Origin: Myxococcales bacterium
GTDB lineage: Bacteria; Myxococcota_A; UBA9160; SZUA-336
Direction: 5' to 3'
NCBI GenBank assembly: GCA_013215565.1
Contig: JABSQV010000060.1
Span: 1 to 57,047 of the forward strand
DNA: 57,047 bases
The notes under the pieces were generated by a model, which did no database searches, was not told the origin of the DNA, and worked only from the letters and a program-made list of their open reading frames with translations. Within the stretch, counting starts at the first letter, position 1; the number at the start of each line of letters is the position of its first letter. Positions 1-57,047 of the stretch are shown here, piece after piece. Position numbers and translations under genes: made by a program.

Positions 1-299
1 AGCACCAGCAGAAAGAGCATGCCCGAGATCAACACCAGCATCGAGAACATGCGCCCGAGGTCCGTGTGGAAGGTGATGTCTCCGAACCCGAGCGTCGACA
101 TCACCGTGAGGGTCCAGTAGAACCCGGTGAGCCAGGTGTGTTGCTGGCCCTCGCGCTCCATCAGCACGTGGAACAGCATCGAGTAGCACGAGATGATGGC
201 CAGCAGGATCAGCAGGAAGCGAACCAGGATCTTCAGGTTGCGACGGCTGGCGCCGCCGCGAATCAGCTTGATCAGCTGTAGCGGAAGAATCTTGGACAT
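1..299 (-). CDS. Two-TM potassium channel (3' end cut by window edge)
   Basis: Ion channel of the inner membrane. Reading the minus strand from the ATG at 299 gives about 100 residues with no stop before the window edge, so the C-terminus lies outside. A hydrophobic helix (about residues 25-46) is followed by a pore helix and the potassium selectivity filter TLGFGD (residues 69-74), then a second hydrophobic helix from about residue 83. This TM1-P-TM2 order is that of KcsA/MthK-type channels; a ligand-binding RCK/TrkA domain could follow but cannot be seen. The filter motif makes K+ selectivity likely. The gene is on the same strand as the upstream CMD-family gene, but 240 bp separate them, so it may have its own promoter. 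Confidence 0.85.
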   Translation of the reverse strand, partial: MSKILPLQLIKLIRGGASRRNLKILVRFLLILLAIISCYSMLFHVLMEREGQQHTWLTGFYWTLTVMSTLGFGDITFHTDLGRMFSMLVLISGMLFLLV

Positions 300-539
300 G
301 AGCTTGAAGCCAGGGTAGGACGATTTCGCACCCGGGTCGCTTCGTCACCTGCAGAGATCGGCGATTGGGAGTGCCTGGATCGCGACGGTGGCGGGACCGG
401 GCCCGCAACCTCACGTGGCGCGGCCCCGCTGGCCCCGGGCTGGCGGGACTCCCGGGGTGTAGGAATCTGGCTGCACCCCGCTCTCGCTTTCGGGCGGCGC
501 TTCCGCGCCGGACTGGGACGTGCCGCAGCTACGCGGGGC

Positions 540-1040
540 TCAGACCTCGGGGACGTAAATCTCACCCGCGGCCCGGTGTCCGCCGGCGATCACGAGCAGA
601 CGGCCGAGCGCCAGGTACTGGCTGACCATCATCCCTAGCTCTGCGATCTCGGCATCGCTGAAATGCTCGCGAAGCTCAGCCTTGAAGGCTGCGTCGACCG
701 ACTGGAAGTCCGTCGCGAGCTTCTCGGCAAAGCGCACCGCAAGCGCGTCCCGGGGGTCGAGTTTGCGCTCGGCCTCGGGAAGGTGGATCTGGGCGATGGT
801 TTCTTCGTCGAGTCCCTGACGCGTCGCCGACGCGTAGCGAGCGAAGCGTCAGGTGTCGCAATCGTTGAGCGCCGCGACCTTGAGCCGCGCCAGTTCCTTG
901 ATCCGGCAGGGCACGACCCCTGCCTGGTGGCCGGGTCGGAAGAACGCGAAATAGCGCGCGAAGTGCTCGGGGATGAGCGCCGCCAGGTCGAGGCGGTCGG
1001 CATCGGGAGCGCTGCCGGTGGTCGGTTCGCTGCTGGCCAT
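540..1040 (-). CDS. AhpD/carboxymuconolactone decarboxylase-family protein, probable selenoprotein (Sec at TGA 849-851)
   Basis: 166 codons if the in-frame TGA at 849-851 (codon 64) is decoded. AhpD-like proteins use a CxxC pair for peroxide or disulfide chemistry. Here the N-terminal part ends RLKVAALNDCDT, then TGA, and the frame continues RFARYA and through the normal second half of the domain (EKLATDF, FSDAEIAELGMMVSQYLALGRLL) to a proper stop at 540. The TGA therefore sits on the second cysteine of CxxC, giving C61-D-T-U64. AhpD-like selenoproteins with Sec replacing a motif cysteine are known. A stable hairpin follows the TGA (separate entry). The ATG at 1040 has a strong AAGGAGG site. 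The gene lies 46 bp after the P450 gene, probably in one operon. The alternative is a nonsense mutation or sequencing error. Sec machinery is not in this window. Confidence 0.75.
819..835 (-). promoter_or_regulatory. Candidate bacterial SECIS hairpin
   Basis: On the minus strand, starting 13 nt after the TGA at 849-851, ACGCGTC and GACGCGT form a perfect 7-bp stem around a 3-nt GGC loop. Two more pairs are possible below a bulged C. The loop starts 20 nt after the TGA and has G at its first positions, as bacterial SECIS elements usually do. A different fold pairs TGACGC (846-851) with GCGTCA (817-822). This is judged by eye, with no folding energy computed. Confidence 0.6.
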
Positions 1041-1086
1041 GGTGCCTCCTTGGATCGGAGCAGCATACGGGATCTGCTCGGGCCCT

Positions 1087-2433
1087 TCAGGCGTCGAAAA
1101 GCACCGGCAGCGTGGCCGGTCCGCGTACGAGGAAGGAGCCGTGGCGCTCCACCTCGTCGATGCGAAGCGAGAGCCCGCGCAGTCGCGTCAGGATCATCTC
1201 GAGCGCGATCCTGCCTTCGAGCCGTGCGAGCGATGCCCCGATACAGAAGTGGTTGCCCAGGCCAAAGGCCAGGTGGGCGGGGGTCGGCCGGTCGATGTCG
1301 AAGCGCTCGGAGTCTTCAAACTGCGCTGCGTCGCGATTTCCGGAGGCGAGCAGGACCGCGACGATCGAGCCTCGCGGGATCGAAATGCCGCCGACCTCGC
1401 TGTCCTGCATCGCCAGGCGCGCGGTCAGCTGGATCGGGGAGTCGTAGCGGAGCGTCTCCTCGATGAGCCTGCCGACGAGTTCCGGATGACGCTGCACGCG
1501 TTCCAGTTGGTCGGGATGTCGCAGCAGTGCGAGCACGGCATTTCCGATCAGGTTCGTCGTCGTCTCAGAACCGGCCGCCAGCAGCAGGCTCGCGAACGAG
1601 ATCACCTGCTCCGGCTCCAGAATCCCCTCGCCCTCGCCGGAGTGGATCAGGGTCGAGATTAGATCCTCTTGCGGGTTCCTGCGCCGCTCGGAGATCACCT
1701 CGCCCATGTAGCTGCGGAACTCGCGAAAGAGCTCGAGGTTGCCGCCGAATTCCCCGCCCCCTCCGGGTCGGGTCGAGCCGACGATCAAAGCGGTCGACCA
1801 GCGCTTGAAGTCGTCCCGGCGGTCAGGATCGAGGCCGAGCAGGTCGGCGATCACGCTGACGGGCAGGGGATTGGCGAACTCTTCCATCAGGTCGCAGTGA
1901 CCCCGGTCCCCGAAGCGCGCGAAGAGTTCTTCGGCGTTCTTGCGGATCTGCGGCTCGAGCTCGGAAATGCGCCGCGGTGTGAAGCCGCGGCTCACGATGC
2001 TGCGCTGGCGCGTGTGCTCGGGCGGGTCGTGCGCGATCAGCGAGCCGCTGGTGGGCGCGATGTCGCCCTCGGCATTCAGGACCTGGACCTGGCTTCCCCC
2101 CATCACCTCTGACGAGAAAAGCTCGGGGTGCTTGAGGACGTAAGAAGCCTCGGCATAACGCGAGACCGTGTAGACACGAGCGCGAAAGCCGGGGCCGCGC
2201 TCCGAGCCCGGCCGCGAACGCCGCGCGCGTGCACGCTGCCGGAGCATGCGGAAGCTGTCGCGCAGACGCGTCCCCTGCTGCCGCTGCATCCGGATCGCGG
2301 TCACGACCAGGGCCAGGATCTGGCGCGGCCCGATCCGGACGCGATCTACCGCGCCCTGGCTTCGCAAGCGCGCGTAGGTCGGATAGGGATCGCGTACGAA
2401 GTCAGGCTCGAAGGGGTTGAACGCAGTCGCCAT
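1087..2433 (-). CDS. Cytochrome P450
   Basis: Heme-thiolate monooxygenase, 448 residues from the ATG at 2433, which has GGGAG 7 nt upstream; an earlier in-frame start at 2493 lacks this. Visible motifs are the I-helix AAGSET (residues 286-291), the ExxR motif EETLR (about 325-329) and the heme loop FGLGNHFCIG with the thiolate Cys397. It is a soluble bacterial CYP without a membrane anchor. Between the N-terminal DPYPTYARLRSQG and the VYTVSRYAEA strand there is an extra stretch of about 55 Arg- and Gln-rich residues that most bacterial P450s lack, which explains the length over ~400. The substrate cannot be told; steroid, fatty acid or terpenoid are all possible. It is probably cotranscribed with the CMD-family gene downstream. 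Redox partners are not in the window. Confidence 0.93.
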   Translation of the reverse strand: MATAFNPFEPDFVRDPYPTYARLRSQGAVDRVRIGPRQILALVVTAIRMQRQQGTRLRDSFRMLRQRARARRSRPGSERGPGFRARVYTVSRYAEASYVLKHPELFSSEVMGGSQVQVLNAEGDIAPTSGSLIAHDPPEHTRQRSIVSRGFTPRRISELEPQIRKNAEELFARFGDRGHCDLMEEFANPLPVSVIADLLGLDPDRRDDFKRWSTALIVGSTRPGGGGEFGGNLELFREFRSYMGEVISERRRNPQEDLISTLIHSGEGEGILEPEQVISFASLLLAAGSETTTNLIGNAVLALLRHPDQLERVQRHPELVGRLIEETLRYDSPIQLTARLAMQDSEVGGISIPRGSIVAVLLASGNRDAAQFEDSERFDIDRPTPAHLAFGLGNHFCIGASLARLEGRIALEMILTRLRGLSLRIDEVERHGSFLVRGPATLPVLFDA

Positions 2434-2643
2434 GATCGAACTCCCAGCCGGTGAACCGTATCTGAATCCCGCGCATAGCGCGAATGCCTGCACGCCGGGG
2501 GTTCTGTCGTCGGGGCCCGGCCGTGGGCGGTGTGTCTCCCGGCGGATTGCCCTCGAAGCTCCCGCGCCGTCCGCTTCCGGGTGCCGCGGAAATTAGCCCC
2601 GTGGTACCGTGCCGGGCCCCTCGAAGTGCCATTGGAGGACCCT

Positions 2644-4677
2644 GTGCGATTTAGATGGATCGGTGCAGTTCTGCTTCTCTTTGGAGCCGGGGTCGCGGGA
2701 CCGGCCACCGGCGCGGAGCCCTTCGGCTACACCGAAGCGCGCGCGCGCTGCGCGGATCGCGCACCCGAACGGCAGGCCTTCTTCGGCGAACTCCACGTGC
2801 ACACCCGTCACTCCTTCGACGCGAACCTCTGGAAGGTGCGCGGGACGCCGGAAGACGCGTATTCCTTTGCGAAGGGAGAGCCGCTCGGGCTGGCGCCGTA
2901 CACGGCCGATGGCAAGCCGACCCGAAGCATTCGTCTCGAACGTCCGCTCGACTTTGCGGCCGTGACCGATCACGCGATTTTCCTGGGACCGGTATCGCTC
3001 TGCACGACTGAGGGATCGGTCGTGTACGACTCGCCGCGTTGCCGGATCTTCCGTGGCGAAATTCCGCCGCCGCCCGGGTCACCGGCGATGATGGGCCCGC
3101 TCGCCGGGCTGCTCGCGGCTCCGCCGCCTGCCCCCGACGGGACCCAGGCGGGGGCGGCCGCGTCCCATGAAGGCAGTCCGGGCCAGCGCGTCCCGCCGGG
3201 GCTGGTGCTGAACGAGGCCCCGGAACTCTGCGGGCCGGGCGGCAGTGACTGCCGACGCGCGGTCGAGAGCGTGTGGCGCGACATCAAAGCGGCCGCCGAG
3301 CACCACTACGACCGCTCCCCGGCCTGCAGCTTTACGACCTTTCACGCCTACGAGTACACGGCGACGCCCGAACTCTCGAAGGTGCACCGGAACGTGATTT
3401 TCCGGAATGCGCAGACGCTCGCGCTGCCGATCTCGGCGATCGATGAGCCCGACTCCGCAAAACTCTTACGCCGGCTGAAGGACGAGTGTGCGGCGATCGA
3501 GGGTTGCGAGGTGCTCGCGATCCCGCACAACTCGAACCTGTCGAACGGCCGCATGTTCAGCGTGGCGTATCGCGACCAGCCGCTCGAGCTGCAGCGGGCC
3601 CAGGCGGCGCTGCGTGCGGAGCTCGAGCCGATCGCCGAGATCAGCCAGATCAAGGGCGATTCGGAGTGTAAGAACGGCATGTGGGGCGTGGCCGGTGCAC
3701 CGGACGAACTCTGCGACTACGAGAAGATCCGCGGCGAGGTCGAGGACTGCCAGGAGGGTACGGGGGCCGGCGCGCTTGCCGGACAGGGCTGCCAGTCCCG
3801 TTTGGACTTCGTCCGGTATGCTTTGATCGAGGGGCTGCGTGAAGCCGAGCGCATCGGCGTGAATCCCTACAAGCTCGGGATCGTCGCGGCGACCGACGCG
3901 CACGATGCAAACCCCGGAGACGTAAACGAGACCTCCTACGAGGGCTGGCGGGGCGCGAGCGACGCAAGTCCCACGCAGCGGCTCTCCTCCGAAGGCCGCG
4001 GACTTCTCGCGATTCGCAACAACCCGGGCGGGCTCGCGGGGGTCTGGGCCGAGGAGAACTCGCGCGACGCGCTATTCGCGGCGATGCAGCGCCGCGAGAC
4101 CTTCGGGACCAGCGGACCGCGCATGACCGCGCGCTTCTTCGCCGGCTGGGGGCTGCCGAAGGACCTGTGTGGGAATGCCGGGCTCGTGAAGCAGGGCTAC
4201 GCACGGGGGGTGCCGATGGGCGGGGACCTGCCACCTCAACCGGACGACGCGCGCGCACCCAGCTTCGTGGTGTCGGCTCTGCGCGATCCCGGTACGGCCG
4301 CGGCGCCGGGCCAGAAGCTGCAACGCGCGCAGATCGTAAAAGGCTGGGTGGGCGCCGATGGTCTCTTCCACCAGAGCGTGGTCGATGTCGCGGGCGGAGA
4401 CAACGGGGCGAGCGTCGACCCGGCGACCTGCCACGTGAGCGGTCCCGGATACGACGCGCTCTGCGGCGTCTGGACCGATCCCGACTTCGATCCCAAGCGG
4501 CGCGCCGTGTACTACTCGCGGGTCGTCGAGAACCCGAGCTGCCGCTGGAGTACGCTGACCTGCAACGCGCTGCCCGCCGCGGAGCGACCGCCCGAGTGCG
4601 CGAGCGCGGAAACTCCCAGGACCGTGCAGGAACGGCTCTGGACCTCGCCGATCTGGTACACGCCGAGCGGCGTTTAG
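2644..4677 (+). CDS. DUF3604 protein, exported, PHP-like predicted metal hydrolase
   Basis: 677 residues from the GTG at 2644, chosen because GGAGG lies just upstream and the product then begins with a signal peptide (hydrophobic WIGAVLLLFGAGVAGP, cleavage near ATGAEP). The mature protein opens with ELHVHTRHSFDA (His51, His53), the metal-binding signature shared by PHP-superfamily hydrolases. Further candidate metal ligands are in AVTDHA and VAATDAHDAN. DUF3604 proteins are widespread in marine and soil bacteria; their substrate is not established. Several Cys pairs suggest disulfides in the periplasm. It is the first gene of a three-gene set with a PpiC-type isomerase and a HupE/UreJ protein. 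The P450 gene is transcribed divergently from the same 210-bp gap. Confidence 0.88.
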   Translation: MRFRWIGAVLLLFGAGVAGPATGAEPFGYTEARARCADRAPERQAFFGELHVHTRHSFDANLWKVRGTPEDAYSFAKGEPLGLAPYTADGKPTRSIRLERPLDFAAVTDHAIFLGPVSLCTTEGSVVYDSPRCRIFRGEIPPPPGSPAMMGPLAGLLAAPPPAPDGTQAGAAASHEGSPGQRVPPGLVLNEAPELCGPGGSDCRRAVESVWRDIKAAAEHHYDRSPACSFTTFHAYEYTATPELSKVHRNVIFRNAQTLALPISAIDEPDSAKLLRRLKDECAAIEGCEVLAIPHNSNLSNGRMFSVAYRDQPLELQRAQAALRAELEPIAEISQIKGDSECKNGMWGVAGAPDELCDYEKIRGEVEDCQEGTGAGALAGQGCQSRLDFVRYALIEGLREAERIGVNPYKLGIVAATDAHDANPGDVNETSYEGWRGASDASPTQRLSSEGRGLLAIRNNPGGLAGVWAEENSRDALFAAMQRRETFGTSGPRMTARFFAGWGLPKDLCGNAGLVKQGYARGVPMGGDLPPQPDDARAPSFVVSALRDPGTAAAPGQKLQRAQIVKGWVGADGLFHQSVVDVAGGDNGASVDPATCHVSGPGYDALCGVWTDPDFDPKRRAVYYSRVVENPSCRWSTLTCNALPAAERPPECASAETPRTVQERLWTSPIWYTPSGV

Positions 4678-4683
4678 CTCGGT

Positions 4684-5643
4684 GTGAAGCGAGCGTCCGT
4701 TCGTACGCGATTGTTTCGGACGCCGGTGCTGCACTTCGCGCTGTTCGGCGGCCTGCTGTTTGCGCTGGTACGGGGCCTGGCACCGACTCCGGTCCCGGAG
4801 TTGCGGATCCCGGCGGAGCGGATCTCAGCGCTCGAGCAGAAGTTCACGCGTCGAACCGGCCGCGCCGCGAATGCGGAGGAGCGAGCCGGGCTGGTGCGCA
4901 TGGCGGTCGAAGCCGAGCTCTGGGTGAGTGAGGCGCACGCGCTGGGACTGGTCGAGACCGATCCCGTGGTCCAGCGGCGGCTGGTACAGATCGCGCGCTT
5001 TTTGGATGCATCGTTGGCGGATGACGCGAGTGCGCTCGAAGCCGCGCGCGAACTTGGCCTGAACTGGAGCGATCCCGTGGTCCGGCGCAGGCTGATCGAG
5101 CGCATGCGCGGCGCGGTGCGCGCGCGGGCGCGCGCGCAGCCGGTCGCTGCGGACGAACTCGCGCGCCAGTTCGAGGAGCAAGCGAGCCGCTACCAGCAGC
5201 CCGAACGCTCTCGGATCAGCCACGTGTTCTTCTCGCGGGACCGGCACGGGAAAGCGCTGGCTGCGCGGGCCGCCCGCGAGCTCGAGCGCCTGCGCGCGTC
5301 CGGGCTCGCGGCGGCGGCCGCGGTTGGCCGCGGCGACCCCTTCGTGCACGGACAGCGGCTCGGGCCCCGCTCGCTTTCCGGGCTCGAGGCGCGCTTCGGG
5401 CCCGGGTTCGCCCGCGAGATCGGGGCACTGCCGGTGGGACGCTGGCTGGGCCCTGTCGCCTCGGCCTACGGCGTGCACCTGGTGTTCATCGAAGCCCGGA
5501 TCCCGTCCGCGCGGCCCGCGCTTTCCGAGGTGGAGACACGGGTGCGTGAGGACCTGCTGCGCGTGCGCGAACGCGAGGCGCTGGGACGCGTGGTCGAAGA
5601 ACTGCTCGGCGGTTACCGCGTGCGCGTGGAGCCCGGCGCGTGA
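4684..5643 (+). CDS. PpiC-type peptidyl-prolyl cis-trans isomerase, membrane-anchored
   Basis: 319 residues from a GTG 6 nt after the DUF3604 stop. An N-terminal hydrophobic segment (about residues 14-30, LHFALFGGLLFALV) should anchor it in the inner membrane with the rest in the periplasm. Residues ~30-160 look like a SurA/PpiD-like helical region. Residues ~172-290 look like a parvulin domain, with SHVFFSRD, GDPFVHG and the C-terminal strand ASAYGVHLVFIEAR. Parvulins isomerise prolyl bonds or act as chaperones for exported proteins. The position inside the operon suggests it helps fold the DUF3604 protein or the HupE partner. That role is inferred from context only. Confidence 0.85.
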   Translation: MKRASVRTRLFRTPVLHFALFGGLLFALVRGLAPTPVPELRIPAERISALEQKFTRRTGRAANAEERAGLVRMAVEAELWVSEAHALGLVETDPVVQRRLVQIARFLDASLADDASALEAARELGLNWSDPVVRRRLIERMRGAVRARARAQPVAADELARQFEEQASRYQQPERSRISHVFFSRDRHGKALAARAARELERLRASGLAAAAAVGRGDPFVHGQRLGPRSLSGLEARFGPGFAREIGALPVGRWLGPVASAYGVHLVFIEARIPSARPALSEVETRVREDLLRVREREALGRVVEELLGGYRVRVEPGA

Positions 5644-6626
5644 GCGGCGCTTCGCGGCTCGCGCTCGCGGCGCTGGCGGCACTGCTCCCCGGCGGGGCCG
5701 CCGCGCATCCGCTCGCGCCCTCGCTGCTCGAACTCGAGGTCGGCGAGCAGCGGACGCAGGTCACGCTCAAGACGCCGCTGCAGCAGCCGCCCGAAGGCCC
5801 GGTCGAGCCGATCCTGCCCCCGGCGTGCACGCGGGTCGGACCCCCGCTGCGCAGCCAGCAAGGGACTGGCGCCGTGCTGCGCTTCGAAATCGACTGTGGC
5901 CGCGCCGCCCTGATCGGCCAACGGGTGGGCCTCGCGCGTCTGTCGGAGACGGGGACCACCGGGCTGGTGCGGGTGACGGTCGCGGGCGTTCCGGTGGTAC
6001 GCCAGGTCGTGAACGGCGCGCGCTCGACACTGGTGATCCCCGCGCAGCCGAGCGCCGTGGCTACCGTGCGCTCCTACCTGGAGCTGGGTGCCGAGCACAT
6101 CCTGTTCGGGTTCGACCACCTGCTGTTCGTGGCGGGTCTGCTGCTGCTGATCCGCAGCCGGCGTGCGCTGGTCGCGACGATCACGGCGTTTACGCTCGGT
6201 CACAGCCTGACGCTGGCGCTGGCGGTGTTCACGCAGGTGAGGCTGCCCGTGCGCTGGATCGAAGTCGCGATCGCGGCCAGCCTGGTCTGGCTGGCCTCCG
6301 AGGCCCTGGCATTCCGGTCCGGGGACGCGCGTGGTGCGTGGCGCCGGCCCGGGGGGATCGCGGTGGGCTTCGGCCTGCTGCACGGGCTGGGATTCGCGGC
6401 GGCGCTACGGAACCTGGGCCTGCCGCACGCGGACATCCCGCTGGCGCTCGCGGCCTTCAACGTCGGGATCGAACTCGGCCAGCTCGCGTTCGTGGCCGGG
6501 GTGCTGCTGGTGGTCGCCGGGGTCGCACGCATCCACGCCTGGCCCAGGCTCGCGCCGACCGCGGCCGCGTACCTGATCGGGATCCTGGGGGTCTACTGGA
6601 TGCTCGAGCGAGCGCTTCCGGGTTAG
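5640..6626 (+). CDS. HupE/UreJ-family membrane protein
   Basis: 328 residues; the GTG at 5640 overlaps the end of the preceding gene by 4 nt (GTGA), so the two are translationally coupled. A signal peptide is followed by a soluble exported domain of about 115 residues. From about residue 145 there are six or seven membrane helices with the family's His/Asp-rich signature (EHILFGFDHLLF, FTLGHSLTLALA, FGLLHGLGFAAAL). HupE/UreJ proteins are small metal (Ni/Co-type) permeases or their relatives. This long version with an N-terminal extracytoplasmic domain belongs to the HupE/UreJ_2 branch, whose cargo is not established. The operon might supply metal to the PHP-like DUF3604 enzyme, but that is speculation. 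Confidence 0.88.
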   Translation: MSGASRLALAALAALLPGGAAAHPLAPSLLELEVGEQRTQVTLKTPLQQPPEGPVEPILPPACTRVGPPLRSQQGTGAVLRFEIDCGRAALIGQRVGLARLSETGTTGLVRVTVAGVPVVRQVVNGARSTLVIPAQPSAVATVRSYLELGAEHILFGFDHLLFVAGLLLLIRSRRALVATITAFTLGHSLTLALAVFTQVRLPVRWIEVAIAASLVWLASEALAFRSGDARGAWRRPGGIAVGFGLLHGLGFAAALRNLGLPHADIPLALAAFNVGIELGQLAFVAGVLLVVAGVARIHAWPRLAPTAAAYLIGILGVYWMLERALPG

Positions 6627-6641
6627 CCCGGTCCGCGCCGG

Positions 6642-6735
6642 GGTTGGATCCGGCGCGCACAAACGAGACCGCCCCCGGAGACCGCGAGGACCTCCGCGGG
6701 CGGAAGATTCCAGCCCGGGGACCAGGCCGGTCCCC
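6642..6735 (+). repeat. Double-hairpin intergenic repeat, copy 1
   Basis: About 93 bp that recur at 7496-7588 in the same orientation with roughly 93 percent identity by eye. It holds two hairpins: CCGCCCCCGGAG (6669-6680) with CTCCGCGGGCGG (6692-6703, one mismatch), and GGGGACC (6717-6723) with GGTCCCC (6729-6735). It sits between the convergent ends of the HupE gene and the 6812-7333 gene, where it could act as a terminator. Confidence 0.8.
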
Positions 6736-6811
6736 CTCGTGGAACCTGACGTCGGGCCCGGAAGCCCGCTTTGTTTTCCGGTCCTCGGCCGATGATGACC
6801 CTCGGACGAGC

Positions 6812-7333
6812 CTAATTCTCCGCCGGAGCCGCGGGCGCGGCTGTCCCTGAGGCTTCAAGTTTCGCGAGCGCCGTACGCACCGCCTCGATCGACGCCAGTT
6901 GCTCGATCCGGGTGATCCTCAACTCGTCGAGGACGAGCAGGGTCGGCTGTTTCTCGTGGGACGGGAAGTCACGCGTGAGCGAACCGCTCTGATCGACTCC
7001 TATGGTGTACCCTCGCTTGCGCAGCAGCGGGATCGCGACATACTTGCGAATCAGCTCCGGCATCCCGCTCATGTCGGCTACGTAGACCGCGCCGGCACCC
7101 GTGAGTTGGGCCGAACCCTGATCGGCGAGGGCGCGTTTCATGACCTCGGCGGACACCTTGTCGCGTACGAACAGGATCGCGCGTATGGAACCATCGACGG
7201 CGAGCGGCTTTCCGAACTGATCGTCGACCGAGAATGCGCCGATTTGGCTGCCCACCTCGACGGTCTCGGCCGACCCGGCCGCGGGAACACAGAGCAACAC
7301 CGCGACGAGCATGACTTTTCGGGCCAGGTTCAT
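6812..7333 (-). CDS. Exported thioredoxin-fold-like protein without cysteines
   Basis: 173 residues from the ATG at 7333, chosen because translation then starts with a clean signal peptide (MNLARKVMLVAVLLCVPAAG, cleavage near SAE). The mature chain has the order expected of a thioredoxin-like fold: VGSQIGAFSVDDQFG, a strand AILFVRD where CxxC would lie, VYVADMSGMP, and a late PTLLVLDE strand. It has no Cys after the signal peptide, so it cannot be a redox thioredoxin. Similar small exported proteins in proteobacteria are unnamed. It may be a binding or chaperone module. The C-terminus is an Ala/Pro-rich tail. Both sides of the gene carry a copy of the double-hairpin repeat. Confidence 0.75.
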   Translation of the reverse strand: MNLARKVMLVAVLLCVPAAGSAETVEVGSQIGAFSVDDQFGKPLAVDGSIRAILFVRDKVSAEVMKRALADQGSAQLTGAGAVYVADMSGMPELIRKYVAIPLLRKRGYTIGVDQSGSLTRDFPSHEKQPTLLVLDELRITRIEQLASIEAVRTALAKLEASGTAAPAAPAEN

Positions 7334-7495
7334 GTTGTCCTCAGCAGTTGGTTGTCGGCTCGCTGGTGGCGACGCTGACAAAATCCGAGCGTCGATCATT
7401 GAGCTTTCATCTCCTTCGGCGGATTTAGGGAGGGTCTTTAGCCCCGCGGCCGGCGCAGCCTACTCAGCCCGTCGCTGTAGTCATCGGTCCACAGT

Positions 7496-7591
7496 GGTTG
7501 GATTCGGCGCGCACAAACGAGACCGCCCCCGGAGACCGCGAGGATCTCCGGGGGCGGAAGAATCCATCCCGGGGACCAGCCGGTCCCCGGG
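7496..7591 (+). repeat. Double-hairpin intergenic repeat, copy 2
   Basis: Second copy of the 6642-6735 repeat, same orientation. The hairpins are perfect here: CCGCCCCCGGAGA (7523-7535) with TCTCCGGGGGCGG (7545-7557), a 13-bp stem, and CCCGGGGACC (7568-7577) with GGTCCCCGGG (7582-7591), a 10-bp stem with a 4-nt loop. It lies 45 bp past the stop of the peroxidase gene and upstream of the thioredoxin-like gene. It fills most of the ~300-base gap at 7334-7636, the rest of which shows nothing else. Confidence 0.82.
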
Positions 7592-7636
7592 ATGTACCAG
7601 CGCCTGCTGGCTCTGGCTTCTGTTCGGTTAGTTCAG

Positions 7637-10600
7637 TTAGTTACAGGTGACCGGCACCTCCACACCCGGCGTGAGCCGGCTGCCCGTGCAGCGGAAGACG
7701 CCGCTCGCGCGGGTGCGACAGCGCATGCCGGGCGCCGAAGCGCTCCCGACCGCGCAGGTCCCGCGGATGCGAAGGCGTCCGCGCGCATCCGCCGTACCGA
7801 CGGCGGCGCCTGCTGCTGGCGCTGGATCTGGCGTATCCACCACCGGCGGAGCCGCCATGTTCACCTCCGTGATCACGACGTCGATGGCGTCGTTCGCTCT
7901 CGAGTCTCCAACGAAGCTGATCGTGCCGAACGAAGTTCCGTTGAGTGTGAGCGTGGCGGTCGTGGCTCCGATCACCAGCGGACTCACGTCGTTCCCGCGG
8001 ATCGAGAACGAGATGTCCACGCTGGCCTGGTCCACGACACCCGCGAGGTCGACAACCGCGATGATCTCGGAAACGGCGCTTCCGGTCTCGCCTGCCGCGT
8101 TCACGAAGGTCAGGGCAATGTTCCCCACAGCCGTCTCATCGGTAGCCACGACTGGCGTTGCGAAGTTGTTGCCCTGGAACGAAGCCAGGGGCAGACCCGT
8201 GATCGTGATGTCGAGCCTGGGCAGGCCCACCCGCGAGGCGTTCTCGGCCAGCAAAGGCTGGGCCGCGAGCTGTGCCGCGGTGCCGTTGAAGTTGGCCACC
8301 GCTGGCAACTCGAGACCCGGAGGTGCCGCGAAGCCAGCCGGAAGCGGAATCGCGACCGGTGCGGACCGGACCACTTCGAACACGCCTGCATTGTCCTGGA
8401 AGGTGCCGACCACCCGGACGCGCAGTCCGGCTTCGGCCGCGGTCACGAGCATGGAATCGCCCACGACCTCGAACGGGTCGGTATTGCCCGCGGTCCCGAC
8501 CAGCCGCACGATCGGCGTGAAGCCGCTTTCGCCGGGCTCGAGCTCGGACTCCCAGGTCCAGGAGATCCCGGCGGCATCGAACCCGTCGGCATCCGCCACA
8601 GTTCCGGCCGTCGCCGTCAGGGTCTGACCCAGAGCGGCGATCCCGGCAATTCCGGGCTGTCCCGTGGCCATGGAGTTTGCGTTCGCGGCCGCGCCCGCAG
8701 CGCCGACCGCCACGGTCAGATCGCTGAACTGGATCCGCTCGATGTTGCGGAGGAGATCCGACCCCTCGCCGAGCAGGCCCGTGTCCTGGTCCGTGACCCG
8801 AACGTAGCCGTCTCCGTCCACGTCGGCGGGGACGCCGGTGGGGGCTACGCCCTCGATCACGTAGTTGGCGCTCTCTCCGCTGTAGACGGCTGTGTCGACA
8901 TCTCCGAGGCTGCCGGCGTTGTTGATCACGCGCGAGATCGAGATGTCTGCGATCGGCAGTGTGCCGTCGAAGACCCGGGCCTGCACGTCTCGCATGCTGG
9001 CATGGATCTCGGCATCACCCACGACAGCCAGCCCCACGTCGAGTGCGGAGTCGCCATCGAGGATGTCGTCGCCGCCCTCACCCTGGAGCAGGTCGCTGCC
9101 GCCGCCGCCGAGAATGATGTCGCCGCCGGTCCAGCCAATGCGATTCGTCTCACCCGTCACCGGATCGTCCGCGATCGGGGTCAGCATCGCATCGGTCACG
9201 AGGCCGTCGAGGCCCGTGATCAGGCCGCGGTTGGCCGCCACGAGCTCGTTGCCCGAGAGGTTGACCGCGACGTTGTTCGTGCCGTTCAGGATGTCGCCGA
9301 GTGGCGAGCCGCTGATGCCTTCGACGCGGTCGTAGCGGTTGCCAATCGACGCATTTGAGACGGGCAGGATCGGCCGGATGAAGATCGTGAGATCCAGATC
9401 GACCTTCACGCCGTCGGTGTCGTTCTGGAAGCTGACCCAGTCGAAACCGAGCTGGCCCTCTACGCGATCGATGCCCGGACCGTCGACGACGATGTCGTCG
9501 CCGTTTTCCATGTCGGCATCGGTGTTGCCGCCATGGATCACCATAACGTCGTTGCCCTTGACCGCGGGCTCGCCCGCCTCGGGTGCGGCGCCGTTGTCGC
9601 CCTGCCAGAGATCCTCACCGCCGCCTTCGTTCTCCATCCAGTCGTCGCCCGCGCCGCCGCGGATGTGACCGATGAAGAGGCCGTCGTAGATGAAGTCGTC
9701 GCCCTGGCCGGCGAAGATCTCGCCGAACTCGCTCGGGTTGACGATGAAGTCATTGCCATCGTCGCCGAAGATTACGTCTTCTTCGTTGCCGCTCTGGATG
9801 GCATCGTTGCCCGCGCCGCCTTCGATCACGTCGGGACCGCCGAGGTCGGTGATGATGTCATTTCCATCGCCGCCCTCGATCAGGTCGGCGCCGTCGCCGC
9901 CCTCGAGTCGGTCGTCACCGCCGCGACCCCAGATGGTGTCGTCGCCGATACCGCCGATGATCGTGTCGTTCCCTTCGGTGCCGCCGATGGTGTAGTGATC
10001 GCCACCGGTGGTCTGCAGGAACAGGGCCGGATCCGACACGTTGATGCCGGTTGTGGCCCGCGCGGGATCGCGAATCACGAACGGGAACAGGTCGGCTTCA
10101 GGCAGGGGATCGGCCGAAGCGGTGGGGGTAGCATCTGCCGCAGCCTGAGCCGCAGCAGCATCTGCCGCCGCAGTCGCTGCCGTCGCCGCCGCCGCATCCG
10201 AGGCCGCCTGCGCCTCCGCGACGGCTGCTGGATCCGCGCTGGCTGCCGCTGCGTTCTGAGCCGCCACGAGAGCCGTAGCCGCATCCGCCGCCGCAGCAGC
10301 ATCTGCCGCCGCAGCCGCATCCGCCGCAGCCGACGTAGCCGCAGTCGCCGCCGCATCCGCCGCCGCCGCATCCGCCGCATCCGACGCCGCAGTAGCAGTC
10401 GCCGCCGCCGCAGTCGCCGCCGTAGCCGAGGTAGCCGCCGTCGCCGCATCCGCGTCCGCAATTGCCTGTAGGGCCGGATCGACGACGCCTGCAACGACCA
10501 CCACGTCTACGATAGTGATGGTGTCACCGGCGGTTTCGCCGCGGGCCCGACAGCGCCAGTCGCCGCCACCGCGCTGCTCGCAGGCGCCGGCAACCACACT

Positions 10601-13600
10601 TCCGTCACCGCGGCGCGCTTCGACCGTACCGGCCGAGGCCGTCCCGGCTTCAACTCTGAAGCGTCCGTTTCCGCCCACCGTAGCGGTGTCAAGCACGGTT
10701 TCTGTGACGGCGTCCGCCGCCGAATTAGCCGCCGCAGCCGCCGACGCAGCCGCAGTCGCCGCATCCGCCGCAGCAGCCGCAGCCGCAGCCGCAGACGCCG
10801 CATCCGCAGTCGCCACCGCCGCATTCGCTGCCGTCGAGGCAGCCGCTGCCGCATCCGCCGCCGCTGAGGCCGCAGCCGCTGCCGCCGCCGACGCAGCCGC
10901 CGCCGTATTTGCCGCATCCGAGGCCGCCTGCGCCGCCGCGACGGCAGCAGGATCAGCACCAGCCGCTACCGCAGCCGCATTCGCCGCCGCAGTCGCCGCC
11001 GCCGCATCCGCCGCCGCCGAAGCAGCAGCCGCAGCCGCCGCCGCCGCATCCGCCGCAGCCCGCTCTTCAGCCTGAGCCGCGTTGAACTGGTTGGCCTGGT
11101 TGACCTCCCAGATGTTGTTCGGGACCGAGAACAGGTTCAGCGACATGGCGCCCGAGACACCGAGGTCGGTGTTGCGCATGACCAGGGCCGTGAACGAGTT
11201 CGACTCGAGTTCGCTGAAGAAGTTCAGGTTGGCCGTGCGACCGACGTAGTAGAAGCGGTCGCCGTTCTGCAGCCGCTCCAACTGGTTCTCGAACACGAAG
11301 TTGTGCGTCGAACCGAGGTAGCCGCCGAAGGGCTGGCGCTCTTCGGCCAGTCCGCCGACCCAGAAGTCGACGTCGTCCATGCCCGAATCCGCCGCCGGGC
11401 TGAACAGGAAGTCGAGGGCGTCCGCCGGGGCTGTCGGTGCCACGGCGCTGAAGCCGTTGTCGACACAGTACTGCCCGCCAGTGGCGGCCACCGCGCTCAC
11501 GACCGCGCAGGCGGCTTCACGCTTGCCCGCGTAGGTCGTGGCGCCCGTGATGCTCGCGTGCGTGCCGTAGGCCGCGATGAAGTTCACGAGCGAAACCTCG
11601 TGCCGCAGGTTGTCTGCATAGTCCATCCAGTGGATGTACGGCGCGAGCTGCACGGCCCCGTTCGTGGCCGCAAAGAACTGTGCCCGTGCGCCGTTCAGGC
11701 GCTGGTTGCCCACGTCACGACCGCGCCCGATGTTGATGGCGCCGAGGTCGAGGGGGAGACCCACGAGGTTGTTCTGCATCCCGCCGGTCACGAACTCGTC
11801 GATCTCGTTGGCGGTGGTGCGGGTGAGGCCGCGGATGACCGCGCCCACGCCCTCTTCGGGCGTGAGCGTCGGGTTGCCGGCCGCGTCAGAGTTGTAGAGT
11901 GCCAGCGGATTCAGGAAGGCCTCGAACAGGCCGAGCTGGTCGCTCGCGCCCAACTGGTCGAGGGCGCCCGCATCCGTGATGTTGCTGAAGTCCGGGTTGT
12001 AGCGAGGGACCGTCTGGGTCAGCATCGAGTGCCCGAAGCGATACACGGACTGAGCGAATTCAGCCGAGATGGTCGGGTTGACGTTGGTGTGGAAACCCTC
12101 GAAGTCGTCCTTGAGTCCCGCCAGCGTGGGCCCGAACTCGTCGAATACGACCCGGTTGTACTGCATCTCGGTGCCGAAGCGTGCGGCCTGGAACAGGCGC
12201 TCGCCGTTCCAGTCGAGGCCGAGCGCGTCGATCGCTGCCCGTGCCGTCGCCTGGTTGGCGAGCGAAGCGTCCGAGACCGGGAACCCGAGGTTCAAGGCCG
12301 GAACTGCCCCGACGCTAGTGTCGAGCCACTCGTTCAGCGTGGCGAGGTCGCCGTTGTCGATGACCACGCGCTTCACCACGTCGACCAGCCGGTTGTGCTC
12401 CGAGTGGAAGATGGTGTGAACCGAGCTGAGCGCGATGTTCTCGTTGCAGCGCCCGTCTCCGCACATGAAATGCACGCCGAGCAGCTCGTCGTCGTACTCG
12501 CCCGGAGCCGCAGCCAGGCGGAGGCCGCGGATCACCTGCCCGTTAAGGTCGTTGGAACGGTCGGTACGCACATTGATCTCGGTGTCGGCATCGGGCGTGC
12601 CATTAGGCGCCGCCGAGTGGGCCACATCGAGAAACATGTTCTGACCGACGCGGTTGGCCTGGCTGGCGTCGACCGGATTGTCGAGATCGCCGCAGACGGG
12701 GCCGCCCGGCGTCACGAGTGCGGGCAGGCCGTTCGCGCAGGGAATGAACTTTCCGTAGGCGTCGGCGTCGATCTCCGGAATGTTGGCGCCGTCCAGATCG
12801 TCGAGCTCGATGCCCATCAGGTCGCGCGCCTGCGCCCGCATGTCGTTCCAGGTCGCCATGCCGCCGATCGTGCCGTTCAGCAGGCGTCCGGTGTTCTGCA
12901 GCGAGCCGTTCGCCGTGTCGTAGGCCCGCAGCAGCACCTGCACCGAACTGTGCGAGGCGTAGGTCTGCTGCTGGTCGACGTGAGGCGTCGTGGCGTTGAT
13001 GAGATGCCGGTTGCCGTCCGCGTCGCGGCTTTGCGTCGCGCGGGGCATCACCATCGCCGCACCGCCGCTCAGGGCGAACAGCGGGTCGTCTGCCGGAACC
13101 TCGATAAAGATACTCCCGTTGCCGCCCTTGTTGACCAGGTCGAGACCGTGATCGAAGAACTGGGCGAAGAAGGTCATGAAGGCGTTGGTCGGTGCCGACA
13201 GGCCCTCGTCGGGTGCGGTGTTGGGGATGAAGAACTGGTCCTGGCCCGCGATGTCGGAGCCGATGTTCTCTCCCTCTTCCGCGGCCGCGACCACCACCGC
13301 CGCCGGGTTGCCGGTCGACTGGTTGATGATCAGGTGGCTGATCCGGCGTGGGCTGTTGTCTATGACGTCAGTGTCGCTGTCATAGCTGGTGCCGCCGTCG
13401 GCAGCGCTGAAAACGCGGGTATTGCTCTCCAGGAATTCCTGGCCGGACGCGCCGAAGAGCCCCTGGCCCGGGAGCAGGTTGTTACAGCTGCCGTCCACTG
13501 TGCGCAGGCCCCAGCCGATAGTGGCATTCGGGAGCTGCGCCAACAGGTCGTCGCAGGTGTCGCCGGCCGCCACGTGGGCCTCCGCGATCTTGATTTGCTT

Positions 13601-13756
13601 CAGGACGAAGTCCAGGTCTGACTGGTTGAAGGCCAGGTCCTGAGATGGTGACTGTGCGCCCGCGCTTCCCGCCAGGAGCAGGGCGGCCAGGAAGGCCACC
13701 AGGATCCGAGTCAGGCGGGACAGCAAGTGCGGGACGCCGGTTTTCGAGACGATCAT
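7637..13756 (-). CDS. Giant secreted animal-type heme peroxidase with Ala-rich stalks and RTX repeats
   Basis: 2039 residues; the ATG at 13756 has GAGGAG 9 nt upstream and a signal peptide (cleavage near AGAQS, ~35). Residues ~40-880 are an animal-type heme peroxidase: distal His in AQFFDHGLDL (~203), the Arg/Glu segment HTIFHSEHNRL (~447-457), and proximal His in YRFGHSML (~576). Then come an Ala-rich stretch (~894-1014), a small Cys-containing module (~1018-1085), a second Ala-rich stretch (~1099-1210), RTX calcium-binding nonapeptides (GGxGxD, ~1255-1352), further beta-rich regions, and a C-terminal module like the first Cys module. Bacterial relatives produce oxidants or halogenate outside the cell. 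RTX repeats usually mean type I export, yet a Sec-type signal peptide is present and no T1SS genes are here. Expression probably starts from the promoter at 13883-13912. Confidence 0.92.
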   Translation of the reverse strand: MIVSKTGVPHLLSRLTRILVAFLAALLLAGSAGAQSPSQDLAFNQSDLDFVLKQIKIAEAHVAAGDTCDDLLAQLPNATIGWGLRTVDGSCNNLLPGQGLFGASGQEFLESNTRVFSAADGGTSYDSDTDVIDNSPRRISHLIINQSTGNPAAVVVAAAEEGENIGSDIAGQDQFFIPNTAPDEGLSAPTNAFMTFFAQFFDHGLDLVNKGGNGSIFIEVPADDPLFALSGGAAMVMPRATQSRDADGNRHLINATTPHVDQQQTYASHSSVQVLLRAYDTANGSLQNTGRLLNGTIGGMATWNDMRAQARDLMGIELDDLDGANIPEIDADAYGKFIPCANGLPALVTPGGPVCGDLDNPVDASQANRVGQNMFLDVAHSAAPNGTPDADTEINVRTDRSNDLNGQVIRGLRLAAAPGEYDDELLGVHFMCGDGRCNENIALSSVHTIFHSEHNRLVDVVKRVVIDNGDLATLNEWLDTSVGAVPALNLGFPVSDASLANQATARAAIDALGLDWNGERLFQAARFGTEMQYNRVVFDEFGPTLAGLKDDFEGFHTNVNPTISAEFAQSVYRFGHSMLTQTVPRYNPDFSNITDAGALDQLGASDQLGLFEAFLNPLALYNSDAAGNPTLTPEEGVGAVIRGLTRTTANEIDEFVTGGMQNNLVGLPLDLGAINIGRGRDVGNQRLNGARAQFFAATNGAVQLAPYIHWMDYADNLRHEVSLVNFIAAYGTHASITGATTYAGKREAACAVVSAVAATGGQYCVDNGFSAVAPTAPADALDFLFSPAADSGMDDVDFWVGGLAEERQPFGGYLGSTHNFVFENQLERLQNGDRFYYVGRTANLNFFSELESNSFTALVMRNTDLGVSGAMSLNLFSVPNNIWEVNQANQFNAAQAEERAAADAAAAAAAAASAAADAAAATAAANAAAVAAGADPAAVAAAQAASDAANTAAAASAAAAAAASAAADAAAAASTAANAAVATADAASAAAAAAAAADAATAAASAAAAANSAADAVTETVLDTATVGGNGRFRVEAGTASAGTVEARRGDGSVVAGACEQRGGGDWRCRARGETAGDTITIVDVVVVAGVVDPALQAIADADAATAATSATAATAAAATATAASDAADAAAADAAATAATSAAADAAAAADAAAAADAATALVAAQNAAAASADPAAVAEAQAASDAAAATAATAAADAAAAQAAADATPTASADPLPEADLFPFVIRDPARATTGINVSDPALFLQTTGGDHYTIGGTEGNDTIIGGIGDDTIWGRGGDDRLEGGDGADLIEGGDGNDIITDLGGPDVIEGGAGNDAIQSGNEEDVIFGDDGNDFIVNPSEFGEIFAGQGDDFIYDGLFIGHIRGGAGDDWMENEGGGEDLWQGDNGAAPEAGEPAVKGNDVMVIHGGNTDADMENGDDIVVDGPGIDRVEGQLGFDWVSFQNDTDGVKVDLDLTIFIRPILPVSNASIGNRYDRVEGISGSPLGDILNGTNNVAVNLSGNELVAANRGLITGLDGLVTDAMLTPIADDPVTGETNRIGWTGGDIILGGGGSDLLQGEGGDDILDGDSALDVGLAVVGDAEIHASMRDVQARVFDGTLPIADISISRVINNAGSLGDVDTAVYSGESANYVIEGVAPTGVPADVDGDGYVRVTDQDTGLLGEGSDLLRNIERIQFSDLTVAVGAAGAAANANSMATGQPGIAGIAALGQTLTATAGTVADADGFDAAGISWTWESELEPGESGFTPIVRLVGTAGNTDPFEVVGDSMLVTAAEAGLRVRVVGTFQDNAGVFEVVRSAPVAIPLPAGFAAPPGLELPAVANFNGTAAQLAAQPLLAENASRVGLPRLDITITGLPLASFQGNNFATPVVATDETAVGNIALTFVNAAGETGSAVSEIIAVVDLAGVVDQASVDISFSIRGNDVSPLVIGATTATLTLNGTSFGTISFVGDSRANDAIDVVITEVNMAAPPVVDTPDPAPAAGAAVGTADARGRLRIRGTCAVGSASAPGMRCRTRASGVFRCTGSRLTPGVEVPVTCN
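10125..10460 (-). repeat. Low-complexity Ala-codon tract 2 inside the peroxidase gene
   Basis: About 340 bp of near-repeating GCC/GCA/GCG codons broken by Asp, Ser, Thr and Val codons, encoding residues ~1099-1210. On the plus strand it reads as imperfect GCCGCATCC units. Such tracts are prone to slippage and to misassembly. Confidence 0.8.
10715..11075 (-). repeat. Low-complexity Ala-codon tract 1 inside the peroxidase gene
   Basis: About 360 bp encoding residues ~894-1014, of the same imperfect Ala/Asp/Ser/Thr pattern as tract 2. The unit length is not fixed. The predicted product is a long alanine-rich helix, probably a spacer between the peroxidase and the calcium-binding part. Confidence 0.8.
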
Positions 13757-14478
13757 TTTCCGGTTCTCCTCAGTTAAATCGGTCCCCTTTCGGGGACTGC
13801 AGGGAGGGCGGTCTTTCCGCTTCCCCTGGCGAGGAGAGGTCTTCCGTGGTCCACCCGTCGCCTGTGATGAAATATCTGCGTAGTTATAGTTGTTTCCCTA
13901 CATACATGTCAACAATAACCGTAGCTTTATAACACTACTAAATAAGATGCTATCAATTTGCCGCCTATATACGCCTCTATATTGGATCTATGCGTGAATA
14001 TTGCATATATAGTAGTGAAATACCTCCGTTCTACTTTTGCGCTGTATCTATGGGGAAGGCCCATCGAGTTCTGGGACACGAGAACTCCGACCCGGGAGCT
14101 TGCTGCGGGAATCCCCGTCGAGGGGCCCACCAGCAACCGGGCGCTTAGGGGATGGGAGGCGGCCGGCACACCCGGCGGGCGGCCGGCAGCCTGCCCGGCC
14201 TGCCCGCGGGGGCCGGTCTGCCCCAGGGCCCGAACCGCGCGGAGCTGAGACCCCGCCGGCTGCCTTCGGTCGTCCTGTTCGCGCGGGGGAAGCGGGCGGC
14301 GGATCGCAGGCTGCGCGCGGCGATCGGAAGCGCGCCGTATCCGGCCGCGGGCCCGAGCATCCGGGGGGCTCGTCCTCTCACTACGGCCCGCGCCACAACC
14401 CGGCAGCCGTGGTTTTAGGGGCAAACCCGCGGATCCGTGTCCGCGCCGAAGGTCGCTGGCGTTACGATTCGAGCGCGC
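13757..14478. other. 722-bp intergenic region with AT-rich island
   Basis: No credible gene. From about 13868 to 14056 the sequence is roughly 60 percent A+T, against G+C-rich flanks. It holds the peroxidase promoter and, upstream of it, an inverted repeat CACTACTA (13933-13940) / TAGTAGTG (14010-14017) and short ATAT-rich dyads that could bind a regulator. From about 14057 to 14478 the base composition is again very G+C-rich; open frames there look random and I see no motif. Confidence 0.6.
13883..13912 (-). promoter_or_regulatory. Near-consensus sigma70 promoter for the peroxidase gene
   Basis: On the minus strand, TTGACA (13907-13912) and TATAAC (13883-13888) are separated by 18 bp. The -35 box is a perfect match and the -10 box is one base from consensus. 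The expected start of transcription is near 13876, giving a leader of about 120 nt before the ATG at 13756. Confidence 0.65.
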
Positions 14479-15534
14479 ATGACGAATCCCCGTCGTCCCA
14501 TCCCTCCCACGCCTCCCATCCGCGTTGCCGCGATCGGGCTCGAGCACGCCCACATCTTCGGCATGACCCAGGCCGTGGTCTCCGCGGGGGCCGAGCTGGT
14601 CGCGTACGCCCACCCCGACGCGCAGGGCCTCGCCGCGGTCTACGCGAAGGCGCATCCGAATGCGCGCGCGGTCGCGGAGCCGAAGCAGATCCTCGAGGAC
14701 GCGTCGATCCAGCTGGTGCTCTGTGCTGCCGTGAACGCCGACCGCGCTTCGATCGGGCTCGAGGTCATGCGCCACGGAAAGGACTTCATGACCGACAAGC
14801 CCGGCATGACGACGCTCGAGCAGCTCGCCGAGCTTCGCCGGGTGCAGGCCGAGACGGGCCGGATCTACTCGGTGTGCTTCAGTGAGCGCTTCGAGAACCG
14901 GGCGACGGTGCGCGCGAGCGAACTCGTCTCGGGGGGTGCGATCGGGCGCGTGCTGCAGACGGTCGGCCTCGGGCCTCACCGGATGAACGCGCCCTCGCGC
15001 CCGGCCTGGTACTTCGAGCGTGCGCGCTACGGCGGGATCCTGTGCGACATCGCGTCGCACCAGATGGACCAGTTCCTGCACTTCACGGGCGCCCGCGAGG
15101 CGCGCGTGGTGGCCTCGCGGATCGCGAACCACGCCCATCCCGAGTACCCCGGACTCGAGGACTTCGGCGAGGCGCTGCTCGAGGGCGACGGCTGCAGCGG
15201 CTACCTGCGCGTGGACTGGTTCACGCCCGACGGGCTTTCGAGTTGGGGGGACGGCCGCCTCAGCCTGCTCGGCAGCGAGGGCTTCATCGAGATCCGCAAG
15301 AATGTCGACCTCGCCGGCCGTCCGGACGGGAGCCACCTGTTCCTGGTCGATGGCAAGCAGACGCGCTACGTCGACTGCAGCCAGGTCGAGCTCCCCTACG
15401 GGCGCCAGCTCCTCGGCGACGTCGTGAACCGAACCGAGACCGCCATGAGCCAGGCGCACTGTTTCCGTGCCTGCGAGCTGGCGCTAGAGGCACAGGCCGG
15501 GGCCGAACGCCTCGAGCCGGGGCGGCGCGCGTGA
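14479..15534 (+). CDS. Gfo/Idh/MocA-family oxidoreductase (first of pair)
   Basis: 351 residues from the ATG at 14479; an in-frame GTG at 14437 would add 14 residues that match nothing in the family. The family's NAD(P)-dependent dehydrogenases act on sugars, inositols or related alcohols. The N-terminal Rossmann part starts [16 protein letters not shown], which lacks a standard GxGxxG, and [10 protein letters not shown] corresponds to the usual EKP motif with Asp for Glu. The C-terminal alpha/beta domain carries [11 protein letters not shown]. The degenerate nucleotide motif is seen in a subgroup whose substrates are unknown. It overlaps the next family member by 4 nt, so the two probably act on the same pathway. 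Confidence 0.85.
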
Positions 15535-16601
15535 GCGAGAGAATGCGGGTGGCCGTGGTCGGCCTGGGGATTGGGATCCAGCACGCCGCGGCCTGGAAGC
15601 AGCTGCCCGAACGCTTCGAGTTGGTCGCGGTCTGCGATATCGACGAGGCGAAGGCGCGCAGGGTCGCCGAGAAGCTCGAGATCCCGCGGGTCGTCAGCGA
15701 TTACGCGTCGCTGCTCCGAGGTGATGATGCCCCCGAGCTGCTCGACATCTGTACGCCGCCCCAGCTGCACTTCGACATGTCGGTGGCCGCGCTGCGAGCC
15801 GGCAAGCACGTGATCTGCGAGAAGCCGCTGGTTCCGAGCCTCGCCGTCTGCGATCAACTGACCCGCATCGCGGCGGAATCGCGCGGACAGCTGATGCCGA
15901 TCTTCCAGTATCGCTTCGGGAACGGACTCCGAAAACTCCAGCATCTGGTGGCGCGCGGTCTCACGGGGCAGGCCTACTTCTCCACGATCGAGACTGCCTG
16001 GCTGCGCGGCGACGCCTACTATGCGGTTGACTGGCGTGGAAAATGGAAGACCGAACTCGGCGGTGTGATGACCACACACGCGATCCACAGCCACGACATC
16101 CTCTGCAGCGTGATCGGTCCCGTGAAGAGTGTCTTCGCACGCACCACCACGCGCGTGAACCCGATCGAGACCGAAGACTGCGCGGCCGTATCGGTCGAGA
16201 TGGCGGACGGCTCGCTCGCGACGCTCTCAGCGACGCTGGGCTCGCGTCCCGAGATCTCCAGGTTGCGCTTCAGCTTCGAGAATCTGACCGCGGAGAGCAG
16301 CCTGTCCCCGTACCAGCCCTGCTTCGATCCCTGGACCTTTACGGCCGCGGACGCGGAACTCCAGCGAGAGGTCGACGCGGCGATCGGCGAGGTGGAGCCC
16401 CGAAAGGAACTCTACGCGGGACAGTTCGAGCGCTTCGACGCAGCGCTCAGGTCGGGCGACGCGCTTCCGGTCACGCTCGCCGACGCCCGGGCCTCGCTGG
16501 AACTCCTGACCGCGATCTACGACTCGGCCCGGACCGGGCAGTCGGTCGCGCTCCCGATCGGTGCCGACCACGCGTATTACTCCGGCTGGCTCCCCGGCTA
16601 A
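15531..16601 (+). CDS. Gfo/Idh/MocA-family oxidoreductase (second of pair)
   Basis: 356 residues from the GTG at 15531, which overlaps the preceding stop (GTGA); an ATG four codons later at 15543 is the alternative start. It has the standard family features: MRVAVVGLGIGIQH (nucleotide loop), AVCDID (end of strand 2), VICEKPLVPS (the EKP motif with the catalytic Lys), and a C-terminal beta-sheet domain with HAIHSHD. It probably oxidises or reduces a sugar-like carbonyl with NAD(P). The pairing with a divergent paralogue suggests either two steps of one route or a heteromeric enzyme. Confidence 0.9.
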   Translation: MSERMRVAVVGLGIGIQHAAAWKQLPERFELVAVCDIDEAKARRVAEKLEIPRVVSDYASLLRGDDAPELLDICTPPQLHFDMSVAALRAGKHVICEKPLVPSLAVCDQLTRIAAESRGQLMPIFQYRFGNGLRKLQHLVARGLTGQAYFSTIETAWLRGDAYYAVDWRGKWKTELGGVMTTHAIHSHDILCSVIGPVKSVFARTTTRVNPIETEDCAAVSVEMADGSLATLSATLGSRPEISRLRFSFENLTAESSLSPYQPCFDPWTFTAADAELQREVDAAIGEVEPRKELYAGQFERFDAALRSGDALPVTLADARASLELLTAIYDSARTGQSVALPIGADHAYYSGWLPG

Positions 16602-16639
16602 CCACTGCCCGCCCGCCGCCCCGCTTTCGCCTCGAGCGC

Positions 16640-18919
16640 TCAGAAAGGATTTGCGCTGGGCCGCACGGGGTCGTGGAACAGGTGCTCGAGGTCGTTGTGC
16701 TGGTCGCTGAGCACGCGGCCCACCCCGAAACGGCTGCGCAAGTTCTGTTCGCTCCGGATGACGCGCGAGGTCATCGCCGAAGGGTCCGGGATCCCGATGC
16801 GGGCGAGATCCCGTACGGCCCGGTCCGAGTCGTGGAATCGGCGGGCGATGCGCTCCAGATCGATCGGCGAGCGGCTGCCGACCAGGATCAACTCAAGCCC
16901 CGTGCCCTGGAACAGGAGCGCGTGAGGAAAGACCTGGACGAAGGTCCTCAACGCCAGTTCGATCGCCTCGTCTGGCATCTGAGACACCGGGAGCCATTGA
17001 CTCATCAGTCCCCCGGGGCGCAGGTGCGCGAGCACCTGTTCGTAATACTCGCGTGAGTAGAGTCGGTAGACGCCCCCGGCCATGGGAGGGGGCGGCTCAC
17101 TGGTAATCAGGTCGTAGCGCTGATCGCTGAGATCGAGGTAGTGTCGGCCGTCGTCGTGGATCATCCGCAGCCGCGGGTCGAGATGTACCGAGCCGTGGTG
17201 CTCGGCCAGATCCGGCGCCGTCTTGAAAACGTTCCGGTTGAGATCGACGACGTCGATCTGGTCGATGCTCTCGTGGCTGGCGATGGCCGCTGCGGTGTTC
17301 CCCACGCCGAAGCAGAGCAGCAGCGCCTTCTCCGGATTCGGATGCGCCAGCAGGGGGAAGTGCGCCATCAAGCGCATGTATTCCTGGGCCTTGCCCACGG
17401 TTCCCGACATCGAGAGCCTGCCGAAGAAGAGCCGGGCATCGTTGTGGGGGAGGTCGGCAATGAAGCTCGTGTGCGCGCTGTCGCTCATCATCGCCCGCAC
17501 CGGCCTCGTGTTCGGCCACATGATCGGGGTGAAGTAGCTCCGGTCGAAGCCCCTCGGCGTGAACACAGCTGCCACCAGCACGAGCGCCGCGAGCACGAGC
17601 GGCTGCCAGAGCTTCACGGGCCGACGTTCAGAGAGCATCGTCAGGGCAAGCGCCCCGAGCCCGAACACCAGCAGGAAGAGCTTCAGCGAGTAGAAGATGT
17701 TTACGCGGGGTGCGATCAGCGTGAAGCCGATCATGCCCAGACAGAAGCCCATGGTGTTCAGTCCGTAGGCAAGGCCCAGGTGCCTTCCCCGGCGCTGGAG
17801 TTGGTTGCAGACGTAGGGTAGGAGCAGGGAGATCAGCAGGTAGGATGGCAGCACGTAGATGCCCGCGTAGACGAACAGCTGCGTGAGGTTGACCGGGAAG
17901 TAGCTTGCCTCGGCCGGATCCGGCGTTCCGGAGAGCAGGTAGGTCAGGTCGTCCCGAACCAGCCAGACCCCGTAGTGGTAGAGCGCGGCGAGCACGAACG
18001 CGGCCTTCAGGTGGATCAGGCGCAGCCAGCTCGCGCGCCGTACCAGGCTGCTCGCCAGAAAGATGCCCAGTACCGCCCAGAACGAGATGAACGACATGCT
18101 GGCGCCGGGACTCACGGTGACGATGAACCCGATCCGCTTGAAGAGGTCGCCCTCGAGCGCGCCGGCGAGCAGCCCGCTCAGGGCCGCGCCCGCGACGAGT
18201 CCGCTGATCGGCACAGGCGGTGCCCCGCCTGCCGCGTCCGGGTCCGGCGAGGCTTGGCCGGCGCGGGCCGCCGGCGCCTCCGGATCAGGCGCTCCCCCGC
18301 TCGCCAGGAAGTAGGCCCCGAGCGCCAGGTTCAGTCCGGCCATCAGCAAGAAGGTCGGCCCGTGCCCGACCCACAAGATCAGCAGGAACTGGCAGACCAG
18401 AATCCCGCCGCAGGCGCCCAGCGTGTTCCACGCGTAGAGCGCGGAAGGGAAGCGGTCGCCGGCCGGCGCTGCCTGGAAGGTCTCGCAGAGCAGTGGAAAG
18501 GTCACGCCCATGAACAGACAGGGAAGGAAGACGCAGAAGATCGCGATCGTCAGCTGGCCGACCTGAGACGAGAACGATTGGACCCAGATCCCATCCTGCA
18601 GGGCGTAGGGGAAGCTTCCCCAGAGATCGGCGGGCAGGAATCCGGCCGCCACGGTCAGCAGCGCGGATCCGCCGACCAGGAGTTCCAGCAGCCCGTACAG
18701 GCGCAGGCGGTCGCGAATCCCGGATCGCCGGGCCAGCGATCGCGCCATCCACTGGCTCAGCAGGGCGCCGGCGCCCAGCCCCCCAATGAAGTTGCACACG
18801 ACGAGGGCGAAGCTCAGGCTGGTGGAGCCGAACCAGTCGATGAAGATGCGGAACCAGCTGACCTGGTATCCGAGGCTGACGAAGCCCGAGAGGGCGTAGA
18901 GCAGAAAGACGCGCTGCAT
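16640..18919 (-). CDS. Membrane-embedded spermidine synthase-like protein
   Basis: 759 residues. The first ~460 residues form about a dozen membrane helices arranged as two transporter-like halves around a soluble Pro/Ala-rich linker (~residues 208-240). The C-terminal ~270 residues have the spermine-synthase/SAM-methyltransferase fold: LLLCFGVGNTAAAIAS (nucleotide loop), DVVDLN (acidic end of strand 2), MIHDDGRHYL, and LITSEPPPPMAGGVYRLYSREYYE. Such fused proteins are common in deltaproteobacteria and related groups. Whether they make polyamines or transfer aminopropyl or methyl groups to a membrane substrate is unknown. It is convergent with the upstream Gfo/Idh pair. No other polyamine gene is nearby. 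Confidence 0.88.
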   Translation of the reverse strand: MQRVFLLYALSGFVSLGYQVSWFRIFIDWFGSTSLSFALVVCNFIGGLGAGALLSQWMARSLARRSGIRDRLRLYGLLELLVGGSALLTVAAGFLPADLWGSFPYALQDGIWVQSFSSQVGQLTIAIFCVFLPCLFMGVTFPLLCETFQAAPAGDRFPSALYAWNTLGACGGILVCQFLLILWVGHGPTFLLMAGLNLALGAYFLASGGAPDPEAPAARAGQASPDPDAAGGAPPVPISGLVAGAALSGLLAGALEGDLFKRIGFIVTVSPGASMSFISFWAVLGIFLASSLVRRASWLRLIHLKAAFVLAALYHYGVWLVRDDLTYLLSGTPDPAEASYFPVNLTQLFVYAGIYVLPSYLLISLLLPYVCNQLQRRGRHLGLAYGLNTMGFCLGMIGFTLIAPRVNIFYSLKLFLLVFGLGALALTMLSERRPVKLWQPLVLAALVLVAAVFTPRGFDRSYFTPIMWPNTRPVRAMMSDSAHTSFIADLPHNDARLFFGRLSMSGTVGKAQEYMRLMAHFPLLAHPNPEKALLLCFGVGNTAAAIASHESIDQIDVVDLNRNVFKTAPDLAEHHGSVHLDPRLRMIHDDGRHYLDLSDQRYDLITSEPPPPMAGGVYRLYSREYYEQVLAHLRPGGLMSQWLPVSQMPDEAIELALRTFVQVFPHALLFQGTGLELILVGSRSPIDLERIARRFHDSDRAVRDLARIGIPDPSAMTSRVIRSEQNLRSRFGVGRVLSDQHNDLEHLFHDPVRPSANPF

Positions 18920-19025
18920 CGGCGTTCTGGGCCCCGCGTGACTTCGGGCCGGCGAACCGCTCTGGCGCCGGGCGATTCGGTCTACGGCTACGGAATGATC
19001 TGTGCCGGGTCGTCGGGGGGCTTCT

Positions 19026-19133
19026 CTACTTGTTCTTCTTTTCGCGCTTCAATTTCCGCTTCTCCTTCAGCGTATGCTTGGCCTTTTTCCCATGCTCTTT
19101 TTTCGCTTTGTCCTTACTTCCCTTGTCACCCAT
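19026..19133 (-). CDS. 35-residue Lys-rich small protein
   Basis: ATG at 19133, stop TAG at 19026-19028, and GGAG about 9 nt upstream of the ATG. The product is extremely basic, with about half the residues Lys or Arg. It begins MGDKGSKDKAKKEH and ends EKRKLKREKKNK. I recall similar tiny MGDKGSKDK proteins in diverse bacteria, with no known role; nucleic-acid or ribosome binding would be a natural guess. The segment is more A-rich than its neighbours, because of AAG/AAA codons. The gene stands alone between the spermidine-synthase-like gene and the PhyH gene, all on the minus strand. Such genes are often missed because they fall below length limits. Confidence 0.8.
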   Translation of the reverse strand: MGDKGSKDKAKKEHGKKAKHTLKEKRKLKREKKNK

Positions 19134-19275
19134 CTCTGCTTCTCCATGCTTGGAAGGACACCTTGCAGACGGAGAGAATAGGCAAACCTCGGGATAGGTG
19201 AAACGAGCGGGCTTTTGGCCCGGGTCCGAACTCGCTGGGCCGGCGGGGTCCCGGAGGGCCTACGGGATTCGGGTC

Positions 19276-20061
19276 TCAGGCCGTCACGCGCGTGCCGTTC
19301 TCGAGGAATGGGGTCGCCAGCGCCCAGAACTCGTTCGTGCGCGGGTCCGTGATCGGCTCCGCCGAGTACTGCGCCAGGAAGATCCGCCGAGGCTCGTCCG
19401 TGGTGTTGGCGCTGCTGCGGTGGAAGGTCACGCTCGAGAACGCCACGATGCTGCCCGCCGGCACGATCGCGGGCTCGCCCTCGTCGTCGCCCCCGTAGCC
19501 GATGAGATCGTTGGTCCCTTCCTGTCTCACGTGATCGACACGCGACCTCACACCCGCACGCGAAAAGGGGAGCACATAGACCGTGCCATTCTCCTCGCCG
19601 ACGTCGTCGAGCGCGCACCAGAGACTCAGGTAGGGCTTGTGCGGGCATCCGCTATCGAGGTAGCCCGAGTCCTGATGCCATGAAAAGGGCATGCCGACCT
19701 CGGCGGACTTGACGACGAACTGTTCGTTGAAGAGCCAGACATCGTCGCCGATCAAGGCCCGGCAGATTCGCGCCATGGGTTCACTGAACACGAAGTCCCG
19801 AAGGCGCGGGCGGTCCGCGTGGCGTTTGGAGATGAAGTAGCGCTTGCCCCTGTGGTTGATGTCGCGAACGGCCTCACCGCTGGTCGCCATCGCGCGATCG
19901 CACTCATCCACGAGGAACCCACACTCCTCGCGTAGCATCTCGAGCCGGGCCGGCGCGATCGCGTCCTCGAGAATGCAGTACCCGTCCCGGTCGAACTGCT
20001 GCTTCCGGTCGTCCGTCACGGCGACCGTCGCCCTACGGTCCGTTCCCATGTCTCCCCGCAT
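19276..20061 (-). CDS. Phytanoyl-CoA dioxygenase (PhyH) family oxygenase
   Basis: 261 residues. Fe(II)/2-oxoglutarate oxygenase of the double-stranded beta-helix fold. The metal triad is visible as the HxD motif in FSWHQDSGYLD and the distal His in VTFHRSSANT, and the Arg of DEPRRIFLAQYS probably binds 2-oxoglutarate. PhyH enzymes hydroxylate a wide range of lipids and small molecules. The substrate here cannot be told from sequence. The first ATG (20061) and one four codons on (20049) are both possible; neither has a good ribosome site. No neighbour is clearly coupled: the small Lys-rich gene is downstream on the same strand with about 140 bp between them. Confidence 0.9.
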   Translation of the reverse strand: MRGDMGTDRRATVAVTDDRKQQFDRDGYCILEDAIAPARLEMLREECGFLVDECDRAMATSGEAVRDINHRGKRYFISKRHADRPRLRDFVFSEPMARICRALIGDDVWLFNEQFVVKSAEVGMPFSWHQDSGYLDSGCPHKPYLSLWCALDDVGEENGTVYVLPFSRAGVRSRVDHVRQEGTNDLIGYGGDDEGEPAIVPAGSIVAFSSVTFHRSSANTTDEPRRIFLAQYSAEPITDPRTNEFWALATPFLENGTRVTA

Positions 20062-20191
20062 GCCAGGATTCTACATTTGTCATTCCCGGTGACGCGAGCC
20101 CGGGTCGTGCACGCGCAGGTTCTCTGGTTCAGGGTCCGTCTCCTCGGCGCCACGGACCTAGAAGCCCGCGGTTTTCTCCTATGCTTACTTC

Positions 20192-20386
20192 GTGACGATT
20201 CGAACCGTGGCTCTGCTCGCCTTCGTCGCGCTCCTTCCGGCGTGCGCGGACGGACGGCGCCCCGCGGAGCCCTACTGCGAAACGCTGGCCGCACTCCGCC
20301 GGGGCGACGTCCCGCTTCCGGACAGCGAGAACGAGCTGGTCGGCCACGTGGCCTCCCTCGACGCCCTGCTCGCGCGGCAGCTTTGA
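20192..20386 (+). CDS. Small putative lipoprotein
   Basis: 64 residues from a GTG at 20192. The start reads MTIRTVALLAFVALLPACADG, a signal peptide with a lipobox-like LPAC, so the mature protein of about 46 residues would be lipid-anchored at Cys18. It has a second Cys in PYCETLAALRRGD. I do not recognise a family. The support is the signal peptide and codon use; the short length and the absence of a clear ribosome site keep this tentative. It lies divergently from the PhyH gene and is followed by a strong hairpin at 20446-20475. Confidence 0.5.
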   Translation: MTIRTVALLAFVALLPACADGRRPAEPYCETLAALRRGDVPLPDSENELVGHVASLDALLARQL

Positions 20387-20445
20387 CGAGGGCGGCGTCG
20401 CGGGCTGCTTTCGGGAAAGTCGAGGGAGGAGATCCGCGTCCTGAA

Positions 20446-20475
20446 GCTCCGGGGGTCTTCGGGTAGACCCGGAGC
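20446..20475. terminator. Hairpin between convergent genes, candidate bidirectional terminator
   Basis: GCTCCGGG (20446-20453) pairs perfectly with CCCGGAGC (20468-20475), with TCT/AGA continuing the stem above a two-base bulge and a loop of six. There is no long T run. It lies between the convergent ends of the small lipoprotein gene and the SDR gene. Confidence 0.5.
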
Positions 20476-20538
20476 GGGTACGGCCCGGCCGCGATTGTGA
20501 CGTCCCGCGCGGGCGGCCACTCGGGTGCTTCAGCCGGG

Positions 20539-21393
20539 TCACTCCGGTGGGAAGTTGACGTCCTTGGTCACCGACTCCCAGGCGTCGATCGAAGCCGAGA
20601 GATCCGCCAGTTTCTGCCGGAAGGCCTGGAGCACGTCGTGGCCGAGCAGCAGGTGCAGGGGCGGGTCGTCGAGTTCGGTGACCCGCAGAACCGCCTCCGC
20701 GACACGCCGGGGGTCGCCGGGTAGTACGGAGGCCGCGGCCTTGATCAGCTGCTTGCGTGCGCCGACGGTTTCGTCGTAGGCGGCGATGGGCGTCTTCGTT
20801 TCCTTCATCGAGCGAGAGGCCCAGTCCGTGCGAAAGCCCCCGGGTTCGATTGCGGTGACACGAATGCCAAAGGGCTGGAGCTCCTTCGAAAGTCCTTCAG
20901 ACAGTGCCTCGAGCGCGAACTTCGTCGAGCTGTAGTAGACGTTCGGCGGGTTCGCGACGAGCCCGGTCATCGACGAAATGTTGACGATGTGCCCGCGCCG
21001 CCGCTCTCGCATTCCAGGGAGTGTCGCCTTGATGAGTTCGACGACCCCGAAGTAGTTGGTCTCGAACAGGCGGCGGACTTCGTGGTCCTCGCCCTCTTCA
21101 ACGGCCGCCATATACCCGTAGCCGGCATTGTTGACCAGCACGTCGATCGCGCCAAACCGCTCGAGAGCGGCTGCCACCGCCGTCTCGATCTGGGCGCGAT
21201 CGGTCACGTCGAGCGCGAGCGCGATCGCTCGATCCCCGTGGGCCGCGACGATGTCCTCGACCGCGGCGGGATTCCGGGCGGTGACTGCGACCCGGTGGCC
21301 TTTCTCCAGCGCGGCCAACGCGATCTCGCGGCCGAAGCCGGTCGAACAGCCGGTGATCAGCCAGGCGGATCCGTGCTCTCCAGCAGGGCTCAC
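20539..21393 (-). CDS. Short-chain dehydrogenase/reductase (SDR)
   Basis: 284 residues with a complete classical SDR set: TGCSTGFG (cofactor loop, ~residues 14-21), NNAGYGY (~88-94), active-site Ser in NISSMTG and YYSSTKFALE (YxxxK). The cofactor choice is NADP(H)-like from the ARNPA region. The ATG overlaps the stop of the DUF1214-like gene upstream by 4 nt (ATGA), so the two form an operon. SDRs of this type oxidise secondary alcohols or reduce ketones on lipids, steroids or aromatics. The context gives no specific substrate. Confidence 0.92.
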   Translation of the reverse strand: MSPAGEHGSAWLITGCSTGFGREIALAALEKGHRVAVTARNPAAVEDIVAAHGDRAIALALDVTDRAQIETAVAAALERFGAIDVLVNNAGYGYMAAVEEGEDHEVRRLFETNYFGVVELIKATLPGMRERRRGHIVNISSMTGLVANPPNVYYSSTKFALEALSEGLSKELQPFGIRVTAIEPGGFRTDWASRSMKETKTPIAAYDETVGARKQLIKAAASVLPGDPRRVAEAVLRVTELDDPPLHLLLGHDVLQAFRQKLADLSASIDAWESVTKDVNFPPE

Positions 21394-22637
21394 TGCGCCA
21401 GCTCCGGGAGCCTGCGCTGGTAGGCGGCGGCCCGATCCGCCTGCTGTTTCGCCCGCTCTTGCTGCGTCACCCAGGGCGTTCCCTCGGGCAGGTAGGCGCG
21501 TAGATCCGCAAGCTTGACGACCTCGCCCCGGGCCGACAGGTCTTCTCTCGGCCGGCCATTCGGGAATTCGGCCATCCGCAGTGTCAGCATGCCCTCATCC
21601 ATGTCGCAGGGGTCGAGCCAGTTATGCACCCCGGGGTCGTCGCGAGAGATGACGAAGCTGTAGCTGCCGTCGGGGTTCGGGACCGACTGGGCCTTGTTGA
21701 GGCTGCTCGTGCGATCGACGATCTCGAGCGTGGTTCCCCAGATGTTGGCGATCGGCACGACGAAGTAGGCGGCCCCTCCGTCGCAGAGATGCACCACGAA
21801 GGCCTCGTCGTCGGCCAGTCGGAAGTGTCCGCCGACGTAGATCTGGTTCCGCAGTGCGCCGCCCTTGTCGGCAGACCAGGCGAGGCTGAAGCTGTTGGCT
21901 TTGGTTTGCAGCGAGCCGCGGCTGAGGCGGTGCGTGAAGTCGGCGTACCGGAGCATGAAGTCGGCGGTCAGTTGGGCTTGCTCATCCAGGGTCCTCGCGG
22001 GCGTGGTGGGTGGGTCTCCGAGTCTCTCGATCCGCAACTCGTTGGGCTCGTCTCGCGCCCAGTCGAGCATCACGTCGCGGATATAGAACTCGTGGGCTTC
22101 CGGAGCCGACTGCACGTGATTGGGGCGTCCGTCTGCCGGCTTCGAATCGACGCTGATGGTAAAGCTGCGATCCTCGTTCACGATCAGGTCGTGGCCCGAG
22201 AGGACGTCGACCGTGTTCATGTTCTCCTGCCAGAGCGTGAAATAGTTCTCGGTCATGCGCCGCTTCCCCACGCGGCCGTGGATCCGGTACTGCTCGTCCC
22301 CGGAGATCGGGATCACCCGGTAGATCGAATCGGGATTGTCGATGCCCCATCTCGAACCCGGCACCTGGATGTCGCCCAGCGGATGCGCCAGGCGCGTGAT
22401 CGTGATCACCTTGGGGCGCAGCGGATCCTGGTTCGACGACCAGATCGCCGCCGAGAACATCACCTCCGGGAAGGCCCAGTCGAAGCAGTCGCGCATGGCG
22501 GGGCTGGGATCTGCTTGTTCGAGCCAGTGATTGCGCACCCGCGCATGGGCCTCGATGACGGTGGGGTGCCGAATCAAATCCAGCGCCTGGCGCTCGTGCA
22601 CGTGTTGCTCGGGAGTCGCGATCGGGTGGGATTGCAT
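21390..22637 (-). CDS. DUF1214-like protein
   Basis: 415 residues from the ATG at 22637, which has GAGGAA about 7 nt upstream; an earlier in-frame start at 22697 adds 20 unlikely residues. No signal peptide or membrane helix. The body is beta-rich with YRIHGRVGKRRMTENYF and, near the C-terminus, DGSYSFVISRDDPG, NWLDPCDMDEGMLTLRM; this resembles the DUF1214 pattern of a glycine-serine strand followed by NWL and a final strand. Function is unknown; DUF1214 genes often sit beside degradation enzymes. Its stop overlaps the start of the SDR gene, so they are probably translated together. The family assignment is by eye and moderate. Confidence 0.75.
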   Translation of the reverse strand: MQSHPIATPEQHVHERQALDLIRHPTVIEAHARVRNHWLEQADPSPAMRDCFDWAFPEVMFSAAIWSSNQDPLRPKVITITRLAHPLGDIQVPGSRWGIDNPDSIYRVIPISGDEQYRIHGRVGKRRMTENYFTLWQENMNTVDVLSGHDLIVNEDRSFTISVDSKPADGRPNHVQSAPEAHEFYIRDVMLDWARDEPNELRIERLGDPPTTPARTLDEQAQLTADFMLRYADFTHRLSRGSLQTKANSFSLAWSADKGGALRNQIYVGGHFRLADDEAFVVHLCDGGAAYFVVPIANIWGTTLEIVDRTSSLNKAQSVPNPDGSYSFVISRDDPGVHNWLDPCDMDEGMLTLRMAEFPNGRPREDLSARGEVVKLADLRAYLPEGTPWVTQQERAKQQADRAAAYQRRLPELAQ

Positions 22638-22769
22638 GCTTGTTCCTCGGGCTCCATCAGTGGGCGCTGGCTTTCGATGCGACGCGGCTTCTGCCAACGC
22701 GGCATCCCGCGGGGGAAGTCACGACAGTCTCTTGTTGCCGGGTCGCCGGGCCGGCATTATCTCTCACCC

Positions 22770-23222
22770 ATGGCCGACAGTGCACGTGAGATCGAGAATC
22801 TCCTTTATGCCTACGCCGAGAGACTGGATTCCGGCGACCTCGAGGCCGTCGCGGATCTCTTCATCCATGGCCGGATCAAGCCGTCACCCGACGCGTCGGC
22901 GGAGACGACTTTCGAGGGCCGTGAGCGGGTGCTCGAGATGTACCGCTCGGCCACTCGCCTCTACCCCGACGGAACCCCCCGGACCCGGCACATTACGACC
23001 AATGCCCTGGTCGAGGTCGCCGATGATACCGGCGTCGGCTCGGCCCGCAGTTACTACACGGTGATGCAGCAGACCGAGACCCTGCCGCTGCAACCCATCA
23101 TCGCCGGCCACTACCACGACACGTTTCACAGAATCGACGGAAGCTGGTGGTTCGACACGCGAATCATGTTCATCGACCTGGTCGGCGACCTCGGCCAGCA
23201 CCTTCTCTACAAGCTGCGCTGA
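22770..23222 (+). CDS. SnoaL-like (NTF2-fold) protein
   Basis: 150 residues from the ATG at 22770. The cone-shaped NTF2-like fold is indicated by the N-terminal helix REIENLLYAYAERLDSGDLEAVADLF, the FEGRERVLEMY turn and the late beta strands SARSYYTVMQQ and GSWWFDTRIMFID. Members act as small isomerases, hydratases, polyketide cyclases or lone ligand-binding domains; many sit in steroid and aromatic pathways. The tell-tale acid/base residues are not certain enough to pick a reaction. It is divergent from the DUF1214-like gene, and a hairpin follows its stop. Confidence 0.85.
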   Translation: MADSAREIENLLYAYAERLDSGDLEAVADLFIHGRIKPSPDASAETTFEGRERVLEMYRSATRLYPDGTPRTRHITTNALVEVADDTGVGSARSYYTVMQQTETLPLQPIIAGHYHDTFHRIDGSWWFDTRIMFIDLVGDLGQHLLYKLR

Positions 23223-23247
23223 GGGTCGGCGCCGCGGGGATCCGCCC

Positions 23248-23264
23248 GCCCGGGGCACCCGGGC
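23248..23264 (+). terminator. Short perfect hairpin after the SnoaL-like gene
   Basis: GCCCGGG and CCCGGGC form a perfect 7-bp stem around a GCA loop, 25 bp past the SnoaL stop and about 100 bp before the nitronate monooxygenase gene. No T tract follows, so its role as a terminator is only possible. Confidence 0.35.
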
Positions 23265-23366
23265 CCGTGGCTGGCGACCTATGGGCGCGGATTCCTGATA
23301 GGTTACGCATGACCAGCGCGGGTCACGGACGCTCCGTCCCGCAAGCGTCTCGCGAGAGGAGTCCGC

Positions 23367-24566
23367 ATGCGTACGCAGCTCTGTGACGTCTTCGGGATCG
23401 ACGTTCCGATCTTCGCTTTCAGCCACTGCCGCGACGTGGTCGCGGCGGTGAGCAACGCCGGCGGCCTGGGCGTGCTCGGCGCCCTGGCCTTCTCTCCGCG
23501 CCAGCTCGAGATGGAACTGGAGTGGATCGAGGCCCACACAGACGGCAAGCCGTACGGGGTCGACACGGTGATGCCCGCCAGCTACGAGGGCAAGGACCGC
23601 GGCCTCGGTCAGGCCGATGCGCAGACCGGCAAGGTCGACTCGGAGGCTTTCCAGAAACTGGTGCCGCAGGAGGTCACCGACTGGATCGAGAAGATCCTCG
23701 AGGAGTACGAGGTTCCCGCGCTGCCCGAAGGCCAGGAGCGCGACTCCGGGATGGGAGGTGGCAGCAGCGGCCTGCTGGGCTGGACCGACGGCGGTGGCCG
23801 CGCGCAGGTCGACACCGCGCTGCGCTATCCGGGCATGAAGCTGCTCGTGAACGCGCTCGGCCCTCCGCCCAAGGACATCATCGATCTCGCCCACGAGCAC
23901 GACATCATGGTCGCTGCGCTGACCGGCAGCGTGAAGCACGCCGTCCGCCAGCAGCAGCAGGGCGTGGACATCATCGTGGCGCAGGGGACCGAAGCCGGCG
24001 GGCATACGGGCGAGGTCGGATCGATGGTGCTGCTTCCCGACATCGTGGATGCCGTGTCGCCCACGCCCGTACTCGGGGCCGGCGGGATCGCCTGCGGACG
24101 CCAGGCGGCCGCCGCACTCGCGCTCGGCGCGGCCGGAGTCTGGACGGGCTCGGTCTGGCTCACCGTCCGCGAGGCCGACACCTCGCCGCTCGTGAAGGAA
24201 AAGCTCCTCGCCGCCGACTCGCGAGACGCGCAGCGCTCGCGCTCGCTCTCGGGCAAGCCGGCGCGACTGCTGCGTACGGCCTGGACCGAAGCCTGGGAGC
24301 GTCCCGACTGCCCCGGAACGCTGCCCATGCCGCTCCAGTACATGGCGACGGCCGAGGCCCAGGCGCGCATTGGCCTCGCCGCGCGCAAACAGGGCGCCAA
24401 GGCGCGCGATCTCATCGGCATGCCTGTGGGCCAGGTCGTGAGTCGCATGAACGCGGAACTCAGCTCCGCCGAGGTCGTCTACCAGTTCATGGAGGAGTTC
24501 ATCGAGGTCGTGGATCGCCTGCAGGGTCTGCTCGGCGCCGCCTCCGCCGCCGACGCCTCGCGCTAG
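23367..24566 (+). CDS. Nitronate monooxygenase / 2-nitropropane dioxygenase family protein
   Basis: 399 residues; the ATG has GAGGAG 6 nt upstream. FMN-dependent TIM-barrel enzyme. The N-terminus IDVPIFAFS and VSNAGGLGVLGA are typical, as are the FMN-phosphate and active-site loops: IIVAQGTEAGGHTGE (with the catalytic-region His), and VLGAGGIACGRQAAAALALGAAGVWTGS. The family oxidises nitronates or reduces enoyl substrates. Compared with the ~320-350 residue norm there is an extra segment (~residues 55-145) with a Gly/Ser-rich stretch. Similar longer forms are common in actinobacterial and deltaproteobacterial lipid-degradation clusters, where the real substrate is probably not a nitroalkane. 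No partner gene overlaps it. Confidence 0.9.
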   Translation: MRTQLCDVFGIDVPIFAFSHCRDVVAAVSNAGGLGVLGALAFSPRQLEMELEWIEAHTDGKPYGVDTVMPASYEGKDRGLGQADAQTGKVDSEAFQKLVPQEVTDWIEKILEEYEVPALPEGQERDSGMGGGSSGLLGWTDGGGRAQVDTALRYPGMKLLVNALGPPPKDIIDLAHEHDIMVAALTGSVKHAVRQQQQGVDIIVAQGTEAGGHTGEVGSMVLLPDIVDAVSPTPVLGAGGIACGRQAAAALALGAAGVWTGSVWLTVREADTSPLVKEKLLAADSRDAQRSRSLSGKPARLLRTAWTEAWERPDCPGTLPMPLQYMATAEAQARIGLAARKQGAKARDLIGMPVGQVVSRMNAELSSAEVVYQFMEEFIEVVDRLQGLLGAASAADASR

Positions 24567-24630
24567 CAGTCCGTGACCCGCTGGTGATCTCCGGGACGAT
24601 CGCCGGTGGTGCGCGCGCCGCCTGCTGATC

Positions 24631-25788
24631 TCACAATTCCCGGATCAACTCGATCGCGTCCAGGTCGAGAATCGCCTTGCAGGATCGGCTCAGCCCGGAA
24701 GTCACGACGCTTTTCTCCTGAAAGTTGCTGGGTGCGGTGACGACGCCCGCGATCCAGGCGTACACACTTTGCAGGCGGTACTGCCGCCATGCGGTGTCGA
24801 AGTCCAACGCGACCCCCAGATCGTGCAGCGTGAGCAGGTAGTGCCGGATCAGTTCTTCCTGGTGCGCGAGGCGCAACTCCTCATCCATCGAGTTGATCAA
24901 GAAGTAGCCGATGTCTCGCATGCCCTGACCGTATTGACTGACCTGCCAGTCCAGCAGGCCCGCCTGGCCATCTTGAAAGTACATGTTCCCCAGGTGCGCA
25001 TCTCCGTGCAACAGGGTGCGGGGTTCCTGTGCCCACTGCTGTTCGAGTCGGTGATAATTGTTCATTAGCTGCGGAATCACTTCACGGATTCGCTCGGGAA
25101 AGACCTGGGAGAACTTCTTGTAGGCAATCGGCACGCTCAGCTGCCTCACCAGTTTCAACAGCCGGTCATCACGATTGGTTTCGAAACGATTGACCCAGGC
25201 AAGATCCGTCTCGAAGCGTTGGCTCTGCCAGAACCTCGCATGCAGCTGCGCCAGGGTGGTGACAACGCTCCTCGCGTCCTCGAGCGAGCACTGCGAAGTA
25301 AGATCTCGAAAATCGCAGCCTCTGTCTGTGAGGTCTTCGAGCAGCATCACGTAGTTCTTGGAGTCACCCTCACAGTAGTAGACCCCGGGAGTCTTCACCG
25401 GCAGGCCCGGCCTGATGTGCCGATAGAAGGAAACCTCGTTGCCGCCAAGCTCGAATAGGGCGCCAAACAACGCGGAGGCGAAGTCCTGGGGCCTGGACTT
25501 GATGAACAGCGAAGCCGGTCCCGGCGCTGCGGTGAGAGCTTCGGCGTACCGAATTCTCAGGCGTGAGCGAGTCGCAGTACCACTGTGGACCTCTTCGATG
25601 CTTGCACTCCGAATGAGCTGAGGCTCGAGATCCAGATGCGTGGCAAGCCAATCGATGGAGGTAAACACGCGTAGTCTGTTCGATGGCTTGCTGAACAGCT
25701 GCCCCATGAACACCCGGAGCCCCGTATAGGTCAGTCGGGGCAACAGGAGCAGGGTGTCTCGAATGATCGCAGCGTACGCTGGCTTCAT
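24631..25788 (-). CDS. APH-like phosphotransferase (aminoglycoside/ecdysteroid-kinase type fold)
   Basis: 385 residues. A kinase fold of the APH/ChoK group: the catalytic loop LLHGDAHLGNMYF (with Asp and Asn) and the metal-binding GLLDWQVSQYG are clear in the C-terminal half. The N-lobe has RLRIRYAEA and SLFIKS (probable ATP-binding Lys), then YVMLLEDL at the hinge. Relatives with this length include kinases annotated as phosphotransferases in steroid or lipid gene clusters and eukaryotic ecdysteroid kinases. An antibiotic-resistance role is not implied. The N-terminal 30 residues contain a hydrophobic amphipathic stretch. The substrate is unknown. Confidence 0.85.
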   Translation of the reverse strand: MKPAYAAIIRDTLLLLPRLTYTGLRVFMGQLFSKPSNRLRVFTSIDWLATHLDLEPQLIRSASIEEVHSGTATRSRLRIRYAEALTAAPGPASLFIKSRPQDFASALFGALFELGGNEVSFYRHIRPGLPVKTPGVYYCEGDSKNYVMLLEDLTDRGCDFRDLTSQCSLEDARSVVTTLAQLHARFWQSQRFETDLAWVNRFETNRDDRLLKLVRQLSVPIAYKKFSQVFPERIREVIPQLMNNYHRLEQQWAQEPRTLLHGDAHLGNMYFQDGQAGLLDWQVSQYGQGMRDIGYFLINSMDEELRLAHQEELIRHYLLTLHDLGVALDFDTAWRQYRLQSVYAWIAGVVTAPSNFQEKSVVTSGLSRSCKAILDLDAIELIREL

Positions 25789-25883
25789 CGCAATCTGGTC
25801 CCCGATCCTGGCGCTGCGCGCCTCGAGGCCGGCCTCTCCGCCAGTTATTGCATAGTCTACGCGGTGCGCGCAGGAGGGATGCG

Positions 25884-26750
25884 ATGACCGCCCCCATCGA
25901 CATGTCCGGTAAGACCGTGCTGATCACGGGCTTTACTTCCGGCGTCGGGAAGGCCGCCGCCCTGGCCCTGGCGAAGCTGGGCGCGGACCTCGTCCTGCTC
26001 TGCCGCAACGCCGAAAAGGGCCGCGCGGTGATCCACGAGATCCGGGAACAGACCGATTCCCCGCGGATCGACATGCTCGTGGCCGACCTCGGAAGCCAGG
26101 AAGCGATCCGCCGGGCTGCCGAGGAATTCAAGGCCAGCCGGCGACCACTCCACATCCTGTTCAACAATGCCGGCCTGGTGAATCGGCGCAGACTGACCAC
26201 AGCGGAAGGCTACGAGGCCACCTTTGCGGTGAACCACCTCGGCCCCTTCTTGCTTACGAACCTGCTAATGGATCAATTGCGGGCCTCGGCGCCGTCGCGG
26301 GTGGTTTTCACCGGCTCCGATGCCTTCAAGCTCGCGGGAGGCAGTATCGACTTCGAGGATCTCCACTCAGAAAAGAAGTATCGGGCCTTCGTCGCGTACG
26401 GGCGATCGAAGCTCGGCAACCTGCTGTTCGCCCGCGAACTCGCTCGCCGAGAGCCGGACCAAGAGGTCACCGCCAACGTCTACCATCCGGGCTTTGTCGC
26501 GAGCGGCCTTGGCGTGAACAACAGCAGGCTTTCTCGCGTCATGACGAAGCTGATTGCTCCGCTCGCGCGCACGCCCGGGAAGGGTGCTGAAACCGGCATC
26601 TACCTCTGCACCGACCCCGCGGTCGCGCACGTGACAGGTGGCTACTTCCACAACAACCGCCCGTATGCCTCGTCTAGCTACGCCGAGCGCTCCGATGTCG
26701 GCGCTCACCTCTGGGAGGTGAGCGCCGATCTGTGCGGGCTGCCGGGGTAG
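25884..26750 (+). CDS. Short-chain dehydrogenase/reductase, retinol dehydrogenase-like
   Basis: 288 residues from the ATG at 25884, preceded by AGGAGGG. Motifs: TGFTSGVG (cofactor loop), LLCRNAEKG (dinucleotide specificity turn, NADP-like), NNAGLVN, then FTGSDAF for the active-site Ser and YGRSKLGNLLF for YxxxK. The long form with HLGPFLL and VYHPGFVASGLG is that of the retinol dehydrogenase/WWOX-like branch of SDRs. It probably oxidises or reduces a lipophilic alcohol or ketone. It is divergent from the phosphotransferase gene across 95 bp and followed by a weak hairpin at 26801-26820. Confidence 0.9.
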   Translation: MTAPIDMSGKTVLITGFTSGVGKAAALALAKLGADLVLLCRNAEKGRAVIHEIREQTDSPRIDMLVADLGSQEAIRRAAEEFKASRRPLHILFNNAGLVNRRRLTTAEGYEATFAVNHLGPFLLTNLLMDQLRASAPSRVVFTGSDAFKLAGGSIDFEDLHSEKKYRAFVAYGRSKLGNLLFARELARREPDQEVTANVYHPGFVASGLGVNNSRLSRVMTKLIAPLARTPGKGAETGIYLCTDPAVAHVTGGYFHNNRPYASSSYAERSDVGAHLWEVSADLCGLPG

Positions 26751-26800
26751 ACGGGGTTTCTCAAGTCCCGACAGCCCGACGGGCGCAGTCTGCGAAATCA

Positions 26801-26820
26801 ACGGGTCCCGGGGCACCCGT
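26801..26820 (+). terminator. Candidate hairpin terminator after SDR gene
   Basis: ACGGGT (26801-26806) pairs with ACCCGT (26815-26820) around an 8-nt GC-rich loop, about 50 bp after the SDR stop. No T run is present. Confidence 0.3.
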
Positions 26821-26941
26821 CCCTGGAGACCGAGGATTCCTGGCCCGGAGCTCGGGGCCCCCGCGGTGCGACGCTATACAGGCTGTTCTGGCCGGTGCTA
26901 CGCTGCCGCGGGTGCAGGCGATCGGCTGAGGAGCGCAGCGC

Positions 26942-28111
26942 GTGCGTAGAGACGAGCAGATCCGGGTGATCGAGGAACTCATGCAACACCTGGACGACGG
27001 CACCAACGTGGACGCCGGCTGCCAGGTGCGGAACCCCGTATCCAGCTACACCTCCGCGGACCTCGCCACGCGCGAGTGGAAAAGCTTCTTCCAGAACTAC
27101 CCGCAGGTGCTGGGCCTCTCGGCCGACCTGCCCGAGCCCGAGTCCTTTTTCACCTCAAACGACCTGGGCAAACCGATTCTCTGCACGCGGGCGGCCGACG
27201 GTGTGTTTCGGGCATTCCTGAACGTCTGCCGGCACCGTGCGACCGTCGTCGAAGAGGAGCCGCGGGGTCAGAAGAAACGCTTCCAGTGTCCGTTCCACGG
27301 CTGGACCTACGACCCGAAGGGAGCGCTGGTCGGCGTCCCCAAAGAGGGACACTTCGGCAAGATCGACCGGGAGTGCAATTCGTTGGTCGAGTTACCGGCG
27401 GTCGAACGCTACGGGCTGCTCTGGGTGTCGCCCGATCCGGGCGCAAGCTTCGACGTCGATGCCCTGCTCGGAGACCTCGGGCCGGAACTGGCGTCCTGGA
27501 AACTCGAGCGATGCCAGCGGCACGCTGACACCCGCTTCGACCACGCGATGAACTGGAAGCTCGCCATCGATACCTTCGGCGAGACCTACCACTTCAACAC
27601 GCTACACCGGAACACACTCGCCGGGAGCTTCTACGGAAACGTCCAGTTATACGATCGCTACGCGCGCAACCATCGCATGATGCTGTGCATGAAGACGATC
27701 GACGACCTGCGCGGGAAGCCGCAGGACGAGTGGAATGTGCTCCACGCGGCCCTGCCCGTCTATTATCTATTCCCGAATATACAACTCATCGTGGGGCAGG
27801 GCGGTCCGACGCTCGTTCGCGTGTACCCGGGTGGCCCGAACCCGCATCAGAGTTTTTCACAGGTGGGCTTCTACCTCTACCCCGAGGCGTTCGAAAGCGA
27901 GTTTCGCGAAATGATCGGCATGCGCATGGAAGGCTTTGGGCAGGTGATTCGAGACGAGGACTACGTCGCTGCCGCGAGCGGACACCGCGGTGCCCGCTCC
28001 GGTGCGGTCGAGTACGTGACTTTCGGCCGCAACGAGCCCGCCCTGCACCACTACCACAACACCTACCGCGATGCGCTCGGGCTCCCGCCGCTCGAAACCG
28101 TGGATCAATGA
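26942..28111 (+). CDS. Rieske aromatic-ring-hydroxylating oxygenase, alpha subunit
   Basis: 389 residues from the GTG at 26942 (GAGGAG upstream). The Rieske [2Fe-2S] ligands are in NVCRHRATVV and FQCPFHGWTYD. The C-terminal catalytic domain holds the mononuclear iron site: DTFGETYHFNTLHRNT (two His) and a later Asp in the EDYVAAASGH region. These enzymes put oxygen on aromatic rings or alkyl groups and need a reductase, which is not in the window. It resembles the RHO alpha subunits seen in uncultivated marine bacteria that act on steroids, aromatics or quaternary amines. It is followed, after 68 bp with a stem-loop, by an acyl-CoA dehydrogenase. Confidence 0.93.
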   Translation: MRRDEQIRVIEELMQHLDDGTNVDAGCQVRNPVSSYTSADLATREWKSFFQNYPQVLGLSADLPEPESFFTSNDLGKPILCTRAADGVFRAFLNVCRHRATVVEEEPRGQKKRFQCPFHGWTYDPKGALVGVPKEGHFGKIDRECNSLVELPAVERYGLLWVSPDPGASFDVDALLGDLGPELASWKLERCQRHADTRFDHAMNWKLAIDTFGETYHFNTLHRNTLAGSFYGNVQLYDRYARNHRMMLCMKTIDDLRGKPQDEWNVLHAALPVYYLFPNIQLIVGQGGPTLVRVYPGGPNPHQSFSQVGFYLYPEAFESEFREMIGMRMEGFGQVIRDEDYVAAASGHRGARSGAVEYVTFGRNEPALHHYHNTYRDALGLPPLETVDQ

Positions 28112-28113
28112 GA

Positions 28114-28153
28114 CGCAGACTGTGACCAGGACTGACTGGTGCGAGCGTCTGCG
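28114..28153 (+). other. Stem-loop in the Rieske/acyl-CoA dehydrogenase gap
   Basis: CGCAGAC (28114-28120) pairs with GTCTGCG (28147-28153). Inside, ACCAG (28125-28129) pairs with CTGGT (28136-28140) around a 6-nt loop. It could protect mRNA or lower expression between the two genes. It is not followed by a T run. Confidence 0.45.
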
Positions 28154-28179
28154 CGCCGCAGCTTGAGAAGGAGACTGTA

Positions 28180-29505
28180 GTGGCCGGCCTCGAGACGACT
28201 GTAGAGATGTTCGACCTGAGGATGTCAGAGGGCGCGAGGCCGCTCTTCGAGAAGGTCAAGGCCTTTATCAAGGAAGAGGTCGAGCCGATCACGCTCGAGT
28301 TCTATCAACTCGGCGAGGAGCGCGAGGAACGCTGGTCGTGGGCGCCCGGGCAGCTTGAGTTGCTCGATGGCGTCAAGGCGAAGGCCAAGGCGAACGATTT
28401 ATGGAACTTCTTCCTACCTGACGACGAGACGGGTCAGGGGCTGAAGAACCTCGACTACGCATACATAGCGGCTGAGCTGGGGAGAAATCCTCTTGCCTCG
28501 CAGTGCCTCAACTGCTCAGCGCCGGATACCGGCAACATGGAGGTCCTCGAGCGGGTCGGAACTGCAGCGCAGAAGGAGCAGTGGCTCAAGCCGCTGCTGA
28601 ACGGGGAGATCCGTTCCGCGTACGCGATGACGGAGCCCGACCTCGCGTCGTCCGATGCGAAGAACATCTCGTGCCGGGCGGAACTTGTCGGCGACGAGTG
28701 GGTGATCAACGGCGAGAAGTACTACATCTCGGGCGTCGGAGATCCGCGCTGCAAGATCATGATCGTGATGGTGCAGACCGACCCGGACGGGCCGCCTCAC
28801 CTCCGCCAATCGCAGATCCTCGTTCCTACGGACGCACCCGGCTTCTCGATTTTGGGCGCGATGCACGTGTTCGGAAAGGACGATGCGCCGCACGGCCACA
28901 TGCACATACGCTTCGATAACTGTCGCGTGCCAAAGGAGAACATCCTGCTCGGCGAGGGGAGCGGCTTCGAAATCTCCCAGGTGCGCCTGGGACCGGGCCG
29001 GATCCATCACTGCATGCGGTCGATTGGCGCGGCCGAGCGAGCCCTTGAACTGATGGCGAAAAGAGGTCTGTCGCGCGAGGCGTTCGGAAGGCCCATAGCC
29101 AACCTTGGCAAGAATACCGAGGTGATCGCGAAGGCACGAGTCGAGATCGAAGCCATGAGGATGATGGTGCTCAAGGCCGCGAAGGCGATGGATGTGCTCG
29201 GAAACTCCGAAGCACGCGTCTGGGTGAGCGCAGTAAAGGCGATGGTTCCCGAGCGCGTATGCAAGATCATCGACCAGGCGATCCAGATCCACGGCGCGAC
29301 GGGCGTTTCCCAGTGGACGCCCCTCGCCGACATGTACGCGGGCCAGCGCACCCTGCGGCTGGCGGACGGGCCCGACGAAGTGCACTGGTTCGTCGTCGGC
29401 CGGGCCGAGCTTGCACGTTGGGTGGAGGACGGTGCGAGCGACTACGACCCGAAGGGCAGTTACCTGTCCCGGCCGCAGATGACCAAGGTGTTCAGCGGTC
29501 CCTGA
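28180..29505 (+). CDS. Acyl-CoA dehydrogenase (ACAD10/11-like)
   Basis: 441 residues from the GTG at 28180, with GGAG about 7 nt upstream. The FAD enzyme catalyses alpha,beta-desaturation of acyl-CoA. The fold is shown by AYAMTEPDLASSDAKN, the beta-domain WVINGEKYYISG, FGRPIANLGKN and the late QIHGATGVSQWTPLADMYAGQRTLRLADGPDEVH; the DGPDEVH ending is the form typical of ACAD10/11-like enzymes. The chain length is standard. It probably takes medium or branched acyl chains. Its place after the Rieske gene suggests a degradation pathway that first oxygenates and then beta-oxidises a side chain. That link is inferred. Confidence 0.92.
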   Translation: MAGLETTVEMFDLRMSEGARPLFEKVKAFIKEEVEPITLEFYQLGEEREERWSWAPGQLELLDGVKAKAKANDLWNFFLPDDETGQGLKNLDYAYIAAELGRNPLASQCLNCSAPDTGNMEVLERVGTAAQKEQWLKPLLNGEIRSAYAMTEPDLASSDAKNISCRAELVGDEWVINGEKYYISGVGDPRCKIMIVMVQTDPDGPPHLRQSQILVPTDAPGFSILGAMHVFGKDDAPHGHMHIRFDNCRVPKENILLGEGSGFEISQVRLGPGRIHHCMRSIGAAERALELMAKRGLSREAFGRPIANLGKNTEVIAKARVEIEAMRMMVLKAAKAMDVLGNSEARVWVSAVKAMVPERVCKIIDQAIQIHGATGVSQWTPLADMYAGQRTLRLADGPDEVHWFVVGRAELARWVEDGASDYDPKGSYLSRPQMTKVFSGP

Positions 29506-29535
29506 GCCTCCAGCCGAACTCCGGTCGGGCGCTTG

Positions 29536-30486
29536 CTAACGCCGTATCGCGCCCGGCGCGGTCTCAGTCAACTCCGTGGCAGGGTCTCGATCAGTTCCGT
29601 GGGCGGGGAGGGGCTTGAGCCACAGGTCGAGGAAATCGAGCGCGTGTTCGATTGCTTCCTCGGGGAAAAGCGCCTGGGAGAAGTGCCCGCGGTTGGTTTC
29701 GACGAGTTGCACCGGCACGCCGGCCGCTTCGAGTGCATTGCGCAATTCCCGTGAATGTTCGATGTCAACGACCCAGTCGGCTCGGCCGTGATAGAGAAAG
29801 GTCGGCGGGTTTTCGGAGTCGACCGCGAGGATCGGCGACGCGGCCTCATAAACTTGGGCGATCTCACTCGGTGACCCGCCGAGGAAGTGGCGTACGGTCC
29901 GGACGTCCCCTAAACGACGCAGGTCGGCCGGTGTACTTCCGAGGATGCACGCCTGCACGCGCGCCAGCTTCGCAGGGCAGTCGTCGTTCGGGTTCGCGGA
30001 TTCGGGCCGGCTGGCGGCCAGCACGCTCAGGTGCGCGCCCGCCGAGTAACCCCAGAGTGCGATCCGCTGCGGGTCGACATGCAGCCTGTCGGCGTTCCGG
30101 CGCACCCAGCAGACGGCCGCGAGGACATCCTCGAGCGGCGCCGGATACTGGTGTTCGGGCGCGAGCCTGTATTCGATATTGACGGCAACGAAGCCGTGCT
30201 TCACGGCTCGAACCGCGATCCGCTCCATCCGCCGCCGGCTGCCGCGCGTCCAGCTGCCGCCGTGGACGAGCAGGATGGCCGGAGAGGCCTCGGCGGTCGT
30301 CGGAAGACGAATGTCGGCCAGCAGTTCGACCCCGCCGCGCTGCGCGTAGGCTACGTCGCGCATTAGGTCGCCGTTCCCGGTCGGCGCCGCCCCGGGCACG
30401 CTCGCTGTCCGGCAAGCCAGAGCGCCGAGCAGTACGAGCGCAAGCCCGAGCAATGACGTGCGACGGGAGATCTCTCCGGAGCACAT
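29536..30486 (-). CDS. Exported alpha/beta-hydrolase (esterase/lipase, BD-FAE type), probable lipoprotein
   Basis: 316 residues from the ATG at 30486. The start was chosen because the product begins with a signal peptide (RRTSLLGLALVLLGALAC) and a possible lipid-anchored Cys; a longer frame to 30612 adds residues without support. The hydrolase has the oxyanion HGGSW motif, the nucleophile elbow GYSAG, the acid in FLYHGRADWVVD and the late ETNRGHFSQAL His. The pattern is that of the BD-FAE/hormone-sensitive-lipase branch that cleaves carboxyl esters. It is alone on the minus strand here, with 190 bp between it and the TPR gene upstream. Confidence 0.87.
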   Translation of the reverse strand: MCSGEISRRTSLLGLALVLLGALACRTASVPGAAPTGNGDLMRDVAYAQRGGVELLADIRLPTTAEASPAILLVHGGSWTRGSRRRMERIAVRAVKHGFVAVNIEYRLAPEHQYPAPLEDVLAAVCWVRRNADRLHVDPQRIALWGYSAGAHLSVLAASRPESANPNDDCPAKLARVQACILGSTPADLRRLGDVRTVRHFLGGSPSEIAQVYEAASPILAVDSENPPTFLYHGRADWVVDIEHSRELRNALEAAGVPVQLVETNRGHFSQALFPEEAIEHALDFLDLWLKPLPAHGTDRDPATELTETAPGAIRR

Positions 30487-30678
30487 GCGCACGGGTCGAG
30501 GGCCGACGGCGCTTTCATGAGACGCGGCAGCATGCGATGACCGGCAGGGCGAGGCGTTCCACAGCTCCCCGACCGAAAGTTCCGCCTGGCGCACAGGCCC
30601 GTCCAATTCCATTGCCGGGAAGCATAGGGGATCAGGCGGATTTGTGGGTGTGGGCGCGGGTTCCAGCGGGGGCCTTGC

Positions 30679-32394
30679 TCAGCGCTGCCGCAGTTGCTGG
30701 AGCGCGAGATCCAGGTTCTTCCGGGCGCGGTCGTTCTCCGGATCGAGTTCGAGCACCCGGCGAAATTGGATGATCGCAGGCGTCAGTTCATCTCGGGTCG
30801 CGAGTGCGCTGCCGAGGTTCACTCGTGCGGGGACGTTTTGCGGTTCGAGTTCGAGTGTGCGCGCGTAGTGCGCGACCGCATCGTCCAGGTTCCCACTCGC
30901 GGCAAGCGCATTCGCTAGGTTGTAATGGGCGAGTGCCAGGGCCGGATCCATCTCGATGGCTCGTTGGAGTGCTCGGGTGGCTCCAGCTAGATCACCCCGC
31001 TCACGCAGAGCGGTCCCGAGGTTTACGAGAGCAAGTGGATAGACCGGGCGCACCTCCAGGGCCGCGCGATACTTCTGGATCGCGGCATCGATCTGACCTT
31101 CGGTCTGCAGCGCGACGCCCACGTTCAGCAGAATGCCCGAGTTTCTGGGCGCGAACTCGAGCGTATGATTGAACAGCGTCAACGAGTTGCGCCAGTACCC
31201 CACCTGACCCCAGGCGGCAACGCCCCAGACAAGGCTCAGCATCAGAGCACTCCCGGCGGCAGCCGTTCCCAACCAGTGAGTGCGCGCACGCAAGGCGGCC
31301 CACAGATCGCGCCCGCCCCAGCTCAACAGTATGGACAGTCCGATCATCGGGACGTAGACGTAGCGGTCCGCCATCGCCTGCGTTCCGACCTGCACTAGGC
31401 CGATTGTTGGTACCAGTGTGCCGAGGAACCAGAGCCAGCCAACTGCGGCGTAGCGTCTTCGGGAAAGTGCGATCGCGACCGTACACACGATCAATGCGAG
31501 AGCGGCTGTCGCGATCTGAACTGCGGACAACGGCACGCCGCCGCTCTCCGGAAAGTTGGGGTGTGGATAGTAGACCCCCAGCGAGAATGGCCAGACCAGT
31601 CGCCAGAGATAGAGACCGTATGCGACGAGCGCGTTGGCGAGACGATCGACGAGTGGAATCGCATCTCCCGCGGACATTGCGCCGCCATGCTTCTGGACCA
31701 TCAAGGTAACGACGCAGGACGCGGCCGCGAGTGCAAACATCGGGACTTTCTCCGCAATCAGCGAAGCTTTGGCATAAAGCGTCGTTCCTCGCGACGTCCG
31801 GGAAAGAGGCCAGTAGTCCAACAGGAGCAGCACGAATGGAAGCGTCACCAAAGTGGGTTTGCACATCAGCCCGACGCCCATCCAGACGATCGCCAGCGCA
31901 TACGGCGTGCGGCGTCCGGAGAGCGCGTAGCGCCCGTAACTGCTACAGGCCAGCAGCCAGAAGAGCGTGCTGAGCAGGTTCTTGCGCTCAGCGATCCAGG
32001 CTGCGGATTCGACCTGAAGTGGATGGAGCGCGAAGATCGCCGCGGCTGCGGCACTGCGCCAGACGGCGCCCGTCAGGCCGCGCAGGAGTCCGAATAGCAG
32101 CAGCACGTTTACCAGGTGCAGGAGCAGGCTCATTGCGTGATGGCCCGACGGGTTGAGCCCGAAGAGAGTGACGTCGAGTTGGTGTGACAGCCAGGTGATC
32201 GGGTGCCAATTCGAGAGCGAGTCGGTCGTAAAGGCCCAGCGAAGTCCCTCCCAGCTGAGTCCTCTCTGGACCTCGATGTTTCGAGTGACGTAACCGGTGT
32301 CGTCGTACTCGATGAATTCGAAACCGAGGACTTGCCCGTAGACGCCGAGTACGGCGATGACGAGGCCCATGCGAATCGCCGTTGCCTGGTTCAT
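30679..32394 (-). CDS. TMTC-like membrane glycosyltransferase with TPR repeats
   Basis: 571 residues. The first ~385 residues form about ten membrane helices with the features of GT-C glycosyltransferases of the TMTC type: YDDTGYV near residues 30-36, HHAMSLLLHLVNVLLLF and ALHPLQVESAAWIAERKNLLS. The C-terminal ~170 residues are tetratricopeptide repeats (ALVNLGTALRERGD, AHYNLANALAASGN, ARVNLGSALATRDE). Such proteins use a lipid-linked sugar to glycosylate proteins on the outer face of the membrane; the TPR part probably binds the target. The gene is divergent, by 60 bp, from an exported FkbM-like protein, but no functional link is shown. Confidence 0.85.
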   Translation of the reverse strand: MNQATAIRMGLVIAVLGVYGQVLGFEFIEYDDTGYVTRNIEVQRGLSWEGLRWAFTTDSLSNWHPITWLSHQLDVTLFGLNPSGHHAMSLLLHLVNVLLLFGLLRGLTGAVWRSAAAAAIFALHPLQVESAAWIAERKNLLSTLFWLLACSSYGRYALSGRRTPYALAIVWMGVGLMCKPTLVTLPFVLLLLDYWPLSRTSRGTTLYAKASLIAEKVPMFALAAASCVVTLMVQKHGGAMSAGDAIPLVDRLANALVAYGLYLWRLVWPFSLGVYYPHPNFPESGGVPLSAVQIATAALALIVCTVAIALSRRRYAAVGWLWFLGTLVPTIGLVQVGTQAMADRYVYVPMIGLSILLSWGGRDLWAALRARTHWLGTAAAGSALMLSLVWGVAAWGQVGYWRNSLTLFNHTLEFAPRNSGILLNVGVALQTEGQIDAAIQKYRAALEVRPVYPLALVNLGTALRERGDLAGATRALQRAIEMDPALALAHYNLANALAASGNLDDAVAHYARTLELEPQNVPARVNLGSALATRDELTPAIIQFRRVLELDPENDRARKNLDLALQQLRQR

Positions 32395-32454
32395 GTCGGT
32401 GTCTGTGGTCCAAGCGCAGCGCGCCCGTTCGGGTTCTTGTACTATAGCTTCAGC

Positions 32455-33327
32455 ATGCCTGTCGAGTTCGCGATGACGAAGCCGGGCCTCCGAACAATGA
32501 TGCTCTGGGTCTTCCTGATCGCAGTTCCGCTCCTCCCGGCGGCCGTTGGGGGCGAAGAGGTCGACCTCTCGAAGTACGAGCGCAGCGTGTACTCGCAGTC
32601 CGGCGAGGACGGCATCATCGAGAAGATCTTCGAGATCATCGAGCCGACCCGCAAGTACGCCGTCGAGTTCGGTGCGTCGGACGGGGTCGCTGGAAACAAC
32701 ATGCGGCGTCTGGTGATCGAGGAGGGCTGGAGCGGCCTGCAGATCGAGGGCGATGAACGCCTCGCAGCCAAGCTCGCCGAAAACTATGCCGACTTTCCGG
32801 GCGTAAAGACCCTACATGCGTGGATCTACCCGGGGAACATTGAAATTCTCTTCGAGGAGAACGGTGTACCGCGGGACTTCGACCTGCTCGTGATCGACAT
32901 CGACAGCAATGACTACTACGTCTGGCACGCGATCCAGTCGTTCCGGCCCAAGTTGGTCCAGATCGAGTACAACAATGCCTTCGCGCCACCCAAACGCGCA
33001 GTGGTGGACTTTCATCCGATGAACTACTGGGACGGCACGGACTACTTCGGAGCCAGCATCCAGTCCTACTACGAACTGGGAAAGAAGAAGGGCTACGAAC
33101 TCGTCTACGGAAATCAGACCGGGTCCAACCTCTTCTTCGTAGATCGCAAGTACTTCGACCGCTTCGAACTCGAAGACAACGCTCCCGAGCGTTTCTACCG
33201 GCCGCCGGACTTCGGATTGGAGAAGGGTGGTCGGGCACCCAACGGGCGAGGCTTCGACAGCTTCGAGTCAAAGCCCACCTTGCGCTGGAAGACCTTCGAG
33301 ATCGAGAAAAAGATCGTCGACCGCTGA
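32455..33327 (+). CDS. Exported FkbM/SAM-methyltransferase-like protein
   Basis: 290 residues from the ATG at 32455; a second ATG at 32498 would also leave a signal peptide (LWVFLIAVPLLPAAVGG). The mature part starts SQSGEDGIIEKIFEII and has YAVEFGASDGVAGNN, which is the GxG-like SAM loop of FkbM methyltransferases, then IDIDSNDYYVW. A methyltransferase outside the cytoplasm would have no SAM, so the protein may be a fold relative with another role, or the signal may be an anchor. Just upstream, TACTAT ends 9 nt before the ATG, hinting at a near-leaderless transcript, but no good -35 box matches it. Confidence 0.7.
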   Translation: MPVEFAMTKPGLRTMMLWVFLIAVPLLPAAVGGEEVDLSKYERSVYSQSGEDGIIEKIFEIIEPTRKYAVEFGASDGVAGNNMRRLVIEEGWSGLQIEGDERLAAKLAENYADFPGVKTLHAWIYPGNIEILFEENGVPRDFDLLVIDIDSNDYYVWHAIQSFRPKLVQIEYNNAFAPPKRAVVDFHPMNYWDGTDYFGASIQSYYELGKKKGYELVYGNQTGSNLFFVDRKYFDRFELEDNAPERFYRPPDFGLEKGGRAPNGRGFDSFESKPTLRWKTFEIEKKIVDR

Positions 33328-33346
33328 GCCTCACCGCGGCGCCGAT

Positions 33347-33363
33347 CACGAGAACGTCTCGTG
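33347..33363. terminator. Perfect hairpin between convergent genes
   Basis: CACGAGA and TCTCGTG form a 7-bp stem around ACG, 20 bp past the FkbM-like stop. The next 100 bp up to the cupredoxin-like gene show no further gene I trust. Confidence 0.4.
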
Positions 33364-33462
33364 CGCTGCCGGGGCGAGTGATCGTGAATTCGAGCGGCAG
33401 CCAGCCCTCGATCCCGAGACGGAGGGCGCGCTCCCCTCGAGGCTCAGCGATGCCGGCCCGGA

Positions 33463-34281
33463 CTACCCGGCGTAGTCGAAGTCGAGCGTCATGGATTCGT
33501 TGTCGCCGATCGTGAGCGTCTGATCGATCGCGCCATACTTCTCGTGCCAGGCGCCGATCGTGTAGGTTCCGGGCGGTAGATTCCCGAGCTCGAACGAGCC
33601 GTCGGCTCCGGTCACCGCGAAATAGGGATGGTCCACCACGGCGACGTAGGCGTTCATCCAGGGGTGGATGTCGCACTTGACCTTCATCGGCGGGGTCGAC
33701 TCGTCCTTCCGCATGCGGATGCTGACGTCGGCCGCGCCTGGCGGCTGCGACCGGTTGAAAGACCGGTTGACCTTTGTGTAGCCGTGGACGTTGTGCGCCG
33801 TGGGATCGCTGGTCTTGATCGACAGCGACTGGCCCGTCCGCATGCCCTGGACGTGCGGCTCGTACCGGCAGCCGTGCTGATCCAAAAGCGCGTCGCCCTC
33901 GGGCATGGGGAAGCTCCAGTCTTCGACGCCCGTCTTGACCCAGACGAAAGCGTTGCGGAGCGTTCCGTTGTCGTTGAGGATGACCGTGTCGGGCTTCAGT
34001 CGCTTGCCGCCGTGGATTTCCGCGCACTTCTCGTCGGCGCCCGCCATGTCGATTGGCCGGGATCTCGGGGCTGCCCCGGCGAAGTTCACGCTGCCCGCAA
34101 TCGTCGCCGTACCCAGCGCCGGGTCCCATGGCTTGGCGTTGCCAGCGACCTGTACCGCCTGCGTCTGCGGTTCGCCGGCGCCCGGCGCCGTGGCCTGACC
34201 GGAGGGATCGCTGGCTTGCTCTGCAGAACAGCCAATCAAGAAAATCAGGCAGACGATGCTGAGCGACGATCGCTGATCCAC
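33463..34281 (-). CDS. Cupredoxin/carboxypeptidase-regulatory-like lipoprotein
   Basis: 272 residues from the GTG at 34281. It was chosen because the chain then begins VDQRSSLSIVCLIFLIGCSAEQ in effect, a lipoprotein signal with lipobox LIGC; a longer open frame to 34434 lacks this. The mature part has a blue-copper-like domain: His in TSDPTAHNVHGYTK, Cys-x-His in KVKCDIHPWMNAYV, and then a Met-lacking loop. The end (GADGSFELGNLPPGTYTIGAWHEKYG) is a carboxypeptidase regulatory-like beta sandwich. Similar proteins occur with methyltransferase or c-type cytochrome genes in anaerobic and aerobic lineages. A copper-binding or cell-surface role is likely. It is on the same strand as the amine oxidase gene, with 181 bp between. 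Confidence 0.8.
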   Translation of the reverse strand: MDQRSSLSIVCLIFLIGCSAEQASDPSGQATAPGAGEPQTQAVQVAGNAKPWDPALGTATIAGSVNFAGAAPRSRPIDMAGADEKCAEIHGGKRLKPDTVILNDNGTLRNAFVWVKTGVEDWSFPMPEGDALLDQHGCRYEPHVQGMRTGQSLSIKTSDPTAHNVHGYTKVNRSFNRSQPPGAADVSIRMRKDESTPPMKVKCDIHPWMNAYVAVVDHPYFAVTGADGSFELGNLPPGTYTIGAWHEKYGAIDQTLTIGDNESMTLDFDYAG

Positions 34282-34462
34282 GGCTTCTTCCCCCTGGCCG
34301 GCCCGAGTCCGGTCGACCCGAAACTTAGCAGGAATCTTCCTCCGGGAACTCCCGGCGCGAGCCCGCGCGGGGTGGCCTGCTTCCGGGAGTTGTTTCGGAC
34401 GCTTGCGCGCTGGCGAATGCGTGACGCCTGGCAACGCGTTACGGCAGCCGGCCCGGTGCGGA

Positions 34463-36373
34463 TCAGTCGCTGCAGTGCTTCGTGGGCGGGACGTCGAGCG
34501 CGGGGTTGCGCTCGAAGAAGCCGGTCGGGATCAGGCTGAAGCCGCAGTACTCGACCGGCATCACGGGCCAGTCCTCGGGCCGCGGGACGTGCGTGAGTCC
34601 GAAGCAGTGCCAGACCACCAGGTCGGTGTTTTCGAGCGCGCGGTTGCCCGCGACGTATTCCGGAAGACCGGCGCCGCCCGGATGTTGATTCACGAAATCC
34701 CCCGCGGCGCCGAGTTCGGCGGGATCGTGCGCGGTCACCCAGAGGTTGTGACGCGCGAAGCCGGCGCGCTTTCCGTGGGGAGAGTCCGCGGCCGCGAACA
34801 TCGTCGGGGTTGGACCCGGCAGGAGCTTGTACGCGACGGGCTGTCCGAGGCGGTTCTTGACTTCGGGGTTTACGATCTTCCAGTGGCGGTTCCTTGCCGG
34901 ATCGGCCGTGCGCTGCGCCTCGTGCTCGCTGCGCAGCGGCGTTGCGACCGAGCGGAACGCCGTACCGTGCGGGTTCTCGGGCCCCTTCGGGGCAGGCTCC
35001 GCGTCGACCTCGTAGACCGAGTTACCGTCGCCGTCGAGTCCGAAGTCGAGGCGGAAGCAGAACAGGTGCTGGTGATTGGGTGATGCGAGTTGAGGTGCGA
35101 TCAGCGGTGCGGTGTCGGAGTGTTCTCCGGGTGCGACCGCAGAAACGCCCACGATCCCGGTGAGCTTCACCTCCATCTGGATCGTGCCATCCAGATACAG
35201 GTACCAGAAGAAGCCGTACTCGTAGTTCCCGACCGTCAGAATCGTGCTCACCACCAGTCGACGCGAGCGGCGCACCTCGACCGTGCCCGAGTGCATGTCG
35301 GTGTGCTTCCAGAGGATTCCGTAGTCCTCTTCGTGCAGGCAGATCGCGTTCGGAATCGTCACCGGATCGCCGTTCCAGCTCAGGTAGGTTGTGTCGAAGT
35401 AGTGGATTTCACCCAGGCAGTCGCAGCCGAGCTTGAGCGAGTTAGCCATTTGGCCGAAGCTCGTCTCGCTCGCATCGAACACCTGCTTCCAGGAGTGCAT
35501 GGGCGACGTGTCGCCGTAGGGCACGACCATGTCCGCGAGCGCGGCCCTGTGAAGGATGGGGCGCACGCGATCACCATCCTGGTACCCGACTTCGTGCAAC
35601 ACCAGGCCGTGCAGCGGATGGAGCGAGATTCGGAATTGCCACTTCTGCCAGCGGATCTGGTGGCCGTCGACCGTGAAACTCGGGCCTTCGGGCTGTGTGA
35701 TCTCGATCGGGCGCAGGTCCTCGCGCATCGCTCCCACGTGCTCCGGGTCGTAAGCACCCGATTCGGGTGGAAAGGGCACGACGCCGTAATCATCGACGCG
35801 GATCACGCGCTCGCGGCCGACGTCGACGTAGGCGATCACGCCCTCGATCGGACGCGCGTAACCGTTGTCGCTCGGGTATTCGCGCAAGAAGGAGATACAG
35901 CGCATGGCGCGAGTTCCGGGTTCGAGTTCCTCGGGCTCGTAGCCTCCGATCGGCCAGGGATCGACTTGTACCAGATCGAAGTCTTCGATCCCGCGCCGGC
36001 GCATCGCGGCCTGCCACTCCGGGTCGGCTTTGATCGTGACAATCACCTTCAGAAAGTCCATGAAGCCGAGCGGGGCCTGCCCGCGCGCCACGGTTTCGAA
36101 ACTCGCAAGCTTGCCCTGGCTCAGCGAGATCCGCGCGTCGAACGATTCACTCGGCTCGGGGTCGTAGCCGATCAGGCGAAGTTCGCGTTCGAACGCGTCT
36201 CCGGGGGAAAACCTGCGCACGGATTGCTTGGGAGGTTCGACGAGCAGCGTGCACGAGAAGCGTGCGTTCTCGCCGAGACGCCCGTCCTCGCGTAGAATCT
36301 GAACCGCGCGCCTGATTTCTTCCGGCGAAGGCGGATCGAGCGGGTGGAGCGGAAGAGACGCTTGCTCGCTCAT
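34463..36373 (-). CDS. Primary-amine oxidase (copper amine oxidase)
   Basis: 636 residues, the normal length for the family. It oxidises primary amines to aldehydes with release of H2O2 and NH3, using Cu(II) and the cofactor topaquinone made from a Tyr in the chain. The Tyr is in TVGNYEYGFFW (about residue 383; consensus T-x-x-N-Y-D/E). The catalytic Asp is in PYGDTSPMHSW (~287). Two Cu-ligand His are in NHQHLFCFRLD (~436), and a third near THVPRPEDWPVMP. No signal peptide, so it should be cytoplasmic. ATG at 36373; the GMC oxidoreductase starts 175 bp away in the opposite direction. Confidence 0.93.
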   Translation of the reverse strand: MSEQASLPLHPLDPPSPEEIRRAVQILREDGRLGENARFSCTLLVEPPKQSVRRFSPGDAFERELRLIGYDPEPSESFDARISLSQGKLASFETVARGQAPLGFMDFLKVIVTIKADPEWQAAMRRRGIEDFDLVQVDPWPIGGYEPEELEPGTRAMRCISFLREYPSDNGYARPIEGVIAYVDVGRERVIRVDDYGVVPFPPESGAYDPEHVGAMREDLRPIEITQPEGPSFTVDGHQIRWQKWQFRISLHPLHGLVLHEVGYQDGDRVRPILHRAALADMVVPYGDTSPMHSWKQVFDASETSFGQMANSLKLGCDCLGEIHYFDTTYLSWNGDPVTIPNAICLHEEDYGILWKHTDMHSGTVEVRRSRRLVVSTILTVGNYEYGFFWYLYLDGTIQMEVKLTGIVGVSAVAPGEHSDTAPLIAPQLASPNHQHLFCFRLDFGLDGDGNSVYEVDAEPAPKGPENPHGTAFRSVATPLRSEHEAQRTADPARNRHWKIVNPEVKNRLGQPVAYKLLPGPTPTMFAAADSPHGKRAGFARHNLWVTAHDPAELGAAGDFVNQHPGGAGLPEYVAGNRALENTDLVVWHCFGLTHVPRPEDWPVMPVEYCGFSLIPTGFFERNPALDVPPTKHCSD

Positions 36374-36548
36374 GGGACCTCCAGGCGGGTGCGTCGCCGG
36401 GCGCCGCGACCCTCTGCATCTCCAAGCCTTCTACGCGATCCACATCAGTCCGGCAAGTGACTGTGCGCCGGGTCGAAACCCGCCTCTCATCTCGCTTGTA
36501 CCGGTCGCATCCGGTCCGTAGGATCGGGTAGAGGGAGCGGGAGCCGCG

Positions 36549-38153
36549 ATGGTGGACGAGGTCGTAGACGTTCTGATCGTGGGGGCCGGTGCGGCCGGGG
36601 CCGCGATGGCGTGGAGCCTCTCCGATACGCGCATGAAGATCGTGTGCCTCGAGCAGGGCGGCTGGATGAACCCCGCCGAGTATCCGAGCACGCAGAGCGA
36701 CTGGGAACTGCGCCAGTTCGGCGACTTCGGGCTCAGCCCCAACGGGCGCGGCAGGCCCGAGGACTACCCCATCAATGATTCCGGATCGCCGATCGCGATC
36801 TCGAATTTCAACGCGGTCGGCGGAAGCACGATTCTTTACGCTGCACACTTCCCGCGCTTCCACCCCGCCGACTTCAAGGTCCGGACCCTGGATGGGGTCG
36901 CGGACGACTGGCCGATCGACTACGCCCGACTCGAGCCCTACTACGAACAGAACGCTCAGATGATGGGGGTAGCGGGACTCGCGGGCGATCCTGCCTACCC
37001 GCACAAGGAACTTCCGCTTCCGCCGGTTTCCCTCGGAAAGCTCGGGCATACGCTTGCGGGCGGCTTCAATAAACTCGGCTGGCACTGGTGGCCCTCCGAC
37101 AGCGCGATCGCGACCGTACCCCACAACGGTCGGGCCCAGTGCATCAACCTCGGTCCCTGTCTCACCGGTTGCGCGCAGGGCGCCAAGGGCAGCACCGACG
37201 TCACCTACTGGCCCGCCGCTGTACGGCAGGGGGTGGAACTCCGAACCCACTGTCGCGTCCGCGAGATCACGGTCGACGAGAAAGACATGGCCGACGGTGT
37301 GATCTACTACGACGCAGACGGTGTCGAACGTCGGCAGTCGGCCGAGATCGTGATCGTCTGCTGCAACGGCGTAGGGACGCCGCGCTTGCTACTGAACTCC
37401 CGCTCCCGGGCCTTCCCGGACGGAATCGCGAACCGCAGTGGTCTCGTCGGCCGAAACCTCATGTTCCATCCCTACGCGATGGTGCAGGGCGTATTCGACG
37501 AGCGCCTCGAGGGCTTCAAGGGACCCATGGGCTGCTGCATCGTGAGCCAGGAGTTCTACGAGACAGATCCGGCGCGCGGCTTTCTGCGCGGCTATTCGTA
37601 CGAGATCACTCGCGGGATAGGCCCGGTCGGGACCGCGCTTTCCGGCATGTCGTCAGGCGAGATCCCGTGGGGGGCCGGACACCACGAAGCCTACGAAGCA
37701 CGCTTCGACCGGAGCGCGGGCATGGTCGCGATCTGCGAGGACCTTCCGGAGCCGCACAACCGGGTGACGCTCGATCCCGAACTGGTGGACTCGAATGCGA
37801 TTCCGGCGCCCCGGATCGAGTACCGGTTGAGCGAGAACAGCCGGAAGATGCTCGAGCATTGTATGGCGCGGGGCCAGGAGGTGCTCCAGGCCGCGGGCGC
37901 ACATTCGACCACGGCACAGGGGCCGCTGCCCTTTGCAGGCTGGCACTTGATGGGCACGGCACGCATGGGCACCGATCCCGCGGCATCGGTGGTGAACGAG
38001 TGGGGTCGGGCCCACGACGTCCGAAACCTGTTCATCGTCGATGGCAGCATCTTCGTAACGGCTGCGGCCGTGAACCCCACGAACACGATCCAGGCGCTCG
38101 CGCTGTATGTCGCGGACTCGATCAAAGAGAGGCTCGCGAACCTGTTCGACTGA
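36549..38153 (+). CDS. GMC-family flavin oxidoreductase
   Basis: 534 residues. FAD-binding GMC (glucose-methanol-choline) enzyme: the N-terminal VLIVGAGAAGAAMAWSL loop, GGSTILYAA in the FAD-linking segment, and the late WHLMGTARMGTD and VNPTNTIQALALYVAD segments with the catalytic-region His and Asn. It has CxxxC-like spacing in CINLGPCLTGCAQGAKG, found in GMC members that partner with a small gluconate-2-dehydrogenase-like subunit. That subunit gene follows 27 bp on. Together they probably oxidise a sugar acid, alcohol or sterol and pass electrons to a cytochrome or quinone. No Tat signal is visible on this subunit, but its partner may carry export. Confidence 0.92.
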   Translation: MVDEVVDVLIVGAGAAGAAMAWSLSDTRMKIVCLEQGGWMNPAEYPSTQSDWELRQFGDFGLSPNGRGRPEDYPINDSGSPIAISNFNAVGGSTILYAAHFPRFHPADFKVRTLDGVADDWPIDYARLEPYYEQNAQMMGVAGLAGDPAYPHKELPLPPVSLGKLGHTLAGGFNKLGWHWWPSDSAIATVPHNGRAQCINLGPCLTGCAQGAKGSTDVTYWPAAVRQGVELRTHCRVREITVDEKDMADGVIYYDADGVERRQSAEIVIVCCNGVGTPRLLLNSRSRAFPDGIANRSGLVGRNLMFHPYAMVQGVFDERLEGFKGPMGCCIVSQEFYETDPARGFLRGYSYEITRGIGPVGTALSGMSSGEIPWGAGHHEAYEARFDRSAGMVAICEDLPEPHNRVTLDPELVDSNAIPAPRIEYRLSENSRKMLEHCMARGQEVLQAAGAHSTTAQGPLPFAGWHLMGTARMGTDPAASVVNEWGRAHDVRNLFIVDGSIFVTAAAVNPTNTIQALALYVADSIKERLANLFD

Positions 38154-38180
38154 GGATGTCCGTCAAATGAGACTGGGAAG

Positions 38181-38645
38181 ATGAGCCAGGCAGCGAACGA
38201 TTCGGGTTTCTCCGAGGCGCAGGAACGCGCGCTCGCATGCGTGCTCGACGAGATTATTCCTCCGAGCGAGGATGGACGCTTTCCCGGTGCGGGAGAACTC
38301 GGCCTGGTGAGCTATGTTCGGAAGCAGGCGCTCGATCTCGTGCCCATGATCGCGCAGGGATTGACTTCCCTCGATGAACTGGCCCTGGCGCGCGGCGCGG
38401 CCGATTTCGCGACGTTGCCCCGGAGCGAGCGCCGCGGCGTGCTTGAAGAACTCGCTGCGCGCGAGGCCGGCTTCCTGCCGCTGCTCCTCTTCCATACCTT
38501 TTCGGGCTACTACCAACAGCCTCCCGTGCTCGAGGCCCTCGGGCTGGAGGCGCGTCCGCCGTTCCCGGAGGGGCACGAAATCGAGCCCAACGATCACTCG
38601 CTGCTCGATCCGGTCCGAGCGCGCGGACCCGTGTATCGGTTCTGA
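38181..38645 (+). CDS. Gluconate 2-dehydrogenase subunit 3-like protein
   Basis: 154 residues; ATG at 38181 with GGGAAG just upstream. Helical protein with the family pattern QERALACVLDEIIPPSEDGRFPGAGE at the start and HTFSGYYQQPPVLEALG later (the YY-x-x-P turn). Known small subunits carry a Tat signal and export the GMC partner; this one has no twin-arginine signal, so the complex would stay inside unless the real N-terminus is elsewhere. It is cotranscribed with the GMC gene. It is convergent with the DUF2889-like gene, only 8 bp away. Confidence 0.85.
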   Translation: MSQAANDSGFSEAQERALACVLDEIIPPSEDGRFPGAGELGLVSYVRKQALDLVPMIAQGLTSLDELALARGAADFATLPRSERRGVLEELAAREAGFLPLLLFHTFSGYYQQPPVLEALGLEARPPFPEGHEIEPNDHSLLDPVRARGPVYRF

Positions 38646-38653
38646 AGATCGGG

Positions 38654-39730
38654 TCAGGGCTGGCTGCGGCGCGGGCGTGGGGGTGTGCTGCGGATCGCGT
38701 GAAGCGGCCCATCGCTGCGCCACATGTAGCAGGAATCGGGCATGCCCCCGAGCGCGGCGACTGCGGGGGCGTCTCCGTCGGAGCGGAGCGCCGCCGCGCC
38801 CGCACCCGACGCGATCGCGTGGAGCCAGCGCTCGCTGATCGCGGCCAGCACCTGGATGTGTCCGGGCGCGATCTGCAGCAGCGCATCTAGCAGCGGTGCG
38901 TCGACCGGGTCCCGGCCCACGACCTCGAAGAGCGTGCGCGCAAAGCCCGCCCCGAGCGAGCTTCCCTCGAGTTCCCCGAGTCGCGCCGACGCGTCCTGCC
39001 ACTCGGCATCCGAGAAGGTCCGGGCCGAACGACGTCGGACCGCGGCGCGCAATTCGCTGATCGCAAAAGCCGGTTGCTGAACCTTTGCAAGAAGCCGCAC
39101 CTCGAACTGGTCGGCGAGTCGCTCCAGCGGAAGTTCGACCTCGGCCGCCGGCCGGGTGTGGAGATCCGAGAGCTGAACCGCGAGTTCGAGCGATTCGTCC
39201 GGCCGCTGGAAGCCGTCCACGAAGGCGGCACGCCGGAACAGCCGCTCCCCGGGTCGGCGCGCACGCCGGCTCTCCAGGCTGAGCGCCGACTCCAACTCGA
39301 ACGCGCGTACCAGGCCCGAAGCCATCAGCCGAAACAGCGTGAGCAGGTGAGAACAGCCGAGCCGTCCGCCGAACACGCCGTTGAGCCGCTTCGCGAAGCC
39401 TGCGTCCAGCGTGTCCCCGACCAGCGCCTGGAGCCTGGGTGCGGGATCCCGGCAGCACTCGCCCCCGCTCGTCTCGCTGGGCTCGATCGCGACGAACGGC
39501 TGCTCGGTTTGGAGCGCCTCCAGCCTGCGGGACGCCGGGTCGACGCTGGCCTCGATCGACATCTGGTGCACGATGCCCGAGGGCTGGAGGTCGTCCTGCA
39601 TCGGCACGAAGCTCGACTTGCGAAGATCGATCACGTCGCCGCGCGCGCGCCAGCGCCCGTCTTCGCGCTTGGTGACGACCAGGGTCAGCGAGCGCGTGTG
39701 GAGCGGATGTCCGTGTGCCGTGAACTCCAA
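38654..39730 (-). CDS. DUF2889-like protein
   Basis: 358 residues. The N-terminal part (residues ~1-150) is a beta-rich region with KREDGRWRARGDVIDLRKSSF, and then GGRLGCSHLLTLFRLM. That GCSHL segment and the preceding turn are the features by which I place it in DUF2889. Residues ~150 onward are predicted mostly helical and could be a second domain without a recognised family. Function unknown. It is not coupled to the heme-A genes 76 bp upstream on the same strand, though it may be cotranscribed with them. Confidence 0.65.
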   Translation of the reverse strand: MEFTAHGHPLHTRSLTLVVTKREDGRWRARGDVIDLRKSSFVPMQDDLQPSGIVHQMSIEASVDPASRRLEALQTEQPFVAIEPSETSGGECCRDPAPRLQALVGDTLDAGFAKRLNGVFGGRLGCSHLLTLFRLMASGLVRAFELESALSLESRRARRPGERLFRRAAFVDGFQRPDESLELAVQLSDLHTRPAAEVELPLERLADQFEVRLLAKVQQPAFAISELRAAVRRRSARTFSDAEWQDASARLGELEGSSLGAGFARTLFEVVGRDPVDAPLLDALLQIAPGHIQVLAAISERWLHAIASGAGAAALRSDGDAPAVAALGGMPDSCYMWRSDGPLHAIRSTPPRPRRSQP

Positions 39731-39806
39731 GTCGCGGGGGAGGATAGTCGATCTTGGCTGGCAGCGTGCGGGCCGGTCCGCGGGGACCTGGGTTCCGGGC
39801 GAGGAC

Positions 39807-40670
39807 TCAGAAGGAAAGGGCCAGGTCGACGATCATGGCCGTGAACAGGCCGAGCAGGTATGCGAGCGAGAACAGGAATAGCCGCCGGGCCGACGCGGGA
39901 TCTCGCCGCGCGCGCAGTTGCCAGGCCCGCCGGAGGAACAGCGCGCCGAGCAGTGTCGCCGTAATCCCGTATACGAGGTTCAGGCCGGGAAGGAAGAGCG
40001 GCAGCAGCGTCACGGGTACGAGTGCCACCGACCACCACAGGATGCGGTCATAGGTGGCCGCTTCGCCGATCCGGTCCGGCAGCATCGGGAAGCCGGCGCG
40101 CGCGTAGTCTTCGCGGCGGAAGAGCGCGATCGCGTAGAAGTGCGGGGGCTGCCAGACGAAGATGATCGCGAAAAGCAGCCAGCCGGCCGCACCCACGTGG
40201 CCCTCGATCGCGGCGTCCGCGATGAGTGGAGCGATCGCACCCGAAAAGCCGCCCACGACAACTGCAAACGGGGTGCGCGGCTTAAGCCAGAGTGTGTAGA
40301 CGAACACGTAGACCGCGACCGCCGCTAGGGCGAGCCCCGCTGCGGCCGGACCCGATACCAGCCAGAGCAAGCCGACGCCCAACGCGCCGAGTGTGAGTCC
40401 GAACACCAGGGCCGGCCTCGGCCGCAGCGCGCCCGAAGGTAGTGGGCGGTCGCGTGTGCGTTCCATCAGGGCATCGGGGTCCCGCTCGAGGTAGCTGTTG
40501 AACGTGTTTGCGGCGGCCGCTGTGAGTGCCGTGCCGAGCAGGGTGGCCAGCGCCAGTCCGGGTGAGGGCCAGCCGCCGCCTGCGATGACGAGCGCCGGAA
40601 GCCCCGAGAACAACACGAGCATGAGAATGCGCGGCTTCGTGAGTGCGAGGTAGTGAACAGCCCTGCTCAT
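39807..40670 (-). CDS. ctaB: Protoheme IX farnesyltransferase (heme O synthase)
   Basis: 287 residues from the ATG at 40670, which overlaps the stop of the heme A synthase gene (ATGA). UbiA-superfamily integral membrane prenyltransferase that attaches farnesyl to heme b to make heme O. Aspartate-rich motif 1 is NSYLERDPDALMERTRDRPL; motif 2 lies in the WQPPHFYAIALFRREDYARAGFPML segment. Nine membrane helices, normal length. A longer frame to 40841 adds only low-quality residues. With the neighbouring ctaA it gives heme A for aa3-type cytochrome oxidase, whose own genes are not in the window. Confidence 0.95.
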   Translation of the reverse strand: MSRAVHYLALTKPRILMLVLFSGLPALVIAGGGWPSPGLALATLLGTALTAAAANTFNSYLERDPDALMERTRDRPLPSGALRPRPALVFGLTLGALGVGLLWLVSGPAAAGLALAAVAVYVFVYTLWLKPRTPFAVVVGGFSGAIAPLIADAAIEGHVGAAGWLLFAIIFVWQPPHFYAIALFRREDYARAGFPMLPDRIGEAATYDRILWWSVALVPVTLLPLFLPGLNLVYGITATLLGALFLRRAWQLRARRDPASARRLFLFSLAYLLGLFTAMIVDLALSF

Positions 40671-41629
40671 GGAGCCTCGGCGACTGCCGTGGCCGACGCG
40701 GCTTCGCGCAGCGTGTGGCGAGTCCGGATCCGTTCGCGCACGAGCATCGCGGTTACCGCGATGATCGCGGCCGCGAGTGCGCTGTGAAGGCCCGTCACTG
40801 CCACCGGTAATTGCAGCAACACGTTGGCGATGCCGACGCAAATCTGGACCGCGACCAAGGCGAAACCCAGACCGGCCAGGACGCCGAAGCGCCCGCCGCT
40901 GCGTGTGGTCGCGGCGAGCAACAGAAAGCCCCCGAGTAGCAGGAATCCGTTGAAGCGATGCAACAGGTGAATGCCGATCAGCCCCTGCCAGGTCGGTACG
41001 AAGTCTCGGCCGTCACAGGTGGGAAAATCCGGACACGCGAGCCCCGCGTAGTGACTCGATACCCAGCCGCCCAGGACGATCTGGAGAAACAGGCACAGGG
41101 TCACGAGGGCGAGCAGGCCCGACACCGAGGCTGGCAGCGCGGCTCGGGTGCGTTTCGCAGCCGATGACTCCCGGAGATCCAGTGCAGTCCAGAGCAGCAC
41201 GACACAGAACACGTTTCCGAGTACGAGGTGCACGCTCACCGTCCATGGCGCAAGCAACAGCAGGACCGTCAGGCCGCCAAAGAGAATCTGGGTGATCAGC
41301 ACGACCCACGCCCATGCGAAGCGCGCCCGCAGTTCACTCCAGTACGGCGGGTTTCTCCAGGCCAGCGCAGTGAGCCCGGCCAGTCCGATCGAAATTGCGG
41401 CCGCGAATACGCGATGCCCCCACTCGAAGGCGACCTTGAAGTCAAAGCCCGGAACCAGCGCGCCCTTGCAGAGCGGCCAGTCCGGGCACGCCAGGCCGGC
41501 GTCGTAGGCCCGGACCAGGGCACCGACCACGATCAGACCCAGGGTGAGCAGCGCGAGGCCTGCAAAGCCGTAGGTCAGGAAGGCGTAGCTCCAACGCGAG
41601 CTTGAGGTCGTCGTTCTGGTCGAGGGCAT
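40667..41629 (-). CDS. ctaA: Heme A synthase (COX15/CtaA)
   Basis: 320 residues. Eight membrane helices in two four-helix halves. Heme-ligand His are in FEWGHRVFAAA, VSVHLVLGN, IHLLHRFNGF and TGLHSALAAA. Each half has a CPDWPLC / CPDFPTC loop with the paired cysteines found in CtaA. It oxidises the methyl on pyrrole D of heme O to a formyl group. It is coupled to ctaB by a 4-nt overlap. Both are far from any cox genes seen here; separate placement is normal in some lineages. The ATG at 41629 follows a 312-bp divergent gap. Confidence 0.95.
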   Translation of the reverse strand: MPSTRTTTSSSRWSYAFLTYGFAGLALLTLGLIVVGALVRAYDAGLACPDWPLCKGALVPGFDFKVAFEWGHRVFAAAISIGLAGLTALAWRNPPYWSELRARFAWAWVVLITQILFGGLTVLLLLAPWTVSVHLVLGNVFCVVLLWTALDLRESSAAKRTRAALPASVSGLLALVTLCLFLQIVLGGWVSSHYAGLACPDFPTCDGRDFVPTWQGLIGIHLLHRFNGFLLLGGFLLLAATTRSGGRFGVLAGLGFALVAVQICVGIANVLLQLPVAVTGLHSALAAAIIAVTAMLVRERIRTRHTLREAASATAVAEAP

Positions 41630-41941
41630 GACGGGGTGTTCTCGGCGGTGGCTTGCGGCTCAGTCGCGCGCCGACCCGGTCTGCGCTCGAATGCTGGCCC
41701 GGAATGGATGGACTCGCGCCAGAAGCCAGCACTGGCGGATCCCGGCCCGCGCTGCGAGCTCCACGGGATCCGCGGGCATGCGAAGGTCTTCCGACAGCGG
41801 GCGTTATAAACTATTTGTGGAGCTGGGGCGATCGGAGAGGTCGAGCCCTCGGTCAGATGCGCCGAGGCGGCCCGTTGCGCAGGTGCCGTGGCCGGTCGCG
41901 GATTCCGACGGCGAGCCCGAGTTCCCCAGTCAAGGAGAGAC
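41630..41941. other. Divergent promoter region, ctaA / quinone oxidoreductase
   Basis: No gene. The only AT-rich spot is TTATAAACTATTT near 41806-41818, which contains TATAAA and could be a -10 box for the oxidoreductase gene. A well-spaced -35 box was not found. The region otherwise looks featureless. Confidence 0.4.
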
Positions 41942-42919
41942 ATGATGCGTGCCGTGGTCTGTGTCGAGTTGGGTCCGCCCGAGAAGCTCGTGGTCGAGGA
42001 GCGTGAGGCCCCCGGGGCGGCGCCGGGGAGCGTCGTGGTCGAGGTTCGTGCGTGTGGCCTCAACTTCGTGGATGTGCTGATGATCCAGGGCCTGTACCAG
42101 ATTCGGCCCGAGCCCCCGTTCGTTCCCGGAACCGAGATCGCGGGTGTGATCGAGTCGCTGGGAGAGGGCGTCGAAGGCTTCTCGGTCGGCGATGCGGTGA
42201 TGGGCATGAGCGGCTTCAGTGCGTGGTCCGAGCGTGTGGCGGTCGCGGCCGGCAGCCTCTACCGGCTTCCCGAGAAGCTCGGCTTCGAGCGCGCGGCCGG
42301 CTTCATCCAGAGTTACTGTACGGGCCTGTTTGCGCTGCGAAATCGCGCGGAACTCAGTGCGGGCGAAACCGTCCTCGTACTCGGCGCCGCGGGCGGGGTC
42401 GGGCTCGCCGCGATCGACCTCGCGAAGTCGATGGGCGCGCGCGTGATCGCGGCCGCGTCCACCGAAGCCAAGCGCAAGGCCTGCCTCGAGCAGGGAGCCG
42501 ACGCCGTGATCGATTACGCGAACGAGGACCTGAAGACCCGTGCGAAGGAACTCTCAGGCGGCGGCGTCGACGTGGTCTACGATCCGGTCGGCGGGGACTA
42601 TGCCGAACCCGCGTTGCGGTCTCTGGTTCCGGGCGGCCGTCACCTGGTGATCGGCTTTGCGGCCGGCGAGATCCCGCGCGTGCCGCTCAACCTGGTGCTG
42701 CTCAAGCAATGCCAGGTGGTGGGTGTCAACTGGGGCGGCTGGAGTAGCCGCCACCCGGACGGGAACCGCGAGTTGCTCTCGACGCTGCTTCAACTGTTCG
42801 AAGCGGGAAAGATCAATCCGTTGGCGCCTCGCAGTTGGCCGTTCTCTGAAGCGGCGCCGGCCCTGCGCGGGCTGATGGATCGCCGGATCGTCGGAAAAGC
42901 CGTACTGGTACCGGGGTAG
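41942..42919 (+). CDS. NADPH:quinone oxidoreductase-like, MDR superfamily
   Basis: 325 residues from the ATG at 41942 (AAGGAGAG upstream). Zinc-free medium-chain dehydrogenase of the QOR/crotonyl-reductase type: GLNFVDVLMIQGLYQIRPEPPF and VPGTEIAGVI in the catalytic part, then LVLGAAGGVGLAAIDLAK as the NADP-binding loop and AVIDYANEDLK. It reduces quinones or 2-alkenals using NADPH. Its paralogues are common next to acyl-CoA dehydrogenases and often act in lipid degradation. The stop at 42917-42919 lies inside an inverted repeat shared with the convergent monooxygenase gene. Confidence 0.9.
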   Translation: MMRAVVCVELGPPEKLVVEEREAPGAAPGSVVVEVRACGLNFVDVLMIQGLYQIRPEPPFVPGTEIAGVIESLGEGVEGFSVGDAVMGMSGFSAWSERVAVAAGSLYRLPEKLGFERAAGFIQSYCTGLFALRNRAELSAGETVLVLGAAGGVGLAAIDLAKSMGARVIAAASTEAKRKACLEQGADAVIDYANEDLKTRAKELSGGGVDVVYDPVGGDYAEPALRSLVPGGRHLVIGFAAGEIPRVPLNLVLLKQCQVVGVNWGGWSSRHPDGNRELLSTLLQLFEAGKINPLAPRSWPFSEAAPALRGLMDRRIVGKAVLVPG

Positions 42920-42969
42920 GTCGGCTGGCTGTCACTGCGGCTGGTCGCGCGACTCCAATCGCGACCTAC
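42916..42969. terminator. Inverted repeat spanning both stop codons of convergent genes
   Basis: GTAGGTCG (42916-42923) pairs with CGACCTAC (42962-42969). The plus-strand stop TAG (42917-42919) and the minus-strand stop (42966-42968) both lie in the arms. A smaller palindrome GTCGCGCGAC is inside. It could end both transcripts. No T run is seen. Confidence 0.45.
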
Positions 42970-44237
42970 ACCTCGAGCCGGACAGGCTGGTCGCCGAGGA
43001 AGAAAATGCCGAAGCGCTTGAGTGCTTCCTGCTGAACGAATGAGCGGTTGATCAGGTACGGGACCAGGCTGCGCAGCGACTTGGCCCACCAGGCCGTACT
43101 CAGGATCACCTTCGGCGGGAGTGCCTGGAGCCGCTGAACCTGCGTGATCTCGCCAACCCGCTCCGCCTCGATGGCGCGGCAGGCGGCTTCGATCTCGTGG
43201 TCTGTTCCCGTGCGCAGTGCAGGAACCAGGTGATTGGCCGCGACCAGGGCGTCGCGCAGGCCGACGTTGATTCCCTGGCCCCCGACCGGGGACATGGTGT
43301 GGGCGGCGTCACCGAGCAAGAGCAGGCCCGGTGCAGACCAGCTCAGCACGCGATCGGAGGCCGTGTCGAGTAGGAAGGGGTGCGAGACCTGGTCGGCGTA
43401 GCGCCGGAACTGCGCGGCGAGATCGGGCGACACGTGGTTCGCCATCTCTTCGATCCACTCGCGCAGACCCCGGCGCCGAAGTTCCCCAAAGGTTCCCTTG
43501 TAGATGATCCAGCCCACCTGGACCTGGTCATCGTGTGAGACGTACGCGATGAGCATGTGTCCGCCGCCGACGTAGGCGCGGACCCAGGCAGTCCCTGGAG
43601 CGTGCCCCGGGGCGTCGGGGAGCGGTGGAAACTTGCACCACACGATATCCATCGGAACCGCGTCTGCGTGGATCCGGATGCCCGAATCCCGACGGACCAC
43701 CGAAGAACGGCCATCGGCGCCGATCACGAGTCGCCCCCGCAGTTGCTGATCGCCGTCCTCGTCGCGGACGCGGACGCCGGCGGCGCGGCCCCCTTCGCGC
43801 AGGACCTGCTTTACGCTGGCGCCGCGCCGGAACTCGAAGTGCGGGTGCTTTTTGCTCTCGGCGATCAGGCCTTCGAGCAGCGCGGGCTGCGAGATGGCGG
43901 CGGGCGTACCACCGATGAGTTCGGCATTGAACCCGGTATCGAGGACGAGCTTGTGTTCGATGTACAGGCGGAAGCGCGAGGGTTCGCTCCGCGGCAGGCC
44001 GTTCACGAGGTCGGCCAGCCCCATCTGTTGCAGCGCGTCCCGGCCCGTGGGCAGTACGATCTCGCCCCGGAACTCGCGTGCGAAGTCCCGCTGCCGTTCG
44101 AGCAGCAGCACTCGGATCCCGCGGCGGGCGAGCAGCAGCGCGAGCGAGGCGCCCACCGGGCCGGCGCCGACGATGATCACGGGGGCGTCCGGGCTCGTCC
44201 CGAACTCGCCGGACTCCAACGGGTTCGCTGCTGCCAC
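42966..44237 (-). CDS. FAD-dependent monooxygenase (PHBH/UbiH-like)
   Basis: 423 residues from the GTG at 44237, with a GAGAGGGG site upstream. Group A flavoprotein hydroxylase: VIIVGAGPVGASLALLLARRG (FAD ADP loop), IGADGRSSVVR (the DG motif), and LLLLGDAAHTMSPVGGQGINVGLRDA (the GD motif that contacts flavin and ribityl). Residues 1-15 are a short tail. It would hydroxylate a phenol or enone using NAD(P)H. The insertion YVGGGHMLIAYVSHDDQVQVGW is where substrate-specific parts lie. It is 68 bp downstream of a GNAT gene on the same strand. The frame remains open upstream to 44798 but that part overlaps the GNAT gene in another frame. Confidence 0.9.
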   Translation of the reverse strand: MAAANPLESGEFGTSPDAPVIIVGAGPVGASLALLLARRGIRVLLLERQRDFAREFRGEIVLPTGRDALQQMGLADLVNGLPRSEPSRFRLYIEHKLVLDTGFNAELIGGTPAAISQPALLEGLIAESKKHPHFEFRRGASVKQVLREGGRAAGVRVRDEDGDQQLRGRLVIGADGRSSVVRRDSGIRIHADAVPMDIVWCKFPPLPDAPGHAPGTAWVRAYVGGGHMLIAYVSHDDQVQVGWIIYKGTFGELRRRGLREWIEEMANHVSPDLAAQFRRYADQVSHPFLLDTASDRVLSWSAPGLLLLGDAAHTMSPVGGQGINVGLRDALVAANHLVPALRTGTDHEIEAACRAIEAERVGEITQVQRLQALPPKVILSTAWWAKSLRSLVPYLINRSFVQQEALKRFGIFFLGDQPVRLEV

Positions 44238-44305
44238 GGGGCCCCTCTCACGCGATCGGCTTCCCGGCGATTGTAGCCCGGCCGCTCCGCCCGTGGGGAC
44301 TCGCG

Positions 44306-44788
44306 CTAGCCGAGCCGGCACCGGTAGAAGCGTGAATCCGTGTACATCACGGGAAAGCGCTCGGGAAGTTCCGATTCCTCGATCCGGGTGAAACCGCTCT
44401 TCTCGTAGAAGCGGTGTGCGGCCAGAAACCGGGCCGTGGTGCCCAGGAACAGCTCGCGGATGCCCCGCCCGTCTGCCCAGGCCAGCAGCGTCTCGAGCAG
44501 TTGCCGGGCGGTCCCGGTCGTGGAGCCGCGGTGGCTCGGGTGAACGAACATCTTGCGCAGTGCAGCCTGGTGGTTGCCGATGTCGAGCAGCGATACGGTC
44601 CCAACCACGCGCTCGCCCTCGAGCGCCACCCAGAAGTTGCCCGACCCCCGCTGGTAGTAGTCCGGAATCTGCCGCAGGTCGGGCTGGTCGGCCGCCGTGA
44701 TGTCGATCTGGAACTCCCCGCGCTGGATGCCCACGATCAGATCTACGATCTGATCTTCGAAAAGAGGCTTGAACTGCTGGATGTCCAT
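44306..44788 (-). CDS. GNAT-family N-acetyltransferase
   Basis: 160 residues. Acetyl-CoA-dependent transferase fold: NFWVALEGERVVGTVSLLDIG (strands 2-4), ALRKMFVHPSHRGSTTGTARQLLETLLAWA (motif A with the acetyl-CoA pyrophosphate loop, of the R/Q-x-x-G-x-A type, here RGSTTGTA), FLGTTARFLAAHRFYEKSGF (motif B). The length is typical of single-domain GNATs that modify small amines, antibiotics or protein N-termini. The substrate is unknown. It may share an operon with the FAD monooxygenase. It is divergent from the octaheme cytochrome gene. Confidence 0.9.
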   Translation of the reverse strand: MDIQQFKPLFEDQIVDLIVGIQRGEFQIDITAADQPDLRQIPDYYQRGSGNFWVALEGERVVGTVSLLDIGNHQAALRKMFVHPSHRGSTTGTARQLLETLLAWADGRGIRELFLGTTARFLAAHRFYEKSGFTRIEESELPERFPVMYTDSRFYRCRLG

Positions 44789-44990
44789 CGGTCACCACTC
44801 TCGCCGAGTCGGGTCACCGAGCCGGGTCGGAGCCCCCGGAAGCAGGCGTCTGCGCGACGCGGACTCGGGGCTGCGTGAGTCCGAAGCACGATGAAGCAGG
44901 ATTTTACCAGAGGTGCGGCTCGCGTCGCCGCTTAGCCTGGTGGGTCCCGCTGGCCGGGTTGCGCCACCTCTGGCATGGTTTGGCATCCCA

Positions 44991-47321
44991 ATGTTGTCCG
45001 CCTCTTCGACCCGGCTCGCCGCGCGGGGCTCGCGCTCGCGGCGCCGCGAACTCGGATCCTGGCTCGTGGGCGTCGAACTCGCGCTGCTTCTGCTCGCGGC
45101 CTGCGGGCCGGACGCGCCCGAGCCCAGCGCGACCGCCGTCGGGGGTCCGCGTGGACTCGATCCGGCGCCCGAGTACGTGACCACGGCCGTTTGTGCGAGC
45201 TGTCACCCCGAGGTCTTCGCGCGCTGGGCGGGATCGCTTCACGACCGTGCGATGGAACCCGCGAGCGAGCTGAGCATCCTGGGAGACCTGGCGAGCGCGC
45301 CCTTCGAGCAGCGCGGCGACGAGTTCTTCGTGCGAGCCGAAAGCGCGGGAGAAGTGCCCGAAGCTGCGGGCGCAACGCCTCGGGAGCATCCGCTTCGCTA
45401 CACCTTCGGTGCATATCCGCTTCAGCAGTACCTGGCCGAGCAACCGGGTGGACGCCTGCAGGTGCTGCCGTTTGCCTGGGACGCGCGTCCGGCGGACGCG
45501 GGCGGCCAGCGTTGGTTCTCGCTCGAGGGAGACGAAGCCGCGGCGCCCGGAGACGTGATGCACTGGACGGGGTTCGCTCACAACTGGAACACGCAGTGCG
45601 CGGACTGTCACTCGACGGGCGTCCGCCGCGGCTTCGACCGCGAGTCCGGGACCTACGCAACCAGCTGGTCCGACCTCGATGTGGGCTGCGAGGCCTGTCA
45701 CGGTCCGGGATCCCGGCACCTGGCCTGGGCCGAGGCCGCGGATCGCGAAGCCCGGGAGGACCGCGGCCTCGCGGTCGTGCTCGCGGACGCCGGCGCCGGC
45801 TGGCACTTCCTCGAGGGCGACCCGATCGCGCGTCGCGGTACGTCGCCGGGCTCGCAGGCGGAACTCGAGGTCTGCGCGGCCTGCCATTCGCGTCGGTCGC
45901 GGCTGCGTGAGGCCGATCCCGGCACGCCGTTTCTCGATGCCTACCGGCCCGAGTTACTCGAGCCCGGGCTCTACCACGCCGACGGACAGATCCTGGACGA
46001 GGTCTACGTCTGGGGTTCCTTTCTGCAGAGCCGCATGTACCGGGCGGGCGTTCGCTGCAGCGACTGTCACGACCCGCACTCGCTCGAACTGCGCGGCGGG
46101 CCGGAGCAGGTCTGTGCGCAGTGTCACGCGTCCGAGCACTTCGCGAGTCCCTCACACCATCACCACTCACCCGGTCACTCCGGATCGAGCTGCGTCGACT
46201 GCCACATGTCCGCCCGGACCTACATGCAGATCGACCCGCGTCGTGACCACGGATTTCGCATCCCGCGGCCCGACCTCGGCGAACGCGCGGGCGTTCCCGA
46301 CGCCTGCACGGGCTGCCACGACGACCGCTCCAGCGGCTGGGCCGCAGACGTGATCGCTGCCTGGACCGGGGAGCGCCCGGGCCCACACTTCGCAGAGACG
46401 CTCCAGGCGGCACGGCGCGGGGAGCCGGGCGTGGCCCCTGCGTTGGCGCAGCTGGCCCGCGACGCGGAAGCAGCTGGAATCGTGCGCGCCACGGCACTCA
46501 CCGAACTCGCGCGCGTGCCCGCGCCGCCGGGACTGCTCGGGCAGGCCGTCGCCGAACTGCGCGGCGCGGCCGACCCGCTGCTTCGCTACAGTGCGGCGCG
46601 CGCTGCCGAGGCACTTCCGCTCCCCGAGCGGCTGGCGCGGGTCGGGTCGCTCGCCCGCGACCCGGTCGTGCTGGTGCGCGCCGAAGCCGGTCGCGTGCTC
46701 GCCGCGGTCCCGACGGATGCGCTCGCGCCCGACGAGAGAGCGAGCCTCGACGCGGCGATCGAGACCTACCGCGAGGCGCAGCTCGCGAACGCTGAGCGGC
46801 CTTCGGCCCAGGTGAACCTGGGACTGCTCGAGCTTCGGCGCGGCGACCTGAGACGCGCGGAAGCCCGCTACCGGGAGGCGATCCGCCTGGGCCCGCACTT
46901 CATTCCCGCCTACGTGAACCTCGCCGATCTGTTTCGGCAGACCGGCCGTGATCTCGACGCGCGGGCGCTGCTCGAAGAGGCGCGCCGGATCGGCCCCGAG
47001 GTCGCCGAGGTTCATTACGCGCTGGGGCTACTGCTGGTACGTCAGAAGGAACTCGAGGCTGCGCTCGGACCGCTCGCGCGGGCGGCCGAACTGGCTCCGG
47101 GACATCCGCGGCTGGCCTACGTCTACGCCCTCGCGCTTCACTCGGCCGGGCGGACCGATGCGGCCCTCGAGGCGCTGGCGCGCGGTCTCGAGCACGCGCC
47201 GTACGCGGCCGAGTTGTTGCAGGCGTTGGTCGAGTTGAGCCGGGCCGCGGGGCGTACCGAAGCGGCCGACGCGCTTGCGCGCCGGCTCCAAGAACTGGAA
47301 TCCCGGGCCGGGAGCCGCTAG
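44991..47321 (+). CDS. Octaheme c-type cytochrome with TPR domain, lipoprotein
   Basis: 776 residues from the ATG at 44991; an earlier in-frame start (44913) is possible. The signal peptide ends LLLLAACGPD, a lipobox with Cys. There are eight CxxCH heme sites (CASCH, CADCH, CEACH, CAACH, CSDCH, CAQCH, CVDCH, CTGCH) in the first ~440 residues, and a His-rich stretch HHHHSPGH before the seventh. The fold resembles cytochrome c554/octaheme families. The last ~330 residues hold HEAT-like then TPR repeats (VNLGLLELRRGDLRRAEARY, YVNLADLFRQTGRD, HYALGLLLVRQ). Proteins like this carry electrons outside the membrane, possibly to or from a partner the TPRs bind. No cytochrome c maturation genes are in the window. 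Confidence 0.9.
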   Translation: MLSASSTRLAARGSRSRRRELGSWLVGVELALLLLAACGPDAPEPSATAVGGPRGLDPAPEYVTTAVCASCHPEVFARWAGSLHDRAMEPASELSILGDLASAPFEQRGDEFFVRAESAGEVPEAAGATPREHPLRYTFGAYPLQQYLAEQPGGRLQVLPFAWDARPADAGGQRWFSLEGDEAAAPGDVMHWTGFAHNWNTQCADCHSTGVRRGFDRESGTYATSWSDLDVGCEACHGPGSRHLAWAEAADREAREDRGLAVVLADAGAGWHFLEGDPIARRGTSPGSQAELEVCAACHSRRSRLREADPGTPFLDAYRPELLEPGLYHADGQILDEVYVWGSFLQSRMYRAGVRCSDCHDPHSLELRGGPEQVCAQCHASEHFASPSHHHHSPGHSGSSCVDCHMSARTYMQIDPRRDHGFRIPRPDLGERAGVPDACTGCHDDRSSGWAADVIAAWTGERPGPHFAETLQAARRGEPGVAPALAQLARDAEAAGIVRATALTELARVPAPPGLLGQAVAELRGAADPLLRYSAARAAEALPLPERLARVGSLARDPVVLVRAEAGRVLAAVPTDALAPDERASLDAAIETYREAQLANAERPSAQVNLGLLELRRGDLRRAEARYREAIRLGPHFIPAYVNLADLFRQTGRDLDARALLEEARRIGPEVAEVHYALGLLLVRQKELEAALGPLARAAELAPGHPRLAYVYALALHSAGRTDAALEALARGLEHAPYAAELLQALVELSRAAGRTEAADALARRLQELESRAGSR

Positions 47322-47343
47322 TCCGGGCGCATGCGGCCTCGAC

Positions 47344-48291
47344 TCAGTCGAAGCGTTCGCCGAGCAACTCCTCGCTCAGCGACCAGAGCCGGGTCGCCGC
47401 ATCGGGATCGAGCGCGCCGGGGTGGACCCCGTAGGCCCCATCCGGGCTTTCGGTCACCTCGGCGATGCTGCAGTTCTCGAGATAGATGCCGCCCTGGCCC
47501 GAGAGTTCGGGTGCGGTCGCGGCCCAGGTCGAGGTCGCGGCCCCGGCCCCGACCGACTTGAACGTAAGCCGCTGGCCTGACGAGCGCGACTGCAAACTCT
47601 CGATGTCGGCGCGTGTCATGTGCCGCGCGAGTTCCGTCATGATCACGCCCGGGTGAACGGCGAACGCCCGGACCCCGGCGTCGCGGAGACGACGGTCGAG
47701 CTCCAGGCTGAACAACACGTTGGCCGTCTTCGACTGGCCGTAGGCCTCGAACTTTTCGTAGGGGCGCCGCTCGAAGTTCGGGTCGTCCGAGATCGCAGCC
47801 GCGAAGCGGTGGCCACCGGAACTCAGGTTGATGACTCGCGCGTTACCGCTCTCGCGCAGCAGGGGCGTGAGCAGTCCCGTCAGCAGAAAGTGTCCGAGGT
47901 GATTCGTCGCGAACTGGAGTTCCCAGCCTTCCTCGGTTCGGGAGAGCGGGCACGCCATGATGCCGGCGTTGTTGATCAGGAGATCGAGGTCCCCGTGGCG
48001 CTCGCGGAACGCATCTGCGAACGCGCGGACTTGCTTGGGAACCGAGAGCTCGATCTCGAGCACGTCGACGCGTGCTTCCGGCGTCTCCTCGCAGATCGCG
48101 TCGGCCACGCCCTGGGCCTTGGCGAGGTCGCGCGCCGCCAGTGTCACGCGCGCACCGCGGCTCGCGAGCGCGGCCGCCGTCTCGGCGCCGAGGCCTCCCG
48201 ATGCGCCGGTCACGATCGCGCGCCGCGCAGCTAGATCGAGTCCCTCGACCACCTCCCGCGCTGTCGATTCGGCTCCGAAGTTCCTGGTCAT
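47344..48291 (-). CDS. Short-chain dehydrogenase/reductase, retinol dehydrogenase-like
   Basis: 315 residues from the ATG at 48291, which has GGGAGGAAA upstream; a longer frame starts at 48420 without support. Motifs: VTGASGGLG (cofactor loop), AARDLAK (NADP-type turn), NNAGIMA, NLSSGGHR and YGQSKTANVLFS (YxxxK). The long NHLGHFLLTGLL and VHPGVIMTELARH segments place it in the same branch as the SDR at 25884-26750. It is convergent with the octaheme cytochrome gene and divergent from the fluoride channel genes across 110 bp. Confidence 0.92.
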   Translation of the reverse strand: MTRNFGAESTAREVVEGLDLAARRAIVTGASGGLGAETAAALASRGARVTLAARDLAKAQGVADAICEETPEARVDVLEIELSVPKQVRAFADAFRERHGDLDLLINNAGIMACPLSRTEEGWELQFATNHLGHFLLTGLLTPLLRESGNARVINLSSGGHRFAAAISDDPNFERRPYEKFEAYGQSKTANVLFSLELDRRLRDAGVRAFAVHPGVIMTELARHMTRADIESLQSRSSGQRLTFKSVGAGAATSTWAATAPELSGQGGIYLENCSIAEVTESPDGAYGVHPGALDPDAATRLWSLSEELLGERFD

Positions 48292-48401
48292 GCGGCTTTC
48301 CTCCCGGGCTCCATTCTGACATGGGACCGGGCACGGGGTCTGTGGCTTCGGGCCCAGGAAGCATTGGCTAGACTCTCCGCAGCTTCGGAGGGGGCAGGCC
48401 C

Positions 48402-48833
48402 GTGCTCGCGGAGATCTCATGTTTCGTGGCCGGAGGCGCGGCCGGGGCCGTCTCTCGTTTTCTCAGCGTGGAATTTGCGGCGCTTCGTTTCGGGCTGCCA
48501 GCCTTCTGGACGATCTGCCTGATCAACCTCTGTGGCTGTCTCGGGGTCGGAATCTTCGTGGGCTCGCTGGCCTCCCCGGACGGTGCGCTGTTCGCGCTCG
48601 TCTCTGCCTGGTCTCCCGCGCATCCAGAGTTGCCGGCCGCGCGGCTCGCGGCCGTCGTCGGAACCGGCTTTCTCGGGGGCTTCACGACCTTTAGCACCTT
48701 TGCGCTCGACGTCCTGGTGCTGCTGCGCGAGAAGCGGCATGTGGAACTCGTGCTCGACGGTCTCGGAACGCCGGTACTCGGCATCGGGCTGGCGGCGCTG
48801 GGATGGTTTCTGGGCGCAGGGGGCCTCGGATGA
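48402..48833 (+). CDS. crcB: Fluoride channel FluC/CrcB subunit 1
   Basis: 143 residues from the GTG at 48402. Four-helix membrane protein that lets F- leave the cell as a dimer. Visible: FVAGGAAGAVSRF (helix 1), LINLCGCLGVGIF (Asn-containing helix 2), and GFLGGFTTFSTFALD (the Phe-box/TxxS pore segment of helix 3). It overlaps the second crcB-like gene by 4 nt. Two-gene pairs give heterodimeric channels in which each subunit inserts the opposite way. No fluoride riboswitch motif is evident in the 110 bp upstream. Confidence 0.9.
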   Translation: MLAEISCFVAGGAAGAVSRFLSVEFAALRFGLPAFWTICLINLCGCLGVGIFVGSLASPDGALFALVSAWSPAHPELPAARLAAVVGTGFLGGFTTFSTFALDVLVLLREKRHVELVLDGLGTPVLGIGLAALGWFLGAGGLG

Positions 48834-49330
48834 GCGCGCGCCCGCCGTCCGAAGCAGGGCGCTTGCGCGCAACCGGAATCCCGGAGTTTTCTTCCCGGCT
48901 CGCCCTGGTTGCGATCGGGGGCGGGGTGGGTGCCGCGTTGCGCGGACTCTGCGGCATCCTGTTCCGCGACCTGCTCCAGTGGCCAGCCTGGACAGGCACG
49001 CTCACGGTGAATCTCGCCGGCGCATTCCTGATCGGGGTCGCGTTCGCGCGGCTCGATCCCCGTCCGCTGCGCATCGAGGATGCCCTGCTGCTCGCGGGCG
49101 ATCTCCCGCAACTCGAGAAGCGGCAGCGGCTTCTGGCCTCGCTGCTCGTGACCGGAGGGCTCGGGGCGCTCACCACCTTCAGTGCCTTCGGAATCGAGTC
49201 TGCGGAGCTGCTGCTACACGGCCGGCTTGCGGAGGCGGCGAGCAGCGTGATCGGGTCGCTGGTCCTCGGGCTTGGCGGGGTCTCGCTCGGTCTTCGCGTG
49301 GGCCGGCCGGCCGTGCGGCCCGGTGCCTGA
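48830..49330 (+). CDS. crcB: Fluoride channel FluC/CrcB subunit 2
   Basis: 166 residues; the ATG at 48830 overlaps the stop of the first subunit (ATGA). It has the same four-helix pattern: LVAIGGGVGAALRGLCG, LTVNLAGAFLIGVAF (Asn in helix 2), GGLGALTTFSAFGIES (pore segment). A longer hydrophilic N-terminal tail (~20 residues) and a loop of ~20 residues between helices 2 and 3 set it apart from subunit 1. It is probably the inverted partner of a FluC heterodimer. Confidence 0.9.
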   Translation: MSARPPSEAGRLRATGIPEFSSRLALVAIGGGVGAALRGLCGILFRDLLQWPAWTGTLTVNLAGAFLIGVAFARLDPRPLRIEDALLLAGDLPQLEKRQRLLASLLVTGGLGALTTFSAFGIESAELLLHGRLAEAASSVIGSLVLGLGGVSLGLRVGRPAVRPGA

Positions 49331-49338
49331 GGCGCCGT

Positions 49339-49785
49339 GTGCCGCAAGCGAAACTGCTTTCAAAAATCGTGATCGGCGTTCTCGTCCTGGGGGCTGCGAT
49401 CCAGTTCGTGCCCTACGGTCGGGAGCACTCCAATCCTCCCGTCACGCTCGAACCCGACTGGGATTCTGCGAAGACGCGCGAACTCTTCTTTCGCGCCTGC
49501 CGGGACTGTCACAGCAACGAGACCGTCTGGCCCTGGTACAGCAACGTCGCGCCGGTCTCGTGGCTGGTGGCGAGCGATGTGTACGAGGCTCGCGAGCACC
49601 TGAACGTCTCCGACTGGGGCCGCCCCAAACAGGACGGTGACGAAGCCGCCGAGATGCTGCGCGAGGGTGAGATGCCGCTCTGGTTCTATCTTCCGCTCCA
49701 TCCCCGGGCCCGGCTCTCGGACGCCGACCGCGAGCGCCTGATCGCGGGCCTCGAACGAACCTTCGGTTCCGACAGCGGTCCGTAG
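49339..49785 (+). CDS. Membrane-anchored heme-binding domain protein (one CxxCH)
   Basis: 148 residues from the GTG at 49339. An N-terminal hydrophobic helix (KIVIGVLVLGAAIQFVPYG) anchors the protein, followed by RACRDCHSNETVWPWYSNVAPVSWLVASDV, the signature of the small heme-binding (Haem_bd) family, with one CxxCH site. The rest (WGRPKQ, EMLREGEMPLWFYLPLHPRARLSDADRERL) fits the family too. It probably carries electrons or senses redox state at the outer face of the inner membrane. Only 8 bp separate it from the second crcB gene, so it may be cotranscribed with the channel genes although the functions differ. Confidence 0.88.
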   Translation: MPQAKLLSKIVIGVLVLGAAIQFVPYGREHSNPPVTLEPDWDSAKTRELFFRACRDCHSNETVWPWYSNVAPVSWLVASDVYEAREHLNVSDWGRPKQDGDEAAEMLREGEMPLWFYLPLHPRARLSDADRERLIAGLERTFGSDSGP

Positions 49786-50229
49786 ACGCGCCCGCCAGCG
49801 GACAACCGAGAGACAGCCCGAGACGCCGGGGGCCGCGCGAGCCTGGATCGTACGGTCAGCTTCCAAAGTCTGGGTGCTGCGCGCCCGGAGGAACTCGAGG
49901 CATTTCGCGAAAAGTTGCGCACTCGCACGCTCGAGTTACAGCTCGGGGCCACGGCGGCGCGAGGCCCGATCGAGGACCTCGAACGTGAACTCGAGCTTCG
50001 GGTTGAGGACGAGTAGGCGACCGCCCGAACGTGAGCGCTGGGCGCGGGCCTGTTACCCTGGGGCGCGATGCAGGTCCTGGTTGAAGGCTACGCCCAGCGA
50101 ATCGGCGAGCACTGTGCCTCGACGGCGCTCCGCAACCCTGCGTGAGAGCCAGCGAAGCGCGCGCGGCCTCGGCTTGAGCCTGGCGCGCGGGTCGAAACAC
50201 GTCCTTCTGCATCGCGGAGCAGGACGCCC
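49786..50229 (+). other. Intergenic region with a 77-codon open frame lacking a start
   Basis: Directly after the heme-binding gene's stop, in its own frame, translation stays open to TAG 50014-50016. The later part (ARPEELEAFREKLRTRTLEL... ending ELRVEDE) has protein-like, charged-helix composition, but no ATG, GTG or early TTG exists. It may be a remnant of a lost gene, or a CTG-started small protein. The remaining 210 bp to the methyltransferase gene show nothing I can name. Confidence 0.35.
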
Positions 50230-51054
50230 GTGAAGCGCATTCACTTCTTCGAACTCTGCGACCAGGCGTGGTTTCCCGCGGTCTTCCGCGATGCCGCGAC
50301 CGAGTATCTCCAAACGTCTCTGCGGTTTTCGGGCCAGGCGCAGTTTCTGTTCCCAAAGCTGGCGGCGGCGCTTCGGGACGCCGGGGTGGACCGGATCGTC
50401 GATCTGTGTTCGGGATCCGGCGGCCCCGTGCCGCTCGCGATCGAGGGGCTTCCCGAGCACGGGGTTTCGGCGCGCGCCACGCTGACCGATGGCTTCCCGA
50501 ACCTCGCGGCCTTCGAACACGTGGCTGCGGCGTCCTCGGGCCGGATCGACTTCGTTCCGGAGCCGGTCGAGGTGACCGAGGTTCCGAAGCAACTCGAGGG
50601 TCTCCGCACGCTGTTCAACGCGTTCCATCACTTCCGCCCCGAGACCGCGCGCACGATCCTGCGCAACGCGGTGCGCGACCGAAGCCCGATCGCGATCTTC
50701 GAACTGGTCGGCCGGGATCCGGTGATGCTGATCGGAATCCTGTTCGCGTGGCTGGGTGTGCTCTTGGTGATGCCGTTCGTGCGTCCCGTACGCTGGAGTT
50801 GGCTTTTCTTTACCTACGTCGTGCCGGTGGTCCCCCTGCTCGTGGTCTTCGACGGCTTCGTGTCGTGTCTGCGCGTGTACTCGGTGCCCGAACTCGAAGC
50901 GCTGGTGTCCGAAGTCCGCGCGGAAGCCACGGGCTATCGCTTCGAGGTCGGCCGTATCCGCATCGGGCGAACTCCCGCGCACGCCACCTACCTGATCGGG
51001 ATCCCTGCCTTCCCGGCCGGGTCTGAACCGGCTTCCGAGTCGGCCGACGCTTAA
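50230..51054 (+). CDS. Class I SAM-dependent methyltransferase-like protein with C-terminal membrane helices
   Basis: 274 residues from the GTG at 50230. The SAM-binding part has RIVDLCSGSGGPVPLAIEG (motif I, residues ~55-75) and LRTLFNAFHHFRPETARTIL (with the motif typical of class I enzymes). Between about residues 170 and 215 there are two or three strongly hydrophobic segments (MLIGILFAWLGVLLVMPF, LFFTYVVPVVPLLVVF), unusual for a soluble methyltransferase, which suggest membrane attachment. After this comes the GYRFEVGRIRIGRTPAHATYLIG strand pair that usually closes the fold. The substrate is unknown, perhaps a lipid or quinone. The gene stands alone. Confidence 0.8.
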   Translation: MKRIHFFELCDQAWFPAVFRDAATEYLQTSLRFSGQAQFLFPKLAAALRDAGVDRIVDLCSGSGGPVPLAIEGLPEHGVSARATLTDGFPNLAAFEHVAAASSGRIDFVPEPVEVTEVPKQLEGLRTLFNAFHHFRPETARTILRNAVRDRSPIAIFELVGRDPVMLIGILFAWLGVLLVMPFVRPVRWSWLFFTYVVPVVPLLVVFDGFVSCLRVYSVPELEALVSEVRAEATGYRFEVGRIRIGRTPAHATYLIGIPAFPAGSEPASESADA

Positions 51055-51071
51055 CCGCGCGCAGGAGCGCG

Positions 51072-51266
51072 CTGAGTCACTTCGGCTTCCGGCTCACGGA
51101 TCCCGCCGACCTGCCGCAGGCGATCGAGACCGTCGAGCGGGCCGGCGGACGGCTTCTGCGGCGCGGCGAGTTCGGTCCCCGCCGTCCTTTTGCATTTGTA
51201 GAAGATCCGGATGGTTAGGAGATCGAGATCCGGTACCAGTGGACACCGCCGTTGAAGGCGGAGTAG
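51072..51266 (+). pseudogene. Remnant of a VOC/glyoxalase-family gene
   Basis: In one frame the sequence reads LSHFGFRLTDPADLPQAIE, then GGRLLRRGEFGPRRPFAFVEDPDG, TAG, EIEIRYQW. This is the C-terminal half of a vicinal-oxygen-chelate (glyoxalase/dioxygenase) protein. The TAG at 51216-51218 replaces the Tyr of the usual EDPDGYEIEI. The N-terminal half is missing, and the fragment starts right after the methyltransferase stop. Both a truncation and a nonsense change mark it as dead. Confidence 0.75.
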
Positions 51267-51786
51267 TCTCCGTGCGGGTTCCCGGAGGCGGAGGGGGAAG
51301 GCGCCGGGTGGGTGGACACCACCGGCGTTAGCTGTGATAGCCTTCGCGGGCTTGGCTCGAAGGGCTCGCGTGAAGTGCGCGAGAGCGCGCTGAGCTTCAG
51401 GACACCGACGCAGCCAGCCGCTGGCGCGGTCGGGATCATTAGTCGATTCGTTTACCTTTCTGGGAGGAGAGAGCTTGAGCCGATCCAGAAACTGGCCCTC
51501 GATTATCGAACGTCTCAACCGAAATCCGAGTCGAGAGCTCCGCATCCGGATGGGCTCTGCTGGCAGCGCGCAGGTCACCCGTTGCCGGCTCCTCGAACAG
51601 TGGTCGAACCTCGATGCGAGGACGATCGGCGCGATGCTGATTCTCCGGATTTCCCCGTAGCGGCTCCCTCGGGCGGTCTGCTCGAGATCCCGCAGCCCGG
51701 GCATTCAGCCCGGGCGTCCATCAGGTCGCAGACTCGGCTCCCGGCCGTCGTATGGGTCGGGGCGTGCGCGCGGCGTGTGGCTGCGC
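51267..51786. other. Intergenic region after the VOC remnant
   Basis: No clear gene in about 520 bp. A 61-codon plus-strand frame (51475-51660, TTG start behind GGGAGGAG) is the only candidate. It is basic and without recognised motifs, so I do not call it a gene. CAGCCCGGGC is repeated in tandem near 51697-51719. The region looks like decayed sequence. Confidence 0.4.
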
Positions 51787-52485
51787 CTACCAGTTCTCTC
51801 CGTCCGGCCTGATCTGCACGTCGAAGGTCCAGGCCGAGCGAGGCTGGTGAACGATGTGCCAGCACTCGTCGGCGATGTCGTCGGGAAGGCAGAAGAACTC
51901 GTCCGGCCGGTCCGGGTAGGCGCGGCGCGTCCAGGGAACGTCGATCACGGCGTCGATCGCGAGGTAGGCCACGTGAATCCCGCGGGGTCCGACGCTCCGC
52001 GCGATCGACTCAGCCAGGATGCGCTGTGCGGCCTTGGTCGGCGCGAAGCCCGCGAAACCCGCCTTCCCGCGGTAGGTGGCCGTGTTGCCCGTGCACAGAA
52101 TCGCGCCCTTCCCGGCCTCGAGCATCGGCGGTACCGCGAGGCGCGCGAGGTGCAGAAGCGCCATGGTGTTGACTTGGAAGTTGCGCTCGAGGACTTCGGG
52201 ATCGATTGAGAGGAAGTCTCCGAACGCGCCGCCGACCGCGTTGTGAATCACGACTTCGGGCGTGCCGAGTTCGCGCACGATGTTCGCGAAGCTCTCTCCG
52301 AGCGCGGCCGAATCCGACACGTCGCACGGGAAGCTCCGGGCCTCCGGAATCTCCTGCTCGAGCGCTGCGAGTCGTTTCTCGTTTCGGGCGAGCATGGCCA
52401 CGCGGTAGCCTCTTGCAAAGCGGCGGACCAGTGCGGATCCGGTTCCGGGTCCGACTCCAGTGATCAGGCAGACGTTTGTGTCCAC
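51787..52485 (-). CDS. SDR-fold protein with Phe in place of the catalytic Tyr
   Basis: 232 residues from the GTG at 52485, with GGAGG 8 nt upstream; a frame open to 53400 has no support there and covers the acyl-CoA dehydrogenase-like gene. The cofactor loop is TGVGPGTG, followed by LARNEKR and HNAVGG in place of NNAG. The usual YxxxK position reads GFAPTKAAQR: the catalytic Tyr is Phe, while the Lys remains. This matches a subgroup of SDR-like proteins (with GxxGFAxFAxxK) of unknown role. The ending GIHVAYLAIDAVIDVPW is normal for that subgroup. It probably still binds NAD(P). Confidence 0.85.
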   Translation of the reverse strand: MDTNVCLITGVGPGTGSALVRRFARGYRVAMLARNEKRLAALEQEIPEARSFPCDVSDSAALGESFANIVRELGTPEVVIHNAVGGAFGDFLSIDPEVLERNFQVNTMALLHLARLAVPPMLEAGKGAILCTGNTATYRGKAGFAGFAPTKAAQRILAESIARSVGPRGIHVAYLAIDAVIDVPWTRRAYPDRPDEFFCLPDDIADECWHIVHQPRSAWTFDVQIRPDGENW

Positions 52486-52610
52486 GACGTTCCTCCGATG
52501 CTCGTTTTCCGTCCGCCATTCTAAACCGCGCTCGGGTGAGCGCCCACGCCGGCTGGTGCCCGCGCCGAGGACATGGACGGATCTCGGGCAGGTTAGAATG
52601 GCAGCCGCGC

Positions 52611-53807
52611 ATGACGCATGAACTTTCCAGAGACGAGTCCGAGAGCGGCTGGCCCGGCCGGGCGCGCGAACTGGCCCCCGGGATCGCCGCGCGTGTCGAG
52701 AAGGCCGCCGAGCAGCGGCGGATTCCCGAGGAAACACTCGATGAACTCGAGCGGGCCGGGTTCTCGCGCGCGCTGCAGCCCGCGCGCTGGGGGGGCGGCG
52801 AACGCAGCCCCGCGGAACTGTTCGAAGTGCAGTGGACGCTGGCCCGCGTCTGCCCCTCCAGCGCCTGGGTCCTGGGCGTGATGGCCGTGCACAACTGGCA
52901 GCTGGGACTCTTTCCGCCCGAGGCGCAGGAAGAAGTCTGGGGCCAGGATCCGAAGGCCCGGATCTGCTCCTCGTACGCGCCGACCGGCCGCGTCGAGCGC
53001 GTGCCGGGTGGGTTTCGGCTGAGCGGCCGCTGGTCGTTCTCGAGCGGTTGCCTGCACTCGGGTTGGGCGTTCCTGGGCGGGATCGCGCCCCCCGAAGACG
53101 GCGCGCAGGATCCGATCGACATGCGCACCTTCCTGGTTCCCGCGAGCGACTACCGCGTCGACGACGTGTGGCACGTCGTCGGTCTTCAGGCCACGGGCAG
53201 CAACGACATCGTGCTCGACGGCGCGTTCGTGCCCGAGCACCGCACGCACCGCATGTCGGATGGCTTCGGGGGCACGAGTCCCGGCATCGCCGTGAACCCG
53301 GCGCCTCTGTTCCGGCTTCCGTTCGGACAGGTCTTCGTCGCAGCCCTGGTCCCGCCCGCAATCGGGGCCGCCGAGGGTGCGCTCGAGGCCTTTCTTTCAC
53401 GCGAGTCGACCCGTCGCAGCGGCGGGGACCTGAGCGCGAGCGCCGAGAGTCCCGAGACCCAGGCGCTGGTGGGCCGGGCGCGGGCCGACCTCGACGGTTT
53501 CAAGCTGTTGGTCCGTACCCACTTCGCCGAGATGCTCGAACTGATCCGGGCCGATGAGCCGATTTCGGTCGAGCGCCGTGTCCGGTACCGCTACGACTGG
53601 AGCCGGATGGTTCCGCGCTGTGGCGAGATCGGGGCCGAACTGCTCGCGGCGAGCGGCGCGGGCGCGATCTTCGAGGGTTTTCCGCTCCAGCGCTACCTGC
53701 ACGACCTCTGGGCGATCCGCGCGCACTTCGTGAACCGCCCTGGCAAGCCCGAGCGGAACCTGGGCGGGGTTCAGTTAGGCCTGCCGAATACGGATTTCCT
53801 GCTCTAG
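52611..53807 (+). CDS. Acyl-CoA dehydrogenase-fold flavin monooxygenase (HsaA-like oxygenase component)
   Basis: 398 residues from the ATG at 52611. The chain has the ACAD fold but the features of the two-component flavin monooxygenases (HsaA/HpaB-like group D): RVEKAAEQRRIPEETLDELERAGF at the start, CPSSAWVLGVMAVHNWQLGLF, GGFRLSGRWSFSSGCLHSGWAFLGG, and DVWHVVGLQATGSNDIVLDGAFVPEH. Members use FMNH2/FADH2 from a separate reductase to hydroxylate phenols or steroid intermediates. The reductase is not in the window. The gene ends four bases into the convergent oxygenase gene: the palindrome CTAG at 53804-53807 gives both stops. It is divergent from the SDR-like gene. Confidence 0.88.
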   Translation: MTHELSRDESESGWPGRARELAPGIAARVEKAAEQRRIPEETLDELERAGFSRALQPARWGGGERSPAELFEVQWTLARVCPSSAWVLGVMAVHNWQLGLFPPEAQEEVWGQDPKARICSSYAPTGRVERVPGGFRLSGRWSFSSGCLHSGWAFLGGIAPPEDGAQDPIDMRTFLVPASDYRVDDVWHVVGLQATGSNDIVLDGAFVPEHRTHRMSDGFGGTSPGIAVNPAPLFRLPFGQVFVAALVPPAIGAAEGALEAFLSRESTRRSGGDLSASAESPETQALVGRARADLDGFKLLVRTHFAEMLELIRADEPISVERRVRYRYDWSRMVPRCGEIGAELLAASGAGAIFEGFPLQRYLHDLWAIRAHFVNRPGKPERNLGGVQLGLPNTDFLL

Positions 53808-54772
53808 GCGGTTTCCCGCCGGAGTTCGGGTGCGCGAAGATAGGTGCGACCCAGAAGTTCCGTGAACGACTCGTCGCGCGACGGATCCGGGGGCTCGTCG
53901 AAGGCTTCGCCCCGTGCGGAGAGGTCGCGGTAGAAAGCCTCCCAGACCGCGTCGATCGAGAGTTCGTCGTCGTGTTCGTCGTAGAGGCGGGCCTCGGCCG
54001 CGTCCACGAACACGTTCGCCTTCCACGAGACGCTGATGCGCAGATCCTGGTAATGCGGCGAGCCCAGGACCTGGTCGCCCTCGAGGAGCCGCCAGCGCTC
54101 TCCCTCGATCCGTTCGAGCCGCGTCTCGAGCGTCATGGGTCCGGGGATGCCGTCGGCGCGCCGCCCGACCGGGCGCACACGGTGGTACATGAAGTCGTTG
54201 TCACCGATGATGGCGGTGTTGAAGATCTCGCCCTCGTGAATCTGCGAGGGCCCGTCGGGCCCGTCGGGCCAGTACTCGAAGCCGCCGTCCTCTCCCTGGT
54301 AGAACCAGGCGACCGCGGTTGCGATCCGCACCCGGTACCGCTCGAAGAGCCGCGAGTGCCCCATCATCTGGAGCAACTGGGTCGGGTGCTCGGTGCGATC
54401 GACGCCCCTGAACGCCGGCACGTCCGTGTGTCCGGGCCCCTGTGCAAACGGAAGCTGCCAGGTGAGGTTTGCGTAGACCTGCTGCGGGCGTACGACCTCG
54501 GCGCCAAAAATTCGCTGCGCCGCGTCCCGGAAGCCCTCGTGAAACAGCAGCGGTTCGACTCCGTCGATCTGCGGCGCGTCGTAGGCCCAGTCCCCACGAA
54601 AGTTCGGCGCGATCAGCATGCGCTGGTGACCGGTGTTGGCCCGGTACTGGGCTTCGTTCTGGAAGTAGCGCTGCACCGGGAAGTAGGGGCCGTTGGCTTC
54701 GACCAGGCGCCGGACCAGGCCCGGGTCGTCGAGCACCCTCGGGAGCGTGATCGGGGGGAGTGCGTCGCTCAT
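53804..54772 (-). CDS. 2-oxoglutarate/Fe(II) oxygenase-like protein
   Basis: 322 residues from the ATG at 54772, which overlaps the SDR stop by 4 nt. No match to a named family. The segment GPGHTDVPAFRG (His115, Asp117) followed about 80 residues later by FMYHRVRPVGRR (His197, Arg198/200) has the HxD...H...R spacing of 2OG/Fe(II) oxygenases. NFRGDWAYDAP and WFYQGEDGGFEYWPDGP fit a jellyroll. The function could be hydroxylation or halogenation, or something else if the resemblance is by chance. It is the last gene of the operon with the SDR, SnoaL and AKR-fold genes. Confidence 0.75.
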   Translation of the reverse strand: MSDALPPITLPRVLDDPGLVRRLVEANGPYFPVQRYFQNEAQYRANTGHQRMLIAPNFRGDWAYDAPQIDGVEPLLFHEGFRDAAQRIFGAEVVRPQQVYANLTWQLPFAQGPGHTDVPAFRGVDRTEHPTQLLQMMGHSRLFERYRVRIATAVAWFYQGEDGGFEYWPDGPDGPSQIHEGEIFNTAIIGDNDFMYHRVRPVGRRADGIPGPMTLETRLERIEGERWRLLEGDQVLGSPHYQDLRISVSWKANVFVDAAEARLYDEHDDELSIDAVWEAFYRDLSARGEAFDEPPDPSRDESFTELLGRTYLRAPELRRETA

Positions 54773-55623
54773 GTCTTCTTGCCCCGCATCGCGTCGGCCC
54801 CGAGCGCGGGTTCGATGAAGGGGCCGAAGTTCGGCCCGCGCCGAAGTTGGTGACCGCCGTCGATGTTGATCGCGGTGCCCGTGATCCAGCGCGACTCCGG
54901 TCCGATCAGGAAGCGCGCGAGGTCCGCGACGTCGCTGGGCTGTCCCACGTCGCCAAGCGGCGTGTTCTCGATGTAGCTCGCGTAGGTGGCGCTGTCGCGC
55001 GGGATCCCTTCCATGAGTTCGGTCGCGATGAAGCCGGGCCGGATCGCGTTGAAGCGCACGCGGCTCGGCCCGAACTCGTCGGCCGCGTTGCGCATCATGG
55101 CCTCGATGCCGGCCTTCCCCGCGGTGTAGGCCCCGAAGTAGGGGTGGGTCTGGTGGCCCGCGATTGACGACATCCCGACGAACGATCCGCCACCCTTCTC
55201 CACCATGTGCGACACCGTATGCTTGATGCAGAGCATGGTGCCGAGCACGTTCAGGTGCAGCACGCGCACGAACTCGTCGGTGTCGAGCACCTGGTAAGGC
55301 CCCATCCCGCCGCCGCCGCCCGCGTTGGCGATGCAACCATCGAGGGCACCGGTGGGTTCGAGTGCCGTCGCGACCAGGGCCTCGACGTCGGATTCCACGG
55401 TCACGTCGGCGACGCGGAAACGCGCGCTGCCGCCGTGCCCGGCCGACTCCTCGATTCGCTTGACTGCGTCCTCGAGCCGTGACTCCGTGCGGCCGCAGAT
55501 CGTGACCGCGGCGCCGTCGGCCGCGAGCCGTACCGCGCAGGCGCATCCGATACCGCTGCCGCCCCCGGTGACAATCACGGAGTAACCCTCGAGGCCGCCT
55601 GACGGCCGCGTCGTTTCAGACAT
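54769..55623 (-). CDS. Short-chain dehydrogenase/reductase
   Basis: 284 residues. Classical SDR: VTGGGSGIGCA (cofactor loop), CGRTES (NADP-type turn), ANAGGGGGMG, GMSSIAGHQ (active-site Ser) and YFGAYTAGKAGIE (YxxxK). The ending WITGTAINIDGGHQLRRGP is typical of FabG-like enzymes. It overlaps the 2OG-oxygenase-like gene downstream by 4 nt and lies 27 bp after the SnoaL-like gene. It is likely to oxidise an alcohol made or used by the same pathway. Confidence 0.93.
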   Translation of the reverse strand: MSETTRPSGGLEGYSVIVTGGGSGIGCACAVRLAADGAAVTICGRTESRLEDAVKRIEESAGHGGSARFRVADVTVESDVEALVATALEPTGALDGCIANAGGGGGMGPYQVLDTDEFVRVLHLNVLGTMLCIKHTVSHMVEKGGGSFVGMSSIAGHQTHPYFGAYTAGKAGIEAMMRNAADEFGPSRVRFNAIRPGFIATELMEGIPRDSATYASYIENTPLGDVGQPSDVADLARFLIGPESRWITGTAINIDGGHQLRRGPNFGPFIEPALGADAMRGKKT

Positions 55624-55650
55624 GAATTCTCCTTGCTCTCCGGGCCGCGC

Positions 55651-56082
55651 TCACGAGAAATCCGTCTCCGAGAACTTCGCGAGCCGCTCGATCCACCACT
55701 TCGGCGCCTGGGCCAGCATGCTGCCGAGATCCCAGTAATCGCGCCAGAGCTTGATCTTGCCGTCGCGAAGTTCGTGCACGGTTACAAAGTGGTTCACGAT
55801 CTTTTCGCCGGTCTCGAAGTGCCAGGTCTCCGTGTGCTCGGTGATCACGTGATCGCCCTCGGCTACGACGAGGTGGGTGTCGTGTTCGAAGCGCTCGACG
55901 GGGTCGAGTCCCATGCGCAGCCGCCTGACCACGTTCTGGGGTCCCGTGGCCCCCGGATCCGGCGTCGGCACGTCCTCGTAGTGGCCGTCCGCTGCGATGC
56001 AGTCCGCCACTCCATCGAAGTCCTTGCGGTAGAGCGCCTGCCACATTCTGTCCACAACTCTGCGGTTCTCGTCGGTGCCCAA
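55651..56082 (-). CDS. SnoaL-like (NTF2-fold) protein
   Basis: 143 residues from the TTG at 56082. No ATG or GTG fits, but AGGAG lies about 7 nt upstream of the TTG and the N-terminus then starts GTDENRRVVDRMWQALYRKDFDGVADCI, the expected first helix. The rest shows HYEDVPTPDPGATGP, DHVITEHTETWHFETGEK and IKLWRDYWDLGSML, which are typical of SnoaL/limonene-epoxide-hydrolase-like proteins. It could be an isomerase, hydratase or hydrolase acting on a small lipophilic compound. Second gene of the four-gene operon. Confidence 0.87.
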   Translation of the reverse strand: MGTDENRRVVDRMWQALYRKDFDGVADCIAADGHYEDVPTPDPGATGPQNVVRRLRMGLDPVERFEHDTHLVVAEGDHVITEHTETWHFETGEKIVNHFVTVHELRDGKIKLWRDYWDLGSMLAQAPKWWIERLAKFSETDFS

Positions 56083-56107
56083 GCCTATCTCCTGTGCGCG
56101 CGGAGCT

Positions 56108-56974
56108 TCAGTTCGCGGCCCGGCCCGCGGATACGTCCTTCGCGTCGCCCGCGTCCGCGAACTGCGGCTTGTACTTTCCGTACACGTGGTCGCCGATGCG
56201 TTCGATCCGCTCGCGCTCCTCGGGCTCGAGCGGACCGCGCTCGAGCGCCGAGATCGCCTCGCTCATCTGCTCGGCGTTCCCGGGGCCGCACAGCACCACG
56301 TCGACCGCGGGCTGCGAGAGCGCGAAGCGGTAGCAGTCACGGGCCGCGAGTGGCGTTTCGCCGGGCGGCATCTTTGCGGGATCCAGCAGGTGTCCCCAGC
56401 GCGTGGCGGTGTAGGCGACGATGCCGGGCCGGCCCTGCGCGGGAACGAACGGAAACACGTCGTTTTCGGCACCGCGGTGGACAGCGTTATAACGCAGCAT
56501 GAAGAGCTCGTAGGGGCTCTGGCCCTGCTGGTATGCGTCGAAGAGTTTTGGTAGGAGCGGCCGGTTGTGGCTGCTGATCGACAGGAAGCGGACCTTGCCC
56601 TGCTCGCGCAGTCGTTCGAAGATCTCCGCGTAGCCGTCCGCGGGGACATCGCCGCGGGCCCCGAGCAGCAGGAAGTCGAAGTACTCGAGACCGGCACGCC
56701 GGAGCGCGATCTCGACCGAGGGCAGCATCAGCCGCGGCGAGCGCGAATAGGACTGCACTGTCAGGATCAGTTCGTCGCGGTGTCGCTTGGCGAGGTTGCG
56801 GAGCGCGCGTCCGAACGCGGGGCGCCGAATCGTTCCCCAGTAGAGGTAGTTGATGCCTCGCTCGAACGCCTCTTCGATCACGTGGGTCGGCGCCCCGAAA
56901 CTCGAGCCGATCCCGAGCCGGCTCGAGCGGAGGCCCGTCCGGCCGAGTTCACGCTTTTCGAGGAAGTTCGTCAT
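56108..56974 (-). CDS. Aldo/keto reductase-fold protein lacking the catalytic tetrad
   Basis: 288 residues. The barrel pattern of AKRs is clear: LGRTGLRSSRLGIGSSFG at the start, AFERGINYLYWG, the FLSISSHNRPLL strand and AVDVVLCGPGNAEQMSEAI near the end. The usual tetrad is not: Asp of the NYFDTA turn is Tyr in NYLYWG, Lys of the VxTK strand is Gln in ILTVQSYSR, and His of the LxxLHxP strand is replaced in DFLLLGARGD. The conserved Tyr is also hard to place. It may be a binding protein, or an enzyme using other residues. First gene of the operon toward 53804. Confidence 0.8.
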   Translation of the reverse strand: MTNFLEKRELGRTGLRSSRLGIGSSFGAPTHVIEEAFERGINYLYWGTIRRPAFGRALRNLAKRHRDELILTVQSYSRSPRLMLPSVEIALRRAGLEYFDFLLLGARGDVPADGYAEIFERLREQGKVRFLSISSHNRPLLPKLFDAYQQGQSPYELFMLRYNAVHRGAENDVFPFVPAQGRPGIVAYTATRWGHLLDPAKMPPGETPLAARDCYRFALSQPAVDVVLCGPGNAEQMSEAISALERGPLEPEERERIERIGDHVYGKYKPQFADAGDAKDVSAGRAAN

Positions 56975-57047
56975 GGCGAGGCCCTCCTGTGGGTGTGGGG
57001 GATTGTACTTCGGAGGGGCGGGGTTCTGCGGGGTTCGGTGCCGGGGG

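Follow-up and report, generated by a model that had tools for sequence, protein, structure and literature searches.

Background

AhpD-like selenoproteins carrying a CxxU motif have been in print since 2005, when 27 AhpD-like and 4 CMD-domain sequences of this form were reported from the Sargasso Sea (PMC1088965). AhpD-like 1 and 2 selenoproteins followed from the GOS data in 2008 (PMC2398784), and a 2026 review (PMC13188914) lists both kinds in its Table 1, under TIGR01926 and PF02627. The published forms have in common with the gene described here a CMD/AhpD domain, the CxxU motif and a bacterial SECIS with a G in a small apical loop; they come from environmental bacteria and homologues with Cys are common. 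The published bSECIS model (PMC13188914) comprises a loop of 3-9 nt, a stem of 4-16 bp, a distance of 16-37 nt from the UGA, a G in the first two loop positions and an energy of at most -7.5. A term search of the main text of the deep-Sep paper (PMC12013277) returned no mention of AhpD or CMD. No literature on Sec was found for the class under its presumed name UBA9160, and Myxococcota are unmentioned in the selenoprotein and SECIS papers listed by a search, which does not imply absence from print. Among proteins of solved structure, the AhpD-like PA0269 of Pseudomonas aeruginosa reduces H2O2 weakly and has a relay formed by Glu36, Cys48, Tyr50, Cys51 and His55 (PMC3141380).

Here we describe a gene in the window, that is, the whole stretch of 57,047 nt that was analysed. 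Its codon 64, a TGA, is very probably read as Sec by means of a conserved downstream hairpin, yielding a CxxU AhpD-like protein that is likely a peroxide or disulfide oxidoreductase. The original prediction had placed it in a known class of selenoproteins, in agreement with the papers cited above. On a well-supported reading, the gene would add a class-restricted AhpD/CMD CxxU selenoprotein to this long-known kind, whose published representatives include MCB9421940.1 and MBW1767730.1.

Results and discussion

An in-frame TGA in a CMD-domain gene

The features of the locus are collected in Table 1. On the minus strand, the ORF listing has one ORF of 63 aa at 849-1040 and another of 65 aa at 540-737, in a single frame around the TGA at 849-851 and with starts 303 nt apart, as had been claimed. 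Reading through this TGA gives a protein of 166 residues with the motif NDCDTU (the context of the TGA at 851-849 being NDCDT-U-RFARYASATRQG), whose own stop is also a TGA. The announced AAGGAGG site is present upstream, at 1051-1045. Ordinary gene calling divides the gene into two fragments, both in the ORF listing and with a simple gene caller, which is one of the two outcomes that had been expected of it.

Table 1. Features of the predicted selenoprotein gene and its close surroundings (positions in the window)
Feature	Position	Strand	Description	Basis
Predicted AhpD/CMD-like selenoprotein gene	540..1040	-	ATG 1040-1038, stop TGA 542-540, 166 residues including Sec64	Translation, Pfam CMD, 34 unique TGA orthologues
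In-frame TGA, predicted Sec codon 64 (CxxU: C61-D-T-U64)	849..851	-		TGA in 34/36 unique class orthologues, TGC in 2
Cys61 codon, predicted CxxU partner of Sec64	858..860	-		TGC in class orthologues; 33/33 full-length rows
Predicted bacterial SECIS hairpin	819..835	-	7-bp stem ACGCGTC/GACGCGT, apical loop GGC	Pairing, three covarying pairs, -9.3 kcal/mol
AAGGAGG ribosome-binding site	1045..1051	-	4 nt 5' of the ATG at 1040	Sequence
Cytochrome P450 ORF immediately upstream	1087..2493	-	46-bp gap	Pfam p450 101.1 bits

The read-through protein scored 26.5 bits against the Pfam CMD profile (PF02627), over the cut-off of 23; in the six-frame genome search the same profile gave 21.8, just under it. 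In the profile search of the read-through protein, the TIGR01926 peroxidase-related enzyme family gave 24.9 bits for a cut-off of 81.8 and the TIGR00778 AhpD core domain 18.9 for a cut-off of 27.8, both too low to pass; the first of these is a difference from the published selenoproteins of the TIGR01926 kind. The best NCBIfam match was NF053654 (GroundWater_YciW, YciW-related (seleno)protein), which also matched 20 of the 21 alignment members; at 36.5 bits for a cut-off of 310, the protein is not a member of that family.

A protein database search provided 47 relatives. Across 20 aligned database homologues, the position of the TGA is occupied by Cys in 17, by Trp in one (P0002), by Arg in one (P0003) and by a gap in one (P0020). 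Together with the Cys of both class orthologues that lack the TGA, this agrees with the proposal that the TGA stands where the second Cys of a CxxC would be. Among the 23 relatives whose sequences were examined, four fragments (P0037, P0039, P0041 and P0044) end exactly one residue before the Sec site, and at least 10 consist only of the part after it (P0018, P0023, P0024, P0026, P0027, P0028, P0030, P0032, P0033 and P0035), with start points that vary. Such fragments would show how annotation splits these genes, and offer an example of selenoprotein genes lost by ordinary annotation. The Trp of P0002, the Arg of P0003 and an Arg at the site in fragment P0029, known from protein letters only, possibly correspond to mistranslated or altered TGA codons.

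Conservation of the TGA in the source class

Orthologues were collected from 90 genomes of the source class, from named GTDB-set contigs and from extra regions. A CMD relative was detected at an E-value of 1e-10 or better in 52 of the 90 class genomes. The named contigs contributed 16 close loci, with titles mostly of Myxococcota or Deltaproteobacteria, one of Spirochaeta, one of Proteobacteria and one of a plain bacterium. With a score threshold of 350, 52 rows were retained, 36 of them unique around the site; two fragments from contig edges fell below the threshold and were left out: L087, which does not reach the site, and L088, which has TGA, 6 of the 7 stem pairs and the loop GAC. Codon 64 is TGA in 34 of the 36 unique class orthologues and TGC in the two others (L023 and L082). 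The 34 unique TGA orthologues come from 33 of the 90 class genomes, our own included; counted by hand, these genomes fall under 18 codes for genus and four for family. Among 377 sampled genomes of the phylum, in each of which nine candidates at most were scored, 36 had a match at an E-value of 1e-30, all from the source class. On this sampling, the subfamily appears restricted to the class.

The TGA could be a true stop. The gene would then be a pseudogene, contain a sequencing error, or yield a short N-terminal protein plus a C-terminal one translated from a start of its own. The splitting of the gene by the ORF listing and the gene caller speaks for such a stop, as does the Arg or Trp that P0002, P0003 and P0029 have at this position. 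Against it stand the identical TGA of 34 unique orthologues in which the two halves are both kept in frame, the Cys of the sister proteins, the differing places at which the database C-terminal fragments begin, and the frozen synonymous codons and covarying pairs of the hairpin described below. We consider a true stop very unlikely. As for sequencing error in particular, a concern that the original prediction had left to resequencing, it is ruled out for practical purposes, since the TGA is shared by 34 unique orthologues.

A conserved hairpin downstream of the TGA

A perfect 7-bp stem closed by a GGC loop is present at 819-835, as predicted, the loop starting 20 nt 3' of the TGA. Set against the bSECIS model (PMC13188914), the hairpin has a loop of 3 nt, a stem of 7 bp, a loop sequence GGC with G first, a distance of 20 nt and an energy of -9.3 kcal/mol for the hairpin alone, and it agrees with the four published constraints. 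In the window, a perfect 7-bp stem with a 3-nt loop at that exact distance follows only 1 of the 1144 TGA trinucleotides on both strands (613 + 531). With a looser hairpin test 12 of the 1144 passed, including the gene's own, and none of the other candidates in the window was found by eye to resemble a redox motif. The 17-mer of the hairpin occurs a single time in the 3.8-Mb genome.

All 7 stem pairs are formed in 33 of the 34 TGA orthologues, including a G-U pair in the case of L052, and 6 of 7 in the remaining one (L039); the loop is GGC in all 34. Stem variants include ATGCGCA-GGC-TGCGCAT (L036 and L041) and ACGCGCA-GGC-TGCGCGT (L061). The two TGC orthologues form 3 and 4 of the 7 pairs at the same place, and the hairpin is missing there in both; L082 has an alternative stem of 6 of 7 pairs with a 5-nt loop, a few bases off.

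Covariation was calculated on 35 rows (the 34 TGA orthologues and L088), of which 32 are distinct. In this set 99.1% of the stem cells are paired and three of the seven pairs show changes on both sides. The covariation score of 0.183 was matched by none of 500 shuffles, and controls slid along the alignment gave 0 to 0.031. Weaker measures did not stand out: the number of pairs changed on both sides was as high in 27 of 500 shuffles and the number of further pair types in 181 of 500. Codon usage was also compared over the 33 full-length rows, where the share of the modal codon is 0.965 over the six hairpin codons versus 0.666 over 58 other conserved codons. By this measure, the hairpin freezes synonymous codons.

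Folding of the sequence after the TGA gave a divided answer. Without the UGA, the predicted stem is the minimum-energy fold of our sequence in RNAfold, with a mean pair probability of 0.98, but when the UGA is included a different fold of the 53-mer is preferred (-19.0 kcal/mol, z -0.77). The minimum-energy fold contains at least 6 of the 7 stem pairs in 30 of the 34 orthologues without the UGA and in 27 with it; it is a different structure in 7 of 34 with the UGA, our own sequence included, and in 4 of 34 even without it. The unconstrained fold of our 53-mer, in which the hairpin is not favoured, was dropped as support. It is the comparative evidence that we regard as decisive for the predicted hairpin, a SECIS with unusually good support. 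One SECIS core with compensatory variants also makes a clean test set for SelB recognition.

Selenocysteine machinery

The source genome (3.8 Mb in 154 contigs, 91.1% complete) contains selA (516.8 bits), selB (284 bits), selD (334.6 bits) and selC, the tRNA-Sec (71.4 bits, anticodon TCA), so that the four genes on which the original prediction depended are all present in the same genome. In the class, selA is present in 84 of 90 genomes and the six genomes without it have no TGA orthologue. Co-occurrence with selA was rejected as a discriminator, being too common: selA is found in 33 of 33 genomes with a TGA orthologue, yet in 51 of the 57 others too. What the class does provide, against this background of widespread selA, is a well-supported selenoprotein subfamily together with naturally occurring Cys orthologues that can serve as controls because the hairpin is missing from them.

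In genetic code table 4, TGA is translated as Trp. Under an altered code of this sort the TGA would be a sense codon like any other, for Trp or Gly, and P0002 does have a Trp at the site, albeit one known from protein letters only. But the gene itself terminates in TGA, the genome has selA, selB, selD and a tRNA-Sec with anticodon TCA, and the sister proteins mostly have Cys at the site and not Trp. This reading is even less credible than a true stop, and the insertion of Sec at codon 64 is a strongly supported prediction.

As a separate observation, the selD gene of the source genome (L018, G000:C71:168828-169751) has an in-frame TGA in the motif GGUARK and probably encodes a Sec-containing SelD.

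Predicted fold and putative active site

The AlphaFold2 model, built with Cys in place of Sec from an alignment of 21 sequences, is all-helical with a pLDDT of 87.5. Its top solved fold matches are PA0269 (2ijc, 2o4d), 7xw1 and Atu0492 (2gmy), at TM 0.71-0.74 and with E-values of 3.4e-5 to 1.8e-4 for 2ijc, 2gmy and 7xw1; an AhpD-like fold is thereby matched, and the profile search was concordant. PA0269 is the best-ranked PDB match, with 29% identity and TM 0.71-0.74 over its chains (2O4D, 2IJC), and 7XW1, titled as AhpD from P. aeruginosa, groups with it as a near fold match. The spacing Glu36-Cys48-Cys51 of PA0269 is that of E49-x11-C61-x2-U64 here. PA0269 differs in that its second Cys is replaced here by the predicted Sec, and its Tyr50 and His55 by Thr63 and Arg68. 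Mycobacterium tuberculosis AhpD (1GU9, 1KNC) has a catalytic Glu and a CxxC, here CxxU, on a two-helix motif (PMC3141380); it differs in being a weak fold match (E 0.45-0.71), in having the motif elsewhere in the chain (PMC3141380) and in a relay His that is absent here.

In the alignment, the residues equivalent to the relay are E49, C61, T63, U64 and R68, with T63 at the place of Tyr/His and the invariant R68 at the place of His. With Arg68 and Thr63 replacing the relay His and Tyr/His, the activity may differ from that of the AhpD relay enzymes, and the His-to-Arg change may affect substrate and rate.

In the mechanism that we propose, SelB with Sec-tRNA(Sec) would attach to the hairpin with its GGC loop when the ribosome is positioned at the UGA, and the full-length protein would fold as an all-helical AhpD-like protomer. 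Sec64 would stand where AhpD-like enzymes have their second active-site Cys (Cys133 in M. tuberculosis AhpD and Cys51 in PA0269), Cys61 where they have the first and Glu49 where they have the relay Glu. Peroxide could then react with Sec64, and Cys61, as the putative resolving residue, would join it in a selenenyl-sulfide that is in turn resolved by a reductant.

By analogy with these enzymes we infer a peroxidase function. The protein could also be a selenoprotein with another CMD/AhpD-fold reaction, for instance a reductive dehalogenation like that of the debrominase Bmp8, or serve as an adaptor in the manner of thioredoxin. The fold matches include two Bmp8 structures, 6ohj and 6ohi, at E 0.007-0.014 and weaker than PA0269; the relay His is Arg68, and neighbours that vary between genomes indicate no pathway. 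On the other hand, PA0269 comes closest in fold, along with further proteins putatively related to peroxidases or to antioxidant defence, PA0269 itself reduces H2O2, if weakly (PMC3141380), and the E-C-U spacing is kept. We regard a non-peroxidase activity as a serious possibility that stays clearly below an even chance.

Genomic context

The gene had been described as part of a P450 operon. A P450 ORF does lie 46 bp upstream on the same strand and is possibly cotranscribed with the selenoprotein gene here, but this placement is not conserved in the other loci. We compared the neighbourhoods of 40 loci, including duplicates of the same contigs, with a simple gene caller (L128 gave no gene calls), and a P450 at the same place was not conserved among them. 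Among the nearest genes just one other member of the P450 cluster was seen, on the opposite strand and 970 bp away from the TGC orthologue L082. Near other copies we found an MFS transporter, a weak DUF2079-like protein or a PilY1-type protein. Since neighbours differ between orthologous loci, we rejected the P450 as a guide to function, and for the same reason no pathway is drawn from genomic context. A DUF3604 gene (2530-4677) adjoins the P450 ORF, and in three genus-level contexts (our own genome, g31 and g42) the called genes nearest to the selenoprotein gene include a DUF3604 gene; the genome has six full copies of DUF3604 and no link to the selenoprotein gene is claimed.

Evolution and related CxxU genes

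In a quick tree of 58 rows whose root was not fixed, 33 TGA sequences form one clade with P0002 and P0003 (SH-aLRT 100), adjoined by Cys proteins including L023. The TGA sequence L051, with identical hairpin letters, falls outside this clade; it sits with Cys forms, L082 included, where the tree is poorly resolved. Its grouping with L082 and P0014-P0021, which mostly have Cys, could reflect an ancestral Sec or an exchange between paralogues.

A broader scenario can be put forward tentatively, its chances being a little short of even. This would be a class-restricted Sec subfamily in which the AhpD relay was rebuilt as Glu-Cys-Sec-Arg in place of Glu-Cys-Cys-His, within a Myxococcota class that has several CMD/AhpD-like CxxU selenoproteins. 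The constraint of the hairpin would dictate the YASATRQ sequence, and the letters of L051 would point either to an ancestral Sec with losses or to an exchange of a Sec cassette between paralogues.

Further genes of this kind were noted along the way. A second CMD-like gene in the source genome (L139, G000:C92:14337-14573) has an in-frame TGA in GCPFU; a possible SECIS stem, CTCTGCC-GTG-GGCAGAG, was seen by eye after it, and the RNAfold minimum is a different hairpin. More distant CMD relatives in the class have TGA at the aligned Cys position in 10 of 12 cases (L090, L092-L099 and L101) and TGC in L091 and L100, and in several of the 10 with TGA other stems with a G-containing loop were seen by eye after it. 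The class seems rich in AhpD-like selenoproteins. Finally, a MAG contig titled as Chloroflexi (L069) encodes a CMD protein 33% identical to ours, with a TGA in CNYU followed by a stem, identified by eye, of CTCTCCG-GGG-CGGAGAG.
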